From assembly GCF_039962255.1 (NCBI RefSeq), contig NZ_JAMPKY010000012.1, forward strand, positions 124,001-188,000: 64,000 bases of DNA. Direction: 5' to 3'. Position 1 is the stretch's first letter. Every line of letters begins with the position of its first letter. Below, in pieces: positions 1 through 64,000 of this stretch. The position numbers and the translations under genes were made by a program. The notes under the pieces are model-generated. The model searched no databases. It was not told where the DNA came from and saw only the letters and a list, made by a program, of their open reading frames with translations. Origin of the DNA: Leptolyngbya subtilissima AS-A7. Its GTDB lineage: Bacteria; Cyanobacteriota; Cyanobacteriia; Phormidesmidales; Phormidesmidaceae.

Positions 1-2
1 CG

Positions 3-404
3 CCCTATGTCATGGACGCGGACTACCAGATCTACATCTTTACCAGCGGGCTGTCGGCCCACACCGCAAACCTGCAAAGCAGTGGTTTAGCGAGCGTCTT
101 ATTGATTGAAGACGAAGCAGTCGCCTCCCAAGTGTTTGCCCGACAGCGGATTGCCTACGACTGCCAGGCTAGCCTGCTGCCCCGGGGTACCGCTGATTGG
201 GAGGCGGTGGCCGATCGCTTTGAGCAGCGCTTTGGGGAGATTATCCCCATGCTGCGATCGCTCGACGACTTTCAAATCTTTTGTCTCAGCCCCCAGGCCG
301 GACGATTTGTGATGGGGTTTGGCGCTGCCTACGCCGTTGACCCTCAAAACCTGAGTCAGCTGATTGGCCCACCTCAAACGGGCCCCGACAACGCCACCGC
401 TTAA
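3..404 (+). CDS. HugZ-like pyridoxamine 5'-phosphate oxidase-fold protein (5' end cut by window)
   Basis: The frame is open from the first bases of the window (P-Y-V before the ATG at 12), so this is the C-terminal part of a longer gene. The visible ~133 residues read like the end of a split-barrel FMN-binding HugZ family protein: a strand with IYIFTSGLSAHTANL, then SVLLIEDE, then a PRGT-turn and the FQIFCLSPQAGRFVMGFGAAY block. In that family the domain binds flavin or haem and is linked to haem handling or redox detoxification. The role here is inferred from family resemblance only. The stop at 404 lies 8 bp from the stop of the convergent EamA gene. Confidence 0.72.
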   Translation, partial: PYVMDADYQIYIFTSGLSAHTANLQSSGLASVLLIEDEAVASQVFARQRIAYDCQASLLPRGTADWEAVADRFEQRFGEIIPMLRSLDDFQIFCLSPQAGRFVMGFGAAYAVDPQNLSQLIGPPQTGPDNATA

Positions 405-411
405 TGACTAT

Positions 412-1290
412 CTAGCCATTCACTAGAATGCCGATGCCGGCTAGGGCCACCACCGCCCCCACCACTGCCCGCAGGCTGACTCGATCGCCCAGAACCGCCG
501 CTAAGGGCAGCACAAACAGCGGACTGGTAGAGGTCAGCGCCTGGGCGACACCAGTAGCAGTGTACTTCAGCGCCATCTGCTGAAGGTAAATGGCCAGGTA
601 GGTACCAAAGCCAGCCGCCAGGGCCACCCCGGCCAATAACTTGGGCGATCGCAGGGGCCTGAGCTGCTCCACTACTAGCCCCTGCCAGCGCAAAATTCCC
701 ACAATGATAATGAAGCCGCCCCCCAGCCGCAGCAGCGAGCTCCACATGGGGGCAACCTCGGTGTCGGCCAGCACGGCCCGCGACATCACTGCTCCGGTGG
801 CCTGCCCCAGGGCTGCCAGCACCCCATACAGCACGCCCCGATAGTCGGCTCGGCCAGGGGCCGCCCCCGGCGCTCGCTCAGCGATCACCCACACCACCCC
901 AGCCAGGGTGAGCCCTATGCCTAGCCAGGCCCGTCCGCTGAGAGTCTCCTGCAAGAACACCAGGGCCAGCAGGGCCGCCAGGGGGGGAGCCAGAGTTTCG
1001 AGCAGCAGCGCCCGCCGAGGACCAAGGTGGTTGATGGCAGCAAAGTACGCTGTATCACCCAAACCAATACCAATCACACCGCTGAGAGCCAAAATGCTTA
1101 CGGCTTGGCGATCTAGGCCCGCCGCACTCTGGCCTATTAGCACCAGGGTTAGGGAGAGCAGCACCAGGGCGATCGCTCCCTTGGCCAGGTTGAGCACCAG
1201 CGGCGACAGCGACTTGCCCAGCCGCCCAAAAACCACCGTGGCCACCGCCCACAAAAAGGCGGCCATCAGGGCCGCTAGTTCACCTCGCAT
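412..1290 (-). CDS. EamA/DMT-family transporter
   Basis: This is a 292-residue integral membrane protein with about ten hydrophobic segments arranged as two tandem EamA halves. The first half starts with ALMAAFLWAVATVVFGRLGK and the second near residue 150 with YRGVLYGVLAALGQATGAVMSR. Each half has the conserved glycine-rich pattern and a PLLETLAPP/STSPLFVLPL-like hairpin before the last helix. The family exports metabolites or amino acids across the inner membrane, and the substrate cannot be read from sequence. It is monocistronic as far as seen, convergent with the HugZ-like gene and divergent from the lipoprotein gene at 1454. Confidence 0.88.
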   Translation of the reverse strand: MRGELAALMAAFLWAVATVVFGRLGKSLSPLVLNLAKGAIALVLLSLTLVLIGQSAAGLDRQAVSILALSGVIGIGLGDTAYFAAINHLGPRRALLLETLAPPLAALLALVFLQETLSGRAWLGIGLTLAGVVWVIAERAPGAAPGRADYRGVLYGVLAALGQATGAVMSRAVLADTEVAPMWSSLLRLGGGFIIIVGILRWQGLVVEQLRPLRSPKLLAGVALAAGFGTYLAIYLQQMALKYTATGVAQALTSTSPLFVLPLAAVLGDRVSLRAVVGAVVALAGIGILVNG

Positions 1291-1453
1291 AACTGGGAAA
1301 GCCCTGCTTTACAACGTTTGAATTTTGCGTAATGCCACCATAGCGGAATGCAACAGAATCTTTACACTTCTGCCTCAGGAATGTGCTGATCGAGGAGGCA
1401 ATCGTCGTAGAGAGAACCAAGACAGACTGACCAATCCTAGGAAAATTTGAGTT

Positions 1454-3046
1454 ATGCGTGTCTGGGCTCTAGCATCATGCAGCGGGCTACTGGCTTTGGC
1501 GGCCTGTAGCGCCGAACAATCCAGCTCTCCTAACCCGAGCGCGGCTCCCCCTGATGGGGACGCCGCCGAAATCAAGGCTCAACCAGGGCTCACAGCCACG
1601 GCTTCTAGCCCCATGGCCCGCCCCGAAGTGCGCCCTCGCCAGGTCATCCAAGGCAGCTATCGCCTCAACCCAGCGGGCACAGCCTCTAGCACAGCTAGGA
1701 GCAATGGCGAAACTATCCCCCAAGCGGCAGCCCTGCGCGATCGGCTACAGCGCCTGCGAGGCCAACAGGGTGCTCGTCTATCGCCATCGACCTCGCTGGT
1801 GAACGCTCCCCAGCCCGCAGCTTTGGCCCGGCCGAATCTCTCTCAGCCCAAGGCAGAGGTTGCGGAAAACCCAGCTTTTAACGTTACCCAGGGCAACACC
1901 TTCAGCACCCAGGGGATCGCCCCTCTGCCCACGCCCTCCCAGCCTACGCCCATTGCCCCCGAGGCAAACTCTTCCGCCGTCAATGCTCCCGGCTTTAGCA
2001 GCGCCGCCTTGAACCCAGCACAGTCGGCTAGCGTAGCCCGCAACTATCCCATTGCCCCGCTCACGCACCAGGGCTATAGCGCCCGCCCACAGCAGCAGGC
2101 CCCCGTATTGACCGTAGCCCAGGCCGAAGCAGAAACCGCCTCTAGCACTACCGCTAGGCTCCACGGGGAAGCTCTGACGGCCCAACAAACGGATCCTGCT
2201 CCAAGGGCGACCACAATCCCTCAGGTTGCTGTCCGTCTGGAAACGCCCCCTGAGCCTAGTAGCCTTAGCCTCAGTACCGCTGCCAACAACAATCCGACAC
2301 CCATTAGCGCCCTACCAGCAGCATCCCCCGACCCAGCTACCAGGTCTGCGACCCATCAGTCTAGCGGCAGCGTAGCCTTGACTCCTACTCCAGACTTGGT
2401 TAGCCAAGCAGGCACCGCAGACCACCAGAGCCAGGGCAGGACAGCGGCGGTAAACCCTAGCACAGTCGGTCAGTCGCCCGTGCTGTGGGAGTCGGTCCGC
2501 GCAGGGGCGGCAACTGGCGAAGCGGTCCGTTCCAACGCGCTGCCCGAGAGCCTGCCTCTCAACTCAGCATCTCCCCGAACTAACCTCGTTCGTCCCCAGC
2601 TTGACCCGGCGGCGACAGATATCGGCTCTGACCCAAGGGTCATGCTGACGGAAGAAGCTGCGATCGCGCCCTCACCCACTGAACCGGCAGACATTCTCCC
2701 CAACCCCAGCGCTCAGACTGAAGTCACCGCATTGAGGGACGCCGCGGCGCCTGTCTTACATCACCAAAGCCAAATTGACCCCGAAACGGTTCAACTGATT
2801 CCGACAGACGGCACTCTCTCTAAGGGGCTGCCAGTTGCCTACTGCATATCCCCCAGTGGTCAGCTCTTGCCCACTGCGCTTGAAGCCCAAAGCTCGTTGG
2901 CATCGCTGCCAAAATTCAGCCCCGCTAGCCCAAGCGATCCCAGCTTTGAGCTAGGCGCTCTGAGCAAAGACGATTCCACCGAACTCTGCATGGGCCTGCC
3001 CGCTGCCGCCCCGGAGCCGGCTACTACCTCCGCCACCCCAGACTAG
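1454..3046 (+). CDS. Large disordered lipoprotein, function unknown
   Basis: The protein is 530 residues. It starts with a clear lipoprotein signal (MRVWALASCSGLLALAAC, lipobox L-A-A-C with the lipidated Cys at residue 18). The remainder is extremely rich in Ala, Pro, Ser and Thr with no recognisable folded domain, except perhaps a short C-terminal part (about 450-520) containing VAYCISPSGQLLP and a later ELCMG, whose two cysteines could pair. The sequence predicts an outer-membrane or periplasm-anchored, largely unstructured protein. I do not recognise a family. Pro/Ala-rich composition keeps other frames open here, but the lipobox supports this frame. It is divergent from the EamA gene. Confidence 0.7.
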   Translation: MRVWALASCSGLLALAACSAEQSSSPNPSAAPPDGDAAEIKAQPGLTATASSPMARPEVRPRQVIQGSYRLNPAGTASSTARSNGETIPQAAALRDRLQRLRGQQGARLSPSTSLVNAPQPAALARPNLSQPKAEVAENPAFNVTQGNTFSTQGIAPLPTPSQPTPIAPEANSSAVNAPGFSSAALNPAQSASVARNYPIAPLTHQGYSARPQQQAPVLTVAQAEAETASSTTARLHGEALTAQQTDPAPRATTIPQVAVRLETPPEPSSLSLSTAANNNPTPISALPAASPDPATRSATHQSSGSVALTPTPDLVSQAGTADHQSQGRTAAVNPSTVGQSPVLWESVRAGAATGEAVRSNALPESLPLNSASPRTNLVRPQLDPAATDIGSDPRVMLTEEAAIAPSPTEPADILPNPSAQTEVTALRDAAAPVLHHQSQIDPETVQLIPTDGTLSKGLPVAYCISPSGQLLPTALEAQSSLASLPKFSPASPSDPSFELGALSKDDSTELCMGLPAAAPEPATTSATPD

Positions 3047-3145
3047 AGCCGTTTTGCTGAACTCAGATCCAAGGTTGTCTAGCAACATCCTGCTCAGCCA
3101 AGCTATGGTGAATCGGCTGCGCTACAGCGGGGATCGCCACATATC

Positions 3146-3997
3146 ATGAAACTTCATTGCACCATCCAGGGCAAAGGCTTTCCCATTCTTTGCCTGCATG
3201 GGCACCCAGGCTCTGCCAAAACCATGGGGGTGTTTACAGAACGGCTGAGCGATCGCTATCAAACCATAGCCCCCGACCTGCGAGGCTACGGTGCTAGCCA
3301 AACGCGATCGCCCTTTGACCTCGACGACAGCCTCACAGATCTAGTAGAGCTGCTCGATGCCCAGGGCATTGATCGCTGCCTGGTGCTGGGCTGGTCGCTG
3401 GGGGGCATTTTGGCAATGGAATTGGCCCTGCGCCACCCTCAACGGGTAGCGGGGCTGATTCTCATTGCCACCGCAGCCCGCCCCGTGGGGGCCCACCCGC
3501 CCACCACCTGGCTGGAGTTGGTCAACACTGGTCTGGGATCAATTTTGAATGTGATCGCTCCTGGTAATGAGCTGGTGCGATACGGACTGGGGCCGCGATC
3601 GCTCTACCACTACCTGCTGCGGCAGCATACTCCCCATGCCTATCACCGTTTGGCTAAAGAAGGCTTTTGGGCCTACCTCGGCACTTCGCCCCTGGCGACC
3701 CGCGCCCTCAACCGGGCCCTGGCCCGCCACTATAACCGCCTGCCCGACCTGGGGGCGATCGCCGTGCCCTGCCTAGTGCTCTGTGGAGCAGACGACTGCC
3801 ACATTACTGCCCAGGCCAGCCTCGAAACTGCTGACCATCTACCTAGGGCAGAAAGCCACTGCTACCCCAACACAGCTCACCTGCTGCCCTGGGAAATTAC
3901 AGATCAGCTGCTGGCCGATATTGACATCTGGCTAGGACGGCACCGGGCAGAGCTGACACTGAGGAACACCGACAGCCAGCAAGATAAACCCGCTTAA
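3146..3997 (+). CDS. Alpha/beta-fold hydrolase
   Basis: This 283-residue soluble protein has a classic alpha/beta-hydrolase layout. The oxyanion region is LHGHPGS at 17-23, the nucleophile elbow G-W-S-L-G-G has Ser84, an acid is in CGADD (about Asp216/217), and the catalytic His is in NTAHLLP (about His245). The cap region 115-195 is helical. Substrate and pathway are unknown; the family includes esterases, haloalkane dehalogenases and menaquinone-type hydrolases. The start ATG at 3146 keeps the usual N-terminal strand. A hairpin terminator follows at 4048-4068. Confidence 0.88.
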   Translation: MKLHCTIQGKGFPILCLHGHPGSAKTMGVFTERLSDRYQTIAPDLRGYGASQTRSPFDLDDSLTDLVELLDAQGIDRCLVLGWSLGGILAMELALRHPQRVAGLILIATAARPVGAHPPTTWLELVNTGLGSILNVIAPGNELVRYGLGPRSLYHYLLRQHTPHAYHRLAKEGFWAYLGTSPLATRALNRALARHYNRLPDLGAIAVPCLVLCGADDCHITAQASLETADHLPRAESHCYPNTAHLLPWEITDQLLADIDIWLGRHRAELTLRNTDSQQDKPA

Positions 3998-4047
3998 ACG
4001 CAATAGCTGTTCAGGCTATCACGGCAGGCTTAGCAGAATAATTACGA

Positions 4048-4068
4048 GTCCTGAAGAGGACGCTTTTT
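4048..4068 (+). terminator. Rho-independent terminator after the hydrolase gene
   Basis: GTCCT and AGGAC form a 5-bp stem around a GAAG tetraloop, followed two bases later by TTTTT. It sits 50 bp after the hydrolase stop, between convergent genes. Confidence 0.6.
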
Positions 4069-4086
4069 AGAGGAAAACTTTAATCC

Positions 4087-4380
4087 CTAAGGCTGACCGC
4101 TGAGGGCAGGAGTCGCAAATTCTCCCACTGGGGTATCCCACTCATCGGTAATGGTGAGCTGCTTAGGGGGGCTGCACAGCGAAACCACTAGCTGAATGTT
4201 TTGCGCCCCTTCCTGCTCCAAGTCTTCAACGTAACCGCCCTTGGCGCTGTGGGCCTCAGACTCGCTATCAAAGGGGCCAAAGTAGTAGGTGCAGGCGGGC
4301 TGACTGGTCTTAATTTCGACCCACCAGGCTTTGCTCGAGCCTAAAATGCTACTTAAAAGTCGACCTAAAAGGTTGTTCAT
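4087..4380 (-). CDS. DUF1816 domain-containing protein
   Basis: The 97-residue protein matches the cyanobacterial DUF1816 family: AWWVEIKT..PACTYYFGPFDS near residues 18-40, followed by a short helix EAHSAKGGYVEDLEQEGAQ and strand IQLVVSLCSPPKQLTI. The family is small, soluble and of unproven function; its fold has been compared with the small linker domain of phycobilisome proteins. The 46-bp gap to the upstream rlmB stop allows co-transcription with rlmB. The ATG at 4380 gives a full-length family member. Confidence 0.85.
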   Translation of the reverse strand: MNNLLGRLLSSILGSSKAWWVEIKTSQPACTYYFGPFDSESEAHSAKGGYVEDLEQEGAQNIQLVVSLCSPPKQLTITDEWDTPVGEFATPALSGQP

Positions 4381-4425
4381 AGCTCCTGCCTATCTGCCTA
4401 GGTTCGAACGTTTCTTAAGGGATAG

Positions 4426-5961
4426 CTACGGCTCTAGGCCATTCTTAGGCAGCGCCGCACCAATTTTGGTTATACTGCTTTGCTTTTGATTTTGCAAAGA
4501 GGAAATTTGCTCCTGGGCCACCCATTGATGACGATAGATCTCATAGAGAGCCATGCCTGTAGCCACCGATGCATTTAGGCTAGGAACCATTCCTCGCAGC
4601 GGAATTGATACTAGCGTGTCGCAGCTCTGCTGCACAGTGAGGCTGAGACCGCTGCCCTCAGACCCGACCACAATTACCGTTGGGCGATCGAAAGTGGTGC
4701 GATGCGCTGGCTGACTCGCTTCTGAGGACAGCCCATAGATCCAAAATCCCTTTTCTTTGAGGGTATCGAGGGCGCGCTTTAGGTTAACCACCCGCGCTAC
4801 GGGCAGGCTTTCTAAAGCACCAGCGGCCACCTTGGCCACGGTTGATGTTACCCCTACCGCTCGACGCTGCGGGATCACGATCCCTTGAGCCCCCAGGGCT
4901 TCGGCGGTGCGAATAATCGCCCCCAAATTGTGGGGATCAGTAATGCTGTCGGCAGCAATAATCACTGGCACCTTAGCCGCTCCCAGGGCGGTTTCGATCA
5001 TCTCATCGAGGTCGTGGTAGTTGTGGGCAGCGGCTTGGGCCGCGATCCCCTGGTGGTTGGCGCCGCCGGTGATCTGGTTGAGCCGTAGAGTGTCTACTTC
5101 ATCAATCACTGCGCCGTTGGCCTTGGCCTCATCGATCAGCGGTAGAAACCGGGGATCGTAGCGAATGCGATCGTTAACCCACACGCGATTTAGGGGCCGC
5201 TGAGCTTGGAGAGCGGCTTCCACCGCGTGACGACCGTAGATCAAATCGGTTTCGTCCTGCCCATCGTCGCTATCGCCCGCCCCTTGGCTGCTGACCCCAA
5301 ACGAGCGTGGAGCAGAGGCAGCGCGGTCACCGCCCTGATAGCGAGACTTACCTTCGTCATAGCGGGGCTTGCCACCCTCATAGCGAGGCTTATCGCTGCC
5401 ATAACGAGGTTTGTCGCCCTCATAACGAGGCTTGTCGCCGCCGTAGCGAGGTTTATCGTCTTTAAAGCGGGGCTTGCCACTGTCATAGCGGGGTTTGTCA
5501 TCCCCTTGACGGGGCTTACCACCGTCGTAGCGCGGCTTGTCGTCTTTGAAGCGGGGTTTACCGCCGTCATAACGAGGCTTATCGTCTTTGAAGCGGGGCT
5601 TGTCGCCGGCATAGCGAGGTTTTTCGTCCCCATAGCGGGGCTTGTCACCCCCTTGACGAGGTTTGCTGCCCTCATAGCGAGGCTTGTCGTCTTTAAAGCG
5701 GGGTTTATCGCTGTCATAACGAGGCTTCTCGTCGCCGTAGCGGGGCTTAGTGCCTTCGTAGCGAGGTTTGCCCTCGCCGTAGCGAGGTTTGTCGTCCTTA
5801 GAACGGGGCTTGCCGCTGTTATAGCGAGGTTTATCGCTGTCATAACGGGGCTTACCCTCACCGCCCTGGCGGGGTTTGTCGCCTCGGTAACCCTCAGCAT
5901 CTCGGCGAGGCTCCGACCCAGAAGAACGGTTAGGGTTGCGGAAAGGCTTTTGGGACGACAT
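4426..5961 (-). CDS. rlmB: 23S rRNA (guanosine-2'-O-)-methyltransferase RlmB with KPRY-repeat N-terminal extension
   Basis: The C-terminal ~280 residues are a SpoU/TrmH-family SPOUT methyltransferase. There is a substrate-binding domain beginning [13 protein letters not shown] near residue 232, then motif 1 in [17 protein letters not shown], motif 2 in [10 protein letters not shown] and motif 3 in [22 protein letters not shown]. In E. coli RlmB methylates G2251 of 23S rRNA in the P-loop. The N-terminal ~210 residues are about 26 heptads of the type KPRYxxx, highly basic and disordered, roughly doubling the usual protein length. I chose the ATG at 5961 because AGG lies 7 bases upstream; an in-frame GTG at 5967 adds two residues. 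Confidence 0.9.
5332..5877 (-). repeat. 21-bp tandem repeat encoding KPRY heptads
   Basis: About 26 copies of a 21-bp unit encode K-P-R-(Y/F/Q)-x-x-x (residues 29-210 of RlmB). Longer units recur, such as [12 protein letters not shown]. Codon choices vary between copies, so the array is imperfect at DNA level. It keeps antisense frames open, which explains the long but meaningless opposite-strand frame over 5206-5973. Confidence 0.92.
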
Positions 5962-5967
5962 GGCCAC

Positions 5968-6306
5968 ACCTGATAGGGGTTAAAAACCAAAAAATTAAGC
6001 AGAAAGCCTAGGCTAGCACGGCGTACGACTACCCTATCACTCCTAATTTCTGCAGCCGACTGCCTGGGTACTGATCTGAGCGGGCAAGCGCAGGAGTGAC
6101 AAAAGCCTCAGCTCCTTAGCCCGCTATTGATTAAGAGCTTAGCTACTCTCCCATCAGCCTAGGTGCAGCCAAACTCACTTTAGCCTAAGTCCTCAGCGGT
6201 TCATTACAGACCTATCCCGAGAGTCTTGGGGATCGATCTAAAAAGAAGCTTAAATTCTTGGCATTCAGTGCCAGAGTAACCAACATCCCCGGAATAATCC
6301 TTCACA
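5968..6306. other. Intergenic spacer between rlmB and the HxlR regulator
   Basis: About 340 bp divergent spacer with no convincing small gene. It should hold promoters for both flanking genes. A short dyad TGGCA-N5-TGCCA lies at 6259-6273, 34 bp before the HxlR start, and could be an autoregulatory site; this is a guess from position and symmetry. Confidence 0.4.
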
Positions 6307-6735
6307 ATGGAAAATGACACCCATACCGGAGTGATGCCTATGCCTCACGCATTTAACGGTACGAAGCTTGATTGTCCGGTTCATCTGGTGTTGTCATACA
6401 TTGGCGGCAAGTGGGCCATTCTCATCTTACAAGAGCTGTTTCAGGGCAGCCGCCGCACTAATGAGTTTTTGTCGGCCCTGCCTGGCATTAGCACCAAAAC
6501 CCTTACTGCTCGGCTACGAGAGCTAGAGAGCTACGGCCTGGTCAAGCGAACTGTATTTCCTGAGGTTCCGCCACGGGTTGAGTACTCACTTACCCCTAAG
6601 GGGCGAGAAGTGCAGCCCATTATGGCGGCTCTCAACCAAGTGGGGGAGCATTGGCTAGTGCATAGCCCTAGCGATTCGCGCAGCGATTCCCCTGGAAAGC
6701 GCCCCACCACCCTCTATGGTTCAAGAAGTCGCTAG
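6307..6735 (+). CDS. HxlR-family winged-helix transcriptional regulator
   Basis: This 142-residue protein has the HxlR signature. A Cys-Pro (Cys23) precedes VLSYIGGKWAILILQEL, then the recognition segment GISTKTLTARLRELESYGLVKR and the wing with PPRVEYSLTPKG. HxlR proteins act as dimers and many sense electrophiles or redox state through the N-terminal Cys. The target is unknown; the closest genes are rlmB (divergent) and DUF4327 (convergent, stop codons overlapping by 4 bp). A dyad at 6259-6273 may be its operator. The C-terminal tail beyond residue 120 is Ser/Arg-rich and probably unstructured. Confidence 0.9.
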   Translation: MENDTHTGVMPMPHAFNGTKLDCPVHLVLSYIGGKWAILILQELFQGSRRTNEFLSALPGISTKTLTARLRELESYGLVKRTVFPEVPPRVEYSLTPKGREVQPIMAALNQVGEHWLVHSPSDSRSDSPGKRPTTLYGSRSR

Positions 6736-6974
6736 TCATTGCTCCAAGTTTCGTGGGGGATCAGATCGCCGATGCGATCGCGCAGACCGTAGTCGTTACT
6801 CTCTAGCTCAGCCTCAATAAATGGCCACTCTCGGGCAGCAATGTAGCCGCACAGGGCATAGATAGGTTGACAGCGATCTAGAGTGCCGCAGTCTACAAGT
6901 TGCCTAGCCTCATCGCGAATGTCGTCTAAGGTGTAATGCCGGGTCAGGGTTGAATTAGCTGCTGTGGTAATCAT
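6732..6974 (-). CDS. DUF4327 family protein
   Basis: The 80-residue protein matches the cyanobacterial DUF4327 family: YTLDDIRDEARQLVDCG, then QPIYALCGYIAAREWP, then EAELESNDYGLRDRIGDL. Function is not established. I chose the ATG at 6974 because GGAGGG lies 6 bases upstream; the frame remains open further upstream to 7040, but those extra 22 residues do not resemble the family. The gene is convergent with the HxlR regulator, overlapping it at the stop codons. Confidence 0.85.
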   Translation of the reverse strand: MITTAANSTLTRHYTLDDIRDEARQLVDCGTLDRCQPIYALCGYIAAREWPFIEAELESNDYGLRDRIGDLIPHETWSND

Positions 6975-7254
6975 GGAAAGCCCTCCAACAATTGGATGGC
7001 AATGAGAATATCTACTTACCACCCCAACTACATAGTGCAACCCGACAAAAGGGAGCGAAGCAGTTGCTACGCATCCTTAACGTTTGTTCATATGCCGCAA
7101 CAATGTAGTCTGGTATACCGTTGTGAGCCTGTTCAAAAGTGGCTACGGCTGGATGAGTACTCAGAGCTATAGCGATGTCAGCGCTTAGAACACTCATCCT
7201 TGCCGCTGGCCAATACTGGCGTTAACTTGATCCCCAAAATCCTCAAGGTGAGAC

Positions 7255-7779
7255 CTAGCGCGGTCTGGCAAACACTTGAGCCCAGTAGGGGCGATTTGCC
7301 CCCGTGGCGTAGCCTACTCCCAGTTCAGTGAAGGCAGGATTGAGAATATTCTGGCGGTGGCCAGGGCTACTCATCCATGCGGCCACGACGGCGGCGGCGG
7401 TGGGCTGCCCCATGGCGACGTTTTCGCCGATAGTTGACCAGTTGTACTGGGTGGCGTCAATGCGCGATCGCATAGTTGAACCGTCCGAACCGGTATGACT
7501 CATGCGGCGGCTGGTAGCCATGTCTTGAGCATGGTGCTGAGCGGCGGCGGCGAGCTTGTCATTGAGAACAAGGGGCGGCGCATTAACCCGCTGGCGTTCG
7601 ACGTTAACCAGGCGCAGAATCTCCTGGGCGACCGTCACGTCGGCTTGGGCCACTGTTATCGCTGGGCGTTGGGCGATCGCCGGTAGCACGATTGCTACTG
7701 GCAGCAGTCCTGACCCTACTGTGGCCAGTAGGGCAATACTCGCCGATCTGGTGCCTAAAATCTGTTTCCATGGGTGCAT
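7255..7779 (-). CDS. CAP/SCP-domain secreted protein
   Basis: The 174-residue protein has an N-terminal hydrophobic segment (SIALLATVGSGLLPVAIVLPAIAQ) typical of a signal peptide. It is followed by a CAP domain: ILRLVNVERQRVNAPPL, HHAQDMATSRRMSHTG, ENVAMGQ and the closing GHRQNILNPAFTELGVGYA. The two CAP-pocket histidines are present in SHTG and GHRQN. Bacterial CAP proteins are extracytoplasmic and mostly of unknown activity. The start at 7779 is favoured by AGGAG six bases upstream and gives a normal signal peptide; the frame extends to 7902 without support. Confidence 0.88.
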   Translation of the reverse strand: MHPWKQILGTRSASIALLATVGSGLLPVAIVLPAIAQRPAITVAQADVTVAQEILRLVNVERQRVNAPPLVLNDKLAAAAQHHAQDMATSRRMSHTGSDGSTMRSRIDATQYNWSTIGENVAMGQPTAAAVVAAWMSSPGHRQNILNPAFTELGVGYATGANRPYWAQVFARPR

Positions 7780-7929
7780 GGGTATCTCCTGAGGTGAACG
7801 ATTAACGGCGATAGACAACCCTGCCATCCCTTTGACGGCAGCGCAGAATTCGCGGTTCCATCGATTCCACCTAGGATGCCCAAGCCTAACGCTACGGGCC
7901 AATTCAGGATCTCAGTAGCGATCGCAGGC

Positions 7930-8808
7930 CTAGCGAGGGTTTTGAGCCATCAGTCGCTGTACGTCTTCAGCGTGGTAAGAGCTGCGCGTCAGCGGCGACG
8001 ATACCACCTGCAAAAACCCCTTAGTCTCGCCTACCTGTCGCCAAGCATCAAACTGGGCTGGGGTAACAAACTCCGCTACGGGCAGGTGCTTTGGCCCCGG
8101 CGAGAGATACTGCCCGAGGGTCAAAATGTCGCAGTCCACAGTCCGCAGGTCATCCATCACCTGCTGCACCTCGGCGTCGGTTTCGCCTAGACCCGCCATT
8201 AACCCCGACTTGGTGTAGACCCAGGGGGCCAGTTCGCGGCTGCGGCGCAGTAGTTCGAGCGATCGCCCATAATCTCCCTGGGGTCGCACGCGCCGATAGA
8301 GTCGGGGCACTGTCTCAGTGTTGTGGTTCAGCACGTGGGGCCGAGACGCCAAAATCGTCTCCAGCGCTTGCCAATTGCCACACAGGTCGGGGATCAGCAC
8401 CTCAATCGTGGTGTCTGGGGTCGTTTGTTTGATCGCCTCGATGCAGGCTACAAACTGGCTGGCACCACCATCGGCCAGATCGTCGCGGTTGACCGAGGTA
8501 ATTACCACATGTTTGAGTTTCATGCGCCGCACTGACTCAGCCAGACGCAGGGGCTCGGTGGGGTCAAGGGCCTGAGGCTTTTTCTCAAAGTCAATGTCGC
8601 AGTAAGGACAGGCGCGGGTGCAGGCCGGTCCCATAATCAAAAATGTGGCTGTACCGGCTTTAAAACACTCGCCAATGTTGGGGCACGAAGCCTCTTCACA
8701 AACGGTGTTGAGACCGAGATCTTGCAAAATCGCCTTGACCTCGCCCACCCGTTCCCACTGAGGCGCTTTAACCCGTAGCCACTCTGGTTTTACGGCCACC
8801 GTCTTCAA
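7930..8808 (-). CDS. lipA: Lipoyl synthase
   Basis: LipA is a radical-SAM enzyme that inserts two sulfurs into octanoyl groups on lipoyl-domain proteins. The 292-residue sequence carries both iron-sulfur motifs: the auxiliary cluster [12 protein letters not shown] (Cys37, Cys42, Cys48) and the radical-SAM CTRACPYC (Cys63, Cys67, Cys70). The C-terminal RSSYHAEDV contains the serine that ligates the auxiliary cluster. Length is normal. The neighbours do not form a lipoate operon, and the gene is divergent from the L,D-transpeptidase across a 121-bp spacer. Confidence 0.97.
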
Positions 8809-8929
8809 CCCCGACTTTGTGATTGCGCTTTAATCATATCAACCCCCAGCATCACTTGTTGGGACCTGTTCTGCCCCTAATAGACGGCAGTATGCTGAAG
8901 AAGAGTACCGGGAGACTACACCAACTTCG

Positions 8930-9505
8930 ATGGATACGCCCTCTCCCCTAAATCGCTGCCTCATGGTGCTGTGCTTCGCCGCAGCGGGGCTGCTGGCCGC
9001 TGGTGCCTGGCAAGACCAGGTTAGCTCTCGCTGGCAGTTTGAAGAACCCTTCGCAAGCACCCGCCTGGTGCGACTCGCCACCGTCATTACCCAGGCCCCA
9101 GATACCCTCATGACCGCCAACACTCGTGTGGTCATTAGCCTGAGCCGGCGGCGACTCATCCTCTATCAGAACGACGAAGTGCGGAGCGAGTTTCCGGTAG
9201 CTATTGGTAAAGACGAGTGGGAAACCCCGGCGGGCGAATTTGCGATTCGCGACATGCGCACCGACCCGGTGTGGCAGCACCCGATTACCAAAGAAGCCAT
9301 TGGCCCCGGCCCTAGCAATCCTCTAGGCTCGCGGTGGATTGGCTTTTTGGTGGAAGGGCAGTACCACATTGGCATCCACGGCACGAACCAGGAAACCCTG
9401 ATCGGCGAGGCCGTTTCCCACGGCTGCGTACGCATGCTCGAAGCCGACATCCACACCCTATACAGTCACGTCAAGGTGGGCACTCCCATAAAAGTGGTGC
9501 CTTAG
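8930..9505 (+). CDS. L,D-transpeptidase (YkuD domain)
   Basis: The 191-residue exported enzyme has a hydrophobic N-terminal segment (residues 9-26), then a YkuD domain from about residue 65. Catalytic residues are visible: His150 in GIHGT and the S-H-G-C-V-R-M motif with Cys166. Family members form 3-3 cross-links in peptidoglycan or attach proteins to it in the periplasm. The substrate strand GKDEWETPAGEFAI is also typical. It is divergent from lipA and convergent with the Gfo/Idh gene, 18 bp between stops. Confidence 0.92.
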   Translation: MDTPSPLNRCLMVLCFAAAGLLAAGAWQDQVSSRWQFEEPFASTRLVRLATVITQAPDTLMTANTRVVISLSRRRLILYQNDEVRSEFPVAIGKDEWETPAGEFAIRDMRTDPVWQHPITKEAIGPGPSNPLGSRWIGFLVEGQYHIGIHGTNQETLIGEAVSHGCVRMLEADIHTLYSHVKVGTPIKVVP

Positions 9506-9523
9506 CTTGACTATGTAGAGAAC

Positions 9524-10567
9524 CTACACGGCCACCGTCAGCTCTTTGCCGAGGGCAGTGGGGTCAAAATGATGCCAGGGCTTGCCGTCTAGGGCCATCT
9601 GCTCAATCAGACTAGCGAGGCGCAGCGCCTTGAGGGCCTGTTCGCCACCGACCGAAGGCTTCTCGCCGCCGCGAACGCAGTTCACAAAATGCTCCAGCTC
9701 GGCATGGAGAGGCTCAATATTGCTGGTGTAGACCTTTTCAATCAGGCCATCCTGACGGTAGAGCACCTGGCCGTAGTCAGTAGAGCAGTCAGCGGTAGTT
9801 TGCCGGTGAATCAAAATCTCGTTGTTGAGAAAATCGGCGTCGGTCAGAGAGTTTTTGCAGTGGGCCGTAATGCTGCGAATCTTGCGGTGAGTGACCTTGC
9901 TAGATGTTAGCGTGGCCACAATGCCGTTGCTAAAGCCTAGGGTAGCGGTGACGTAGTCGAGGTAACCCGAATTGGAGGCGCGGCTGCCGCTAGCGGTTAG
10001 GGTAGAGACCGTAGAACCAGCTAACTCTAGCAGCAGGTCGATGTCGTGGATCATGAGGTCAAGCACCACCGACACGTCGTTGGCCCGCTGGGAGTAAGGG
10101 CTCATACGACGGGCCTCTAGGGCCAGCAGTTCTTCGGTTTTGAGTACTTTATGGAGCTCTTGGAAGGCGGGGTTAAATCGCTCGATGTGCCCCACTTGTA
10201 GAATGCAGTTGGCGGCCGCGGCCGCATTGACCAGCGATTCTGCCTCGGCGATGCTGGCGGCGATGGGTTTTTCGATTAAGACATGAACTCCAGCCTGCAA
10301 GCAGGCCATACCCACAGTGTGATGTAGTCGGGTGGGTACCGCCACGCAGACGGCATCGACGTGCTTGAGTAGCTCTTGGTAGTCTTCAAAAAACCGCACT
10401 CTATACTTGCCAGCGGTGTCAAGGCCTCGCTCTACGTTGACATCAGACACACCCACCAGTTCGACATCTTTAAAGCGGCTTAGCACGCGGGTGTGGTGCT
10501 GGCCCATATTACCTACACCGATAACGCCAACGCGGATGGGATCGGGCAAATTTCGCGATAGGTGCAT
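9524..10567 (-). CDS. Gfo/Idh/MocA family NAD(P)-dependent oxidoreductase
   Basis: The N-terminal Rossmann domain has the nucleotide-binding motif GVIGVGNMGQHH and the family signature EKPIAAS near residue 100. The C-terminal alpha/beta domain includes the DLMIHDIDLLLELAG stretch with the usual H-D-I-D. Family members oxidise or epimerise sugars and related compounds; UDP-N-acetylglucosamine-type dehydrogenases are among the closer-looking members. The substrate is not assigned. I prefer the ATG at 10567; an in-frame TTG at 10624 would add 19 residues without a conserved motif. Confidence 0.88.
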   Translation of the reverse strand: MHLSRNLPDPIRVGVIGVGNMGQHHTRVLSRFKDVELVGVSDVNVERGLDTAGKYRVRFFEDYQELLKHVDAVCVAVPTRLHHTVGMACLQAGVHVLIEKPIAASIAEAESLVNAAAAANCILQVGHIERFNPAFQELHKVLKTEELLALEARRMSPYSQRANDVSVVLDLMIHDIDLLLELAGSTVSTLTASGSRASNSGYLDYVTATLGFSNGIVATLTSSKVTHRKIRSITAHCKNSLTDADFLNNEILIHRQTTADCSTDYGQVLYRQDGLIEKVYTSNIEPLHAELEHFVNCVRGGEKPSVGGEQALKALRLASLIEQMALDGKPWHHFDPTALGKELTVAV

Positions 10568-10883
10568 GTCTAAGGCAGATGACAATATGGGATTTTGCAC
10601 GCCTGTCCTTCCTCTAGGAGACAAAGATACGCCGACAGTTGATATAGTGCGAACGTCAGAGCGAGTGGAGAACTGAGACGGCCAGGTAAAATTACTCAGA
10701 TATTATCACAATGCTTCACACTGTAAAGAATAGCGACATTCTTTAAGAGAGAGCCACAGATTTATAGCGCGATCGCGGTCTAGCAGACCATTTCTTGATT
10801 TTCTCGCTGTTCCATTTCACCTTACCGAGACTGAGCTGGGGCGCTCAGTAAGCTGTGGCAGTTCTTGAGCTGTCTAGGTGAGG

Positions 10884-12329
10884 TTAGCTGAGGGGAAAGC
10901 CATCGGAGTCGGTGGCCGCCGCTGCTGAAGCGTTAGGCCCGCGCCCAGACGGGGGGGGCAGATCGAGCGATCGCACCAGAATATCCCCAAGCCGGGGGCC
11001 ATCAGTTGATAAAACCACCCATTCACGATCGGCAAACGTGAGGCGATCGCCCGCATGGGGAATCTTTTGCATCTGATAGATCAAAAATCCTCCTAGGGTC
11101 TGGTAGTCGTCCGAGTAGGGTAGCGCAAGGTCAAGCAGCGTGTTGACCTCCTCAAGATCGGTATGGGCTTTAATACGGTAGGACTGGTCTTCGAGCAGCT
11201 GCACAGACTGCTCAGTCTCACTGTCGGGCTCGTGGATTTCGCCAATGATTTCAGTGGTCAAATCACGCAGGGTGAGCAGGCCAGCAGTGCCACCAAATTC
11301 ATCGACTACCACAACCAACTCCTCGCCAGTGCGCTGTATCGTGGCCAGCAGCTCATGCAAGGGCGTGTACTCGGGCACAAATCGAGCGGGCTTGACCCAG
11401 GGACGAATGGGGGTGTCACCATTAATCTGCTGGTGAGCCAGAGGCTGCAAAAACTGCTTCAGCTCAACCATGCCCTGGATGTCGTCTAGGGAGTCCCCTA
11501 TCACCGGGTAGCGAGAATGCTCAGTGTCGGCTACTACCTCAATCAGCTCACCAAAGGTCGCCGCTAGAGGAATGGCATTGATCTGAGTGCGAGGCACCAT
11601 AATTTCTCCAGCCGTGACATCGCGAAACTCAAACACATTGTTGAGAATGACGCGCTCTTCGGCCTCTAAGCCAGGGGTTTCGGCCTTGGTGCGAATGATT
11701 AGCTGAAGCTCTTCGGGAGTGAGGCGGCTGTAAGTTACCTGGTCGCTGTACTGAATATTGACCAGTCGCAGCAGCAGTCGGGTCGACTGGTTCAAGATCC
11801 AGATGAAGGGGTTGAACAGCCGCGCGATAGTGAGGCTAGGAGGGCCTAGAAACCGGGCTACCTGCTCGGGGTAGAGCATCGCCACCGACTTAGGACAAAG
11901 CTCGCCTAGCACGATTTGCAGATAGGCGACCAGAAAAAAGGCTACCGGAATCGCTAGCGCGTGGGCTAGGGCCTCACTCTGGGCAGCGCTTAGGGGAGTT
12001 TGAGTAATCCAAAAGGCTAAGATGACAGCCATCGTGCTTTCACCCACCCACCCCAGAGCCAGACTCGATAGGGTAATGCCTAACTGGGTGGTCGACAGCA
12101 GGCGGTCGAGACTGCGCTGAAGCTGCTGCACCGTTTTTGCCTGCAAATCCCCCTGGGAGACCAACTGGCTGATGCGCGATCGCCGCACTGACACCATCGA
12201 GAACTCTGCCGCCACAAAAAAGGCGTTGATGCTGATCAGCAGCAATACCGCTAGCAGTCGAGACGCGATCGCAGCGGCAGGCAGCTGCTCAGGGATAAAG
12301 ACAGTTGATAAATGAGGTAAAACGCCCAT
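10884..12329 (-). CDS. CNNM/CorC-type membrane protein (hemolysin family; DUF21, CBS pair, CorC_HlyC)
   Basis: The 481-residue protein has a DUF21 transmembrane domain (about residues 15-205), then a CBS pair (VPRTQINAIPL to about 355) and a C-terminal CorC_HlyC domain ending in GPRLGDILVR. Proteins of this architecture are inner-membrane proteins linked to magnesium or cobalt efflux or tolerance. The historical 'hemolysin' name does not describe function. A small membrane protein gene lies 17 bp upstream on the same strand, so the two may share a transcript. The last ~20 residues are low complexity. Confidence 0.9.
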   Translation of the reverse strand: MGVLPHLSTVFIPEQLPAAAIASRLLAVLLLISINAFFVAAEFSMVSVRRSRISQLVSQGDLQAKTVQQLQRSLDRLLSTTQLGITLSSLALGWVGESTMAVILAFWITQTPLSAAQSEALAHALAIPVAFFLVAYLQIVLGELCPKSVAMLYPEQVARFLGPPSLTIARLFNPFIWILNQSTRLLLRLVNIQYSDQVTYSRLTPEELQLIIRTKAETPGLEAEERVILNNVFEFRDVTAGEIMVPRTQINAIPLAATFGELIEVVADTEHSRYPVIGDSLDDIQGMVELKQFLQPLAHQQINGDTPIRPWVKPARFVPEYTPLHELLATIQRTGEELVVVVDEFGGTAGLLTLRDLTTEIIGEIHEPDSETEQSVQLLEDQSYRIKAHTDLEEVNTLLDLALPYSDDYQTLGGFLIYQMQKIPHAGDRLTFADREWVVLSTDGPRLGDILVRSLDLPPPSGRGPNASAAAATDSDGFPLS

Positions 12330-12346
12330 GCTCCAGCGCCTAAACG

Positions 12347-12598
12347 CTACTGGCCACCGCCATTAACGCGAGCCTTTACCTGCTCTAAAACCTCAGCCTC
12401 GTTGATTAAAACTACATTCCCGTGGCTCGCTGCACCTGCCTCGCGGGCTACAGGGGAACCGCTAGTCGGTCGAGTTTCTGGCTGACGCACACCAGTCAAC
12501 GCCTGTCGCCCGAGGGTAAACCCCCAAGACGCGCTCACCACCCCGGAACCAATCATCAGCGAGAGTAGGATCAACGTAAACGCTACAGCAGGATTCAT
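12347..12598 (-). CDS. Small single-pass membrane protein, unknown
   Basis: An 83-residue protein with one N-terminal hydrophobic helix (VAFTLILLSLMIGSGVVSASWGF), a low-complexity middle and a helical C-terminal segment NEAEVLEQVKARVNGGGQ. No known domain is recognised, though small proteins of this pattern are common in cyanobacteria. Its stop is 17 bp before the start of the CorC-type gene on the same strand, which supports it being real and co-expressed. Confidence 0.65.
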   Translation of the reverse strand: MNPAVAFTLILLSLMIGSGVVSASWGFTLGRQALTGVRQPETRPTSGSPVAREAGAASHGNVVLINEAEVLEQVKARVNGGGQ

Positions 12599-12769
12599 GG
12601 CAGGGGCAGGATAAAACCTAAGATCAAAAATACCTTATAGAGCTCAACCTGAGCCAGACTCAGACGCACCTAAATTATAAGGTTTGAGCTTCAAACAAAT
12701 TTTAAGATCTGATTTTGGGCTCAAGCCCTACAATAGGACATGTTTTACCATTGGGTAAGGTCATAAATC

Positions 12770-12842
12770 CCAGGGTTGGCCGAGCGGATTAGGCAGCGAA
12801 CTCATAATTCGCGTCAGGCAGGTTCAACTCCTGCACCCTGGA
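12770..12842 (+). tRNA. tRNA with CAT anticodon (likely tRNA-Ile2, otherwise elongator tRNA-Met)
   Basis: A complete 73-nt cloverleaf: acceptor CCAGGGT/ACCCTGG, D stem GCC/GGC, anticodon stem GCGAA/TTCGC with loop CTCATAA, variable loop GTCAG, T stem GCAGG/CCTGC with loop TTCAACT, discriminator A. The anticodon is CAT. The D arm (TGGCCGA) and the AACTCATAATT anticodon arm resemble plastid trnI-CAU more than elongator tRNA-Met, so lysidine-modified Ile2 is my preferred identity. No CCA is encoded. Confidence 0.9.
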
Positions 12843-12918
12843 TTGCACTCGTTATCAAAGTACCTTTTTGGGGCGGTTAGACGTTGAACCTGCCTATGAG
12901 GAAGCGCGAGCTCAGCGA

Positions 12919-13317
12919 TTAGAACTCCTCCTCAAAAATAAACTCAGACCCGACGTAGGGCACGCTGGTGCTGGGCTGGGTGAGCAGAGTTGTAGTGTAA
13001 GGGCTCGCCAGGTCGGGCACTCGAATGGTGGGATCGGAGGTATTCTGCAGCAGCAGAATGTCTCTCACCGCTGCCGCTGTGGCGTTCCCATCCCAGTCAA
13101 GAGAGCGATCGGGAAAGTCAAGGCCAAATAGCCGCTTGGCCTGACGGGTAAGACCCCGGTTTCTGAAGAAATCACCCGAGTAGGTTGTGGTCAGTTCGTC
13201 CATGGCCTCGGGAATGGTTTGGGGGGTTTCTTGACTCTGCCCTGCCGGAGCCACGACAACGGCAGCGGCTAGCAGCGCCAGCGTCAGCCCAGAAATATGA
13301 TTTAATTGAATGCCCAT
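12919..13317 (-). CDS. Small exported protein, unknown
   Basis: The 132-residue protein has an N-terminal hydrophobic signal (ISGLTLALLAAAVVVAPAGQSQ). A mature part follows with TTTYSGDFFRNRGLTRQAKRLFGLDFPDRSLDWDGNATAAAV broken across two helices, then a Thr/Ser-rich stretch ending in FIFEEEF. I recall similar short exported proteins in cyanobacteria but know no function. The ATG at 13317 is supported by GAGGAGG seven bases upstream. The gene is divergent from pyrE. Confidence 0.75.
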   Translation of the reverse strand: MGIQLNHISGLTLALLAAAVVVAPAGQSQETPQTIPEAMDELTTTYSGDFFRNRGLTRQAKRLFGLDFPDRSLDWDGNATAAAVRDILLLQNTSDPTIRVPDLASPYTTTLLTQPSTSVPYVGSEFIFEEEF

Positions 13318-13501
13318 GGCCAAGCCTCCTCAACTCGTTGGATTGATGCGATTCTGGTGGTGCTCAAACCCCAAGCCCCGCAACATCTAGAACCCTAAGG
13401 CCCTCCGATCACGCGAAACCTAGCCGCACCGATCACCCAGTGCATGTCCTTTATAGCGCGATCGCAAAAAACCGGAGCATTTTTAAAGGAATTACTCACC
13501 C

Positions 13502-14146
13502 ATGGATCAGCTTTTGATTGATGCACCCGCTGCCACTCTTCTCAGCCTCAAGACCGATGAGCTGCGATCGCCCTTGCTCGACCTGTTTTGCCGAGGTGCC
13601 TATCAAGAGGGTGACTTTGTGCTCAGTTCGGGCCAGCGCAGCACCTATTACATTAACGGCAAGCTGGTGACGCTGCACCCTCAGGGGGCACTGATGGTTG
13701 GTCGCCTCCTGCTAGACCTCGTATCGCCAGAGACCGTAGCAGTGGCCGGGCTCACCCTAGGCGCCGACCCCTTGGTTACGGCAGTGAGTCTGGTGGGCGT
13801 CTATGGCGATGGGCAAAGCCCGACTCCCGAGGGCCAACGCACCCTCTTCCCGCTAATCATTCGCAAAGAGGCTAAGGGACACGGCACCCGCGCTTATATT
13901 GAGGGGCTTGAGCTACCCTCGGGCAGCCCTGTCACCGTGCTTGAAGACGTCGTCACTACTGGCCAATCAGCCCTTAAAGCCGTCGATCGCCTTCAGGCTG
14001 CTGGGTACCAGGTCAACCAGATTCTTGCCCTAGTCGATCGCCAGCAGGGCGGTGCCGAGCTGTATCAGAGCCACAATCTACCCTTCAAAGCTCTATTTAC
14101 CATCCGAGATATCCAGGCCCACTGGGCTACCGTTAACCCGGTCTGA
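13502..14146 (+). CDS. pyrE: Orotate phosphoribosyltransferase
   Basis: PyrE converts orotate and PRPP to orotidine 5'-monophosphate in pyrimidine synthesis. The 214-residue sequence carries the type I PRTase fold with FVLSSGQRSTYYINGK near the N-terminus, the flexible-loop basic segment RKEAKGHG and the PRPP-binding motif VTVLEDVVTTGQS. AAAGGA precedes the start. The final TGA overlaps the ATG of the next gene (TGATG), implying translational coupling with the methyltransferase. The N-terminal ~25 residues are a short extension relative to E. coli PyrE. Confidence 0.95.
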   Translation: MDQLLIDAPAATLLSLKTDELRSPLLDLFCRGAYQEGDFVLSSGQRSTYYINGKLVTLHPQGALMVGRLLLDLVSPETVAVAGLTLGADPLVTAVSLVGVYGDGQSPTPEGQRTLFPLIIRKEAKGHGTRAYIEGLELPSGSPVTVLEDVVTTGQSALKAVDRLQAAGYQVNQILALVDRQQGGAELYQSHNLPFKALFTIRDIQAHWATVNPV

Positions 14147-14640
14147 TGTCAGCGCCCCGACCCGACATTGGTTTTATACCCACCCCTGGCGATGCCATGG
14201 TAGCCATGCTCAAGCTGGCCGAGCTCAGCCCCAGCGATGTGGTCTACGACCTGGGCTGTGGCGACGGGCGGCTGCTTATTCGGGCATCTGTAGACTATGG
14301 CGTTCGGGGGGTTGGGGTGGATGTGGATGCGGCCTTGCTGCAGCGGGCCCAAGCTAAGGCTGAGCAAGCAGGAGTAGGCGATCGCCTAATTTTTCAGCAA
14401 GAAAACCTGTTTGAAACCGATTTCCGCACCGCTACGGTAGTCTTCATCTACCTACTGCCTCACCTCAACCTGCGCCTGCGGCCTCGGCTCCAGGCCCAAC
14501 TGCAACCTGGCAGCCGCATCGTCACCCACATGTTCGACATGGGCGACTGGGCCCCCTACCGCACCCTGCACCTACAACCCTCCGAAGAAGATTCGGTGCT
14601 TTATCTGTGGCGCATGCCCAACAAAAAAGCCCTCGAATAA
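14146..14640 (+). CDS. Class I SAM-dependent methyltransferase, coupled to pyrE
   Basis: The 164-residue protein has the SAM-binding motif I VVYDLGCGDGRLLIRA (about residues 33-48), an acidic motif II in GVDVDAALL, and a later VVFIYLLPHLN strand at the motif IV/V position. The substrate is unknown. It is on the small side for a class I enzyme, lacking a separate substrate-binding domain. The start overlaps the pyrE stop by one base. The hairpin at 14629-14648 overlaps its last codons and contains its TAA in the loop. Confidence 0.85.
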   Translation: MSAPRPDIGFIPTPGDAMVAMLKLAELSPSDVVYDLGCGDGRLLIRASVDYGVRGVGVDVDAALLQRAQAKAEQAGVGDRLIFQQENLFETDFRTATVVFIYLLPHLNLRLRPRLQAQLQPGSRIVTHMFDMGDWAPYRTLHLQPSEEDSVLYLWRMPNKKALE

Positions 14641-14648
14641 TCGAGGGC
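14623..14648 (-). terminator. Terminator of the 15743-14685 methyltransferase, overlapping the opposite gene's 3' end
   Basis: GCCCTCGA and TCGAGGGC form a perfect 8-bp stem with loop ATAA (14629-14648). On the minus strand it is followed directly by six T (14623-14628). It can also fold on the plus strand, but there it lacks a T run. The stop codon of the plus-strand methyltransferase lies in the loop. Confidence 0.8.
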
Positions 14649-14684
14649 CAAAGCATTAACACGCTTATTCAGTTCTAAGCTATG

Positions 14685-15743
14685 CTAGACCGTCGCTGGC
14701 TTGCGGCATACCCAGTACTTGCTCATAAAGTGCACCTGGTTACTGACCGATTCAAATCCTGCATCAGTCAAGCGCAGGTTGAGGTCATCGGTAGTGTAGT
14801 GCCGGTAGTAGGGCTCATGGAACATCGCTGGGAAGTTCTCCATTGCCGCCTCAAACTCAGGAGAGTCAAGCCGCTGAATCGAGTCGCACAGCACCACAGT
14901 ACCGCCAGGTTTTACCACCCGATACATTTCATTAATCACATTCTGCCGCGCCACTGCTGGCAGTTCGTGGAACAAGAAAACGCTCACTACGCCATCGAAG
15001 TAGTTATCTACAAACGGCAGGCTTTCACCGTTGGCCTGCACGAGCTGCGGCAACAATCCGGGCTTGGCCAGCAGATTTTCGTTAGCCTTGCGCAAGTAGG
15101 TGGGCGACAGGTCAACGCCGTAGAGCGACGTTTTAGGCAGGGCATCGCGAATCATGCCGAGGGTCCGCCCCGTGCCACAGGCGACATCCAAAACCTTTGC
15201 TCCATCCTCAACGCCAGCCGCTGCCAGGCCCTGCTTCAGAGGAGCCAGAATGCGGCGGCGCATAGGGTCAGCGGTGCCGTTGAAGAGGATTTCAACCTGA
15301 AGGTCGTACAGGTTAGCCGACATGTCGCTCAGGTAGCCGTCGGTCTGGTGGTGAAAGTTTTGCAAGTAGTATTTGGGATACCCAGCTGTGTCGATGTCGT
15401 CAGAAAACCGGTGATGATCGCGCTTGTTCAAGCGATCCCAAATCTGGGGTAGATCGAGGCAAACAAGGGGATAAAACCGGAAGAAGTCATCCCAAGGATT
15501 ATCAAACAGCAGCTCTTTGGGATAAACTCCAGCTTCTGCATCTTGCCAATCGCGTTCTAGCAAGTCACCCATACGCTGCTGTAGCAGTTGAAGAGACTTT
15601 ATGTCTAGGGGCGTGGTTTGAAGGTCTTTGGGTGGACTGACCGTCTGCATAACTTGGGTACTAACGGCTTTGTGGGCTAGCCCAAAGTAGCTTTTGCCCT
15701 GTTGAAAGGCTTGGTAGGCCAGTTTTGTGATGGTGTCAGGCAT
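14685..15743 (-). CDS. Class I SAM-dependent methyltransferase
   Basis: The protein is 352 residues from the ATG at 15743. An N-terminal ~145-residue helical region precedes a Rossmann-like methyltransferase domain with motif I AKVLDVACGTGRTLGMI, GVDLSPTYL and the motif IV-VI strands GVVSVFLFHELP and GGTVVLCDSIQ. This pattern is seen in cyanobacterial methyltransferases annotated only by fold. The substrate is not known. The frame is open to 15878, but the extra 45 residues look non-coding. Its own terminator is at 14623-14648. Confidence 0.85.
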   Translation of the reverse strand: MPDTITKLAYQAFQQGKSYFGLAHKAVSTQVMQTVSPPKDLQTTPLDIKSLQLLQQRMGDLLERDWQDAEAGVYPKELLFDNPWDDFFRFYPLVCLDLPQIWDRLNKRDHHRFSDDIDTAGYPKYYLQNFHHQTDGYLSDMSANLYDLQVEILFNGTADPMRRRILAPLKQGLAAAGVEDGAKVLDVACGTGRTLGMIRDALPKTSLYGVDLSPTYLRKANENLLAKPGLLPQLVQANGESLPFVDNYFDGVVSVFLFHELPAVARQNVINEMYRVVKPGGTVVLCDSIQRLDSPEFEAAMENFPAMFHEPYYRHYTTDDLNLRLTDAGFESVSNQVHFMSKYWVCRKPATV

Positions 15744-16016
15744 ACAACCAGCAGATAAATTAGTTGTTGGACAAAAATCGCCAATGTAAACAATCGTAAC
15801 GAATTTCTTGGAGGGGTGGGGTCTTCCGGGCGACAGAAACTCCTCCCTTGAGGGAGAGCCAGACCGCTCTGATACCAAATCTTTCTTGGTTAACCCCTGG
15901 CTGATTGAACAGGGCGAATACCATACCTCTAGCTCGGCTACGGCTACGCCCCTACAGTTTGGCCTTTTGAGGAATCGGGATTATGTGATCGGATTTGGCA
16001 TGGACTCTAGCTATCT

Positions 16017-17327
16017 CTATACTCGGCTTTGAAGCTGCTGCAAAAAACCATCGGTATCGCTAAGCAATGCCGCCTGAGAGAGACTGGTTTGGTCGCCTGA
16101 GGTTAGCCACTTGATCTGCACAGTTCCCTGGGCCGCCTCATCGTCACCAATGATCAGGCAGGCGGCGGCCCCGCTGCGATCGGCCCGCTTAAACTGCTTA
16201 CCAAAGGCGGCCGCGCTGAGGTCTAGCTCTACCGCTATCCCTCGGTGGCGCAGTTTTTGGGCCAGCTGCAGGGCATTGGCTTCGGCCTGCTCACCGCGAG
16301 AGACTAAATAGATATCTGGAGCCGTGGCCTTACCCTGCTCCAGGGCTTCGAGCAGCAGGGTGAGACGCTCTAGCCCAATGGCCCAACCCACCGCCGGGGT
16401 AGACGGCCCGCCCAGTTCTTCCACTAACCTGTCGTAGCGGCCACCGCCGCACACCGTGGCCTGAGACCCTAGATCGCTTGACTGAATTTCAAAGGCGGTG
16501 TGGGTGTAGTAGTCAAGCCCTCGCACTAGACGTGGGTTGAGTTCGTAGACAATGCCCAGGGCGTTGAGCTGGGTCAGCACCTGATCAAAGTGGCGCTTAG
16601 AGTCGGGGCCCAGGTAGTCCAAAATGCTGGGGGCCGCCTGGGTAATGGCCTGGGTTTTTTCGTCTTTGCTGTCGAGAATGCGCAGGGGGTTGCGGATGAG
16701 GCGATCGCGCGAATCCTCGTCCAAATCTGCCGCATAGGGGGTGAGATAGGCGACTAGAGCCTCGCGGTAGCGGGTGCGATCGCCCCTATCGCCCACCGAG
16801 TTTAAGTAAAACGTCAGATTCTTAAGGCCCAAAGCCTGCAAGATATCTGTAGCCAGGGCAATCACTTCTACATCGGCGCGGGGGTCGGCGCTGCCCAGCA
16901 CCTCGACTCCCACCTGGTGAAACTGACGCTGGCGACCTTTTTGGGGGCGCTCGTAGCGAAACATGGGGCCAGTATACCAGAGCCGCTGGACACCACCCTG
17001 GGCGTAGAGACTGTGCTGCACGTAGGCCCGAACGACCCCAGCGGTACCTTCAGGGCGCAGGGTACAGCCGCGATCGCCCTTATCTTTGAAGCTGTACATC
17101 TCTTTGCCCACTACATCGGTAGCTTCACCAATGCCCCGTTCAAACAGGGCGGTGGCTTCAAAGGTAGGGGTGCGAATTTCGCGGTAGGCGGCCCGGCCCA
17201 AAATCTCTCTCGCTGTCGCCTCTACCCGCTGCCAGGTGTGAATATCGGCCACCTTTAAGTCTTGGCCAACAAACTGCGCCTTAGGCAAAATGTCTTCAGT
17301 TCCGGGCAGCGATTGAATCGACTCCAT
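16017..17327 (-). CDS. hisS: Histidyl-tRNA synthetase
   Basis: HisRS charges tRNA-His. The class II core has motif 2 in YTGPMFRYERPQKGRQRQFHQVGVE, the HisRS-specific LVRGLDYYTHTAFEI and GGGRYDRL motifs, and motif 3 VGWAIGLERL. The C-terminal anticodon-binding domain starts about residue 330. I use the ATG at 17327 (MESIQSLPGTED), which matches the usual start; an in-frame TTG at 17354 would add nine residues. The gene is downstream of the PedR-like gene on the same strand, 70 bp apart. Confidence 0.96.
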   Translation of the reverse strand: MESIQSLPGTEDILPKAQFVGQDLKVADIHTWQRVEATAREILGRAAYREIRTPTFEATALFERGIGEATDVVGKEMYSFKDKGDRGCTLRPEGTAGVVRAYVQHSLYAQGGVQRLWYTGPMFRYERPQKGRQRQFHQVGVEVLGSADPRADVEVIALATDILQALGLKNLTFYLNSVGDRGDRTRYREALVAYLTPYAADLDEDSRDRLIRNPLRILDSKDEKTQAITQAAPSILDYLGPDSKRHFDQVLTQLNALGIVYELNPRLVRGLDYYTHTAFEIQSSDLGSQATVCGGGRYDRLVEELGGPSTPAVGWAIGLERLTLLLEALEQGKATAPDIYLVSRGEQAEANALQLAQKLRHRGIAVELDLSAAAFGKQFKRADRSGAAACLIIGDDEAAQGTVQIKWLTSGDQTSLSQAALLSDTDGFLQQLQSRV

Positions 17328-17397
17328 AACGGGGCAGACGCTCTCAATGGGCAATACAGAACACCCATCATAGCCTGAGGTTGGCCGGTGACGGTGC

Positions 17398-17685
17398 CTA
17401 AGCCTCTTGACTCTCGACCTTAACCTCAGGCAGTAGGCAGCAGTTGACCTCGTCGATGCAGACCTTACCAGACTGGAGCGCCCAGCGGAACAAAGCCACC
17501 CGGTTGCCCGTAGCGGTCTTAGTCAAAATATTGCTGATGTGGTTGTCGACGGTGCGTTTGCTGATCTCCAGCTTCTCTGAGATTTCTTGGTTGGTTAGCC
17601 CCGATGCCACAAGCTCAACGATCTGTAGCTCTCGGTCAGAGAGACTCCCTTGACCAGGCATTGGAGCCGTATCATCGCTTGCCAT
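17398..17685 (-). CDS. pedR: LuxR-type HTH regulator, PedR-like
   Basis: This 95-residue protein is essentially only a GerE/LuxR DNA-binding domain (LSDRELQIVELVASGLTNQEI to NRVALFRWAL), with Cys76, Cys82 and Cys83 in the short tail VCIDEVNCCLLP. Size, sequence and C-terminal cysteines match the PedR (Ssl0564) type of Synechocystis, a regulator whose activity is controlled by photosynthetic electron transport through thioredoxin. The symbol is given on that resemblance. Its start faces the DUF4168 gene, which could be a regulated neighbour. Confidence 0.78.
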   Translation of the reverse strand: MASDDTAPMPGQGSLSDRELQIVELVASGLTNQEISEKLEISKRTVDNHISNILTKTATGNRVALFRWALQSGKVCIDEVNCCLLPEVKVESQEA

Positions 17686-17878
17686 GACAGTCTGTTTCCT
17701 TTGTCATTATGTATTTATGCTTAGGCTTAGTACCACTATAGGCCATCTGGTTTCGGGTAGGCTGGTGAAACGCTTTCTGAGTCATCGGTCTATGGGTTTC
17801 GAGTGGATGACTGCTGCTGTTAAGTCCTGCGTCCGTTGGTTGAAACAGTGGGGCACCCGGCGCAATTCTTCGCTAGGT

Positions 17879-18292
17879 ATGCAAGGCCAGCGCCTAGTAC
17901 ATCGGGTGGTGTATCTGGGCGTGGTCATCCTGCTGCTGGGTACAGCTACCCCTGCCTTCGCCGCATCCTCACCAGCGGCGGATCTACCAACACCAGCAGT
18001 TTCCCCCACCCAACCCGACGCCAACGATATTCCCTCAGAAACCGTCAGCCGTTTTGTTAATGCCTACATGGCCGTCGTCAAGCTGATTGAGTCGCGCGAA
18101 CTCGGCCTACAGCGGGCCGAGACCGACACCGAATCGCGCCAGATGCAGCAGGAGATTCAGGCCGCAGCCCTCGATCTGATTCAAGCCAATGGTCTCACCC
18201 TCTCCGCTTACTGGGAACTGCTAGGGCTCGCCAACAGCGACCCAGAATTTCGCGATCGCGTCCTCGCCCAAATCGATGAAGTCAATCTCTAA
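17879..18292 (+). CDS. DUF4168 domain-containing exported protein
   Basis: From the ATG at 17879 the 137-residue protein begins with a clean signal peptide (LVHRVVYLGVVILLLGTATPAFA, cleavage after AFA). It is followed by a Pro-rich linker and a DUF4168 helical domain: VSRFVNAYMAVVKLIESREL, QQEIQAAALDLIQANGLTLSAYWEL, DPEFRDRVLAQI. The frame is open upstream to 17684 with further ATGs at 17792 and 17807; these give an unusually long N-region and one would overlap pedR, so I prefer 17879. The family is periplasmic, helical, of unknown function. Confidence 0.75.
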   Translation: MQGQRLVHRVVYLGVVILLLGTATPAFAASSPAADLPTPAVSPTQPDANDIPSETVSRFVNAYMAVVKLIESRELGLQRAETDTESRQMQQEIQAAALDLIQANGLTLSAYWELLGLANSDPEFRDRVLAQIDEVNL

Positions 18293-18321
18293 CCATCCTT
18301 ATCTGGGCTCTAAATTCAGAT

Positions 18322-18373
18322 CCCCTAAATCCCATGGCTCATCCACTCCCCTAGATCCCATGGCTCATCCACA
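18322..18373. repeat. Two tandem 26-bp copies
   Basis: Units 18322-18347 and 18348-18373 differ by one internal A/G change and the final base. They lie between the convergent DUF4168 and PBP genes and look like a recent local duplication. Confidence 0.85.
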
Positions 18374-18423
18374 TCGCCTAATTGCTCAGCGCAATAAGGC
18401 CGTAGAGCAAGACGCGTAGCCCA

Positions 18424-20343
18424 CTAGGGTTGCACGAATTCCGAAGGTCGCTTGAAGTTTTCGGCCGGCGTATTGGCCAGGGCCTGTTGCATAAAGTCTC
18501 GCCACACCGGCGCAGCGTAGGTGCCGCCCGTAGTTCCAGAGCGCATTGGTGAGTAGTTATCGTTGCCGATCCACACGGCGGTCGAGAGTTGGGGTACATA
18601 ACCCACAAACCACACGTCTCGTTGGGAGTCGGTGGTGCCGGTTTTACCCGCTGCTGGTCGCCCAATCTGAGCGGCTTGACCGGTTCCCCGAGCAATTACC
18701 CCCTGCAAAACATCGGTCAACGACGCAGCTGCCCAGGGGTCAAGCACCAGCTGAGGCTGGGGGGTGTTGTCCAGCAGCACATTGCCGCTGCTGTCGCTCA
18801 CCTGCACGATAAAAGTCGGCTCAGAGTGCCAGCCATTATTGGCAAAGGTGGCATAGGCTCCGGCCATTTCCATTGGAGTTAAATCCACGGCACCTAGGGG
18901 CAGCGAGGTGACCGGTTGCATCGGACTGTCAATCCCGAGGGTGCGGCACAGTTCAATAATTTGGTTCACTCCCACCGCTTGGCCCAGCTTCACCGCTGGC
19001 ACGTTGCGCGAGGTTTCTAGAGCTGTGCGAATGGGGATGTTCCCCATAAAACTGCTGTCGTAGTTTTTGGGGCTGTAGTAGCGATAGCCATCGGGATAGC
19101 TAACCGGCGTGTCGGCAATGCTGCTGGCTGGGGTGTATCGCCCTGTCGCAAAGGCCACGTAGTACACAAACGGCTTAAACGCTGAGCCCGGCTGGCGGTA
19201 GGCCTGAATCGCTCGGTTGAACTGGCTAGTTTGATAGTCGACCCCGCCCACCATTGCCTTCACAAAATGGGTACGGGGATCGATAGACACTAGAGCCATC
19301 TGATCGGCAATGTGGCGAATGCGGGCATTGTGTCGCTGCACCGTAGCCTCGGCCATGCGCTGCATGTTGAGATCGACGGTGGTTTGCACGCGCATACCGC
19401 CCTTCACCACCGCTTCGTTGCCAAAGCGCTGCTTCAACTCCTGGACCGCCGCTTCGGTAACGTAGGGAGAAATGCTGCTGCGGAATGATTTCACTTCGCC
19501 CACCAGCAGGGGCGCATCCCTGGCGGCCACCTCTTCTTCTGGGGAGATCCAGCCCAGCTGGCGCATGCGGTTAAGCACGACGGCTTGGCGCTCCTTGGTG
19601 GCTTCATAGTTGTGGAAGGGGCTGTAGCTTTCTGGAGCCTGAATCAAGCCCGCCATCACAGCCGCTTCGGGTAGGGTAAGGTCTCTGGCTGACTTATTGA
19701 AGTAGCTTTGGGCAGCAGTTTCGACCCCGTAGTTGTTGTGGCCCCAGTAGACCTGGTTGAGATACATCTCCAGAATTTCGTCTTTGCTGAAGATTTGCTC
19801 TAGGCGCAGAGCCAGCACGGCCTCTGCCACCTTGCGGCTGACAGCTCGCTCAGGAGTGAGAAACAGGTTTTTTACCAGCTGCATGGTGACGGTCGAGCCA
19901 CCTTCTACCGTGCTTCCAGCTTGGGCGTTGGCCAGTAAGGCCCGGCCCACGCTGCTGGGGTTAATGCCGTTGTGAGAGTAAAAGTAGCTGTCTTCTACCG
20001 CTAGCACGGCCCGCTTGAGATGCGGCGACATCTCGTCGAGGTCGATAACTTCGCGGTTCGCTTCGTCGTGGAGGCTGTAGAGCAGGGTGCCGTTGATGTC
20101 GTAGATGTAGCTGGTCTCGCTAGGCACATAGTTGCGCAGCACCCGCACATCAGGCAGGTTGCGGAAGCTGATGGCCAAGCCCACCAGCCCGCCCGCCAGT
20201 ACCGAACTGGCGATCATGGTGGTGCCAAGCAGGGCTGCCGCTGCTACCTGCCCTACGTCTTGAACGTACTTCAGCGCGTTGGGTGCTCGGCGCAGGGGCT
20301 GAGGCTGACGTCGGCTTTTGTGGCGAATGGTGTTGGTTGACAC
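18424..20343 (-). CDS. Class A penicillin-binding protein (PBP1A family)
   Basis: This is a bifunctional peptidoglycan glycosyltransferase/transpeptidase anchored in the inner membrane. The 639-residue protein has one N-terminal transmembrane helix (about 32-56). Next comes the GT51 domain with catalytic Glu in AVEDSYFYSHNG and EGGSTVTMQLVKNLFL. The transpeptidase has the nucleophile motif SAFK in RQPGSAFKPF, the SRN triad and KTGTT in AGKTGTTDSQRD. Length is normal for cyanobacterial paralogs. It is divergent from tyrS. Confidence 0.95.
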   Translation of the reverse strand: MSTNTIRHKSRRQPQPLRRAPNALKYVQDVGQVAAAALLGTTMIASSVLAGGLVGLAISFRNLPDVRVLRNYVPSETSYIYDINGTLLYSLHDEANREVIDLDEMSPHLKRAVLAVEDSYFYSHNGINPSSVGRALLANAQAGSTVEGGSTVTMQLVKNLFLTPERAVSRKVAEAVLALRLEQIFSKDEILEMYLNQVYWGHNNYGVETAAQSYFNKSARDLTLPEAAVMAGLIQAPESYSPFHNYEATKERQAVVLNRMRQLGWISPEEEVAARDAPLLVGEVKSFRSSISPYVTEAAVQELKQRFGNEAVVKGGMRVQTTVDLNMQRMAEATVQRHNARIRHIADQMALVSIDPRTHFVKAMVGGVDYQTSQFNRAIQAYRQPGSAFKPFVYYVAFATGRYTPASSIADTPVSYPDGYRYYSPKNYDSSFMGNIPIRTALETSRNVPAVKLGQAVGVNQIIELCRTLGIDSPMQPVTSLPLGAVDLTPMEMAGAYATFANNGWHSEPTFIVQVSDSSGNVLLDNTPQPQLVLDPWAAASLTDVLQGVIARGTGQAAQIGRPAAGKTGTTDSQRDVWFVGYVPQLSTAVWIGNDNYSPMRSGTTGGTYAAPVWRDFMQQALANTPAENFKRPSEFVQP

Positions 20344-20648
20344 GTTGGCTCTTAAAGGCTGCTTGTAAAACGACGGTGCGGCGTAGCGAGAGGGCTATTT
20401 TGTGGGGTGTAGATGGCCGTCAGTAGGTGACGGTTAGGCCATTATAATGACCCTCTAGATAAGTGAGCGCCAGCGGTGGCCCTAAAGACCGCTTGAGGGC
20501 GATCGCAGGCACGCCTATCCTAGCCTTACAGATGGTTATAAGGAGAAGCTAAGAGCCACTTTTGCCACAACTTATCAGTCAGTGGCTTTAGTGCGCTAAA
20601 CCCGTTTTCTCTGGCCCCTGGGCAATACCAACCCGCCGTCCCTATCCC
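20344..20648. other. Divergent promoter region between PBP1A and tyrS
   Basis: A 305-bp spacer with no gene. The string ATTATAAT at 20441-20448 gives a TATAAT-like -10 on both strands. No clear -35 is visible at the expected spacing. Transcription of one or both genes from here is a weak inference. Confidence 0.35.
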
Positions 20649-21896
20649 ATGAACTCAGTCACCATGACCCAGGCTAACCCCAGCTCCTCCCCGGTTGAAT
20701 TTGAGAGCATTTATCGGGGCATCAGCGAGGTTTTTCCCCACCAGCCAGACTCTAGCGACCCAGAGCAGAACCTGACACAGCGGCTGCTGAAGTGCGATCG
20801 CCCCCTTCGGGTCAAGCTGGGCATTGACCCTACTGGCGCTGAAATTCACCTGGGCCACAGCATTCCGGTACGCAAGCTGCGCGCCTTTCAGGATGCTGGC
20901 CACACCGCCGTGCTGATTATTGGCGACTTCACCGCTCGCATCGGTGACCCCACCGGCAAGTCGGAGGTGCGCCGCCAGCTCACAGAAGCGGATGTGAAGG
21001 CCAATGCCGAGACCTACCTGGATCAGGTGCGCCCCATTCTCGATTTCGATACGCCTGGTCGGCTGGAGGTGCGCTACAACTCGGAGTGGCTGTCTTCCCT
21101 CGACCTGGGCAAAATTCTTGAGCTGCTCAGCACGATGACCGTAGGGCAGATGCTGGCCAAAGAAGGCTTCTCCGAGCGCTACGGCAAGGGCGAGCCGGTG
21201 TTTCTCCACGAGTTTCTCTACCCACTGATGCAGGGCTATGACTCAGTGGCGGTGCAGTCCGATGTGGAGTTGGGTGGTACCGACCAAAAATTCAATATTG
21301 CCGTTGGGCGCGATTTGCAGCGCCACTTTGGCCTGCTACCCCAGTTTGGACTGCTCGTGCCGCTGCTGTTGGGCACCGACGGCATCCAAAAAATGTCGAA
21401 ATCCTTGGGCAACTACGTGGGGCTCCAGGAAGATCCTCTGAGCATGTATTCCAAGCTCGAAAAGGTTCCCGACGCGCTGATTAAAGACTACTTTGAGCTG
21501 CTGACGCCCTTCGCGCTTGACACCTTGCCGGAGAACCCGCGCGATCGCCAAAAGCTGTTGGCCCTAGAGGTCACCCGCCAGTTCCACGGCGAAACGGCGG
21601 CACAACAGGCGCAGCAGGCTGCCATTAGCCTTGTTCAAGGCACTGGTGAACCTGCAGCTGGGGTACCCGAATTCTCTCTAGCTGAAATTAACTTCCCGGC
21701 CAAGCTGTTCTACCTGGTGGGGTCTACCCCACTGTGTGCTAGCAGCAGCGAGGCCCGCCGCCAAATTCAAGGAGGTGCCGTGAAGCTCGACGGCGAGAAA
21801 GTGACCGATCCTAACCAGGAGTTTGGCAGCCCCGCCGATCTCATTGGCAAAGTGGTGCAGGTGGGCAAGAAAAAATTCGCTCGCCTCACAGCTTAG
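20649..21896 (+). CDS. tyrS: Tyrosyl-tRNA synthetase
   Basis: TyrRS is a class I synthetase. The 415-residue protein shows [15 protein letters not shown] (HIGH-type motif HLGH), the tyrosine-pocket region [14 protein letters not shown], the QKMSKSLGN signature and a C-terminal S4-like RNA-binding domain ([21 protein letters not shown]). It belongs to the TyrS subgroup with KMSKS rather than KFGKT. ATG 20649 is used; ATG 20664 is an alternative. It is followed by an inverted repeat at 21935-21987. Confidence 0.96.
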
Positions 21897-21934
21897 TAGT
21901 CTGCGAAGCCGAAGGTGACAGGCTAGTAGGGTTC

Positions 21935-21987
21935 AGGGTTTAAGGTGTATGGCTCAAGGCCTGCTGTCTATCTACACTTTGAACCCT
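21935..21987. repeat. Inverted repeat between convergent tyrS and linker genes
   Basis: AGGGTTTAAGGTGTA (21935-21949) and TACACTTTGAACCCT (21973-21987) pair over 15 positions with G-T wobbles, loop 23. It may end transcription of tyrS, but there is no T run. Confidence 0.5.
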
Positions 21988-22106
21988 AAGCCGTTAGAGC
22001 TGGTCACAATTGGCTTGCTCAAGTACTAAATGGCCCGTGACGAGTCCGAGCCCAGTTCGAGTCCGCCACCGTGGAACATGCTGCTGAATGCTCTAAGCGC
22101 GATGAC

Positions 22107-22874
22107 CTATCGGGCGGGCTGCATCAGCAAGTGGCGCAGCTTGTCGCGCTCAGTGACAGAGAGGGTCGCGGCAAACACTTCCAAATCCTGAGGTCCCATC
22201 GTACTCAGCACCTGGTGCAGCGCCTCTGCTCCCGATATGGCTACTGTAGCCGCTGCCGTTGTCCGCAGGGAATGGCTAGATTGTATTGGTGCCCCAGGCA
22301 AACTACAGCTGCCGCCGTCGCAGTTGAGCTGAAGGTCGTGCCAGGTCATTGTGGGCACAATCCAGCCGCGTCGACCGTGCAGCTCATGCAGCAGCACTTC
22401 AGTTTCCCAGAACGTTCTTGGAGACGGGTAGCTATCCTCGGCCCAGGCGTGAGGCACAGTAAAGCAGCCAAAGTGCTTACTGTAATCGTCAGAGTCGAGC
22501 AGAGCAGTAATCATGGCTTTAACGCCCTGACGCATCAAAATGTCGCAGTAGCGATGCATTTCTGCCGAATCACTGGGGGCACGGCCAATGAAGTGCTTGA
22601 AGCACAGCTCAATAAATTTTGGGTTGGAAGAATTGTAGTAAAACTCATTGAGATAGACCTCAGAATGGCCCAGCTCGCGCAGAAACCGCTTGACACCAAT
22701 TTTATTTCGCAAGAATTCCGCTTCGATTTTGGCAAGCTGTTTACGTTCAAACCCGTAGGGCTGGCGCTCGAGCACCTGAGCATAAATTTGGTGTAGGGCT
22801 GCCTGGCGCTCTTCTCCCGGAGACTGCCGGCTCACCGTGATTTCTTTCATCGAAAACGCATCTATAGATGTCAT
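22107..22874 (-). CDS. Phycobilisome linker polypeptide (PBS_linker domain), solitary
   Basis: The 255-residue protein contains one phycobilisome linker domain: IYAQVLERQPYGFERKQLAKIEAEFLR split by the usual turn, then GVKRFLRELGHSEVYLNEFYYNSSNPKFIELCFKHFIGRAP and MRQGVKAMITALLDSDDY, about residues 25-145. Such domains hold phycobiliprotein hexamers together in rods or core. The ~100-residue C-terminus is not a CpcG- or CpcD-type end that I recognise and includes a helix VLSTMGPQDLEVFAATLS. No phycobiliprotein genes are adjacent. The SD AGGAAGG six bases before the ATG confirms the start. Confidence 0.85.
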   Translation of the reverse strand: MTSIDAFSMKEITVSRQSPGEERQAALHQIYAQVLERQPYGFERKQLAKIEAEFLRNKIGVKRFLRELGHSEVYLNEFYYNSSNPKFIELCFKHFIGRAPSDSAEMHRYCDILMRQGVKAMITALLDSDDYSKHFGCFTVPHAWAEDSYPSPRTFWETEVLLHELHGRRGWIVPTMTWHDLQLNCDGGSCSLPGAPIQSSHSLRTTAAATVAISGAEALHQVLSTMGPQDLEVFAATLSVTERDKLRHLLMQPAR

Positions 22875-23114
22875 GGCAAACCTTCCTGCGCGAGAGAACT
22901 ACGATTCCAGACTGTGGCCTAATTTCAGACTGCCCAAGGGCAAAATTCAGCTGATAGTCTTGATGCGTTTCTTAACGATAGGAATTAGTTTTACTCTCTC
23001 GTTCTAGGAAAGAAGTGCCCTCTAGCGATCGCAACTCCGATGCAACTCCGAGCAGCGCCCCCCGTTTTAGCAGGGCAGCGCTGGATAAAACAGCCATCGG
23101 CTCAAGCGATGTAC

Positions 23115-23831
23115 CTACAGCAACGCCGCCTGCTGAGCCTCTAAGAGCTGCTTAATGCCCAGCTCACCCACCTCTAGAATCTGGTTCATCTGCTGACGGC
23201 TAAAGCTACCCTCTTCGGCCGTACCCTGAACTTCAATAATGTTGAGCTCCTCGTTGAGCACCAGATTGAAGTCTACGGCTGCCGCCACGTCTTCGTCGTA
23301 CTGCAAATCGAGCAAGACGTTGTCTTCAATGAGGCCAACGGAGACAGCGGCAACGCCGTGCACCAGGGGCGATCGCGCCAACAATCCCTGCGCTATCAGA
23401 CCCTGCACCGCATCGGCTAAGGCCACATAGCCTCCCGTAATTGATGCGGTGCGGGTGCCCGCATCGGCCTGGAGCACGTCGGCGTCTACCAGGAGAGTGC
23501 GTTCCCCCAGCAGCTCAAAATCAAGAGTCGATCGCAGGCTACGCCCAATCAGACGCTGAATCTCTTGGGTGCGACCTGATAGCTTCATGAGCTCGCGAGC
23601 CTGGCGCTGGGGGGTAGCCCCTGGCAACATGCGGTACTCAGCCGTTAGCCAGCCCCGACTCGACCCCTGCAAAAACCGCGGCACCCCCTCTTCCACAGAC
23701 ACGGTGCAGAGCACCTGGGTATTGCCACAGCGGGTCAGTACAGAGCCTGCCGAAAATTTCGTAAATTGGCGTTCAAAACTCACTGGCCGCAGCTGGTGAT
23801 GTTGCCGACCATCTGGACGTTGCCAAGCCAT
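23115..23831 (-). CDS. rph: Ribonuclease PH
   Basis: RNase PH trims the 3' ends of tRNA precursors by phosphorolysis. The 238-residue sequence has the family start [16 protein letters not shown], the phosphate-binding region [25 protein letters not shown], and [26 protein letters not shown] split by normal loops. Length and all main motifs are typical. It stands alone between two spacers. Confidence 0.96.
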
Positions 23832-24132
23832 ACAAGGTGCCCCTAATGCCCTCCCTAGAATACAGCAGACTCCCCTAGACTAGGCGGGTTTTCCGCCTCC
23901 CCAAGCGCAGGTTCGAAAGGAGAGTCAATCGGGCCGAGCCCTTAGGGCCAAACTACAGTACATATGCACTTCATGAATGCATATAGAGTAATTTGTCGAG
24001 TCACGTTAGGGGAATCACGCTATATTTAGCCCTACAATCCAAGCTACCCAACCTAGAAACGTAGCGTTATGCTGCCGGCTTTGGTGTGGTCAATGGATAA
24101 CTGCCGTTCTTCTGCCCCCGCTGGACTAGCCC
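23832..24132. other. Spacer upstream of the CobO-like gene
   Basis: About 300 bp with no supported gene; short open frames here have no start signal or recognisable protein. The notable element is the dyad at 23962-23984, listed separately. Confidence 0.4.
23962..23984. promoter_or_regulatory. Symmetrical dyad, candidate operator
   Basis: ATATGCA (23962-23968) and TGCATAT (23978-23984) are perfect arms around CTTCATGAA, itself containing the palindrome TTCATGAA. It lies about 150 bp before the CobO-like gene. No T run follows, so a protein-binding site is more likely than a terminator. Confidence 0.4.
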
Positions 24133-24687
24133 ATGGTCTCCCAGATCAAACCTCTTTCCCTAGCGCCGTCCCCTGCCTCGCTCGTTCGCCATCCGCTCTT
24201 ACAGACGGTAGAGGGCACCGTACAAGTCTTTACCGCCGTACACCGCAACTTTTTTACCAATGTTATGGTGCAGGCTCTGCGGATCGCTGACCAGGGCAAG
24301 GCTGTGCTAATCGTGCAATTTCTCAAGGGAGGCATTCATCAGGGGCCTGATCAACCGATGCAGTTTGGCCAAAATTTAGACTGGATTCGCGCCGATATGC
24401 CGCGCTGTATTCACGACCCAGTGGTGAGCCCCAGCGAGCAGCAGGCTATTCAAGACCTGTGGTCTCACACCAAAGCGGTGATAGCCCGAGGTCGCTATGG
24501 ACTCATCGTGCTCGATGAACTCAGCCTAGCCGTCAACTACGGTCTGATTCCCACCCAGGACGTTGTAGACTTTCTCAAGCAGCGCCCTCCCCAGGTCGAT
24601 GTCATCCTCACTGGCCCTGACATGCCTGATCCGCTACTCACAGTGGCCGACCAAGTAACCGAATTTCGCCGTAACTTTTTGCCCTAG
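24133..24687 (+). CDS. CobO/BtuR-like protein lacking the Walker A loop
   Basis: The 184-residue protein aligns by eye with corrinoid adenosyltransferases of the CobO/BtuR family: VMVQALRIADQGKAVLIVQFLKGG, the Walker B-like LIVLDELSLAVNYGLI, and VDVILTGPDMPDPLLTVADQVTE. The ATP-binding loop that precedes the first helix in true CobO (GxGKGKT) is replaced by EGTVQVFTAVHRNFFTN, so nucleotide binding is doubtful. I recall such Walker A-less paralogs being common in cyanobacteria. The dcd gene begins 19 bp downstream, so an operon is likely. Confidence 0.8.
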   Translation: MVSQIKPLSLAPSPASLVRHPLLQTVEGTVQVFTAVHRNFFTNVMVQALRIADQGKAVLIVQFLKGGIHQGPDQPMQFGQNLDWIRADMPRCIHDPVVSPSEQQAIQDLWSHTKAVIARGRYGLIVLDELSLAVNYGLIPTQDVVDFLKQRPPQVDVILTGPDMPDPLLTVADQVTEFRRNFLP

Positions 24688-24706
24688 CCGTCCAGGAAGC
24701 TTTGCC

Positions 24707-25306
24707 ATGATTAAGAACGATGCCTGGATCGACAAAATGGCTAAGGAGGGCATGATTCAACCGTTTCAGCCTTCCCTGGTGCGGCAGCTAGAGAACGCCG
24801 ACCACTCCCTAGGACAGCCGGTTATCAGCTACGGCCTATCGTCCTACGGGTACGACATTCGGCTATCCCCTGCCGAATTTAGGATCTTTCGCCATGTTCC
24901 GGGTACGGTGGTTGATCCCAAAAATTTCAGCCCTGCCAATTTAGAACCTACCGCCCTTAAAACTGATGAGAGCGGCAGCTACTTTATCTTGCCGGCCCAC
25001 TCCTACGGGTTGGGAGTAGCCTTAGAAAAAATTTCTGTTCCCAACAACATCAGCGTGATTTGCATCGGCAAATCGACCTACGCCCGCTGTGGCATCATTG
25101 CCAATCTGACTCCAGCTGAAGCGGGGTGGCGCGGCCACCTCACCCTAGAGTTTTCTAATTCCTCTAGCGCCGACTGTCGCATCTACGCCAGCGAGGGAGT
25201 GGTGCAGCTAATTTTCTTTGAGGGTGAGCCCTGCCAGGTTAGCTACGAAACCCGCCGAGGCAAATATCAAGACCAAGCAGAACAGGTGACACTGGCCAAG
25301 GTGTAG
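24707..25306 (+). CDS. dcd: dCTP deaminase
   Basis: Dcd deaminates dCTP to dUTP for thymidylate synthesis. The 199-residue protein has the trimeric dUTPase-like fold with SSYGYDIRL, ICIGKSTYARCGIIAN and the catalytic PAEAGWRGHLTLEFSN, whose Glu acts in deamination. The C-terminus GKYQDQAEQVTLAKV closes the active site in the family. It follows the CobO-like gene by 19 bp. Confidence 0.95.
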   Translation: MIKNDAWIDKMAKEGMIQPFQPSLVRQLENADHSLGQPVISYGLSSYGYDIRLSPAEFRIFRHVPGTVVDPKNFSPANLEPTALKTDESGSYFILPAHSYGLGVALEKISVPNNISVICIGKSTYARCGIIANLTPAEAGWRGHLTLEFSNSSSADCRIYASEGVVQLIFFEGEPCQVSYETRRGKYQDQAEQVTLAKV

Positions 25307-25375
25307 ATCAGGCTTCACCTGGGTGTAAAAGCGCGGTTGGGGGGTGCGATCGCCCCTCCTCAAGCCAAGCCCAAC

Positions 25376-25873
25376 CTACTCGAGCAAGTTGCCATCGGAC
25401 AGGCTGAGGTAGAGCAGCACAAAGCCCACACAGCTGATAAAGCGAAAGGCGGGCTGCTGCCCATTCCACTCCAACGACTGCCACATGGTGAACCACTCCC
25501 CGCCCACCACCATGAAGCCCACAAACCAAAATAGAAACGCCAGGGTCAGCCCATAAATAGCCGTAGCCTTAGCCCGGTTGAAGGTGATGCCATCACAGTT
25601 CACAACTTTCAGCAAGCGCACGGCTCCACCTAGGCAGAGAGCTGCGATCGCCGACTCAATCCCTATGATCGCCCCATAGGCCGCCTTCTGAAGGCCCAAT
25701 GAGGTCACAGCTCGCCAGGTTAACTGACTGTCTGCAAGGACCGTATCCATGCTCATCACGTGCTGAATGTACCTAAAATTGGCGTTGTAATCCGTCAGAT
25801 TATTGAGCACAATTACCAAGGCCAGCAGACCAATAGAGGCCACCAGCAGGGTTTTTGAAATCCGAGTTGCCAT
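25376..25873 (-). CDS. DUF2165 family membrane protein
   Basis: The 165-residue protein has four hydrophobic helices: one at residues 7-25 and others around 65-85, 105-125 and 140-157. The second extracytoplasmic loop is DYNANFRYIQHVMSMDT, a hallmark of DUF2165, and the third helix region includes WFVGFMVVGGEWFTMWQS. Function is unknown. It is convergent with dcd and divergent from nanE, 40 bp between starts. Confidence 0.85.
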   Translation of the reverse strand: MATRISKTLLVASIGLLALVIVLNNLTDYNANFRYIQHVMSMDTVLADSQLTWRAVTSLGLQKAAYGAIIGIESAIAALCLGGAVRLLKVVNCDGITFNRAKATAIYGLTLAFLFWFVGFMVVGGEWFTMWQSLEWNGQQPAFRFISCVGFVLLYLSLSDGNLLE

Positions 25874-25913
25874 AGATCAAACTAGATAGCGCTGTTGTGG
25901 AGTAAGTCCTACC

Positions 25914-26597
25914 TTGAAGAGCATTTTGGAATCGTTGCAGGGCGGGCTAATCGTATCGTGCCAAGCCCCGGTTGACTCGCCTCTGCGCAATGCGACGGCG
26001 ATCGCAGCCATGGCCGAAGCTGCCCTTAAACGCGGAGCCGTTGGGGTACGCATCGACAGCCCTGACCACATCCAAGCCGTACGGGCCCGCTGCAATTCCC
26101 CCATTATCGGCCTATGGAAGCAGGTTATGCCGCCCTCAGAGGTCTACATCACCCCTCAGTTTCATCACGCCGAGGCAGTAGCCCAGGCCGGCAGCGAGAT
26201 TATTGCCGTTGATGCTACCCAACGGCCCCGCCCCAGCGGTGAAACCCTAGAGCAAATTATTCAGCAAATTCACGAGCGTCTAGGCCGCGCCGTCATGGCC
26301 GATGTCGATACCCTCGACAACGCGCTAAAGGCCATTGATGCTGGGGCAGACTGCGTCGGCACTACCCTTTTTAGCTATACCGCAGAAACTCAAACCGAAA
26401 CCCCGCCCGGGTTTGACCTACTCCAAGCTATGGTAAAACAGTGCCCCGTGCCAGTCATCTGTGAAGGTGGCATTGCCTCCCCAGCCCAGGCCAAGCAAGC
26501 CCTTGATTTAGGTGCCTATGCCGTCGTCGTAGGCACGGCGATTACGGGTATTGATTACCTCGTGCAGCGCTATGTCAGCGCCCTCGATCGCCCCTAG
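25914..26597 (+). CDS. nanE: Putative N-acetylmannosamine-6-phosphate 2-epimerase
   Basis: A TIM-barrel epimerase interconverting ManNAc-6-P and GlcNAc-6-P. The 227-residue protein starts GGLIVSCQAPVDSPLR, with GAVGVRIDSPDHI, GLWKQ (catalytic Lys), a conserved VDATQRPRP, then VMADVDTLDNALKAIDAGADCVGTT and the phosphate-binding CEGGIASPAQ and VVVGTAITG. No sialic acid catabolic genes are nearby, so the role here may be amino sugar recycling. It ends before a hairpin shared with the psb operon. Confidence 0.92.
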   Translation: MKSILESLQGGLIVSCQAPVDSPLRNATAIAAMAEAALKRGAVGVRIDSPDHIQAVRARCNSPIIGLWKQVMPPSEVYITPQFHHAEAVAQAGSEIIAVDATQRPRPSGETLEQIIQQIHERLGRAVMADVDTLDNALKAIDAGADCVGTTLFSYTAETQTETPPGFDLLQAMVKQCPVPVICEGGIASPAQAKQALDLGAYAVVVGTAITGIDYLVQRYVSALDRP

Positions 26598-26615
26598 CTA
26601 TCCCCAAACCTACTT

Positions 26616-26658
26616 AAAAAGGCTGGGACAAGCGGGTTAAACCCAACTCGCCCCAGCC
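26616..26658 (-). terminator. Terminator of the psbEFLJ operon
   Basis: GGCTGGG (26621-26627) pairs with CCCAGCC (26652-26658), with a second inner pairing GGGTT/AACCC. On the minus strand the hairpin is followed by TTTTT (26616-26620). It lies between convergent nanE and psbJ. Confidence 0.75.
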
Positions 26659-26684
26659 TCTAAATCTAGAACTGCTCGAAGCAG

Positions 26685-26804
26685 CTACATGGCAGACCCT
26701 ACACCAGCGTAGGCACCATAGAAAAATAGACCCACCACCACCAGCACACCAGTACCGGCAACAGTTGCCACGATCCACAACGGAATTCGTCCACTCTGAA
26801 GCAT
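26685..26804 (-). CDS. psbJ: Photosystem II reaction centre protein J
   Basis: A 39-residue single-helix thylakoid protein beginning [17 protein letters not shown] with the glycine-rich [13 protein letters not shown] end typical of PsbJ. It is needed for efficient PSII assembly and forward electron flow. An SD GGAGGTGG lies just upstream. Last gene of the psbE-psbF-psbL-psbJ cluster. Confidence 0.95.
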
Positions 26805-26887
26805 AATATCCACCTCCTACTAATCTGGTAAAAAACTCAACACAGTCTGAGCACCACAGAACTGCCGGCTAAGACAGCCCTAGAACT

Positions 26888-27007
26888 TTAGTTAAAGAAG
26901 TAGCTAGAGAACAGCAGACCCAGCACAAAAACTAGCAGCAGACCCAGATATAGGGAGGTGCGGTTTAGCTCTACCGGTTGCTTATTCGGGTTTGGACTAC
27001 GATCCAT
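26888..27007 (-). CDS. psbL: Photosystem II reaction centre protein L
   Basis: A 39-residue single-helix protein, [18 protein letters not shown] followed by a hydrophobic helix and the conserved LFSSYFFN end. PsbL lies at the PSII dimer interface and influences the QA site. It sits 9 bp after the psbF stop and 83 bp before psbJ on the same transcript. Confidence 0.96.
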
Positions 27008-27016
27008 GGTTTTCTC

Positions 27017-27151
27017 TTATCGTTGAATAAACTGCATTGCCGCGATCGCCCCTAGGAAAAACACGCTGGGTACCCCTAAGGTATGCACAGCTAGCCAGCG
27101 CACGGTGAAGATCGGGTAAGTAATGGGCTCGTTCGGAGAATTGCTTTGCAT
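27017..27151 (-). CDS. psbF: Cytochrome b559 beta subunit
   Basis: The 44-residue protein has the start [19 protein letters not shown] and the helix containing the single haem-ligand His in [13 protein letters not shown]. Together with PsbE it binds the b559 haem of PSII. The open frame runs further upstream into psbE, but the family start is the ATG at 27151, 31 bp after the psbE stop. Confidence 0.96.
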
Positions 27152-27182
27152 AGGTTCAATCAAACGTTGGAATACTAAAGCG

Positions 27183-27431
27183 TTATCGATTTGAGAACGT
27201 GTCGATCTGATCTTTCGCATCGAAGCGATCGCTCACAATCGGCAGCTGCATTTGATTGTCGGGATAGTAGGAGTTAGGGCGAGGCGTGCCAAAGGCATCG
27301 TACGCCAAGCCCGTGCTCACAAAGAGCCAGCCCGCAATAAACAACATGGGAATGGTGATGCTATGGATAATCCAGTAGCGAATACTCGTTACGATGTCGC
27401 CAAAGGGGCGCTCGCCTGTAGAACCTGCCAT
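27183..27431 (-). CDS. psbE: Cytochrome b559 alpha subunit
   Basis: The 82-residue protein begins [20 protein letters not shown], has the haem-ligand His in [18 protein letters not shown], and a lumenal domain [24 protein letters not shown]. PsbE/PsbF are essential for PSII assembly and photoprotection. First gene of the psb cluster, 97 bp downstream of ycf48, the order found in most cyanobacteria. Confidence 0.97.
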
Positions 27432-27528
27432 ATCAACGTCTCCTCTCTGAACACGAAGAATCTAATCTAATCATAGAGAACCCCGGAAACCCTAACAAGC
27501 TATTTGAGCGAAGTTCTCCCAACTTTCC

Positions 27529-28533
27529 TTAAGCAACCTCAGGCTGATATTTGAGGATCGTTCCATCCTGACCTAAGATGAAGCCTTTCTCAGGACCCAA
27601 AAACTTCACTCTATAGAAGTTAGAGGGCACATCCCCAACGGATTGATCTTTCAACCAAGTCTCGCCACCGTCAAAGCTACAGAGCAGGTTACCACCGCCA
27701 CCAGTCACCCAAATCTCATTGGCGGTGCGAAAAGCCATGTCTAGCAGTCCCCAGCTCGTTCCGAACTCAGGGCTTAGAGCCTCGGTGAAGTCGTCTGAAG
27801 AGCGAGAGTTAGAAAACCTCACCTGGCCGCCGCGGGCAATAACCCAAAGTTTGCCGTCGCTATCAAACCCCATGTTTTGCAGACGTCTTGAATTCTGACG
27901 ATTGTGAGGAATCCACTGATCCTGCCCCGGCGCCCAAGTAGAGTAAAAATTTCCTCGAGACGACACTGCCACATACCGACCGTCATCAGAACGGACCATA
28001 TTCCGCACTACCCCAACAGCCCCTTGCACTAGGGCTTTCCAAGTGCGGCCACCGTCCTCTGTACGGTAGATCGCACCAATGTCGGTAGCCATCTCAGCCG
28101 ACTTGTCACCAATAGCCGTGACTAAAAAGGGTGAACCCGGCAATTCTTTGCTCAAGGGTACGCTTTCCCAAGTCTTGCCCCCGTCACCAGTGTGCAAGAG
28201 GACCGACGGGAGACCCGCAACCCATCCCTCGTTACCGGCAAAATCGACGGAGGTAAACGTATAAGCCTGATCTTCCAAAGCCAATTCACGGACTTGCCAG
28301 GTGTTACCGCCATCTTGGGTTTCTAGCAAGGTATTCCGGCTACCCACAATCCAGCCGTGATTGGCATCTTGGGTAAATGCAATGTCAGATAGAGTAGACT
28401 TCACGGGCACCTGGATGACTTCCCAGGGATGCACGTCTGCGTCCGGCAAAAAATAACCAGAGCAGCTGGTTGCCAGCAGCACTGCCACTAGCATCACTAA
28501 GCCTCGCTTTAACCAGTCAAACGCAGCGTGCAT
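27529..28533 (-). CDS. ycf48: Photosystem II assembly factor Ycf48
   Basis: Ycf48 (HCF136 in plants) is a lumenal beta-propeller that binds newly made D1 during PSII assembly and repair. The 334-residue protein starts with a lipoprotein-type signal (LVAVLLATSCSG) and has several BNR-like blades with GW.VG...LLET.DGG.TW patterns, for example GNTLLETQDGGNTWQ-type and GAIYRTEDGGRTWKAL. The ATG at 28533 is used; an in-frame TTG lies two codons upstream. It lies between rubA and psbE on the same strand. Confidence 0.95.
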   Translation of the reverse strand: MHAAFDWLKRGLVMLVAVLLATSCSGYFLPDADVHPWEVIQVPVKSTLSDIAFTQDANHGWIVGSRNTLLETQDGGNTWQVRELALEDQAYTFTSVDFAGNEGWVAGLPSVLLHTGDGGKTWESVPLSKELPGSPFLVTAIGDKSAEMATDIGAIYRTEDGGRTWKALVQGAVGVVRNMVRSDDGRYVAVSSRGNFYSTWAPGQDQWIPHNRQNSRRLQNMGFDSDGKLWVIARGGQVRFSNSRSSDDFTEALSPEFGTSWGLLDMAFRTANEIWVTGGGGNLLCSFDGGETWLKDQSVGDVPSNFYRVKFLGPEKGFILGQDGTILKYQPEVA

Positions 28534-28629
28534 AGACAATCAAAACCCGTACTTCCTAAACAACACTCAAGTCAAATCCGCAGAGCCAGCTCTCTACCTC
28601 TGAGGCGCCTCCCAAAAGCGCTTACAGCA

Positions 28630-29058
28630 CTACCTCAAGCCGTAAAGGCTGATGAAAAACATAAACCCTACGGCCAAAGCGCCAAAGATTAAAATATTTT
28701 TCTGGCCAGGAGTCAACCGATTCACGCCCAAGCCGAAGTTCAAATTCTCCTTAAAGCCCGAGGGAGAGTTGACCGGGCCAATGTTGGCAAATCGCTTCTT
28801 CGGAGCACTACACACCGGACAGCGCCAGTTCACGGGTAAATCCTCAAAGGCAGTGCCTTGGGGAATTTTAGCCCGACTGTCACCCTTAACTGGCTCATAG
28901 GAGTAGCCGCAGGATCGACATTCGTAGCAATCCATTTCCTCAGGAGAAAGGACAACCACCTCAGCCGGGCTACTCTCAAGGCCATCAGCTCCCTCAGAAT
29001 TAGCAGCCAGATCTACAGATTCAGATGAATTAGCCGAAGGATCAGACTCAACACTCAT
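28630..29058 (-). CDS. rubA: Membrane-anchored rubredoxin RubA
   Basis: The 142-residue protein has an acidic low-complexity N-terminus (about 1-40), a rubredoxin domain with the iron ligands C-R-S-C-G and C-P-V-C, and a C-terminal membrane helix (NILIFGALAVGFMFFISLYG). RubA is required for photosystem assembly in cyanobacteria, including early PSII steps. The ATG at 29058 is preferred over a TTG eight codons upstream. It heads the rubA-ycf48-psbEFLJ cluster and faces ndhC across a 320-bp divergent spacer. Confidence 0.95.
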   Translation of the reverse strand: MSVESDPSANSSESVDLAANSEGADGLESSPAEVVVLSPEEMDCYECRSCGYSYEPVKGDSRAKIPQGTAFEDLPVNWRCPVCSAPKKRFANIGPVNSPSGFKENLNFGLGVNRLTPGQKNILIFGALAVGFMFFISLYGLR

Positions 29059-29378
29059 AGGACTAAGGCACCTTAAATTCAATCAAGAGTTACCGGGCGG
29101 TCAGAATTCTCCGTGGTCCGTCCTCTGTGACCAGAAAAAGCTCACCAAACAACGTGCAGGGCAAAGATGCTCGTTGTAAACAATTATGACACAGTTGGGC
29201 CACCCAGCTTTTGGGCTAATCCTTGGCTTAAGTTTGCGATCGCACGACCAAGCTCCCATTGCCAAATCAACTTTGACCCTAGTTTTTCAGCTAAATTGCC
29301 TTAGAATACACCTAAAGCGCATGGGCTGCTAAGTCTCAGACCGCACTGTGTGTAATAGCCTTCTAGGGTGGTGAACCT
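29059..29378. promoter_or_regulatory. Divergent promoter region of rubA-psb and ndhCKJ clusters
   Basis: A 320-bp spacer with a HIP1 palindrome near 29237 and no gene. Both photosystem II assembly and NDH-1 transcripts must be started here or nearby. I cannot place -10/-35 elements with confidence. Confidence 0.45.
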
Positions 29379-29741
29379 GTGTTCGTCTTATCTGGTTACG
29401 AATATTTCCTAGTCTTCTTACTCATATCCTGTCTGGTGCCAGTGGCCGCTTTGACAGCCTCCAAGCTGTTGCGCCCTGTTAGCCGAGGTCCTGCCCGCAG
29501 AACCACCTACGAGTCGGGCATGGAGCCCATTGGTGGCGCATGGATTCAGTTCAACATTCGCTACTATATGTTTGCGCTGGTCTTTGTGATCTTCGACGTA
29601 GAAACTGTCTTCTTGTATCCATGGGCGGTAGCGTTTAACCAGCTAGGCTTGTTAGCATTCGTAGAAGCACTGATTTTTATTGCCATTTTGGTTGTTGGTC
29701 TTGTGTACGCTTGGCGTAAAGGAGCCTTGGAATGGTCATGA
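29379..29741 (+). CDS. ndhC: NAD(P)H-quinone oxidoreductase subunit 3
   Basis: The 120-residue membrane subunit of NDH-1 has three helices and the family block [19 protein letters not shown] followed by [23 protein letters not shown]. It begins with GTG at 29379 ([10 protein letters not shown]), the normal NdhC start. Its end overlaps ndhK by 10 bp, so translation is coupled. NDH-1 in cyanobacteria supports cyclic electron flow, respiration and, in special forms, CO2 uptake. Confidence 0.97.
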
Positions 29742-30475
29742 CACCCCCCCCAGCCACCGATCCGCTTTCTCTGGCCCCAGGGGAAAGGCTTGCCAATCCT
29801 TCAGCGCCGCCTGCTGTAACCCATGGGCTCTCTGAGAACGTCATCTTGACTACGGTCGATGACCTTTATAATTGGTGTCGGTTATCCAGCTTGTTTCCCT
29901 TGCTCTACGGCACCGCCTGCTGCTTCATTGAGTTTGCAGCGTTGATTGGCTCTCGCTTCGACTTCGATCGCTTCGGGTTGTTGCCTAGGGCCAGCCCCCG
30001 TCAAGCCGACCTAATCATTACCGCTGGCACCATCAACATGAAGATGGCCCCTGCCCTAGTACGGCTCTACGAGCAAATGCCAGATCCCAAGTACGTTATT
30101 GCTATGGGAGCCTGCACTATCACTGGCGGCATGTTCAGCAGCGACTCCACTTCGGCAGTGCGTGGAGTCGACAAGTTAATTCCGGTCGATGTTTATATTC
30201 CTGGCTGCCCTCCCAGACCTGAGGCGATCATTGATGCCATTATCAAGCTCAGGAAGAAAGTAGCGACAGAATCTATGCAGGATCGTGCTTACACCCTGCA
30301 AACCCATCGTTTTTATGAGCGCAGCCATCAGCTTAAAGCAGTGCCTGCAATCCTAACAGGTCAGTACTTACAGACAGGCACTCATACGGTGCCGCCCAAG
30401 GAGCTTATGGAAGCTATGGGGATGCCCATGTCTGAAACTGTAGCAGAGCTGACTCCCGAGAATAAGGAGGTTTAA
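29732..30475 (+). CDS. ndhK: NAD(P)H-quinone oxidoreductase subunit K
   Basis: This peripheral-arm subunit carries the N2 [4Fe-4S] cluster. The 247-residue protein shows [19 protein letters not shown] (two adjacent cysteines), [10 protein letters not shown] and VPGCPPRPE-type cysteine ligands (here [11 protein letters not shown]). The start ATG at 29732 overlaps ndhC; a second ATG follows at 29738. The C-terminal ~65 residues are a normal cyanobacterial extension. ndhJ starts at the very next base. Confidence 0.97.
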
Positions 30476-31027
30476 ATGGCTGAAGAAGACTCCCAGGTAT
30501 CATCTCCGCAGCCAGAGCCTGCCGGTGAATCATCGGCAGCGCCTCTGGTAGAGGCGGGTGCTGTATCTAGTTGGTTAACTGAAAACGGGTTTGACCACAG
30601 GTTAATGCCCCGCGATCATTTAGGAATAGAGATAATTACGGTAGAACCGCAATTCCTTATTCCAATTTGTACTGCTCTATATGCCTATGGCTTTAATTAT
30701 CTCCAGTGCCAAGGAGCCTACGATGATGGTCCAGGCAAGGAGCTGGTGAGTTTTTACCATTTGGTAAAACTGGACGACAACATCGATAACCCCGAAGAAG
30801 TCAGAGTTAAGGTATTTTTGCCTCGCAGCAATCCTCGAGTACCTTCGGTGTACTGGATCTGGAAGGCAGCCGATTGGCAAGAGCGGGAAAGCTATGATAT
30901 GTATGGCATCGTTTACGAGGGCCATCCCAATTTAAAGCGACTGCTCATGCCTGAGGACTGGGTTGGCTGGCCGCTTCGCAAAGATTATATTTCTCCTGAC
31001 TTCTATGAGCTTCAGGATGCCTATTGA
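30476..31027 (+). CDS. ndhJ: NAD(P)H-quinone oxidoreductase subunit J
   Basis: The 183-residue peripheral-arm subunit (30-kDa subunit homolog) contains VSFYHLVKL, the family motif [31 protein letters not shown] and the closing PLRKDY. The ATG follows the ndhK TAA with no gap, preceded by AAGGAGG. It completes the ndhC-K-J operon conserved in cyanobacteria and chloroplasts. The first ~35 residues are low complexity. Confidence 0.97.
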
Positions 31028-31668
31028 GGCTCCAGCATGAGGTTTATGCTTGTAAAGCGGTTATTAAAAGCTGTTATCACCAATCCGTGCACCTCTTGTA
31101 CAGCTTCCAGATATGCCTGTGTTTAAGTCGAGCAACTTTTTCGGCAGGCTATATTTCCGCAGGGTGTCAATTGAGTAAGTCGCTGGTTTCCTGTGGCGCA
31201 GCTCTTTGGGTTTGAGAAATAGCCTGATGTTCTTTCATCAGGCTATTTTCCGTAGATGGTCTTGTTCACCGAATTTGCTTGTGCCTGCAAAACTGCACCT
31301 GAGTGAGCAGACTTACGACATCAAGTTCCTGATAGGCTTTGAGCATCATAGAATCGTCATCATTGTTAAGACAGTGCTAGACAGCTCAACACCCCTCCCC
31401 CCGCGGCTGCTTCCATAGGATATGCTTGCGTAAAGGGTTTAAGCATCTATTTAAATCAGATAGGCAGTTATACGAGTCTTTGACTCATTATTTAGACCTA
31501 CTAGCGTTCACCACTAAGGCGACCTAGACATTTTCACTTAATGCGGCCGACTGCAGGTCAAAACCTGTAGTCTAAGCAATCGAGTTGTCTATGTGGAATG
31601 GGACAGTAGCTTACCGCATTGCGTAAGTAACCGAATTGTTTTCAGGCGTATCTCACTTCTATTCGTCT
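31028..31668. other. Spacer between ndhJ and the Wzc-like gene
   Basis: A 641-bp stretch with no convincing gene; frames of about 60-70 codons have no family match or start signal. It contains the hairpin at 31221-31249. The right half is AT-rich and should hold the promoter of the polysaccharide genes. Confidence 0.5.
31221..31249 (+). terminator. Terminator downstream of ndhCKJ
   Basis: AGCCTGATG (31221-31229) and CATCAGGCT (31236-31244) form a perfect 9-bp stem with loop TTCTTT, followed by ATTTT. It lies ~195 bp after ndhJ. Confidence 0.75.
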
Positions 31669-33867
31669 ATGACTAACAAGACCTACCAAGATTACGTTGA
31701 AGAAATTGACCTACAACGCTATTGGCTGGTGCTGAAACGGCGTTGGTTGCCAGCGACTCTTGTGCTAGGCACCTGTATAGCAGGTTCAGTACTCTTTGCC
31801 TTGACGCGGGATCCATCCTATAGCGCAGAAGGCAGCATACTGGTTAGGCCAGACCTTACGCCAACACTGACTGGGGTAGGGACAGATATTAGGGAACTCC
31901 CTCTCTCAGTGAACAACCTGCAGAACCAAAGTTCTGTTGTGCTTTCAACTGCAGTTATGGAATCCGTTATTGAGAACCTGGGTCTTACGGATGATGATGG
32001 CGTGCCTCTAAAGCCAGCAGATCTAAGCACCAAACTCAAAGTAGAGTCTACAGAACAGGCAGACATCTTACAGATTGCCTATAGTTCCGACGATCCGAAT
32101 GAGGCTGCTACCGTTGTTAACGCCGTAATGGATGCGTATCTAGAACGAGACATTCTCAGCAACCGCCTGAAGGCAGCTACAGCTAGAGAATTCATTGAGC
32201 GGCAACTGCCTATTGCTGAAGCTGATCTAGACCGTTCGGCCGCAGCACTGCAGCAGTTCAAGGATGCTAATGGCATTGTTGTTCTGGAAGACGAAGCTGT
32301 CGTAGCCGTTACTGCGATCGCTGAGCTAGACACCCAGATTCGCGATGTGTCTTCTACTCTCGCTAGTGCCAACACTCAGGCAAGCAAGCTACAAGAACAA
32401 TTAGCAATCCCACTAGAGCAAGCCAAACGCATCGAAACTTTAAGCCAGTCTACGGCTGTTCAGCAAGCACTAGCAGATTTACAGCTAGCCCAAGCAGAGT
32501 TGGCAAGTCAGCGTAGTCTCTATCGAGAGACTCACCCCACCGTAATCAACCTAGAGCGCCGAGTAGAATCACTGGAAAGCCTGCTTAGGGAACGAGTTGA
32601 AGACATCGTAGGCACAACTGAGCTTGCGGGTCTCGGCAATCTACAGATGAGCCCTCTAGATCAACAGCTCACAACAGACTTAGCCACAGCAGTCGTAAAC
32701 CGTTCTAGTTTGGCTAGTCAACTGCAAAGTTTGGTTGAATCTCGAAATCGTTATGCCGAGAGAATTCAAGCGTTTCCAGCCCTTGAGAAGCGCCAATTGG
32801 AATTGACTCAGCGTCTTCAGTCAGCTCAGCTAAACTATGAAAATCTTTTAGCAGCTTTTCAACAAACTCAGCTAGCTGAAAACCAAACCGTCGGCAGCGC
32901 CGAAATTTTGGAAAGGGCTGAACCTGCAGAAGACGCTGGTAGCCTACTTATTCCGTCCCTTGTCGTTGGCACCTTTCTAGGTAGTTTGCTTGGTATTGCT
33001 TGCGCCTTCTTCCTAGATTTGGTCGACAAATCAGTCAAAACTGCCAAGGATGGCGAGATGTTGCTGGGCTACACTCTACTCGGTTTAATTCCTAAGTTTC
33101 GCACGAAGTCTGAGAGTGAAGGCTCTACAGCCTACCTTGCAGGTAGACTTGACCGAGCTGCCTATATTCCTGCCCTTGATAGAGATCAACCCATGGTCTC
33201 GGCAGCTTTTCAGATGCTTCAGGCAAATCTAAAATTCACCAGCTCTGACACCCCTCATCGCGTCATCGCAATTACTAGTTCAGTTTCCGAAGAAGGTAAA
33301 TCCGAAGTTTCAGCCAATTTAGCTGCTACTTTGGCTCAATCAGGTAAGCAGGTATTGTTGATTGATGCTGACCTTCGCTCTCCATCTCAGCACCATATTT
33401 GGGATGTTATTAACCGAGCTGGTTTAAGCCAAGTACTAATTAGAGAAGAAACCCAACAAGACGTTATTCACAAAATCTCTGAGAACCTAACTCTCATGAC
33501 AGCTGGTGCTCTTCCACCTAACCCTCTAGCCATCCTAGATTCTGAGCGAATGGCAGATTTTCTCCAGCAGATGAAGCGGCAGTACGACTACATCTTAATT
33601 GATACACCGCCGCTCCTAGGGGCTGCAGATGCAGCTGTGCTAGGGCGTATGTCTGACGGTGTTCTGTTGGTGCTGAGACCTCGAAAAGTAGACTCTGCAA
33701 ATGCCCTAGCAGCCAAGTCTTTCCTAGAACGGTCGCAGGCAAACGTCCTAGGCGTAGTTGCCAATGGAGTGGATATCAATAACGAGCACGGCGATTATGT
33801 CTCTCGCATTAAAGCTGGCGAGTATGGGAAGACAACGCTATCAGAAATGCAAACAACGGTTCGTTAG
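31669..33867 (+). CDS. Wzc-like polysaccharide co-polymerase / tyrosine autokinase
   Basis: This inner-membrane protein controls exopolysaccharide chain length and export. The 732-residue chain has an N-terminal Wzz domain with TM1 (about 25-45), a long coiled-coil periplasmic region (LSTKLKVEST to about 395), a GNVR-type segment and TM2 (LLIPSLVVGTFLGSLLG). The cytoplasmic BY-kinase P-loop domain has ITSSVSEEGKSEVSANLAA, Walker A' LLIDADLR and Walker B YILIDTPP. The P-loop reads GKSE where most have GKST. Only two tyrosines (GDYVS, GEYGK) occur in the tail, fewer than a classic Tyr cluster. Start ATG 31669; TTG 31636 is the far limit. Confidence 0.92.
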   Translation: MTNKTYQDYVEEIDLQRYWLVLKRRWLPATLVLGTCIAGSVLFALTRDPSYSAEGSILVRPDLTPTLTGVGTDIRELPLSVNNLQNQSSVVLSTAVMESVIENLGLTDDDGVPLKPADLSTKLKVESTEQADILQIAYSSDDPNEAATVVNAVMDAYLERDILSNRLKAATAREFIERQLPIAEADLDRSAAALQQFKDANGIVVLEDEAVVAVTAIAELDTQIRDVSSTLASANTQASKLQEQLAIPLEQAKRIETLSQSTAVQQALADLQLAQAELASQRSLYRETHPTVINLERRVESLESLLRERVEDIVGTTELAGLGNLQMSPLDQQLTTDLATAVVNRSSLASQLQSLVESRNRYAERIQAFPALEKRQLELTQRLQSAQLNYENLLAAFQQTQLAENQTVGSAEILERAEPAEDAGSLLIPSLVVGTFLGSLLGIACAFFLDLVDKSVKTAKDGEMLLGYTLLGLIPKFRTKSESEGSTAYLAGRLDRAAYIPALDRDQPMVSAAFQMLQANLKFTSSDTPHRVIAITSSVSEEGKSEVSANLAATLAQSGKQVLLIDADLRSPSQHHIWDVINRAGLSQVLIREETQQDVIHKISENLTLMTAGALPPNPLAILDSERMADFLQQMKRQYDYILIDTPPLLGAADAAVLGRMSDGVLLVLRPRKVDSANALAAKSFLERSQANVLGVVANGVDINNEHGDYVSRIKAGEYGKTTLSEMQTTVR

Positions 33868-33884
33868 ACTTATTGCTTAAGATT

Positions 33885-35036
33885 ATGAAACTAGATAAGT
33901 TTTCTATTGCGCTAATTTCGCTCTCAGCCACATTAGCTCACAGTTGCTTGTGGAGCCTAGGAGCAGCAAATGCTCAACAATCGGTAGAATTTAGCTCTCC
34001 AACCGAGTCAGTAAATGCTCAACAATCAACAGAGTTTAATTCTCCAACTATCGAGCTGCCAACTTCACAGGCTCCTGGAAACTATATTTTAGGAGCAGGT
34101 GACCAAATTGCTATTGAGGTCTTCGGATACGAAGAGTTCACTGGTTCACGGGTGGTTTTGCCTGATGGCACGATGCCTTTTCCATTCTTAGGGTCTATTC
34201 AAGCAGCAGGAAAAACTGTCGACAATTTATCCGAAGAAATTACCCAAGGGCTCAATGCCTATCTGGTAAACCCAGTCGTCAATGTCAGCTTAACGGCGCT
34301 GCGTCCAGTAGTTGTAGATGTAGCGGGTGAGGTTTATCGTCCTGGACCTGTACAGCTGAGTAGCTTAACCTCAGCTGAAACGCAGCTAGACGTAAATGCC
34401 CGGATTACAGCAGCCACAACAACACCAACCTTATCTTCGGCCTTAGTGGCTGCAGGCGGGATACGCCGCACAGCAGATATTCGCTCAGTTATAGTCCGAC
34501 GACAGCTATCAAACGGTCAGGCGCAGGATATTTCTGTGAACCTATGGGATGCAATTTCCAGTGGTGGTCAAGGCAACAACTTGGTGCTCAGAGATGGAGA
34601 TTCTATCTTCGTACCTAAGGCACAGCCCGGTGCTGAGATTGATCCATCTTTAGTAGCAAGTTCAAGCATTGCTCCAGACAACGTTCGAGTACGCGTTATT
34701 GGCGATGGCGTAGTTCAACCAGGGGAAGTACAGATACAGCCCAACAGTTCGGTGGCTGGCGCGATCGCTGCGGCTGGTGGCCCTAATTCTGACGCAGCAC
34801 TAGGAGAAGTTCGCCTCGTGCGGCTTTCAGAGACAGGGCAGGTTGAAGAACAGAAAGTAGACCTTTCCAGCTTGGTAGATAACTATCAAGTTCAGGATGG
34901 AGATGTAATTTTAGTACCTAAGAAAGGTTACCTGGTCGGTATTGATACTATAAATCGAGCCTTAACTCCAATCTTGGCTCCTTTAGGTGGGATCTTCAAC
35001 ATTCTGGATGTCTTTAACATATTTAATGATGACTAA
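33885..35036 (+). CDS. Wza-like polysaccharide export protein (SLBB domains)
   Basis: The 383-residue outer-membrane export protein has a signal peptide (KFSIALISLSATLAHSCLWSLGAANA), a polysaccharide-export domain from about 60 (NYILGAGDQIAIEVFGYEEFTGS, VLPDGTMPFPFLGSIQAAGKT), and two SLBB domains (VVVDVAGEVYRPGPVQL and VRVIGDGVVQPGEVQI). It is 17 bp after the Wzc-like gene, a classic wzc-wza-type pair. Just after the signal peptide a 15-residue unit is duplicated (NAQQSVEFSSPTESV / NAQQSTEFNSPT). A strong terminator follows at 35158-35187. Confidence 0.92.
   Translation: MKLDKFSIALISLSATLAHSCLWSLGAANAQQSVEFSSPTESVNAQQSTEFNSPTIELPTSQAPGNYILGAGDQIAIEVFGYEEFTGSRVVLPDGTMPFPFLGSIQAAGKTVDNLSEEITQGLNAYLVNPVVNVSLTALRPVVVDVAGEVYRPGPVQLSSLTSAETQLDVNARITAATTTPTLSSALVAAGGIRRTADIRSVIVRRQLSNGQAQDISVNLWDAISSGGQGNNLVLRDGDSIFVPKAQPGAEIDPSLVASSSIAPDNVRVRVIGDGVVQPGEVQIQPNSSVAGAIAAAGGPNSDAALGEVRLVRLSETGQVEEQKVDLSSLVDNYQVQDGDVILVPKKGYLVGIDTINRALTPILAPLGGIFNILDVFNIFNDD
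33968..34057 (+). repeat. 45-bp tandem duplication in the Wza-like gene
   Basis: Units starting at 33968 and 34013 share the AAATGCTCAACAATC start and encode NAQQS-EF-SPT. They keep the frame and extend the linker after the signal peptide. Confidence 0.8.
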
Positions 35037-35830
35037 GCAACTGTGTTGAAGCAAGGTTACCGTAAGAGAGCTAGCTCTATGTAGTTGGCCTGCCTAAAGT
35101 TCAGGTATTTTATCAGATCAATACTGCTTAGCTAAGCAAAGCACTCTACTATACTTAAACTCCTTGGTTGACCAAGGAGTTTTTTTAGCGTCTGATATTC
35201 GTAGTATAGCCATCGCCAAATCAATCAAAGTACGCTGTATCGCCCTTGATTGCGATAGTCTGTGTAGTGTGGCCCCTTTTTATCAGTGGCAATGACTTGT
35301 GTGCTAAACACAGCAGTCAGTGTTATAACACTTCGTCAGTCTCGCTACTTGTATGGAAACTCTAGAGCAATCCTCTGTTCAGCCATATAAAGAAGAGAAT
35401 GCAAAATCAAGCATTCATCATCTATAGCATTAACATCTAAAAGATCCAAGTTTTGCATTCTACCGGTGAGTTAATACAGACTAGCCTTCACTGTCAAAAA
35501 GCTCAATTACTGATTAAAATATAGCCTTCCCTAACATCTTGTAATCAGGAACGTTAGTTCTAGACTTTTGCCCTAAGCTTGCTTGACTAATAAGCCACTA
35601 AACTGATAACTAGACTATCAAGATGATGAGCTGATTTACTTTCGAATGTTAGTTCGTTTTTGGCTATATGCATGGGAAGCTTATCGACCAACACTCCATT
35701 GCAAAATTAATAGGTGCAATTTCAACCTCTCAAAAGTAGCTTGCCACTAAACAGATATTCTGCAGTAAATTGAATAGTATTCCAATACCTACTCTAAAAG
35801 GTCTACTGCTTTAAGTTCTATAAAAATGCT
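35037..35830. other. Long AT-rich spacer between convergent genes
   Basis: About 790 bp between the 3' ends of the Wza-like and ligase-like genes. Apart from the terminator at 35158-35187 I see no gene. A minus-strand stretch near 35222-35340 is open for about 36 codons but matches nothing I know. The length is unusual for a region needing no promoters. Confidence 0.5.
35158..35187 (+). terminator. Strong rho-independent terminator after the Wza-like gene
   Basis: AACTCCTTGG (35158-35167) pairs perfectly with CCAAGGAGTT (35172-35181) around TTGA, and seven consecutive T (from 35180) run through the end of the stem. Confidence 0.9.
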
Positions 35831-37099
35831 CTAATCCTTTGAGGCGAAAACTTTTGGGGTTAAAGAGAAAGCTAGGATAATAAAAATGATCCAATACAAG
35901 GTGGTTAGACGAGCCAGATAACTTTCGAAGGTGTTGAACAAAACAAGCATTGATAAAAATAAAAGAGGCCACAGATAAGCTGCTTCTTTCCGGTCATAGG
36001 CAAGCCTTGCTGCCCTGACATAAGTCATAAACCATGTGACGCAGAAGAACGAAAAGCCGATAAAACCAACATCCAGAATAAGATCTAAAAAGCCATTATG
36101 CGCATGAGGTGGAACATGATATGCGAAAGACTCAAAGCCAGTCGTCAAACCTACCGAATCCCAAAATACACCTCTTCCATATCCAAGGTATGGGCTGCCT
36201 GGAATTTTCGCATTGATAACAAGATGCCAGATAAGTGTTCGCGTAGATAATGTAGGATCTCTATCAAAGTAATCAAGAATATCTACCCAATTGGAGAATA
36301 GAACATAAAAGAAGCTAACTGAAACTAGCACAAACAAAGCACCTAGTAGAACTGAGCGTTTGCCTAGCCAAGCAAAGCGACGATAGAAAACTGTTAGCGT
36401 TAGTCCTACAAAAGAAAGAGTTAATGCTGTAACGGAACTACTAACAAGTAACGCCGCAAAACATCCCCCAAGAAGTATTAGCGCCCATCTCTGCTTCTCT
36501 TTGGCATAATTAGCTAACATAAAAAGAGCTATTAAAGTCATTGCTGAGTGCGCACCAAACTGATTTTTCTGAGCAAATACCCCTTTCCAACTACCAACAA
36601 AAGGGCCCTCAATATGACGCCCTACCCCCGGCATAGCAACCGCTAGAGCTACGCTTTCTAGAAAAACTATAACCAAAACCCATAGAATTATCTTAAATTG
36701 CTGCTCTAGCGTAAACCTAGAGGCAATATAAAGACTCAACAAAAACATTGGGATAAATTCTTTCCAGATGGAATCTATCGTGACTGAAGGATTGTAGGAC
36801 CACAAAAAGGAAATGGAAGTAATGAAAATTATCCCCAATGCCCATTTGTTACTAAGAGCCGTCTTCAGTGTTTCAATAGGACGCAGTGACAATAACAACA
36901 CAACAGCTGCGTAGGCAGCATACCGAATCAAGGTAATAATTGGTGTTGGAATAACCGGAGCTGCGGCGAGATCTGCTCCAAAGCCAAAAGCTCCTGCAAA
37001 AAATAGAAGATAGAAGACTGCAAAGCATGTCTCCGCAAAATCAATTTGCTTTCCAGATACTACGGTGTTACCGTTAAGGGTAAGTTTTTGAGCTTGCAT
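35831..37099 (-). CDS. O-antigen ligase / Wzy-like membrane protein
   Basis: The ~422-residue protein has 10-12 hydrophobic helices and the Wzy_C/O-antigen ligase pattern: GRHIEGPFVGSWKGVFAQKN, a large periplasmic loop with RTLIWHLVINAKIPGSPYLGYGRG and PPHAHNGFLDLILDVGFIG. The PHAHN/His is the conserved region of ligases and polymerases. It would polymerise or ligate surface glycan in the periplasm. The gene is more AT-rich than the flanking core genome. ATG 37099 is chosen; an in-frame TTG at 37123 is also possible. Confidence 0.87.
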   Translation of the reverse strand: MQAQKLTLNGNTVVSGKQIDFAETCFAVFYLLFFAGAFGFGADLAAAPVIPTPIITLIRYAAYAAVVLLLSLRPIETLKTALSNKWALGIIFITSISFLWSYNPSVTIDSIWKEFIPMFLLSLYIASRFTLEQQFKIILWVLVIVFLESVALAVAMPGVGRHIEGPFVGSWKGVFAQKNQFGAHSAMTLIALFMLANYAKEKQRWALILLGGCFAALLVSSSVTALTLSFVGLTLTVFYRRFAWLGKRSVLLGALFVLVSVSFFYVLFSNWVDILDYFDRDPTLSTRTLIWHLVINAKIPGSPYLGYGRGVFWDSVGLTTGFESFAYHVPPHAHNGFLDLILDVGFIGFSFFCVTWFMTYVRAARLAYDRKEAAYLWPLLFLSMLVLFNTFESYLARLTTLYWIIFIILAFSLTPKVFASKD

Positions 37100-37123
37100 G
37101 GCGTCAAGGGCTTTAACAAACAA

Positions 37124-37752
37124 TATGGGAACAAATTCTGGCGTTTTGCGTAGCTATTTCACCACAACGTTTTTTTGAAATCTATTTAGAAATAATTATA
37201 TTAGATGTGGATGAGCATTAGCCTTTTATTGGATATATCCTATGCGGCAAGGTGTAGATGTAAATATCTGATGAAATTTCATGGTCAAAAGGCTTGACGA
37301 GCTCCTGGATTACACAACCTCATGGCACGGTTCTTTCTTTGCCAATTGCTTTCACCCATAAAGTCATTTTATAAGCGTGATGAGAAGCTGGCATTAACGA
37401 GTCTTCCCCTATTGGCAGAAAATCAGAGAAAGAGAAACTTTCTGAGGATAGATTTAGATAAGCAGGAAGATGCTGTGAAGCTTCTTTAAAGTGTTTTCCT
37501 AGGAGCATGAATAATTCGCTCTACTAAATCTATCGTTACTAAGATTTGGGTACTATAGTAATGGGACACTTAGCAGTTTTTTCCACCCATAGCTTAGGTT
37601 ACAATCAATTGCATAATTGTTCGGTCAAACATCATAGGGATCTAGACGATAGATCATTTGTTCTGCTGCATGCTTAGTATAGAAGGTTTGTCAAGTACTT
37701 TTGCTCGGCTAATTCAGTTAGAGCATTTAGCAGTTATTTTGAGGGAGAAGTA
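37124..37752. other. AT-rich divergent spacer in the polysaccharide locus
   Basis: About 630 bp between the divergent ligase-like and ABC exporter genes. Promoters for both should lie here. The only possible gene is the low-confidence remnant at 37223-37508. Confidence 0.4.
37223..37508 (-). pseudogene. Possible decayed small gene with in-frame TGA
   Basis: Reading left from the ATG at 37508, 62 codons are open (MLLGKHFKEASQHLPAYLN... to GKERTVP), followed by a TGA and then, in the same frame, about 31 more codons (GCVIQELVKPFDHEISSDI...) before a TAA. The composition looks protein-like, but I recognise no family. It could be a remnant within the polysaccharide locus or chance. Confidence 0.25.
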
Positions 37753-39552
37753 GTGAGTTATTTTCAAAAATTTCTTTATGTTTTTTCTGGACATCAACGC
37801 CAATTAATTTGGTTAGTTGGCATTTTTCTGCTTACATCTCTTTTAGAAGCCTTTGGAATAGGCTTAATTGGTCCATTTCTAAACTTGGCAGGTGATGCAG
37901 AAAAGGTTGTTCAGCAAAGCGATACATTTAATTGGATCTATCAAACCTTCGGATTCAACAGCCTAGAGAAGTTTGTTCTTTGGTTTGGTATCTTTATTAT
38001 TGTTATCTTTCTGCTAAAAGGAGCTATTTACTTCTTGAGCAAGCGTTATTCATATAAAGTTCTCTTCGATCAGAGAGCCGCTGTTCAAGAACGTCTCTTT
38101 AATACCTATCTGCTTGCTCCTTACGATTTTCACTTAACAAGAAATACTGCGGATTATATTAATAAAATAACTAATGAAACGCATCGATTCTGCTTTATGG
38201 TCTCTTTGCCTATGGTAGAATCGGTCTCTCATGCCATTGTAATTGCCACACTTTTAGTGTTAATGGCAAAGACTAACAGTTTATTATTAACTGTTTCACT
38301 AGCTGCGCTTTTCCCCGCTTTTGTGGTCTTCTCTTTTTTGGTAAAGCGATTAAAGCAGTGGGGTAAATTGTCAACTATTGCTCGAGAAGAAACCATCAAG
38401 GCTGTCAATCATGGATTAGGAGGCATCAAAGAAACTCGGGTCTTTGGTTGCGAAAATTACTTTCGTAAGGAATTAGAGGAGCATGTACACGAGGAAGCTC
38501 GAGTAGAAATTCTCTTTCAGAGTGCTCAATTTGTGCCGCGGACAATGATTGAGACTCTCTTAATAACAGCTATTGTTGGCTTTGTCTGTGTTTCTCAGTT
38601 ACTTATAGGCCAGGACTTTCAAGCAGCAATTGCTAGCATGGGTGTATTTGCTGTTGCTTCTTTGAGGTTAATTCCGGCTGCTAGTAACTTGGCAGAGTGC
38701 GTTGGCAAGCTGCGGAACTCAGCCCATAGTCTGGACATGATGTACTTAGATCTGAAAGAGATTGAAAACAACGAGTCCAGCAAATATGAAAACCCCTCAT
38801 TGCTAGCAAGCTCTTCCTATACTCCCGACCAAAAACATGCTTCTAATTTTTCTGAAAGCCTGAAGATTTCCGACATCTTTTATCAATATCCCAGTTCTCC
38901 AAAGCCTTCTCTAGTGGGCGTTTCAATGGAGATCAAGCGAGGAGAGTCTATTGGACTGATAGGTCAATCTGGGGCAGGGAAAACAACTCTAGTAGATGTG
39001 ATGTTGAGTTTGCTGATTCCTCAGAGTGGCGATATTTTTCTCGATGGGAAATCAATTTATGGTGATTTGCCGAACTGGAGAAAGCTGGTTGGCTATATAC
39101 CTCAGTCCATCTTTTTGACCGACGACACTATTGAGAAAAATATTGCTTTTGGAGTTCCGAAAGCTGAGATTGACAATGAACGTTTGTGGTATGCAATCAA
39201 AGCAGCGCAGCTTGAGGAACTGGTTCAAGACTTGCCCAACGGCATTGATACTGCAGTAGGTGAGCGTGGAGTACGTCTCTCGGGCGGACAACGCCAGCGC
39301 ATTGGCATTGCCCGCGCACTTTATCACCAAAGAGAGATCCTCGTCTTGGACGAAGCAACCTCTGCTTTAGATAATGAAACGGAACGATTGATTAGCGAAT
39401 CAATCAGGGCTTTAGCTGGTTCTAAAACTCTAATTATCATTGCCCACCGGTTGTCAACGATTGAGCACTGCGATCGCATTTACGTTCTCGACAAAGGCAC
39501 AGTAGCTCGGTCTGGAACCTATGCTGATGTCGTTCTCGCACCTCAAAAATAG
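37753..39552 (+). CDS. ABC exporter, fused permease and ATPase
   Basis: A 599-residue half-transporter of the MsbA/PglK type. It has six membrane helices (residues 1-320), then an ATPase domain with Walker A GQSGAGKTT, Q-loop, signature LSGGQ (VRLSGGQRQRIGIAR), Walker B ILVLDEATSALD and the switch His in IIAHRL. Such exporters flip lipid-linked glycans or lipids. It starts with GTG at 37753, five bases after GGGAG. Gene context suggests glycan-lipid export; this is inferred. A strong hairpin follows. Confidence 0.92.
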   Translation: MSYFQKFLYVFSGHQRQLIWLVGIFLLTSLLEAFGIGLIGPFLNLAGDAEKVVQQSDTFNWIYQTFGFNSLEKFVLWFGIFIIVIFLLKGAIYFLSKRYSYKVLFDQRAAVQERLFNTYLLAPYDFHLTRNTADYINKITNETHRFCFMVSLPMVESVSHAIVIATLLVLMAKTNSLLLTVSLAALFPAFVVFSFLVKRLKQWGKLSTIAREETIKAVNHGLGGIKETRVFGCENYFRKELEEHVHEEARVEILFQSAQFVPRTMIETLLITAIVGFVCVSQLLIGQDFQAAIASMGVFAVASLRLIPAASNLAECVGKLRNSAHSLDMMYLDLKEIENNESSKYENPSLLASSSYTPDQKHASNFSESLKISDIFYQYPSSPKPSLVGVSMEIKRGESIGLIGQSGAGKTTLVDVMLSLLIPQSGDIFLDGKSIYGDLPNWRKLVGYIPQSIFLTDDTIEKNIAFGVPKAEIDNERLWYAIKAAQLEELVQDLPNGIDTAVGERGVRLSGGQRQRIGIARALYHQREILVLDEATSALDNETERLISESIRALAGSKTLIIIAHRLSTIEHCDRIYVLDKGTVARSGTYADVVLAPQK

Positions 39553-39565
39553 ATCGTACTTATTG

Positions 39566-39609
39566 AAAGGCCACCAGTGAGCTTGAACAAATGCTTACTG
39601 GTGGCCTTT
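39566..39609. terminator. Bidirectional-looking terminator after the ABC exporter
   Basis: AAAGGCCACCAGT and ACTGGTGGCCTTT are perfect arms, extended by GAGC/GCTT around a short loop. It separates the exporter from the convergent TonB-like gene. Confidence 0.75.
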
Positions 39610-39695
39610 AGTGACTAAGCGCTGAGGTCAAAGCTCAATGGCTCAGTTAACCAACTACCGTTCTGTAAAATCAGTCAAAGTTCTCTGAGAGGCTT

Positions 39696-40850
39696 TCACT
39701 CAGCTGTTGAGTTGCTAGGTTCTTCTGATGCAGCTGTACGCGATTGCAGAAGAGCCTCACGACTGATGCAGTTTTGGTCGTCGTATTCTATCTCTACAGT
39801 GACTTGATACAAGGTATTTACTGCCAAGGCGCTACCGTCGGCATTCTGTTTCTGGAGGTCTTGAAGAGCCTGTTCAGCGGCTTGGTTTAAGAATGGGTAA
39901 CCGGTGCTTTTGAGCACTGTGGTCCATAACTCGAGGCTGTCGCTAGTTTCACCGGGTAAACCAACTACGCCCAGTAACGCATCGGCAGGTTCAGGAGATA
40001 GGCAGAGTCGACCACTGTAGGGAACTTTGAGAACAATAGGATCAGATGCCTCGGTAACCGTATCTCCTAATTTTTCTTGCACGGATTGCAGCCAGGCCGC
40101 CTTGGCAATTTCAACCTCACTGGCGCTGGTTTGAGCATCGTCAAACTCTACCCTAGCTAGCAGTTCACTAGCTTGCTCGGTCTCTGGTTCTGCTGATGGA
40201 GCAGCAGGGTTTGTAGGTTCTAACGGAGCACTCGCGGCATCAGGTCCCTGTCCATTAGCTTGGTTTGGCTCTAAATCAGCAGCACTATTTTCGCTGATAT
40301 CTTCTGGAGAAGTAGCGGTTGGTGTCGAAGCACCTTGGGATGCAGCATCTTCAGCAGGAGGCCTAACAGGGCGTCGGATCACGCTCCTATTGAGTGAAGA
40401 CGGGAAAGGAGTACGGCGGGGAGACAGCGTTATAGAGGAACGACCAGAGGAGGTATAGGGTGAGATGCCCGAAGGAAAAGGATTAGAGGGCAACCTAGGA
40501 GCAGGGATCGCCAAGGACGCACCAAAGTCTGAACCGGGCTCAAGGGGTAGGCTGCTGCCTGAGGGGGGAAACAAACTCAACAAATCGTCTCCACTATCTA
40601 AAGAATAGGCAGGGGTCGAAAAGTCGGGTAGACGATTTTGCTCCTCGGGGGTGAGCTCAATCAACGGAACCCGACGCTCTTCTGAATTTGAATCGCCTTC
40701 TCCCATAGCGGTAGCGCTTAAGCTGGAAAAGGAGGGACCAGCAGCAAACAACACTACGTGAAACCCCAAGGACAACAGCGCCGCTATCCACTGGGGTTGA
40801 CGGGCGGTTTTGAGCAGTTGGTTTAACCTGGGCGAGTTAGGTGAATTCAT
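39696..40850 (-). CDS. TonB-like protein
   Basis: The 384-residue protein has one N-terminal transmembrane helix (WIAALLSLGFHVVLFAAGPSF), then the segment RRVPLIELTPEEQNRLPDFS seen in cyanobacterial TonB-type proteins. A long Pro/Ser/Ala-rich periplasmic region (60-240) follows, and a C-terminal folded part contains VLKSTGYPFLNQAAEQALQ, which resembles the TonB C-terminal domain. TonB transmits energy to outer-membrane receptors. cobI is 72 bp downstream on the same strand, which may hint at corrinoid uptake. Family assignment is moderate because the C-terminal domain is divergent. Confidence 0.65.
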   Translation of the reverse strand: MNSPNSPRLNQLLKTARQPQWIAALLSLGFHVVLFAAGPSFSSLSATAMGEGDSNSEERRVPLIELTPEEQNRLPDFSTPAYSLDSGDDLLSLFPPSGSSLPLEPGSDFGASLAIPAPRLPSNPFPSGISPYTSSGRSSITLSPRRTPFPSSLNRSVIRRPVRPPAEDAASQGASTPTATSPEDISENSAADLEPNQANGQGPDAASAPLEPTNPAAPSAEPETEQASELLARVEFDDAQTSASEVEIAKAAWLQSVQEKLGDTVTEASDPIVLKVPYSGRLCLSPEPADALLGVVGLPGETSDSLELWTTVLKSTGYPFLNQAAEQALQDLQKQNADGSALAVNTLYQVTVEIEYDDQNCISREALLQSRTAASEEPSNSTAE

Positions 40851-40921
40851 GCCGTACTGTGCTGTTTGCGATCGCTATGAGGTATTGACTTAACCCTGTA
40901 AACCTGGGTTCCTAGTCATCT

Positions 40922-41665
40922 CTAGGGTAGCGGATTTGCCCCCGACCTTATGACCATCAGCGAAAAGTACGGCAGCTCTAGACTGGGATGGGTCGTCAGG
41001 GGGCGATAGACGATCTGGGTGGGTTGAGTGGCGTTCACTATGACCCAGCTGTGCTCCAAGAGACGTCGCTGGTGTAGCAATTGCCAAATCTGGTTGTACA
41101 CTGACCCCACTTTGAGCAGCACTACGACATCAGCCCAGGCCAAAATAGCGTCCAGCTCATTCACGGTATAAAGAGCAGGCAGTACCACCAGCTTGTCTGA
41201 CTGCACCGTGAGCGGCAACCCGAGGGCGCTGACCGCTGCCATCGGTGAGCAAATGCCAGGGATGCGAGTGATTTGTGCTGCTGGGTACCGGCGCTCAAGG
41301 CTCAAGGCCAGGTAGTTGAAAGTGCCGTAAAAGCTGAGATCACCTTCACAGGCAAACACCACGTTTTGGCCTTGGCTGAGACACTGCCAAACGCGATCGC
41401 CTGCCTGCTGCCAAGCGCTGGTGAGCTGGTCTGGGTCGAAAATATAGGGAAAATCGAGCGGCAGTAGCTGTTGCTGATCCAGGTGCGGCGCAATGATTGT
41501 TTGGGCCAAACCGGGTCGACCGCTGCGCCCCTGGGGGAAGGCTACAACATTAGCTGACTGAAGACACTTGAGCGCCTTGAGCGTAATTAAGTCGGGGTCT
41601 CCAGGGCCAACGCCTATGCCAGTGAGCGTACCCAGTGCTGAAACGTGAGGTGGGTTGGAAGCCAT
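40922..41665 (-). CDS. cobI: Precorrin-2 C20-methyltransferase
   Basis: CobI/CbiL methylates C20 of precorrin-2 in cobalamin synthesis. The 247-residue SAM-dependent tetrapyrrole methylase has the N-terminal GTLTGIGVGPGDPDLITLKA, VVFACEGDLSFYGTFNYLA and GICSPMAAVSALGLPL motifs. No other corrin genes are adjacent, as is usual for scattered cyanobacterial cobalamin genes. The antiporter gene ends 47 bp upstream on the same strand. Confidence 0.94.
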   Translation of the reverse strand: MASNPPHVSALGTLTGIGVGPGDPDLITLKALKCLQSANVVAFPQGRSGRPGLAQTIIAPHLDQQQLLPLDFPYIFDPDQLTSAWQQAGDRVWQCLSQGQNVVFACEGDLSFYGTFNYLALSLERRYPAAQITRIPGICSPMAAVSALGLPLTVQSDKLVVLPALYTVNELDAILAWADVVVLLKVGSVYNQIWQLLHQRRLLEHSWVIVNATQPTQIVYRPLTTHPSLELPYFSLMVIRSGANPLP

Positions 41666-41712
41666 AAAGTCGATGGTGAAGACTGGAGCGCCATAGCGTC
41701 AGGAAATTCAGC

Positions 41713-43671
41713 TTATCTAGAATCTGACGCAACTGGCCCTTCAGAAATCAATGTTGCTGCTATGGCGGTTTCTGCTGGAGAATCCTTTGGCGCTGAGGGC
41801 ACGGCCTCCACCACAGGCAATATTTCTAGGGTGAGCCGACTGGGCTGAATACCACCCGCAAGCTGTTTGAGCAGTTTGGGCTTGGAGTCATGCCAGAGGT
41901 AAATCAGGCGATCGCCAACCTCCCAACGGTCTTGCCCTAGGGCAACTCGAAGCGCATCGTCGCGCTCCACCAGCAGGGGCACCATGGCACCGTTGTACAC
42001 CAGCGTAGCCAGGTGCGCCTGCTGCAGCTCGCTATTCTCCTGCCGCAGCCAGGTCTCACCCAGGCGCACCTCCCCGTCGTTGAGGTAGGTATTCCACTGC
42101 TTTAGGGAGAGGCGCGGCGTCTGTGCCCCCTTCAGCTGTCCCTTATTGGGCAGCTCGCCCCCGCTCTTCTCCTGGGGCACCACCGCTACCACCCGTGCAG
42201 GCTGAAACTCCTCCAGCGCCCGCTGCGCTACCACAGCATTGACTTCGCCATTTTTGGTCATAGCTAAGAAGGTGCCGGCTTTATCTAGACCCGCCCGCTC
42301 CAAGACGTCGCGATCGAGGGCGCTGCTAATCAAAAGCTCGATGCCTTCCTTCTCGGCGGCATCGCAGGCGGCATCATTGGTGTCAATCATGACTACCGGG
42401 TCGCCGTATTCCCTAATTAAACGAGCTATCAGCAAACTGAGGGGGTTGCACCCAACAATTACGGCCCCCACCGCAGCAGCCTTGGTAATGCCCAGCCAAC
42501 TAGCCACAAATCGCGCCGTGAGCCCCTGCATCATCACCGTCATAATAATGGTGAGAAACACCAGGGCCTTGATCGCCTCTCCTCCGCTAATCCCCCGCTC
42601 AGTCAGCAAAATAGCAAATAGAGAGGCCACCGAGGCCGACACAATGCCGCGAGGGGCAACCCAGCCCAAAAATAGCTTTTGGCGCCAGTTTAAATCGCTG
42701 GACTGGGTACACAGCCAAATGTTCGCCGGGCGCACCAGCACCATCAGCACCAGCACCGTTAAGACCGCTCCTCGGCCTAGGGCAAACACACTGGCAATTG
42801 ACAGGTCTGCTGCCAGCAAAATAAACAGTACCGACACCGCCAGCACTGTCAGCTGCCCCTTAAACCGACGCAGCAACCGCTCGTCGGGCACCGACAGCCA
42901 GCGCACCATCATGCCCGCTACTACGGCAGCCATCAGCCCCGCCTCGCTACGAATGCTCTGGGCTAGCCCGAACAGCCCCCACAGTCCTGCCAGCACAACG
43001 AGGTTGCGCAGATCTTCCCCTAAAAAACTGGCCTGCTTCAACAAAAGACCAATCAGGCCACCGCCGACGACACCAATCAGCGTGCCAATGCTCAACCGCA
43101 AAATCAAGCCGCTGACGACCGTAGTGGGGTCGGCATCTCCATTGAGAATAATATCGAGCACCACCACCGCCAGGATGGCCCCAATGGGATCAATCAGCAC
43201 GCCTTCACCCTCTAACAGGGTTGCCACCTTGCGATCGACCGCCACCTGGCGCAGCAGAGGCCCAATTACGGTAGGGCCAGTCACCACGATCAGCGAAGCG
43301 TAAAGAAATGCCAGCGACCAGGGAAACTCCCCCAGCCAGTGGGCTGCCATACCGCCGCCAATCAGCGTGACAAAGATGCCAATAGTAACCAGGTTGCGCA
43401 GACTGTTCGACACCTGACCTAGTTCACTCAACTCTAGGCTTAATCCTCCCTCAAAGAGAATGAGCGCCACACTGAGGGCCACAATTACCTCTAGCCCAAT
43501 GCCTAAGTCTTGGGGATGGAGTAACCCAAGGCCATCCGGACCCAAGCCAATACCAAAGAGCAGCAAAAAAATAATGCTGGGAACCCTGGCTATCTCCCCG
43601 ATGACCTGCGCAGTAACTCCGGCCAGCACCGTGAGTACAATCTGTAGGGTGAGGGCAAAGGAAGTATCCAT
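41713..43671 (-). CDS. CPA-type Na+/H+ (or K+/H+) antiporter with RCK domain
   Basis: The 652-residue protein has about 12 transmembrane helices in its first 400 residues, including EGGLSLELSELG, VTGPTVIGPLLRQV and the EGEGVLIDPIGA acidic motif used in ion exchange. It is followed by an RCK_N-like nucleotide domain (VGAVIVGCNPLSLLIARLIREYGD) and an RCK_C-like end. It exchanges monovalent cations for protons across the inner or thylakoid membrane. The ATG at 43671 is preferred over an in-frame upstream start at 43728. Confidence 0.92.
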   Translation of the reverse strand: MDTSFALTLQIVLTVLAGVTAQVIGEIARVPSIIFLLLFGIGLGPDGLGLLHPQDLGIGLEVIVALSVALILFEGGLSLELSELGQVSNSLRNLVTIGIFVTLIGGGMAAHWLGEFPWSLAFLYASLIVVTGPTVIGPLLRQVAVDRKVATLLEGEGVLIDPIGAILAVVVLDIILNGDADPTTVVSGLILRLSIGTLIGVVGGGLIGLLLKQASFLGEDLRNLVVLAGLWGLFGLAQSIRSEAGLMAAVVAGMMVRWLSVPDERLLRRFKGQLTVLAVSVLFILLAADLSIASVFALGRGAVLTVLVLMVLVRPANIWLCTQSSDLNWRQKLFLGWVAPRGIVSASVASLFAILLTERGISGGEAIKALVFLTIIMTVMMQGLTARFVASWLGITKAAAVGAVIVGCNPLSLLIARLIREYGDPVVMIDTNDAACDAAEKEGIELLISSALDRDVLERAGLDKAGTFLAMTKNGEVNAVVAQRALEEFQPARVVAVVPQEKSGGELPNKGQLKGAQTPRLSLKQWNTYLNDGEVRLGETWLRQENSELQQAHLATLVYNGAMVPLLVERDDALRVALGQDRWEVGDRLIYLWHDSKPKLLKQLAGGIQPSRLTLEILPVVEAVPSAPKDSPAETAIAATLISEGPVASDSR

Positions 43672-43734
43672 AGGCCTATAGGGTAACACCCGGACTGTGG
43701 CAACTTGAGGGAACAGCGCTAGAGGCACCGCCCT

Positions 43735-44976
43735 TTAGGGACGTAGCAGCAGGTAATACAGGCGCCCTGATGTGTTGATACGTCCAGCTAGCTCCCCAGC
43801 TTGGCTGCCCGATCCTACATACAAATCGACTCGTCCAGGACCTTGAATGGCGCCGCCTGTATCTTGGTCGAGTACTAAGCGGGTAGTGGGTTGGCTAACC
43901 CAGTCGCCCTGAGGTGTTTGTTGAGGTAACGACAGCTGAATAGCCGCGATCGCCCCTGGTGGCATCAGTGATTTATCGGTGGCGATCGAATAGCCAGCGG
44001 TCACCGGCACACTTAAGCTACCCGAAGGTGGCCCATCGCTGCCTTCACGAAAGAATATGAACCGTTCATTTTGAGGTAAATAGTGGTTCAGGTCTTCGGG
44101 ATGAGCTTCGAAGTAGGCCAGCAGATTGGGCAGTGACAGATCATTTGGGTCGATTTTGCCGTCGTCGACCAGGGCACGGCCAATGCTGGTGTAGGGATAT
44201 TCAGTACGACCCGCATAGCCCACCGACATCACCTGACCATCGGTGAGTTGCAGCTTGGCCGAACCCTGCACCTGTACTAGAAACGCCTCTAAGCGATTGG
44301 CCAACCACACCAGTTCTAAACCAGCGAGGGCACCTTGCCCACCTGCTAAGCCATCCATGCCCTCCAGCTCTAGGCGGGTTGGGTGAGGCTGAGGCCAAGT
44401 ATCTAGGGTAGGAGGGCGACGGTAGAGGGGATAACGGTATTCAGCAGTAGGAACCGCGCTAGCTCGATACTGCGGCTCAAAGTAGCCCGTGTAGGCAACG
44501 GTGCCCCTGCCATCGACTCCAACCGATTCATAGACAACAAATTCCTGCCTTAGAGCGGTCTGAAAAGCCTGATTACTGGGACTGGTAGCGACTAACTGCC
44601 GCAGACGTTGCAGACTGCGCCACACGCGATCGCGCGTAATGCCCGGTACCGGATAAGCCTGATAATCTGCTGCCGCCTTCGGTGTAGCTAAGTAGGTAAG
44701 GCTATGGTTAACTGCCTGTATCAACGCTTGGCGGTCAGCAGGCAGAACAAGGTCTGCCCATAGACGGCTCTCCCCATCCCTCACCAATGGCGTCAGGGGC
44801 AGAGCTGCTGAGGGCTGAGCATCAGCGGGAAGATCTGAAACGAAGAGATCCTGAGCTTCACCCCTTTCAGCTGCCAGCGCGAACAGTCCGCTGCTTTGCC
44901 CAACCAGACAGGCTACTGTTGCCACACCTGCTGTTAGCAACCGAGTATTTATACTTACCCTAACCCAACCAACCAT
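43735..44976 (-). CDS. mltA: Lytic murein transglycosylase A (MltA domain)
   Basis: MltA cleaves peptidoglycan glycan strands, leaving 1,6-anhydro ends. The 413-residue protein has an N-terminal export signal (LLTAGVATVACLVGQSSGLFALAA), the MltA domain (GYFEPQYRAS, VQGSAKLQLTDGQ, GYAGRTEYPYTSIGRALVDDG) and the C-terminal 3D domain with DQDTGGAIQGPGRVDLYVGSG, where the aspartates include the catalytic Asp. Its ATG overlaps the stop of the upstream 84-residue gene by one base (TAATG). Confidence 0.93.
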   Translation of the reverse strand: MVGWVRVSINTRLLTAGVATVACLVGQSSGLFALAAERGEAQDLFVSDLPADAQPSAALPLTPLVRDGESRLWADLVLPADRQALIQAVNHSLTYLATPKAAADYQAYPVPGITRDRVWRSLQRLRQLVATSPSNQAFQTALRQEFVVYESVGVDGRGTVAYTGYFEPQYRASAVPTAEYRYPLYRRPPTLDTWPQPHPTRLELEGMDGLAGGQGALAGLELVWLANRLEAFLVQVQGSAKLQLTDGQVMSVGYAGRTEYPYTSIGRALVDDGKIDPNDLSLPNLLAYFEAHPEDLNHYLPQNERFIFFREGSDGPPSGSLSVPVTAGYSIATDKSLMPPGAIAAIQLSLPQQTPQGDWVSQPTTRLVLDQDTGGAIQGPGRVDLYVGSGSQAGELAGRINTSGRLYYLLLRP

Positions 44977-45230
44977 TAATACCGCTCAACGCTAGAGCTA
45001 AACACTGGCTCCACCCGAATCGCACTGACGCGGGACGGACGAATGACCATGTATTCGCCAGGATTGACCTTGGGTAGAGGCACTGTGATGAACTCATCGG
45101 AGGTGGCCTTGGGCATCAATTCGCCGCTGTACCACTTTTGAAAATCTTGAATGGAAGAGAAGCGTACCTCTTCATGGTGGCCGCCATCCAACAGCATGTG
45201 AATGATGTACTCACTGGGCGTTCTTGGCAT
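44976..45230 (-). CDS. Small conserved protein coupled to mltA, unknown
   Basis: An 84-residue soluble protein starting MPRTPSEYIIHMLLDGGHHEEV, with FSSIQDFQKWYSGELMPKA and a C-terminal KVNPGEYMVIRPSRVSAIRVEPVF strand. I recall similar proteins in cyanobacterial genomes but no function. The stop/start overlap with mltA implies translational coupling, so a cell-wall-related role is possible but not shown. Confidence 0.8.
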   Translation of the reverse strand: MPRTPSEYIIHMLLDGGHHEEVRFSSIQDFQKWYSGELMPKATSDEFITVPLPKVNPGEYMVIRPSRVSAIRVEPVFSSSVERY

Positions 45231-45361
45231 AGGAAATTGCGATCCTTCAGTTCACCGCCCCTATTATGGGCTGTTTGGCCATAAAAACTACCATTCTCTC
45301 CAGGGGAATTTGTCCACCCTGCTAATGCAAAAGCTGCATGTTGCCTTGGATAAGCGCAATT

Positions 45362-46321
45362 TTAAGGAATTGGAGTAGTTTCGAGTAGGTCAGCCACCAG
45401 CCGCTGAGGCCGATGGTGGCCGGCCGGGATCAGACGATGGGCTAACACATGGGGGGCCAGTTGCTTAGCATCGTCAGGGATAGCATAGCTGCGCCCTTCT
45501 AGGTAAGCCAGAGCCTGAATCGCTTTGTAAAACGCCACCGAGCCCCGTGGGCTGACACCGAGGGTGATATCGCTGTGGGTGCGGGTGGCCCGTACGAGGT
45601 CGAGGATGTAGTGCTGCAACGACTCCTCAACCGTGACCCGGGCACATTCTGCCCGCAGAGCCATAACCTCATCTAGGGTGATGCAAGGTTGGATGTCGTG
45701 GGGAGAGACCCCACCCCCAAGGCGCTGGAGCATGCTCAGTTCTTCACCCTCGGTAGGGTAGCCGAGGCTAAAGGAAAGCGCAAACCGGTCCATCTGGGCT
45801 TCGGGAAGCGGGAATGTACCCTGGTATTCCACCGGATTTTGGGTTGCAATCACAAAAAACGGGGCGGGCACTGGACGGGACAAGCCGTCTAGGGTCACCT
45901 GGTGCTCTTCCATCACCTCTAGTAGCGCCGACTGGGTGCGCGGGGTGGCTCGGTTGATTTCGTCAGCTAGCAGAATGTTGGCAAACACTGGCCCCGGCAG
46001 GAACTGAAACTCGCCGCTGTTGGGATTCCAGATGTTGGTGCCGGTCACGTCAGTGGGCAAAAGGTCGGGAGTGCACTGAATGCGCTGAAATCGACCATCA
46101 ATACAACGAGCCAGCGATTTAGCCAGCAGAGTCTTGCCAACCCCCGGCACATCCTCCAGCAGAGCATGCCCCCCTGAGAACAGCGCCACTAGCACTAGCC
46201 GAATGGAGTTTGATTTGCCAACGATGGTTTTGTCTAAATTTTGGACTAGCGTTTCAATCCGCTCGCGCATGCTGGTGACCCCTGCTATACCAAATCCGGC
46301 TGGCAACTGCGGTTTATCCAT
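45362..46321 (-). CDS. MoxR-family AAA+ ATPase
   Basis: MoxR ATPases act as chaperones that insert metal cofactors or activate partner proteins, often with VWA-domain proteins. The ~319-residue protein has Walker A DVPGVGKTLLAKSLA, Walker B ILLADEINRA, sensor 1 IATQNP and the C-terminal MoxR lid (GVSPRGSVAFYKAIQALAYLEGR). ATG 46321 is preceded by AAGGG seven bases away; ATG 46345 adds eight residues. No VWA gene is adjacent in this window. Confidence 0.92.
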   Translation of the reverse strand: MDKPQLPAGFGIAGVTSMRERIETLVQNLDKTIVGKSNSIRLVLVALFSGGHALLEDVPGVGKTLLAKSLARCIDGRFQRIQCTPDLLPTDVTGTNIWNPNSGEFQFLPGPVFANILLADEINRATPRTQSALLEVMEEHQVTLDGLSRPVPAPFFVIATQNPVEYQGTFPLPEAQMDRFALSFSLGYPTEGEELSMLQRLGGGVSPHDIQPCITLDEVMALRAECARVTVEESLQHYILDLVRATRTHSDITLGVSPRGSVAFYKAIQALAYLEGRSYAIPDDAKQLAPHVLAHRLIPAGHHRPQRLVADLLETTPIP

Positions 46322-46364
46322 AGAAAAACCCTTGCCCCTAGACATGGCTTAATTGTGTTTAGGC

Positions 46365-47438
46365 CTATGATGCCCCGATCGCCCCCGAACTGCCTAGCGG
46401 CTGTCGCGCCAGTTCGCCTAGCGCCTGTTGGCAGTCATGCTGGATTTGGGTCTTGAGATCATCAAGGCTGCCAAATTTTTGCTCGGGCCGCAGAAAACTA
46501 TGTAGATATACCTCCAAGGTTTTGTCGTAGAGGTTGCCCTCCCAATTGAGCAGGTGTATTTCAACGGTGAGTGCAGCGCCTTTTACCGTAGGGCGGGTGC
46601 CCAGGTTCATCACCGCCGGTACGAGGGGATAAGGGGTCTGAGTTGCTCCATGCACCCACACGCTGTAGACCCCCGTTTGAGGCAAAAACTTCTCGGCGGG
46701 CAGGTGCAGATTTGCGGTAGGAAACCCAATAGTCCGCCCCAGCTGCTGCCCCTTTACCACCCGACCAACCAAACTGTAGGGCCGCCCCAGCAGCGCCTTG
46801 ACCGTATCAAGATCGGTTTTTTCTAAAGCCTGGCGAATGCGAGAGCTGCTAATGCGATCGGCACCCAAATCGACAACGGGAGCAATGTGCACCTGAACCC
46901 CATAGCGGGCAGCTAAAGCCTTCAGGTCGTCTACAGTGCCCTGACGTTTCTTACCGAAGCAAAAGTCTTTGCCCACGCTGATGTGCTGCACCCGCAAATG
47001 CTTAACTAGCAGCGTTCCCACAAAGTCTTCGGGCGACAGGTTAGCTAAGGATTGATCAAAGGGCAAGAGCACCAGTTGACCAATGCCCAATCGGCTGATC
47101 TGAGCAGCTTTTTCAGGTAAAGGCGTCAGCAACGAACGAGCCTGCCCCGAAAAGAACTCCTGCGGATGCGGGAAAAACGTCATCACGGTAGGAATAGGGG
47201 TAGCTGCCGGCTGAGAGGTTGGGGTTGGAAAGCTACTCTGAGCCCTCTGGCGCTGACTCAACCCTCGCAGCGGCACTTGAGTCAGCTGCGGGTTGACATG
47301 AGGCTCGCCCTGTCCCTGGGCCCCTAAGGGCACCACTGAGCGAATGACGGCCTGATGCCCCAAATGGACACCATCAAAGTTCCCCAGGGCGATCGCCGTT
47401 GGAGTAATAGCTGTTGTAAGCGAAGACGTGATCCACAC
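46365..47438 (-). CDS. ribF: Bifunctional riboflavin kinase / FAD synthetase
   Basis: RibF converts riboflavin to FMN and FAD. The 357-residue protein has the FAD synthetase domain with ALGNFDGVHLGHQAVI and the TFFPHPQEFF strand, then FCFGKKRQG and ISSSRIRQAL. The kinase domain has GRVVKGQQLGRTIGFPTANL and the MNLGTRPTV and VEIHLLNWEGNLYDKTLEV motifs. Between the first two motifs lies an extra, low-complexity insertion of about 35 residues (40-75, Gln/Pro/Ser/Thr-rich) not usual in the family. Confidence 0.94.
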   Translation of the reverse strand: MWITSSLTTAITPTAIALGNFDGVHLGHQAVIRSVVPLGAQGQGEPHVNPQLTQVPLRGLSQRQRAQSSFPTPTSQPAATPIPTVMTFFPHPQEFFSGQARSLLTPLPEKAAQISRLGIGQLVLLPFDQSLANLSPEDFVGTLLVKHLRVQHISVGKDFCFGKKRQGTVDDLKALAARYGVQVHIAPVVDLGADRISSSRIRQALEKTDLDTVKALLGRPYSLVGRVVKGQQLGRTIGFPTANLHLPAEKFLPQTGVYSVWVHGATQTPYPLVPAVMNLGTRPTVKGAALTVEIHLLNWEGNLYDKTLEVYLHSFLRPEQKFGSLDDLKTQIQHDCQQALGELARQPLGSSGAIGAS

Positions 47439-47488
47439 GCTTTACATTTTTACACAGTCTGTTGGGCTCAACCGAGTTGAGAAGCAAT

Positions 47489-48436
47489 TCAGCTCGGATC
47501 AGGTTCGAGGTGCATCGCTTCCAGGGCTGAGGGGTAATTCCCTAGGGCCTTCGTGCCAATGGCTTTCGACGGCAGAGTAGCGCGGGCGGCAGTCAGATCA
47601 AGCACCATGCCTTCTTTGGCCACCACAGCGCCAGGGAAGGCGGCCTTGGTTTTAGCGGCTATTTGATCCATAAAGTCGTCGTCGTGGGCGGGGTCGTGGT
47701 GGAAGATGACTAAGGTCTTGACCCCAGCCGCCTTGGCGACCTTCACGGCCTCCTGCCAAGTGGAGTGACCCCAACTTACTTTGCTCGATTTGGGATCGTT
47801 GTACTCGTCGTCGGTATAGGTAGCGTCGTAGATCATGACGTCGGCATTGCGAGCCAGCCACACAGCGTTGTCATCCAGACGATCTGGATAGTGCTCGGTA
47901 TCGGTGATGTAGGCTGCCACCTGATTCTGCCAGGTCACTCGGTAGCCCACCGCTTCGCCGGGGTGATTGAGCAGGGCGTTTTCGATGGTGATGTCGCCCA
48001 TATGCAGGGTTTCACCCACTTCGATGTCGCAAAATTTGAGATCGGCCCCCATCACCTGGAGCGGCACCGGAAAGTTGGGGTGCAGCATCTGGTCGTTGAG
48101 GCGCTGCTCAATAGTGGAGCCGTTGGGAGCGATCGCACCGTAGATATTAAACCGGTTGCCCCGCACAAAGGCCGGGACAAAGAAGGGAAAGCCTTGGATA
48201 TGGTCCCAGTGGGAGTGGGTAAAGAACATGTTGGCCTCAACGGGCATTTCAGCCAGCAATGACAGGCCCAGCTCTCTCAGACCGGTACCCCCGTCAAAGA
48301 TTAGGCGATGTCCCCCGACCAACATCTCGACACAGGAGGTGTTACCGCCGTAGCGCACCGTAGACGGCCCTGGGCAAGCAATGCTCCCACGTACGCCCCA
48401 AAACCGGACTAAAAACTGCTCAGTAAGCTCAGCCAT
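47489..48436 (-). CDS. MBL-fold metallo-hydrolase
   Basis: The ~315-residue protein has a metallo-beta-lactamase fold: FWGVRGSIACPGPSTVRYGGNTSCVE, the metal-binding THSHWDHIQGFPFF, a histidine in LNHPGEAVGYRV, DTEHYPD, and a final HHDPAHDDDF. The GVRGSIPxPG opening is characteristic of a subgroup annotated as MBL hydrolases, some acting on cyclic nucleotides; the substrate here is unknown. The ATG at 48436 has AGAG just upstream; an in-frame ATG at 48460 adds eight residues. Confidence 0.9.
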   Translation of the reverse strand: MAELTEQFLVRFWGVRGSIACPGPSTVRYGGNTSCVEMLVGGHRLIFDGGTGLRELGLSLLAEMPVEANMFFTHSHWDHIQGFPFFVPAFVRGNRFNIYGAIAPNGSTIEQRLNDQMLHPNFPVPLQVMGADLKFCDIEVGETLHMGDITIENALLNHPGEAVGYRVTWQNQVAAYITDTEHYPDRLDDNAVWLARNADVMIYDATYTDDEYNDPKSSKVSWGHSTWQEAVKVAKAAGVKTLVIFHHDPAHDDDFMDQIAAKTKAAFPGAVVAKEGMVLDLTAARATLPSKAIGTKALGNYPSALEAMHLEPDPS

Positions 48437-48652
48437 GAATCTCTCGGGATGGGAAAGCATGGAACATTAGGCTAGAAATACAAGTACGCCTTGGGGTAGA
48501 GCACAACCATGATATTTCTTCAATAGTAATGAACTCTAATCAAAATGATCAGTGTGGAGCACCCACCCTACCTAGAAGGCGTCAGAGCTTGACTCGATGC
48601 CTTGGCCTTAGTCTGCCCCGAAGCGCCGTGAGATTTCGTTGTGAACTATATT

Positions 48653-49489
48653 TTACTCTACTTGCTCTGGCAGCAGAGGCCGCTCACCCTGGGCTAAATC
48701 TAACAGATCGCCTACGGCAGTCAGGTTATATTGCAGCGGCGTAACCGAGATATAGCGATCGCGAATCGCTTGCACATCGGTCGGAATACCCGTCATGGCC
48801 TGAGTCAATTCGGGAGGCCAGCCTTGGTTAGGTAAGGGATCCTCGATGTCTTCGACGGCTTCCCCCGCTAGCCAGTAGTAGGTTTTGCCCCGAGGATCGA
48901 GGCGTTTTTCAAACTGGTCGAAATAGCGGCGAATGCCCTGGCGAGTAATCTTGGCCCCTTTGATCTCCGCTGCCGTCACCGCCGGCACGTTGACGTTGAG
49001 CAGCATGGGGCGCTCTAGGGGGAAACGATCGCGATCGCTCAGCAGATCGCGAATAAAGTCGGCAGCGGGGACGAAGCTGCCCTGGGTAAAGCTGGTCAGA
49101 CTGACTGCGATCGCCGGAATGCCTTCCATTACTCCTTCCATCGCCGCCGACACTGTGCCGGAATAGACCACGTCGGTGCCCAGGTTAGCGCCGTGGTTAA
49201 TGCCCGAGACCACGACCTCTGGAGGCGTTGCCATCAGTGCCCCCAAGGCCAGCTTGACGCAGTCAGCGGGGGTGCCAGAGCAACTCCAAGCTTCAATGTC
49301 ATCCTTGAATACCGACTCGATCATCTCGGCGCGAATTGGCTTGTGCATCGTGAGCCCATGGCCGGTAGCGGAACGCTCGCGATCGGGGCACACCACGGTA
49401 ACCCGGTGACCCGCCGCCGCTAGGGTAGAGGCTAAGGTGCGCATCCCTAGGGCAAAAATACCGTCGTCGTTGCTGATGAGAATGTTCAT
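48653..49489 (-). CDS. surE: 5'/3'-nucleotidase SurE
   Basis: SurE dephosphorylates nucleoside monophosphates and is linked to stationary-phase survival. The 278-residue protein begins [16 protein letters not shown] with the metal-binding Asp8 and Asp9, then [26 protein letters not shown] and [27 protein letters not shown] split normally. The C-terminal [15 protein letters not shown] ending is also typical. The gene is divergent from pheS. Confidence 0.95.
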
Positions 49490-49607
49490 GACTGTTCCCC
49501 CGCCACACTAAAATAATCAAAGCCCAAAGCTAGCCTAGAGCGCCAAGGTATTGCCCAGAGCTGGTCGGGCTAGCCTCCCTATATTGTTGTTGCACCATAC
49601 ACGCAGA

Positions 49608-50609
49608 ATGACCGCCGCACCCACCTCGCTCGAAACCGACCTAATGGCCATGAAGGAGGCGGCTAGGAGCGCGATCGCCGCCGCCGCCACCCTAGATGAA
49701 CTAGAGCAGCTGCGCATTGGCTACCTGGGCAAAAAGGGCCAACTCTCTAAAGTGCTGGGGGGCATGGGCAAACTCTCCGCCGAAGAGCGTCCCCGCATTG
49801 GTGCGTTGGCCAACGAAGTCAAAGAACTCATTCAAACCCAGCTCGATCAGGGCAAAAGTGCCTTAGAAGCCGCTCGCATTGAGGCTCAGCTGGCCACCGA
49901 AACCTTAGATGTCACTATGCCTGGCATCTTTCAGCCCCAGGGCCGCATTCACCCCATCAACAGCATCATCGATCGCATCGTCGATATTTTTGTGGGTTTG
50001 GGCTATACCGTCGCCGATGGCCCCGAAATTGAGACTGACTACTATAACTTTGAAGCCCTTAACTTTCTGCCTGACCACCCGGCCCGCGATATGCAGGACA
50101 CGCTGTACCTGCCCAACGGCCATCTGATGCGCACCCACACATCCAACACCCAAATTCGCTACATGCAGGCCAATGAGCCGCCCCTGCGGGCCGTTGCCAT
50201 TGGGCGCTGCTATCGCCGCGACACGGTAGATGCCACCCACGCCGCCGTGTTTCACCAGATCGAGTTCTTTGCAGTGGATACAGACATTACCTTCACTGAC
50301 CTGCGAGGCACCATCAAGGTGTTTCTAGAGGCGCTCTACGGCGAGATTCCCGTACGGTTTCGGCCCAGCTTTTTCCCGTTCACTGAGCCCTCTGCCGAGG
50401 TAGATGTAGAGTGGCAGGGCAAGTGGCTAGAGGTGCTAGGCTGCGGCATGATTGATCCCAACGTGCTGAAATCCGTCGGTTATGACCCTGAGGTTTACAG
50501 CGGCTTCGCGGCAGGGCTAGGGGTAGAGCGCCTAGCCATGGTTCAGCACCAAATCGACGACATTCGCCGCCTCTACACCAGCGACCTGCGGTTTTTGCGA
50601 CAGTTCTAA
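49608..50609 (+). CDS. pheS: Phenylalanyl-tRNA synthetase alpha subunit
   Basis: The 333-residue catalytic subunit has the N-terminal coiled coil with [14 protein letters not shown], the class II motifs [37 protein letters not shown] and motif 2 [19 protein letters not shown], and the C-terminal [13 protein letters not shown]. The ATG at 49608 is used; an in-frame TTG at 49551 would add 19 residues. pheT is not adjacent, as in many cyanobacteria. Confidence 0.96.
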
Positions 50610-50615
50610 ATACCT

Positions 50616-50653
50616 GCTAACCCTGGCCTGTTTAGGGGCAAGCTAGGGTTAGC
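50616..50653 (+). terminator. Hairpin after pheS
   Basis: GCTAACCCT (50616-50624) and AGGGTTAGC (50645-50653) are perfect 9-bp arms, loop 20 bases. There is no clear T run, so termination strength is uncertain. Confidence 0.5.
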
Positions 50654-50828
50654 CGAACCAAGCTCTTAAGGGCTGATATGCCCCAGCTCAAAGATCCGAT
50701 TGCTTAGCGGTTCACCTATTCCAACGCGGCAAGTCGCCGAGCTAAATCTTAGCGTTGCTGTTGCAGCTTCATTGGACCTTTCTAGCTATCGTTTCGCAGA
50801 AAGTTCTCTCTAAACAGAACTCTGCCAG

Positions 50829-50860
50829 GCCTCTGTATACAATGGACTGTATACAGAGGC
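50829..50860. promoter_or_regulatory. Perfect 13-bp inverted repeat, candidate operator
   Basis: GCCTCTGTATACA (50829-50841) and TGTATACAGAGGC (50848-50860) are exact reverse complements around ATGGAC. Each arm contains the 8-bp palindrome TGTATACA, the two centres 14 bp apart. It lies 83 bp before the M20 amidohydrolase start. No T run follows, so an operator or RNA hairpin is more likely than a terminator. Confidence 0.6.
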
Positions 50861-50942
50861 GTCGCGGTTATATGATGGTCTGTAACGTTTTCTGGAGTCA
50901 AACGTTTCATCTCTTCACTGAACTCCTTTTGACTGAATACCT

Positions 50943-52181
50943 ATGACTCGTTTACAAACCCTTAGCATCAACGGCAAACGACTCAATCAAAGCATTGACG
51001 ATCTAGCCCAAATTGGGCAGCTCAGCAACGGCGGCATTTGTCGGCTGGCCTTTAGCTCAGAAGATATTCAAGGCCGCGAGCTGGTACGACGATGGATGGT
51101 AGAAGCAGGTTTAAGTACCTGTATTGACACCGCTGGTAACCTGATTGGTCGCCGCAATGGTCGCACCAACGCCCCAGCGATCGCCACTGGCTCCCATATC
51201 GACACAGTGCCCTGTGGCGGCAAATTTGACGGCAACCTGGGTGTACTAGCGGGTATTGAAGTAGCCCGCGCCCTTCAAGAAAACAACATCACCCTCGATC
51301 ACCCCTTTGAGGTGATTGTGTTTGCCGACGAAGAAGACACTATGGTTGGCGGGCGTGCCATGGCCGGCACCGCCTCGCTCGAGGCTGCCGACTACCACCG
51401 CAAAGATGGTCGCCCCATTGATGAGTGCGTCAACGCCGCCGGAGGAAATTGGGATCAGCTTTCTCTCTCTCAGCGCACTCGTGATGATATCTGTGCCTTT
51501 GTCGAACTTCATGTTGAGCAGGGAGGAGTGTTAGAAACAGCTCACAAACAAATTGGCGTGGTGCAGGGCATAGTGGGTATGCAGCGCTACCAAATCCACA
51601 TCACTGGGCGGCCCAACCACGCTGGTACCACCCCCATGGATCAGCGTCAGGATGCTCTAGTAGCAGCAGCTCAGGTAGTTCTGGTAGTAAACCGTTTGGG
51701 CAAGCGCCCTCCCGCCCAGCAGGTGGCCACGGTGGGTGCTCTGCAAGTGTGGCCCAACGCTGACAACATTGTGCCGGGGCAAGTACAGTGCAGTATCGAC
51801 GTGCGCGACCTGAATCAGTACGTCATCAACGATCTGATTGACGATCTGAAAGAAGAATTGCGGTTGATTGCTCAAAACACTGGCACTCAAATCGAGATTG
51901 TGCCCCAGCTCAATGTAGCCCCCAGTCCAGCGGCTGACCATATTCAAGCCGTTATTGCTAAGGCGAGCAGCAACTTGGGGTTGAGCCACATGCCGCTGCC
52001 TAGCCGGGCTGGACACGATGCCCTTGAAATGGGTCGCTTTACCGACATGGGCATGATTTTTGTGCCAAGTGCAGGCGGATTCAGCCACTCTGAGGTGGAG
52101 TACACCGCCCCCGAAGAGTGCATCAACGGAGCCAACGTGCTACTAGAAACGGTGCTGCGGTTGGATCGCCACTATCGCTAA
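50943..52181 (+). CDS. M20-family Zn-dependent amidohydrolase (allantoate / N-carbamoyl-amino acid type)
   Basis: The 412-residue protein belongs to the HyuC/AllC-type M20 peptidases, which hydrolyse N-carbamoyl-L-amino acids, allantoate or ureidoglycolate. Visible motifs are ATGSHIDTVPCGGKFDGNLGV (first metal site, His and Asp), FADEEDTMVGGRAMAG (catalytic Glu pair), ELHVEQGGVLE (bridging region), RPNHAGTTPMDQRQDA and the C-terminal SAGGFSHSEVEYT. Substrate cannot be chosen between these. No allantoinase or hydantoinase gene is adjacent. A strong inverted repeat lies upstream and may regulate it. Confidence 0.9.
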   Translation: MTRLQTLSINGKRLNQSIDDLAQIGQLSNGGICRLAFSSEDIQGRELVRRWMVEAGLSTCIDTAGNLIGRRNGRTNAPAIATGSHIDTVPCGGKFDGNLGVLAGIEVARALQENNITLDHPFEVIVFADEEDTMVGGRAMAGTASLEAADYHRKDGRPIDECVNAAGGNWDQLSLSQRTRDDICAFVELHVEQGGVLETAHKQIGVVQGIVGMQRYQIHITGRPNHAGTTPMDQRQDALVAAAQVVLVVNRLGKRPPAQQVATVGALQVWPNADNIVPGQVQCSIDVRDLNQYVINDLIDDLKEELRLIAQNTGTQIEIVPQLNVAPSPAADHIQAVIAKASSNLGLSHMPLPSRAGHDALEMGRFTDMGMIFVPSAGGFSHSEVEYTAPEECINGANVLLETVLRLDRHYR

Positions 52182-52250
52182 GTCCTAAGAGACGCTGGTG
52201 AAGCTAACCTTTAAGACTAGAGGTCTGTCTAATCCGCAAAAGTTATTGGT

Positions 52251-52277
52251 GCCTGTCCTTTTAATTTCAGGCTTTTT
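52251..52277 (+). terminator. Weak terminator after the amidohydrolase gene
   Basis: GCCTG (52251-52255) and CAGGC (52268-52272), loop 12, followed directly by TTTTT. Only a 5-bp stem. Confidence 0.35.
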
Positions 52278-52404
52278 GATTGGACTGCGATCGCTCATCA
52301 TAACCCCGCTCCCTATGGCCCAGAGGCGCACCCTCTCCCAGGAAACACCAAGGTGTTGACGCTATAGTTGAGGTAGTTCTTCTACACAAACTGCAATAAT
52401 TCCT

Positions 52405-53070
52405 ATGGTTTTCTTTGGTTTAGGCAAAGGCAAAAAGTCAGAGATGCCCGCTCCTAACGAGGCGCTGCCAGGTCGAGCTACAGCTATGCCCGTACCCGAA
52501 AAGCACTATGTCAACGGCAACCGCCTGACTCCTCCTTTTCCGGCTGGCATGGAGCTAGCTCTCTTTGGCATGGGTTGCTTTTGGGGTGCCGAGCGCAAGT
52601 TTTGGCAGCTAGAGGGGGTCTACTCTACCTCAGTTGGCTATGCCGCTGGCTACACCCCCAACCCCACCTATCAGGAGGTGTGCTCTGGGTTAACTGGCCA
52701 CAACGAGGTGGTGCAGGTTGTATTTGACCCAAAGGTAGTCAGCTATGAGCAAGTTCTTAAAACCTTTTGGGAAAGTCACAACCCCACCCAGGGCATGCGC
52801 CAGGGTAACGACGCAGGCACTCAGTACCGCTCAGGCATCTATGTGTACTCCGAGGCCCAGCGCCAGCTAGCGGAAGCTTCTAAACAGGCGTATCAGGTCG
52901 CGCTCGAGGCTGCTGGCTATGGCCCCATTACTACTGAGATTTTGGAAGCTCCAGAGTATTACTACGCCGAGGACTACCACCAGCAGTATCTGGCTAAAAA
53001 TCCGGGTGGCTATTGTGGCTTGGGAGGCACCAGTGTAGCTTGCCCAGTGGGCGTAGCAGTAGAGCACTAG
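52405..53070 (+). CDS. msrA: Peptide-methionine (S)-S-oxide reductase
   Basis: MsrA repairs S-sulfoxidised methionine. The 221-residue protein has the catalytic [32 protein letters not shown], and [11 protein letters not shown] segments. The C-terminal [16 protein letters not shown] carries two possible resolving cysteines. The first ~50 residues are an extension absent from minimal MsrA. A good terminator follows at 53108-53163. Confidence 0.95.
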
Positions 53071-53682
53071 CACTATATCAAGCAGCTCATTCTTGAACTG
53101 AATTACCCCTGGTCATGTATGGCTGAGAAAACATGCTAATGCCTACATGATCAGGATTTTTTTCGGGCAAACTATATCTAGGCAATCCCTAGTTTTAATA
53201 TTAGAGTTTAGGGGTTTGGTTTGAGCATCATAGCAATACCTAAACTTTCTCGAAAAATTACTAAGGCCATACTTAACTAAAACCTTATGTGAATTACTAT
53301 CAACTATTTAGAATTTACTACTGCTAAAAACTCGTTTCCATAACAAAAGACCCTCGATTCTGACAATTAGACTCAAGGAAATAGACGCAAGGCAAGACAG
53401 CCCTAAAAATGCTATGCGAAAGCGAAGCATTGCTTAGAAAAGCGATACTAGATTCTTTCAAATACGCTTCTACTCAAGCAAACAGAGTTTTTTATTTTCC
53501 TCCCTCTACTGTAAATACCTTCAGAAGTATTGATTTCATTCCTTCGTGCAGCGAATTCAAGCTTTGGCTTTCACCATCGGCCTCGATGAAGCCTTGGTAA
53601 ATTTCCTAATATGGACCTCGGCATTTCATGCATAAGCCTGTATTTTTAATGTGAGCTTCAGTCGTTAATTCTCCTGTTAGGT
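53071..53682. other. AT-rich spacer between msrA and the glycosyltransferases
   Basis: About 610 bp. Apart from the terminator at 53108-53163 I see no reliable gene. An open frame at 53409-53600 (63 codons, MLCESEALLRKAI...) lacks an SD and any family match. Confidence 0.45.
53108..53163 (+). terminator. Terminator of msrA
   Basis: CCTGGTCATGTA (53108-53119) pairs with TACATGATCAGG (53144-53155) with one G-T wobble, and is followed by A and seven T (53157-53163). Confidence 0.75.
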
Positions 53683-54702
53683 ATGCATCAAATTGGCGTT
53701 GTGACGATTGGCCGCAATGAAGGTGAGCGCCTAGTTCGCTGTCTCAGGTCTCTACAGGACAACGTGCCGTCGGGCAGTCCCATTGTCTATGTAGACTCAG
53801 GCTCTACCGATGGCAGCGTTGCTAAAGCCCGCGAAATGGGTATTCATGTTGTCGAGCTCGATATGTCTGTGCCGTTCACCATGGCACGGGGGCGCAACAC
53901 AGGTTTTCAATACTTAGTCGAGCACTTTTCCCAGCTTACCTACGTACAGTTTATCGACGGCGATTGCGAGCTCCTGCCCAACTGGATAGAGGCAGCTGTG
54001 GGGGCCCTAGAGAGCAACACTACCCTCGCCATTGTCTGTGGGCGACGACGCGAGCGCTTTCCTGACGCCTCTCCCTACAACCGCTTGGCTGACATAGAGT
54101 GGAACACACCCGTGGGTGAGACCCGAGCCTGTGGCGGCGACATGCTGGCTCGCGTAGAGGCCATTAAAGCGGTGGGCGGCTACAACCCTACAATGATCTG
54201 CGGGGAAGAGCCGGAGATGTGTATTCGTCTCAGGCGGAAAGGCTGGAGAATAGAGCGTATTGACGCCGATATGACCCTACACGATGCAGCTATGACTCGT
54301 TTTGGTCAGTGGTGGAAGCGATCGATTCGTGGGGGCTGGGCCGTTGCAGAAGGAAAAGCCATGTACGGTCAACCACCTGAGTCATACATGGTCAAGGAAG
54401 ACAAAAGCGGCTGGCTGTGGGGGGCAACAGTTCCGGCTCTGGCCGTTGGCCTAGCCTGGCCTACGCACGGGCTAAGTCTCTTGCTGCTGCTAGGCTACCC
54501 GGTCTTGGGATGGAAGATTTACAAATATCGCCACAGTCAAGGCGACGAGGCTAGAAACGCTCGGTTGTATGCATTTTTTTGTACGGTCTCAAAACTCCCT
54601 CAGGTGCTTGGGCAAAGCCGATATTGGCTCAACCGCTGGCGCAAAAAGCCGGCTACGCTGATTGAGTATAAGCCTGTTCCAATGACAGGCTCAGGGTCTT
54701 AA
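53683..54702 (+). CDS. Family 2 glycosyltransferase
   Basis: The 339-residue protein has a GT-A fold: VVTIGRNEGERLVRCLRSL, the nucleotide-binding YVDSGSTDGS, the metal-binding QFIDGDCELLPNW (DxD-type GDC region), CGGDMLARVEAIKAVGGY and GEEPEMCIRLRRKGW. A hydrophobic segment near residues 245-285 suggests membrane association. Donor and acceptor sugars are unknown. The GT4 gene starts 55 bp later, so both probably act in one surface-glycan pathway. Confidence 0.9.
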   Translation: MHQIGVVTIGRNEGERLVRCLRSLQDNVPSGSPIVYVDSGSTDGSVAKAREMGIHVVELDMSVPFTMARGRNTGFQYLVEHFSQLTYVQFIDGDCELLPNWIEAAVGALESNTTLAIVCGRRRERFPDASPYNRLADIEWNTPVGETRACGGDMLARVEAIKAVGGYNPTMICGEEPEMCIRLRRKGWRIERIDADMTLHDAAMTRFGQWWKRSIRGGWAVAEGKAMYGQPPESYMVKEDKSGWLWGATVPALAVGLAWPTHGLSLLLLLGYPVLGWKIYKYRHSQGDEARNARLYAFFCTVSKLPQVLGQSRYWLNRWRKKPATLIEYKPVPMTGSGS

Positions 54703-54757
54703 AAAGAACCCTAAAATCGTTGCTTCCCTAATTTTTCTTTTATTTTTATCATTAGTA

Positions 54758-56017
54758 ATGGCGAGAAGCCCCATGCGTATTGCCTACTTTACCGGTACCT
54801 ATCCTAGAGCCACAGACACGTTTATTCAGCGTGAGGTTGTAGGGCTTAGAGACTTGGGATTAGAAGTCTTCACCTTTGCGGTACGCCGCCCCGGAGATGA
54901 GAATATTGTAGGCCCTGAGCAAGCTGCGGAGCGATCGCAAACCCGTTACCTACTACCGTTCAACCTAGGTCTGCTGATCAAGGCCCATCTAACATTGCTG
55001 CTGGCTAATCCGAGCCGCTACTTCAGCAGCGTCAAGCTGGCTTGGGCCACGAGCCAGCCTGGGCTAAAGGGCTTTCTCTACCAGGTAATTTACTTTTTAG
55101 AGGCAGGCATCCTAGCTCACCTGATTACGACCCAAAATATTACCCATCTGCATAATCACATTGCTAGCTCTAGCTGCACGGTAGCGATGTTGGCCGCCGA
55201 ATTGGGTGGGTTTACCTTTAGCTTTACTATGCATGGCCCCCACATCTTTTTCGAGCCCTACCGATGGCGGGTGGATGAAAAGATTAAGCACGCTAAATTC
55301 GTGGCCTGTATTAGTCACTTCTGCCGTAGCCAAGGCATGATTTTTTCACGCCCTGATCAGTGGGACAAGCTGAAAATTGTGCACTGCGGGGTTGACCCCA
55401 GTTTGTTTGAAACGGTGACTCATCAAGGGATAGGCAAACGTCTGCTCTATGTGGGTAGATTAGCGGCTGAAAAAGGTTTGCCGGTTTTGCTAGAAGGGTT
55501 GACAGAGCTGATCAGCATTGAACCTGACGTGATTTTAACTGTCGTTGGTGACGGTGCCGATCGCCTGCTATTGGAGCAGCAGGTGAGCGACTTAGGGTTA
55601 CAGAACCACGTGCGCTTCTTAGGTTATCAATCTCAGTCGGCGGTAAGAGAGCATCTCAAGAACACTGACATATTTGTGCTGCCCAGCTTTGCTGAGGGCA
55701 TCCCCGTTGTGTTGATGGAAGCGATGGCGGCGGGCGTTGCGGTTGTTGCTACCCAGGTTGCTGGAGTGAGTGAACTAGTGCATTTAGGGGTAAATGGCTA
55801 CGTGGTACCGCCGGGCGATCGTCAAGCTCTGGCAGAATGCATTAGTTTTCTGATGAAGGATGCCGACACCCGAAATCGTCTAGGCGCTGCAGCTAGAACT
55901 AAGGTCGAGCAGGAGTTTAACGCTTTGACAGAAGTTGAGAAACTCTACAAACTCTTTGCTGGAGAAGCTTACCAGCCAGTAGCGTCGGTTGATGCGGACA
56001 CCAGCGTTGTTATCTAA
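54758..56017 (+). CDS. Family 4 glycosyltransferase
   Basis: The 419-residue protein has a GT-B fold. The N-terminal part is YFTGTYPRATDTFIQREVVGL and HLHNHIASSS; the C-terminal donor domain has LLYVGRLAAEKGLPVLLEGL, VVGDGADRLLLEQQV and the FAEGIPVVLMEAMAAG motif, which carries the conserved EX7E glutamates. It resembles WcaL/colanic-acid-type transferases. An alternative ATG at 54773 would drop five residues. The stop is 2 bp from the convergent lipoprotein gene. Confidence 0.9.
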   Translation: MARSPMRIAYFTGTYPRATDTFIQREVVGLRDLGLEVFTFAVRRPGDENIVGPEQAAERSQTRYLLPFNLGLLIKAHLTLLLANPSRYFSSVKLAWATSQPGLKGFLYQVIYFLEAGILAHLITTQNITHLHNHIASSSCTVAMLAAELGGFTFSFTMHGPHIFFEPYRWRVDEKIKHAKFVACISHFCRSQGMIFSRPDQWDKLKIVHCGVDPSLFETVTHQGIGKRLLYVGRLAAEKGLPVLLEGLTELISIEPDVILTVVGDGADRLLLEQQVSDLGLQNHVRFLGYQSQSAVREHLKNTDIFVLPSFAEGIPVVLMEAMAAGVAVVATQVAGVSELVHLGVNGYVVPPGDRQALAECISFLMKDADTRNRLGAAARTKVEQEFNALTEVEKLYKLFAGEAYQPVASVDADTSVVI

Positions 56018-56019
56018 AG

Positions 56020-56487
56020 TTAGCTTGGGTCAGCTGCCCCGTTGTCTGCTGCAGTTAAGACCGGGGTTGTTTGCCACTGAAGGGCATCGCTAGTCTGGTT
56101 GGGAACCGGCTCTAGCAGCAGCCACTGGTCTTTGGTCGCGCCCCGCTGCAGATAGACTTCAAAATCTCGGGTCTGGCTGCGTTGGGCACTGGTTAAGTTG
56201 CCCCCTCTGAGATGATAGGTACCAGCTACTTCTACTGTGGGCTGCCCAGCAATCTCAGACCAGTGGTGATCGGTAATGCGGATGCGACCCACCTCAGCAC
56301 GGTCGGTGGGAGCGGAGGAAAACTGCCGGTAAAGAACGGTTTGGGTTTGAGAAAGCTTTTGGGCGATCGCTCCTTCAACCACAGCCCTAGGCGGTTTGGG
56401 GTTAACTAGCCCGCACCCCAGCAGCGACAGGCAAAGCACACTAATTAGAACCCATCGGATTGGCCGCATCGATGCCATTGTCTCCAT
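56020..56487 (-). CDS. Small lipoprotein, unknown
   Basis: The 155-residue protein starts with a lipoprotein signal (WVLISVLCLSLLGCG, lipobox L-L-G-C). The mature part has two mixed strand regions: VGRIRITDHHWSEIAGQPTVEVAGTYHLRGG and SQTRDFEVYLQRGATKDQWLLLEPV. No family recognised with confidence. AGGAG lies nine bases before the ATG at 56487. The esterase gene is upstream on the same strand but its stop is 78 bp from this start only in the reverse order, so co-transcription is possible. Confidence 0.75.
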   Translation of the reverse strand: METMASMRPIRWVLISVLCLSLLGCGLVNPKPPRAVVEGAIAQKLSQTQTVLYRQFSSAPTDRAEVGRIRITDHHWSEIAGQPTVEVAGTYHLRGGNLTSAQRSQTRDFEVYLQRGATKDQWLLLEPVPNQTSDALQWQTTPVLTAADNGAADPS

Positions 56488-56564
56488 CGAGCATCTCTCC
56501 TTTAAAGCCGCTACCTTCAGGCTACTGCCTTACGTCCCCAGAAGAAATGGGTGGGGATGAAAGG

Positions 56565-57800
56565 CTAGGGGTTGGGACGCAGCGCCCAAGCCAAAAACCG
56601 CTCGGTGTAATACAGAGCAATTTGGTTGCTGGGGCCGCGAAACACGGCATCAAAGGAATGTTCGGCCCAAGGTAGGGCAATCCACGCCGTCACGTTACCG
56701 CTGGCTTGCAGTTTTTCGTACAGCTGCCGACCATAGCTAGGTTTCACCACATGGTCGCGCTGACCGTAGATTAATAGCGTTGGCGGTAGCCCCGGCTTGA
56801 CGGAGAATATCGGTGAGGCCTGCTGGTAAAGCGCGGGGAACTGCTTTGGGGAGCCACCCAAAAAAGTTTCTAAGACGGCGCGGGTATCAATGGGGTCGGG
56901 CACTGGTGGGTCGTAGTAGCCATCCGATAGATTGACTGGACCGTAGTAGTTAACCACCGCTTGAACGGGAAGTCCGTCAGGTGCAAAGGCGGCTAGCATG
57001 GCCAGATGGGCTCCAGCAGACCATCCCACCAGGGCAATGCGGTTGAGGTCAATGCCATAGTCTGGGGCGCGATCGCCCACCCATTCCAGAGCTGTTTGCA
57101 CATCCTCAAGCTGGGTTGGGAAGCGGTACTCAGGTGCGTGGCGATAGTCGATGGCCACGACCGTATAGCCCTGGGCCGCCATATAGGCGCTAAACCGGGT
57201 CGTTGCAGCGGGTTCTCCACGTTGCCAAGCGCCGCCGTAGATGGTGACGATGGCAGGGTGCAGATCCGGCTGAGTGGGAGATTGGGGCGACTGGTAAATG
57301 TCCAATGCCAAAGTGGCGCCGTCCGGGGTTAAGACGGTCTGGCGCTGTGACTCGATGGCAGGCTCTGGCAGCCCCTGAATTAAATCCCTCAGGATGAAGG
57401 GGCGCGATCGCAGCAAGGGCCGTACCTGAGCCGGAATTTGGCTGCTGTAGTTTGCTCCTAATGCCTTTTGCATTTGGGCTTCTGCCTGCTGCACCGTGGC
57501 AGGCAGTTGCAGCAGCGGCAGGCTACTTAGCACCAGGCCGGTAGCACTGAATCCTAAGGTTAGGAACCGCACAGAATTGCGCGATCGCCCCCGATCGCCT
57601 ACTTTCGCCCTCCGCAGCACCAAAGCCAGCGCCAGCAATATCCCCTGACCCAGCAACAGAAATGGGCTGACCTCTGGAGCCCCCACGCCTAAGGGCAACA
57701 GGGAGAAGGTTGGTGCGGGAACGACAATCCAGAGGCTTAGAAACAGGGCGATCGCGGCTAGAGCTGCGATCGCCCAATCGACCAGTTGCCAAACTACCAT
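56565..57800 (-). CDS. Alpha/beta hydrolase (esterase/lipase type) with N-terminal membrane region
   Basis: The 411-residue protein has three hydrophobic helices in its first ~110 residues, then an esterase domain of the BD-FAE/HSL type. The oxyanion motif is IYGGAWQRGEP (usually HGGxW, here Y replaces H). The nucleophile is in GWSAGAHLAML, the acid in IYGQRDHVVKP, and the His in WAEHSFDAVF. The catalytic domain may face either side of the membrane; orientation cannot be judged. Substrate unknown. Confidence 0.9.
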   Translation of the reverse strand: MVVWQLVDWAIAALAAIALFLSLWIVVPAPTFSLLPLGVGAPEVSPFLLLGQGILLALALVLRRAKVGDRGRSRNSVRFLTLGFSATGLVLSSLPLLQLPATVQQAEAQMQKALGANYSSQIPAQVRPLLRSRPFILRDLIQGLPEPAIESQRQTVLTPDGATLALDIYQSPQSPTQPDLHPAIVTIYGGAWQRGEPAATTRFSAYMAAQGYTVVAIDYRHAPEYRFPTQLEDVQTALEWVGDRAPDYGIDLNRIALVGWSAGAHLAMLAAFAPDGLPVQAVVNYYGPVNLSDGYYDPPVPDPIDTRAVLETFLGGSPKQFPALYQQASPIFSVKPGLPPTLLIYGQRDHVVKPSYGRQLYEKLQASGNVTAWIALPWAEHSFDAVFRGPSNQIALYYTERFLAWALRPNP

Positions 57801-57834
57801 GCAGGGGCTAGCCGTCCACTATGTTGCTTTGCCC

Positions 57835-58125
57835 CTAGATTCTAGGCCGCCCAACCAAAAGCCGATTCAGCAGCGCCAGAATCAGGGTAAAAATAGTGGC
57901 TCCGATGATCGACCAAATGATTGGGAACGACTGCCCACCAATTTGCAGAGCAAACAGCTCCGGCAAGCCCAGATTGCGAGCGATCAACACGCCCAAGTAC
58001 GACCCGATAAAACCCACCACAATCGAAGTTAGGCAGCCCCCGGCTGTATAGCCGGCCAGCGATTGGCCAATGCCGCCGCAGATGGCCGCCACAACCAATA
58101 AGACCAGTAGCTCAATGAGTCCCAT
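57835..58125 (-). CDS. GlsB/YeaQ/YmgE family membrane protein
   Basis: The 96-residue protein has three glycine-rich hydrophobic helices: VLLVVAAICGGIGQSLAGY, then GGCLTSIVVGFIGSYLGVLIAR and IIWSIIGATIFTLILALLNRLL. This is the pattern of the transglycosylase-associated (GlsB/YeaQ) family, stress-induced small membrane proteins of unclear role. The esterase gene is 34 bp downstream on the same strand. Confidence 0.88.
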   Translation of the reverse strand: MGLIELLVLLVVAAICGGIGQSLAGYTAGGCLTSIVVGFIGSYLGVLIARNLGLPELFALQIGGQSFPIIWSIIGATIFTLILALLNRLLVGRPRI

Positions 58126-58249
58126 CAGCCACCTCCAGCCTCAACAATCAGCAGCATAGTTGTGAGCTAGCCAAGCAGCACCTAGCACAAGACATAGCTT
58201 CTGAAAAATCTCACAGCAGAGCCGCTAATGACGTAGCTGCTTAACCTAA

Positions 58250-59293
58250 TTACTGCTTCAACGTTCGAGGATCTAGGGCATCGCGGAGACCATCGCCTAA
58301 CAGGTTGAATGCCAAAGACGTTACCACAATCAGAATGGCTGGAGGCCACACCAGCCAGGGCTGGAGAACGAGAATGGATGCATTGGTAGCCAGGGTAAGC
58401 ATATTGCCCCAGGAGGCGTCGGGCTGCTGAATACCTAAGCCAATAAAGCTCAGCACCGCCTCTGCCAAAATAAAGCCGGGAATCGCCAAGGTGGCGGCAA
58501 TAATGCCGTAGGTAGCGGTTTGGGGCAGAATGTGGCGAGTGATGATGTAGAGCGATCGCCCACCCATGACCCGGCTAGCCTGCACAAACTCCTGCTCTTT
58601 GATCGACAGCACCTGGCCGCGAATTACCCGTGCTAGCCCAGCCCAGCCCACCAGCGACGTAATTAGCACAATCAGCAAGAAGCGCTGGGTGCTGGAGATG
58701 CCCGCCGGCAGCACCGCCGCTAGGGCCACTAGCAGATAGATGCTGGGGATGGTCATCAACACCTCCACCAGGCGCATCAGCACGGCATCGACCGCGCCGC
58801 CAAAATACCCGGCCATGCCACCCACCAGCATGCCCAACGGGAAGGAGATGGCGATACCGATTAGCCCTACGCTGAGGCTAACCCGGCTGCCGTGGATCAG
58901 CCGACTGAATTGGTCACGGGCCTGCTCATCGGTGCCCAGCAGATTAATGCGGGCGGGGCCAGCGGTGTCAAACAAGGTCAGTCGTCCCTTATCATTGCGG
59001 TGAAAAATCCGCAGGGCAGAGGGCTGGGTGCGATCGACGACAATCTTGCGTTCCCCTGTGTTGATGTCTACTGGCCCTTGGGTGGTGGGGTAAACATGGG
59101 GAAAGAACCGCCCCGTTTCCCCGTCGCGCCAGTACACCTGGGTGGGTGGCAGCAGTGACCCATTGAGCTGAGACTCGTAGGGACTGTAGGGGGCAAAAAA
59201 GTCGGCCCCCAACGCCACGGCATATAGGGCGATCAGTAGGATCGCCCCGAGCTGGGCCAGACGATTCGTTCTAAGCTTGCGCCACCAGGTCAT
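58250..59293 (-). CDS. ABC transporter permease (OppC/DppC type)
   Basis: The 347-residue inner-membrane permease has an OppC-type N-terminus (LAQLGAILLIALYAVALGADFFAPYSPYE). An unusually long extracytoplasmic insertion of ~80 residues (45-125) follows, then the BPD_transp domain with GTDEQARDQFSRLIHGSRVSLSVG and the EAA motif GWAGLARVIRGQVLSIKEQEFVQAS. It would work with another permease, ATPases and a binding protein for oligopeptides or similar; none is adjacent. The HD protein gene lies 9 bp upstream on the same strand. Confidence 0.9.
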   Translation of the reverse strand: MTWWRKLRTNRLAQLGAILLIALYAVALGADFFAPYSPYESQLNGSLLPPTQVYWRDGETGRFFPHVYPTTQGPVDINTGERKIVVDRTQPSALRIFHRNDKGRLTLFDTAGPARINLLGTDEQARDQFSRLIHGSRVSLSVGLIGIAISFPLGMLVGGMAGYFGGAVDAVLMRLVEVLMTIPSIYLLVALAAVLPAGISSTQRFLLIVLITSLVGWAGLARVIRGQVLSIKEQEFVQASRVMGGRSLYIITRHILPQTATYGIIAATLAIPGFILAEAVLSFIGLGIQQPDASWGNMLTLATNASILVLQPWLVWPPAILIVVTSLAFNLLGDGLRDALDPRTLKQ

Positions 59294-59302
59294 AGACGGT
59301 TA

Positions 59303-60151
59303 TCAGGTGTGGATTACGGTTTGCTCGTTCTCCACCATAAACACATTTGAATAGAGGTTAGCAATTATTTGCTTACCTTCTTGGGTGAGCGACAGATAAC
59401 GCAGCCCATCCTGGATATAGGGATGCACCACATTCCAGTAAAACTTAGGGTAGTTAGCCCGTAGATCGCCGGGATGATCGTAGCTCAGGTACTTGTTCTG
59501 ACCCGTTTCCTCAAACTCGTAGTACAGCGCCCCAATTTTCTTTAGATAGCGGGGGTCGCTGAGCTGGCCGATTAGGTCGGCCGCCCGCACCAGACCAGGA
59601 AAGTGTTGGGTATCTTGGTGATCTTCTTCTTTGGGTACCGGAAAGCGGGTCAGCTCAATATTGCGCTTGATGGCGTCGGCCTCAATCACTGGGTTACCGC
59701 CAAAGCGTTCTTCAATGAATCGCTTGCCCCGATCGACGTGGTAGGGGGTAAGGGAGGCATCGGAGGCACCGGGCTGGAGCATGACCATTTCGTCACCCTG
59801 ACCTGTGGCGTAGAGGTGGTTGCGGTCTTGGTCACTGCGGCAAACTCCTTTTACGTAGCCAATGTCATGGCAGACGAGGGAAATGATGAAGTGCATCCAG
59901 TCTTTGCAGGTGACGCCGCCTTCGCGAATGTGCTTGCCCCGCAAAATCTCTTGTCCCACTAGGGCAACTAAAACGGTGTGCTCAACGTTGTGGTAAAGCG
60001 CGTCGCTGTTGGCGATGTTTTCGAGCGCCATGCTGCCCGCCCAGGCAATGATGTCTTCATAGTCGGGGTTTTGGCCGCCGTAGGTGCGGTGGTAGCCCAC
60101 CCGCAGCTTGTCGACAAAGTCACTGATAAGGATTTCGGTGGCGTTAAACAT
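59303..60151 (-). CDS. HD-domain metalloprotein, Npun_R2479 type
   Basis: The 282-residue protein belongs to a cyanobacterial HD-domain family. The metal ligands are in LYHNVEHTVLVAL (His) and ISLVCHDIGYVKG (HD), with later histidines in PGLVRAADLIGQLSDP and YLSYDHPGDLR. HD proteins are usually phosphohydrolases; the substrate of this family is unknown. ATG 60151 is used because the codon at 60157 is TTG. It precedes the ABC permease by 9 bp, so the two are probably co-transcribed. Confidence 0.87.
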   Translation of the reverse strand: MFNATEILISDFVDKLRVGYHRTYGGQNPDYEDIIAWAGSMALENIANSDALYHNVEHTVLVALVGQEILRGKHIREGGVTCKDWMHFIISLVCHDIGYVKGVCRSDQDRNHLYATGQGDEMVMLQPGASDASLTPYHVDRGKRFIEERFGGNPVIEADAIKRNIELTRFPVPKEEDHQDTQHFPGLVRAADLIGQLSDPRYLKKIGALYYEFEETGQNKYLSYDHPGDLRANYPKFYWNVVHPYIQDGLRYLSLTQEGKQIIANLYSNVFMVENEQTVIHT

Positions 60152-60484
60152 TCCCAAGACCTGCCTTGTTAAGAGTCGAGCCGTTGGCGTGAGAGAGCAG
60201 TGACGACGGGGTGAACAAAGCTCACGCAGTATATATCTATGCTATTAGACCAAACCTTCCCTATTCAGGTGTGTGATTCAAATCAGTAAAAATCATGAGC
60301 TTGGCCCCTGGAAACTGGTTGAGGAAGTAATTCCCTAGATATATCAAGCGATCCCAAGGCTACGAGGCATTAAGCCATCACGGAGAAATCAATATTTCGT
60401 AACCTATCTAGCCGCTAGCCAAAGGGCGCGACTGCGCAGAATCTCTATTCTTCTGCCCCTCTGGCGACCACAGCTGGTTCATCG
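60152..60484. other. Spacer upstream of the HD protein gene
   Basis: About 330 bp with no gene seen; it should contain the promoter of the HD-permease pair. No clear repeat or hairpin noted. Confidence 0.4.
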
Positions 60485-60769
60485 ATGAGCAGGGTTGATC
60501 ACACCTCATTACTAATGACCTCGATTGCGACCCTCACCGGGTTGGTGCAGGTCGCCCTGAAACTAGGAGCTGCGAGAGAAACCCGCAGCTCCACGACGCT
60601 CGCAGCGCTAGGAGCTTTACCACCTCTAACCCTGGTGATGCCGGGGTTGTTTACCTACATTGCCTGGATGAATAGAGCGATCGCAAAGTTCTTGAGCCGT
60701 TTTAGCAGTTCCCCTTTAGCTCCAGCCCGCCTGCTGGATCAAAAACTTCGACAAAGGAATATACCTTGA
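60485..60769 (+). CDS. Doubtful small hydrophobic protein
   Basis: A 94-codon frame (MSRVDHTSLLMTSIATLTGLVQ...) with two moderately hydrophobic segments and a basic end. There is no SD upstream and I recognise no family. It may be chance; it is listed only because it is one of the few open frames in this sparse stretch. Confidence 0.22.
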   Translation: MSRVDHTSLLMTSIATLTGLVQVALKLGAARETRSSTTLAALGALPPLTLVMPGLFTYIAWMNRAIAKFLSRFSSSPLAPARLLDQKLRQRNIP

Positions 60770-60780
60770 GCAAATAATCG

Positions 60781-60786
60781 TATAAT
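60781..60786 (+). promoter_or_regulatory. Likely -10 box of tRNA-Gly
   Basis: A perfect TATAAT 40 bp before the tRNA. No good -35 is seen at 17 bp. Confidence 0.45.
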
Positions 60787-60826
60787 GAAATTTCGCTAGC
60801 AACACTGCTTGCTCAGTGGCATCCTT

Positions 60827-60898
60827 GCGGGTGTAGTTCAGTGGTAGAACGTCAGCTTCCCAAGCTGAATGTCGTCGGTTCGAGTCCGATCACCCGCT
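60827..60898 (+). tRNA. tRNA-Gly (CCC anticodon)
   Basis: A complete 72-nt cloverleaf: acceptor GCGGGTG/CACCCGC, D arm with GTTCAGTGGTAGAAC, anticodon stem TCAGC/GCTGA with loop TTCCCAA, T arm TCGGTTCGAGTCCGA, discriminator T. Anticodon CCC reads GGG. No encoded CCA. Confidence 0.92.
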
Positions 60899-60964
60899 TT
60901 CTGCTATCGGTTTAAAGGACCTCTATTCATTCGGGAACTGTGTGGGTAAGGGCACAATTCGAAA

Positions 60965-61305
60965 AGATTTTGGGATGAATTAACTCGGCTTTGAGACTGC
61001 AAAAAACTTTTCCGCCAAGGTATTATCCTAACAACTGTCTCGATGGTCATACTCCCCATTATTGTAGCCTGCTATAAGTGTAACCTGGTACTCTCCACTG
61101 GCCTATTGAGGGCCTCAGTCAGAATAAAACAGCAACCCGGATAGAGCGAATTAGCGTTGCCCTAATGCCACCTCTAAAGTAGTCAGCACCAACTCAATGC
61201 GCATGTGCTCTGTCATCGACCATCCCACCGCCCGTTTAGAGAACAGGTCAAGAATGACCGCCAGCTACAGCCAATCGTCTAGAGGTAGGTTGTGTCAGCT
61301 GCTCA
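60965..61305 (-). pseudogene. Decayed IS3-family transposase (OrfB/rve domain) remnant
   Basis: Read on the minus strand, the DNA still encodes the DDE core of an IS3-type transposase, interrupted by stops. ADTTYL (about 61285-61300) corresponds to the first-Asp motif. A short indel follows, then DDWL-stop-LAVILDLFSKRAVGWSM (61264-61214), TEHMRIELVLTTLEVALGQR, stop, and GLLFYSD-stop-GPQ-stop-ASGEYQ with the second Asp. The end is DN-TLAEKFFAVSKPS with the Glu of the triad. At least six stops and one frame disruption make it nonfunctional. No terminal inverted repeats were identified. It lies ~65 bp beyond tRNA-Gly. Confidence 0.82.
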
Positions 61306-61394
61306 CGCCTCGTTTAGTTCAAGGGCTTTTAGATCTTCTGAACATTCGCCTTCGCTGTCGACTCTTTGGGAATGTTCACTTCTTTGGAGTAAGG

Positions 61395-62258
61395 TCATAG
61401 CCTCTTAGGGGGAACGGAGATGGTTCTGGTTGAATGGGTCGGCTCGGTTGTTTTTTGACCATCGGAAAACCGATAAGGGCCATCAAAGTTGCCGACAAAT
61501 ACCGTATGGGAAACCAAACTACCATTTCCCCACATGTGGAGCTGATAGGCCGGGGGTTCCATGACAAACTGGCTGACTGCATCGGGCTGTAGATCTAGGA
61601 AACCCTGATGAACCAGACTGGGCTGGGTGCTAGCGATAGTGCCAGCCCAGCGACAATACATCACCCGATGCAGGTGGCCACAGCTAACCCGCTCAACCTG
61701 GCTGTGTTGGGCAATCAAGGCGGCTAAAGCATCGCGGCCTTCTAACCTACGTCGATCCATCCAGGGAATGCCGGTTATAAACGGGGGGTGATGCATGAAG
61801 AGCAAGGTGGGGGTCTTAGGGGCTCTTATCAGTTGGGTCTCTAGCCACGCTAGCCGCTGAGCATCCAGTTTGCCCGACTTTTCCCCAGGCAGGGTGTTGT
61901 CTAGCATAATCAGGCGGATTGGATAATCGTCTACGACATAGCTCAGATGATCCATAGAGCTAGACAGATAGCGATGATCAGCAAATGCCTGCTGCAGGTT
62001 TGCCCCCTGATCATGGTTTCCAGGCATTAGATAAATTGGAGCGCGTAGGTTTGCCAGCAGCTCTCTCAACTGTTGATAGTCGGCCACAGTGCCCTGCTGG
62101 ACTAAATCGCCTGTAGCAACGACCAAATCAGGCTGGGGGTTCAGCTGGTTGAGATGGGCGATCGCAGCCTGCACCAGTGAGTTAGTATCCACAACGCCGT
62201 AGGCCAGTGCGCCTGCCGACTGCACATGCAAATCGCTAATTTGAGCAATCAGTGTCAT
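61395..62258 (-). CDS. Metallophosphoesterase / Icc-like phosphodiesterase
   Basis: The 287-residue protein is a calcineurin-type phosphoesterase of the CpdA/Icc class. Metal-binding motifs are ISDLHVQ (D-x-H), VVATGDLVQQG (GD), MPGNHDQG (GNHD), LFMHHPPF (H) and CGHLHRV (GHxH). Members cleave cyclic nucleotides or other phosphodiesters. The ATG at 62258 overlaps the stop of the PhnZ-like gene by 4 bp, so it is tightly tied to the phosphonate operon. In that context it could act on a cyclic phosphoribosyl intermediate, replacing PhnP; that is inference. Confidence 0.9.
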   Translation of the reverse strand: MTLIAQISDLHVQSAGALAYGVVDTNSLVQAAIAHLNQLNPQPDLVVATGDLVQQGTVADYQQLRELLANLRAPIYLMPGNHDQGANLQQAFADHRYLSSSMDHLSYVVDDYPIRLIMLDNTLPGEKSGKLDAQRLAWLETQLIRAPKTPTLLFMHHPPFITGIPWMDRRRLEGRDALAALIAQHSQVERVSCGHLHRVMYCRWAGTIASTQPSLVHQGFLDLQPDAVSQFVMEPPAYQLHMWGNGSLVSHTVFVGNFDGPYRFSDGQKTTEPTHSTRTISVPPKRL

Positions 62259-62815
62259 GGCGCATCCGCCGGTTGGCAGGCTTGCTGTAGGCAAGGTAGA
62301 AAATGCTCTAAGTCTGGGGTGTCTTGGTTAGGCACTTTCGCCAAATCATCCCAGCGGCGCAGTTGTACGGCCTGTTCTGCGTAGGGCTGCTGAATAAAGG
62401 CAGTGGCGGCAGCTGGGGAAAAAACACCACCCTGAAGCTCTAGACTACGTTTGGAAGTCACCGATAAAGAGTCCCAGTAAGCTTCATCTACGGCACAGAG
62501 GTAGCGTTTGGCGGCGACATGGAGCTGAATTGGCAGGGTTACCGCCGCTGGGAACAGCTGTTCTAAAACGGGGATCGCTCGCTGTTCATGGCGATCGTCA
62601 AGGCCGCGCAGTGCCGGATCATCCCCCAAGTGATGGATCAGGTGCCCTAGATCGTGGAACAGGCAGGCTGCAATCATCTCAGGAGATTGCTCAGCTTGTT
62701 CAGCCAAGGTGGCACACTGGAGGGCGTGTTCGAACTGGCTGACAGCTTCGCCACCGTATTGGGCTTGACCCCGTTGGCGATAGAGATCGAGCAGAGTCGC
62801 GAGATTATGGGGCAT
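62255..62815 (-). CDS. PhnZ-like HD-domain protein of phosphonate operons
   Basis: The 186-residue HD-domain protein has the di-iron HD pattern: His in FEHALQCATLAE, the HD in CLFHDLGHLIHHLG, and later His in QLHVAAKRYLC. The YGGEAVSQFEH segment has the Tyr and Glu that in PhnZ interact with the substrate, and the whole resembles the HD family found in phosphonate degradation operons. PhnZ itself oxidatively cleaves a hydroxylated aminoethylphosphonate. Here it is 12 bp after phnM and overlaps the phosphodiesterase gene. The substrate is not proven. Confidence 0.85.
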   Translation of the reverse strand: MPHNLATLLDLYRQRGQAQYGGEAVSQFEHALQCATLAEQAEQSPEMIAACLFHDLGHLIHHLGDDPALRGLDDRHEQRAIPVLEQLFPAAVTLPIQLHVAAKRYLCAVDEAYWDSLSVTSKRSLELQGGVFSPAAATAFIQQPYAEQAVQLRRWDDLAKVPNQDTPDLEHFLPCLQQACQPADAP

Positions 62816-62827
62816 AGGATTGAAAAA

Positions 62828-63994
62828 TTAGAGGGATTGTTTAACCGGCAGACCATTGATGTAGACAGCCCGAATGGCGCTGGGTAAAGTGCGATCGGGA
62901 GTCAGCAAGAGAAAATCGGCATCGTAGCCAGGGGCAATTTTGCCTTTTTGGTCGCCAATTTTGGCGGCTTTAGCCGGATATTCGGAAACGCACTTCCATG
63001 CCTGCTCAAAGGGCATCAGTTCTTTTTCAGCCAGTAGAAAAGGGGCATGGAATAGAGAGGGATAGTGGTAGTCAGAACAGAGGCAGTCTAAAACTTGAGA
63101 TTGGGCCGCTGCGGCAACACTCATATAGCCGACATGGGAACCACCCCGCACCAGATTGGGGGCTCCCATCAAGACAGCGGCTCCGTAGGCACGGGATGCC
63201 TCTGCCAGCGGGATAGAGGCCGGGAATTCTGCGATCGCAACTCCCCGCTCTCGGCTTTTAGCCACATCGGCTGCCGTTTCATCGTCGTGGGAGGCTACCG
63301 GAATGCCCAAATCATGACAGCGCTGCACCAAGTCTTCAAACTGAGCTAGGCCTTCCTCTTGGCGGGGATAGGCAGCCTGAACTAGGGCCAGAATGTCGGC
63401 TTCGGAAAGCTTTAGCCGTTGACGTAGCCCCTGCGTATATCGCCGTATAGTTTCATCATCGGTCGTAGGCGGGAGGTGGTTATTGAGGGAAAGCAGCGTG
63501 ACTTTGCGAGTTTCTAGCCAGCCGCACAGTTCGTCATAATCAGCGGTATTGGCTTGCTCGTGGCGAATGTGAATGCGACTATCGACCCGCAGGCCATGAT
63601 CAGGTGCCGAAATTTGGTTAATCAGCTGCCGCGCCATCTCCCGGCTGCGAAGCCCCGGCTCAAAGGAGTCGGTGATGGAGTAGAAAAATGTAGTAATCCC
63701 GGCTCCCAGCAAAGCCAGCTCGTTCTCCACCAGGGCCATATCCAACGGTAAATTGACCCCAGGCCGAGGGCAAATCATGCGCTCAAACGCATCGCCGTGG
63801 ATATCAACAATGCCAGGCAGGAGGTGCAGGCCGGTGACATCGATCGCAACATAGCCACTGGGTTTGGCCGTTTGATCGACGGCGACAAATTTTCCATCTT
63901 CAATCAGCACCGTTGCCGAGTCTAGCCATCCGGTTGGCGTCAGCACCGTTGCGCCCTGTAGAGCCAGTTTGGGTGTCGAGAGAGGATGTTTCAT
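62828..63994 (-). CDS. phnM: Alpha-D-ribose 1-methylphosphonate 5-triphosphate diphosphatase
   Basis: PhnM removes pyrophosphate from RPnTP in the C-P lyase pathway. The 388-residue amidohydrolase-fold protein has the family signature PGIVDIHGDAFERMICPRPGV (His-Gly-Asp metal region), DSRIHIRHEQANT, SLNNHLPP, and VASHDDETAADV plus the C-terminal CSDYHYPSLFHAPF. The start ATG at 63994 is close to the window edge; the family start fits, so the gene is probably complete. Other C-P lyase genes probably lie beyond the edge. Confidence 0.94.
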   Translation of the reverse strand: MKHPLSTPKLALQGATVLTPTGWLDSATVLIEDGKFVAVDQTAKPSGYVAIDVTGLHLLPGIVDIHGDAFERMICPRPGVNLPLDMALVENELALLGAGITTFFYSITDSFEPGLRSREMARQLINQISAPDHGLRVDSRIHIRHEQANTADYDELCGWLETRKVTLLSLNNHLPPTTDDETIRRYTQGLRQRLKLSEADILALVQAAYPRQEEGLAQFEDLVQRCHDLGIPVASHDDETAADVAKSRERGVAIAEFPASIPLAEASRAYGAAVLMGAPNLVRGGSHVGYMSVAAAAQSQVLDCLCSDYHYPSLFHAPFLLAEKELMPFEQAWKCVSEYPAKAAKIGDQKGKIAPGYDADFLLLTPDRTLPSAIRAVYINGLPVKQSL

Positions 63995-64000
63995 GGCAGA

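Follow-up and report, generated by a model that had tools for sequence, protein, structure and literature searches.

The three leftward genes at the end of the sequence analyzed here (the window, a 64-kb stretch corresponding to G000:C12:124001-188000) form the 3' end of a complete C-P lyase operon in a cyanobacterium resembling Leptolyngbya. The reading that we prefer, with a probability of roughly 0.55, is a variant C-P lyase operon, probably PhnF-controlled, in which a phosphodiesterase of the GpdQ/SpdA type (PDE) would act in the role of PhnP and a PhnZ-type HD protein would add an accessory branch. Some cyanobacteria use methylphosphonate by C-P lyase though they are without PhnP and PhnN, and the locus names a candidate for the finishing enzyme. 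The genes within the window are:

62828-63994, minus strand: phnM, second tandem copy (PhnMb), 388 aa, ATG start, predicted alpha-D-ribose 1-alkylphosphonate 5-triphosphate diphosphatase
62255-62815, minus strand: Phn-HD gene, 186 aa, ATG start, PhnZ-like diiron oxygenase, predicted to cleave alpha-hydroxyphosphonates
61395-62258, minus strand: PDE gene, GpdQ/SpdA-type calcineurin-like phosphodiesterase, candidate 5-phosphoribosyl 1,2-cyclic phosphate (PRcP) hydrolase

The initial annotation had described three packed, left-reading genes, separated first by a gap of 12 bp and then overlapping by 4 bp, that encode PhnM, a PhnZ-like HD protein and an Icc-like phosphodiesterase; the coordinates confirm this exactly. 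The gap between phnM and the HD gene covers 62816-62827, and the PDE starts with an ATG at 62258, in a 4-bp overlap (ATGA) with the stop codon of the HD gene; the list of open reading frames gave a TTG start at 62294. Extension past position 64,000 revealed phnG to phnL together with a second phnM, phnF and phnCDE. The window edge cuts through the operon: phnJ lies about 2.8 kb beyond it (G000:C12:190838-191650; E 7e-149 in a profile search), and the order on the same strand, from upstream to downstream, is phnG-phnH-GNAT-phnI-phnJ-phnK-phnL-phnM-phnM'-HD-PDE. A single run (L002:2828-10670) holds phnG, H, I, J, K and L and two phnM genes, in an order that recurs in relatives. The earlier proposal of a variant C-P lyase pathway with a substituted last step thus gained the core genes and a genome with no PhnP over the cut-off, and lost its three-gene unit, the operon having at least eleven genes. 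The phnM-HD-PDE arrangement was found again in several other Leptolyngbya-like genomes, indicating that it is not due to chance.

Both phnM copies were recognized by profile, PhnMb with 504 bits against the NF011987 cut-off of 253. The first copy (L002:4031-5200) is 31% identical to it and shares the motifs H-x-D (ELHTD/DIHGD), SHDD and SDY. On the opposite strand, upstream of phnG, a gene of 1304 aa is followed by phnF, phnC, phnD and phnE. PhnD (312 bits), PhnE (309 bits) and PhnF (223 bits) passed curated cut-offs, and PhnC was assigned by position and by similarity among relatives. The locus thus has in common with the E. coli phnCDEFGHIJKLMNOP operon PhnF, PhnCDE, the PhnGHIJKLM core and a GNAT protein with weak similarity to PhnO (47 bits, cut-off 142), whereas it differs in having no PhnN or PhnP over the cut-off, two phnM genes and the additional Phn-HD and GpdQ-type PDE. 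The 1304-aa gene (L002:11193-15107), located between the phnG operon and phnF, carries endonuclease/phosphatase, phytase-like and phytase domains, which suggests a wider phosphorus-scavenging island.

In E. coli the PRcP ring is opened by PhnP, a protein of the metallo-beta-lactamase fold. None of 36 cyanobacterial genomes encoded a protein over the PhnP cut-off (TIGR03307, 272 bits), the best match reaching 45 bits, and none was found over the cut-off in the six genomes behind related loci. The matches of up to 45 bits would be other metallo-beta-lactamase proteins. The initial annotation had taken into account that a canonical phnP might lie elsewhere in the same genome; none over the cut-off was found there, the best match having at most 29 bits. 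PhnN was likewise not found over its cut-off of 156 in any of the 30 PhnJ-positive genomes, each of which gave one match of 46-75 bits (61 bits in the window's own genome), probably guanylate kinase. In some loci (L020, L038, L040) a HAD or inositol-monophosphatase-like gene lies close by, whose product could dephosphorylate ribose 1,5-bisphosphate where PhnN is absent. The idea that PhnP is replaced in such operons has precedents: the 2H phosphoesterase RcsF has been proposed to stand in for it in other C-P lyase operons (PMC3840354, PMC10574752) and Trichodesmium grows on phosphonates without phnNOP (PMC10574752). The RcsF variant resembles the present operon in being without PhnP and in having another phosphodiesterase in the operon. 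On the other hand, the candidate stand-in here is a calcineurin-like two-metal enzyme of a different fold, 2H versions being found in other cyanobacteria.

The PDE belongs to the Metallophos family (PF00149, 66 bits). It has the features of the class III phosphodiesterases (GpdQ, SpdA and CpdA), with a calcineurin-like fold and the ligand motifs D-x-H, GD, GNHD, H and GHxH, and is neither a metallo-beta-lactamase protein of the PhnP type nor a 2H protein of the RcsF type, which has two H-x-[ST] motifs. The metal ligands D8, H10, D50, N80, H155, H194 and H196 were invariant in 20 relatives. The sequence begins directly at the first core strand, so that no signal peptide is evident. The closest solved protein by sequence was GpdQ, the glycerophosphodiesterase of Enterobacter aerogenes (2dxl, 2zo9, 3d03; E 2e-43), and GpdQ was also the closest fold match of a predicted model with pLDDT 86 (3d03; E 6e-27, TM 0.84). 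The two proteins share the fold, the metal ligands and, along almost their full length, about 32% of residues, and differ in that the window PDE sits in a C-P lyase operon. The best NCBIfam relative was SpdA, the 2',3'-cyclic nucleotide phosphodiesterase of Sinorhizobium meliloti (PMC4222275), with 154 bits, below the equivalog cut-off of 400 and with a different gene context. SpdA hydrolyzes 2',3'-cyclic phosphates, which have a five-membered ring, but does not act on 3',5'-cAMP (PMC4222275). The ring is of the same type as that of PRcP, which by analogy was counted in favor of a possible PhnP role. The PDE is a good candidate for the cyclic-phosphate hydrolase that is otherwise missing here.

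In the pathway that we propose, PhnCDE would import phosphonates, PhnGHI(L) would couple them to ribose 5-triphosphate, PhnM would take off pyrophosphate and PhnJ would cut the C-P bond to give PRcP, the last three steps being carried over from E. coli. Where PhnP is absent, the two-metal PDE at the operon end would most likely open the ring of PRcP, its presumed substrate. The HD diiron oxygenase would free phosphate directly from alpha-hydroxylated phosphonates, its presumed substrates, which would enter by the same PhnCDE transporter and so widen the substrate range. A further suggestion, which we regard as unlikely, is that the PDE may cleave the C-P lyase product at both of its ester bonds, yielding ribose 5-phosphate and free phosphate. 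If so, PhnP and PhnN would both be dispensable and the C-P lyase pathway would have a further, calcineurin-fold end, to which Elen0235 may be a counterpart of PHP fold. Elen0235 of Eggerthella lenta (PHP family), cited in PMC5460133, is able to open a cyclic phosphodiester, yielding a vicinal diol and free phosphate; both enzymes are non-PhnP, the one of PHP fold and the window PDE calcineurin-like.

The distribution of the PDE was determined from 80 related loci and a tree of 94 proteins. Its nearest relatives belong to Leptolyngbya-like cyanobacteria, where the gene follows phnM-HD in last place. All copies from the phn operons of two cyanobacterial genera formed one clade (support 100/92), sister to an unlinked second copy in G155 (Leptolyngbya PCC 7375 type), suggesting a probably single recruitment of the PDE from a family that serves phosphorus scavenging. 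Leptolyngbya sp. PCC 7375 has the same HD-PDE unit. In the genus to which the window belongs, the ortholog was present in 3 of 4 PhnJ-positive and 0 of 17 PhnJ-negative genomes (p 0.003, kinship ignored). The wider family also occurs unlinked and in some PhnJ-negative genomes. The initial annotation had treated linkage to phnM in relatives as informative: in genomes with C-P lyase the HD gene indeed lies close to phn genes as a rule, whereas the PDE is phn-linked only in two genera, with close relatives outside phn operons in others.

This distribution bears on a second reading, in which the PDE is a general scavenger of phosphodiesters or phosphonate monoesters imported by PhnCDE or a related transporter, the operon being its carrier as one for phosphorus scavenging. 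GpdQ is a promiscuous phosphodiesterase (PMC5460133), unlinked PDE copies exist in related genera, and a four-gene ABC transporter operon of the PhnS-like type ends with a close relative of the PDE in Pseudomonas, Pantoea, Salinicola and others:

L078, L093, L097, L105, L124 and about 25 further loci: close PDE relative at the end of a PhnS-like ABC transporter operon

A cyanobacterial relative (L052) also adjoins a PhnS-like transporter. Against this reading, the PDE adjoins phnM-HD as the last gene of the C-P lyase operon in both phn genera, it tracks C-P lyase within the genus, no PhnP candidate over the cut-off is present, and its neighbor, the HD gene, is flanked by a 2H enzyme in other cyanobacteria. 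We consider a scavenging role possible but less likely. On a betaproteobacterial contig (L090) an ABC-PDE set lies a few kb from phnGHI; it was left out as a second case of operon membership because the locus ends there. A 33%-identical PDE was also seen within a sugar-type ABC transporter operon on an E. coli IncF plasmid (L183, NZ_CP069982.1), the one record inspected for context among about 190 E. coli plasmid records that carry it.

The 2H enzyme occupies the same slot as follows. A protein of 175 aa with the motifs PHCTL and LHLSL is encoded directly before the HD gene in six loci, one of them (L014) from the window's genus, on a contig of a fragmented assembly; coordinates of the others are:

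L032:1614-2141: 2H phosphoesterase
L037:15783-16373: 2H phosphoesterase
L038:4991-5578: 2H phosphoesterase
L039:14306-14848: 2H phosphoesterase
L040:13950-14480: 2H phosphoesterase

In a seventh genome (G131) the 2H-HD pair adjoins phnEDC-F (L174), and phnM-2H-HD was present in a genome where no phnJ was found (L150). At least two phosphoesterase folds, unrelated to each other, thus occur next to this HD gene in cyanobacteria. No genome had both an operon PDE and an operon 2H gene, the two types occurring in 6 and 7 of the 30 PhnJ-positive genomes, a mutual exclusion that is not significant alone (p = 0.29). Many PhnJ-positive cyanobacterial loci had neither gene beside the operon, indicating that an unlinked enzyme must suffice there or that the loci are incomplete. 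The window's own genome encodes a distant 2H protein (137 bits; G000:C3:109832-110356), which almost every member of the genus has, with C-P lyase or without. The conserved 175-aa 2H protein is barely recognized by Pfam and not by NCBIfam, and comparisons were made by alignment of cyanobacterial 2H sequences. A Pfam search for DUF1045 (RcsF) gave no match in 30 genomes and likewise none in its control, so that absence is not implied.

The HD protein passed the Phn-HD family cut-off (TIGR03276; 235.7 bits against 214.6) and fell below the TmpB and PhnZ1 equivalog cut-offs. Its closest solved relatives were TmpB (6npa, E 2e-34) and PhnZ (4mlm, E 3e-23). The comparison with characterized PhnZ that the initial annotation had proposed favored its assignment, all 13 of the 13 metal- and substrate-site residues tested being kept, among them Tyr and Glu in the loop of DYIGE type. 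It differs from the PhnZ and TmpB systems in having no adjacent PhnY*/TmpA dioxygenase: no PhnY*/PhyH gene was found near the operon, and the two PhyH proteins elsewhere in the genome were weak and unlinked. Since no PhnY* partner is present in the window, an imported, already hydroxylated phosphonate would be the likeliest substrate. Full-length Phn-HD was found in 23 of 30 PhnJ-positive and 23 of 310 PhnJ-negative cyanobacteria (p 3e-17, kinship ignored), and is thus common in cyanobacteria with C-P lyase. A search of viral contigs with the HD protein gave no relative. In one locus (L178, G113:C54:72083-72602) the Phn-HD gene is split across two frames, probably because it is broken or through a sequencing error. 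A second HD protein is encoded nearby in the window (59303-60157), of the Npun_R2479 family (518 bits against a cut-off of 400), for which no tie to phosphonates was found.

The initial annotation had also offered a hybrid of both routes. Of this, the likely part, judging from the conserved PhnZ residues, is an oxidative branch alongside C-P lyase; its usual partner PhnY* is missing from the neighborhood. Substrate-specific hydrolase genes within C-P lyase operons have been noted earlier (PMC9381506). A true hybrid, in which the HD oxygenase would act on a ribosyl phosphonate intermediate and not on free alpha-hydroxyphosphonates, is very unlikely. The HD gene does adjoin phnM in many loci, some of them units set apart from phnGHIJKL, and is here without a PhnY* partner, but the conserved substrate site fits a small alpha-hydroxyphosphonate, and Phn-HD also occurs without any C-P lyase, in PhnJ-negative genomes, either next to PhnY*, in small genomes of marine type (L166-L169), or together with genes for a 2-AEP transporter, a PhnX-like HAD protein and an FAD oxidase (L154; several others map similarly).

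That the PDE is a cyclic-nucleotide signaling enzyme (Icc/CpdA) tuning cAMP, and in the operon by accident, we regard as very improbable, since the CpdA profile match (126 bits, cut-off 225) and the fold match to Rv0805, next after GpdQ, stand against scores far below the CpdA and SpdA equivalog cut-offs, a closer relation to GpdQ by both sequence and fold, and an HD-PDE order conserved in two genera. The label 'Icc-like' of the initial annotation was accordingly abandoned as misleading, the nearest solved relative being GpdQ and not a cAMP enzyme.

With respect to the regulation of the variant C-P lyase operon, PhnF is a HutC-type regulator. A 10-bp palindrome, TGTCTAGACA, occurred 21 times in 33 phn loci against 0.3 expected. 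Most copies lie a few tens of bp upstream of phnG, often at a distance of 29-41 bp, and phnC, too, is preceded by the palindrome. It fits the operator consensus of the HutC subfamily, GTMTAKAC (PMC4494728), and is likely a PhnF operator, which would place the operon probably under PhnF control. In L022 and L023 it lies 57-94 bp before phnM-HD-PDE, and where phnM is set apart (L018, L022, L023, L024, L057, L171) an exact or one-mismatch copy directly precedes the phnM unit. By comparison, no convincing match to the cyanobacterial Pho box (three 8-bp repeats) was found before phnG, phnF or phnC, the best, before phnC, having an uncorrected p of 0.01 in a set of twelve scans; scans for promoters and terminators did no better than chance. 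Two exact copies are present in the own locus, one ahead of phnG and one at the start of phnC:

L002:10707-10718 (G000:C12): palindrome TTGTCTAGACAT, probable PhnF operator, found in many relatives
L002:18010-18021 (G000:C12): palindrome TTGTCTAGACAT, as above

The 64-kb window has none, a distribution that suits a single transcript from phnG to the PDE and would tie the PhnZ-like oxygenase and the PDE to one probable operator.
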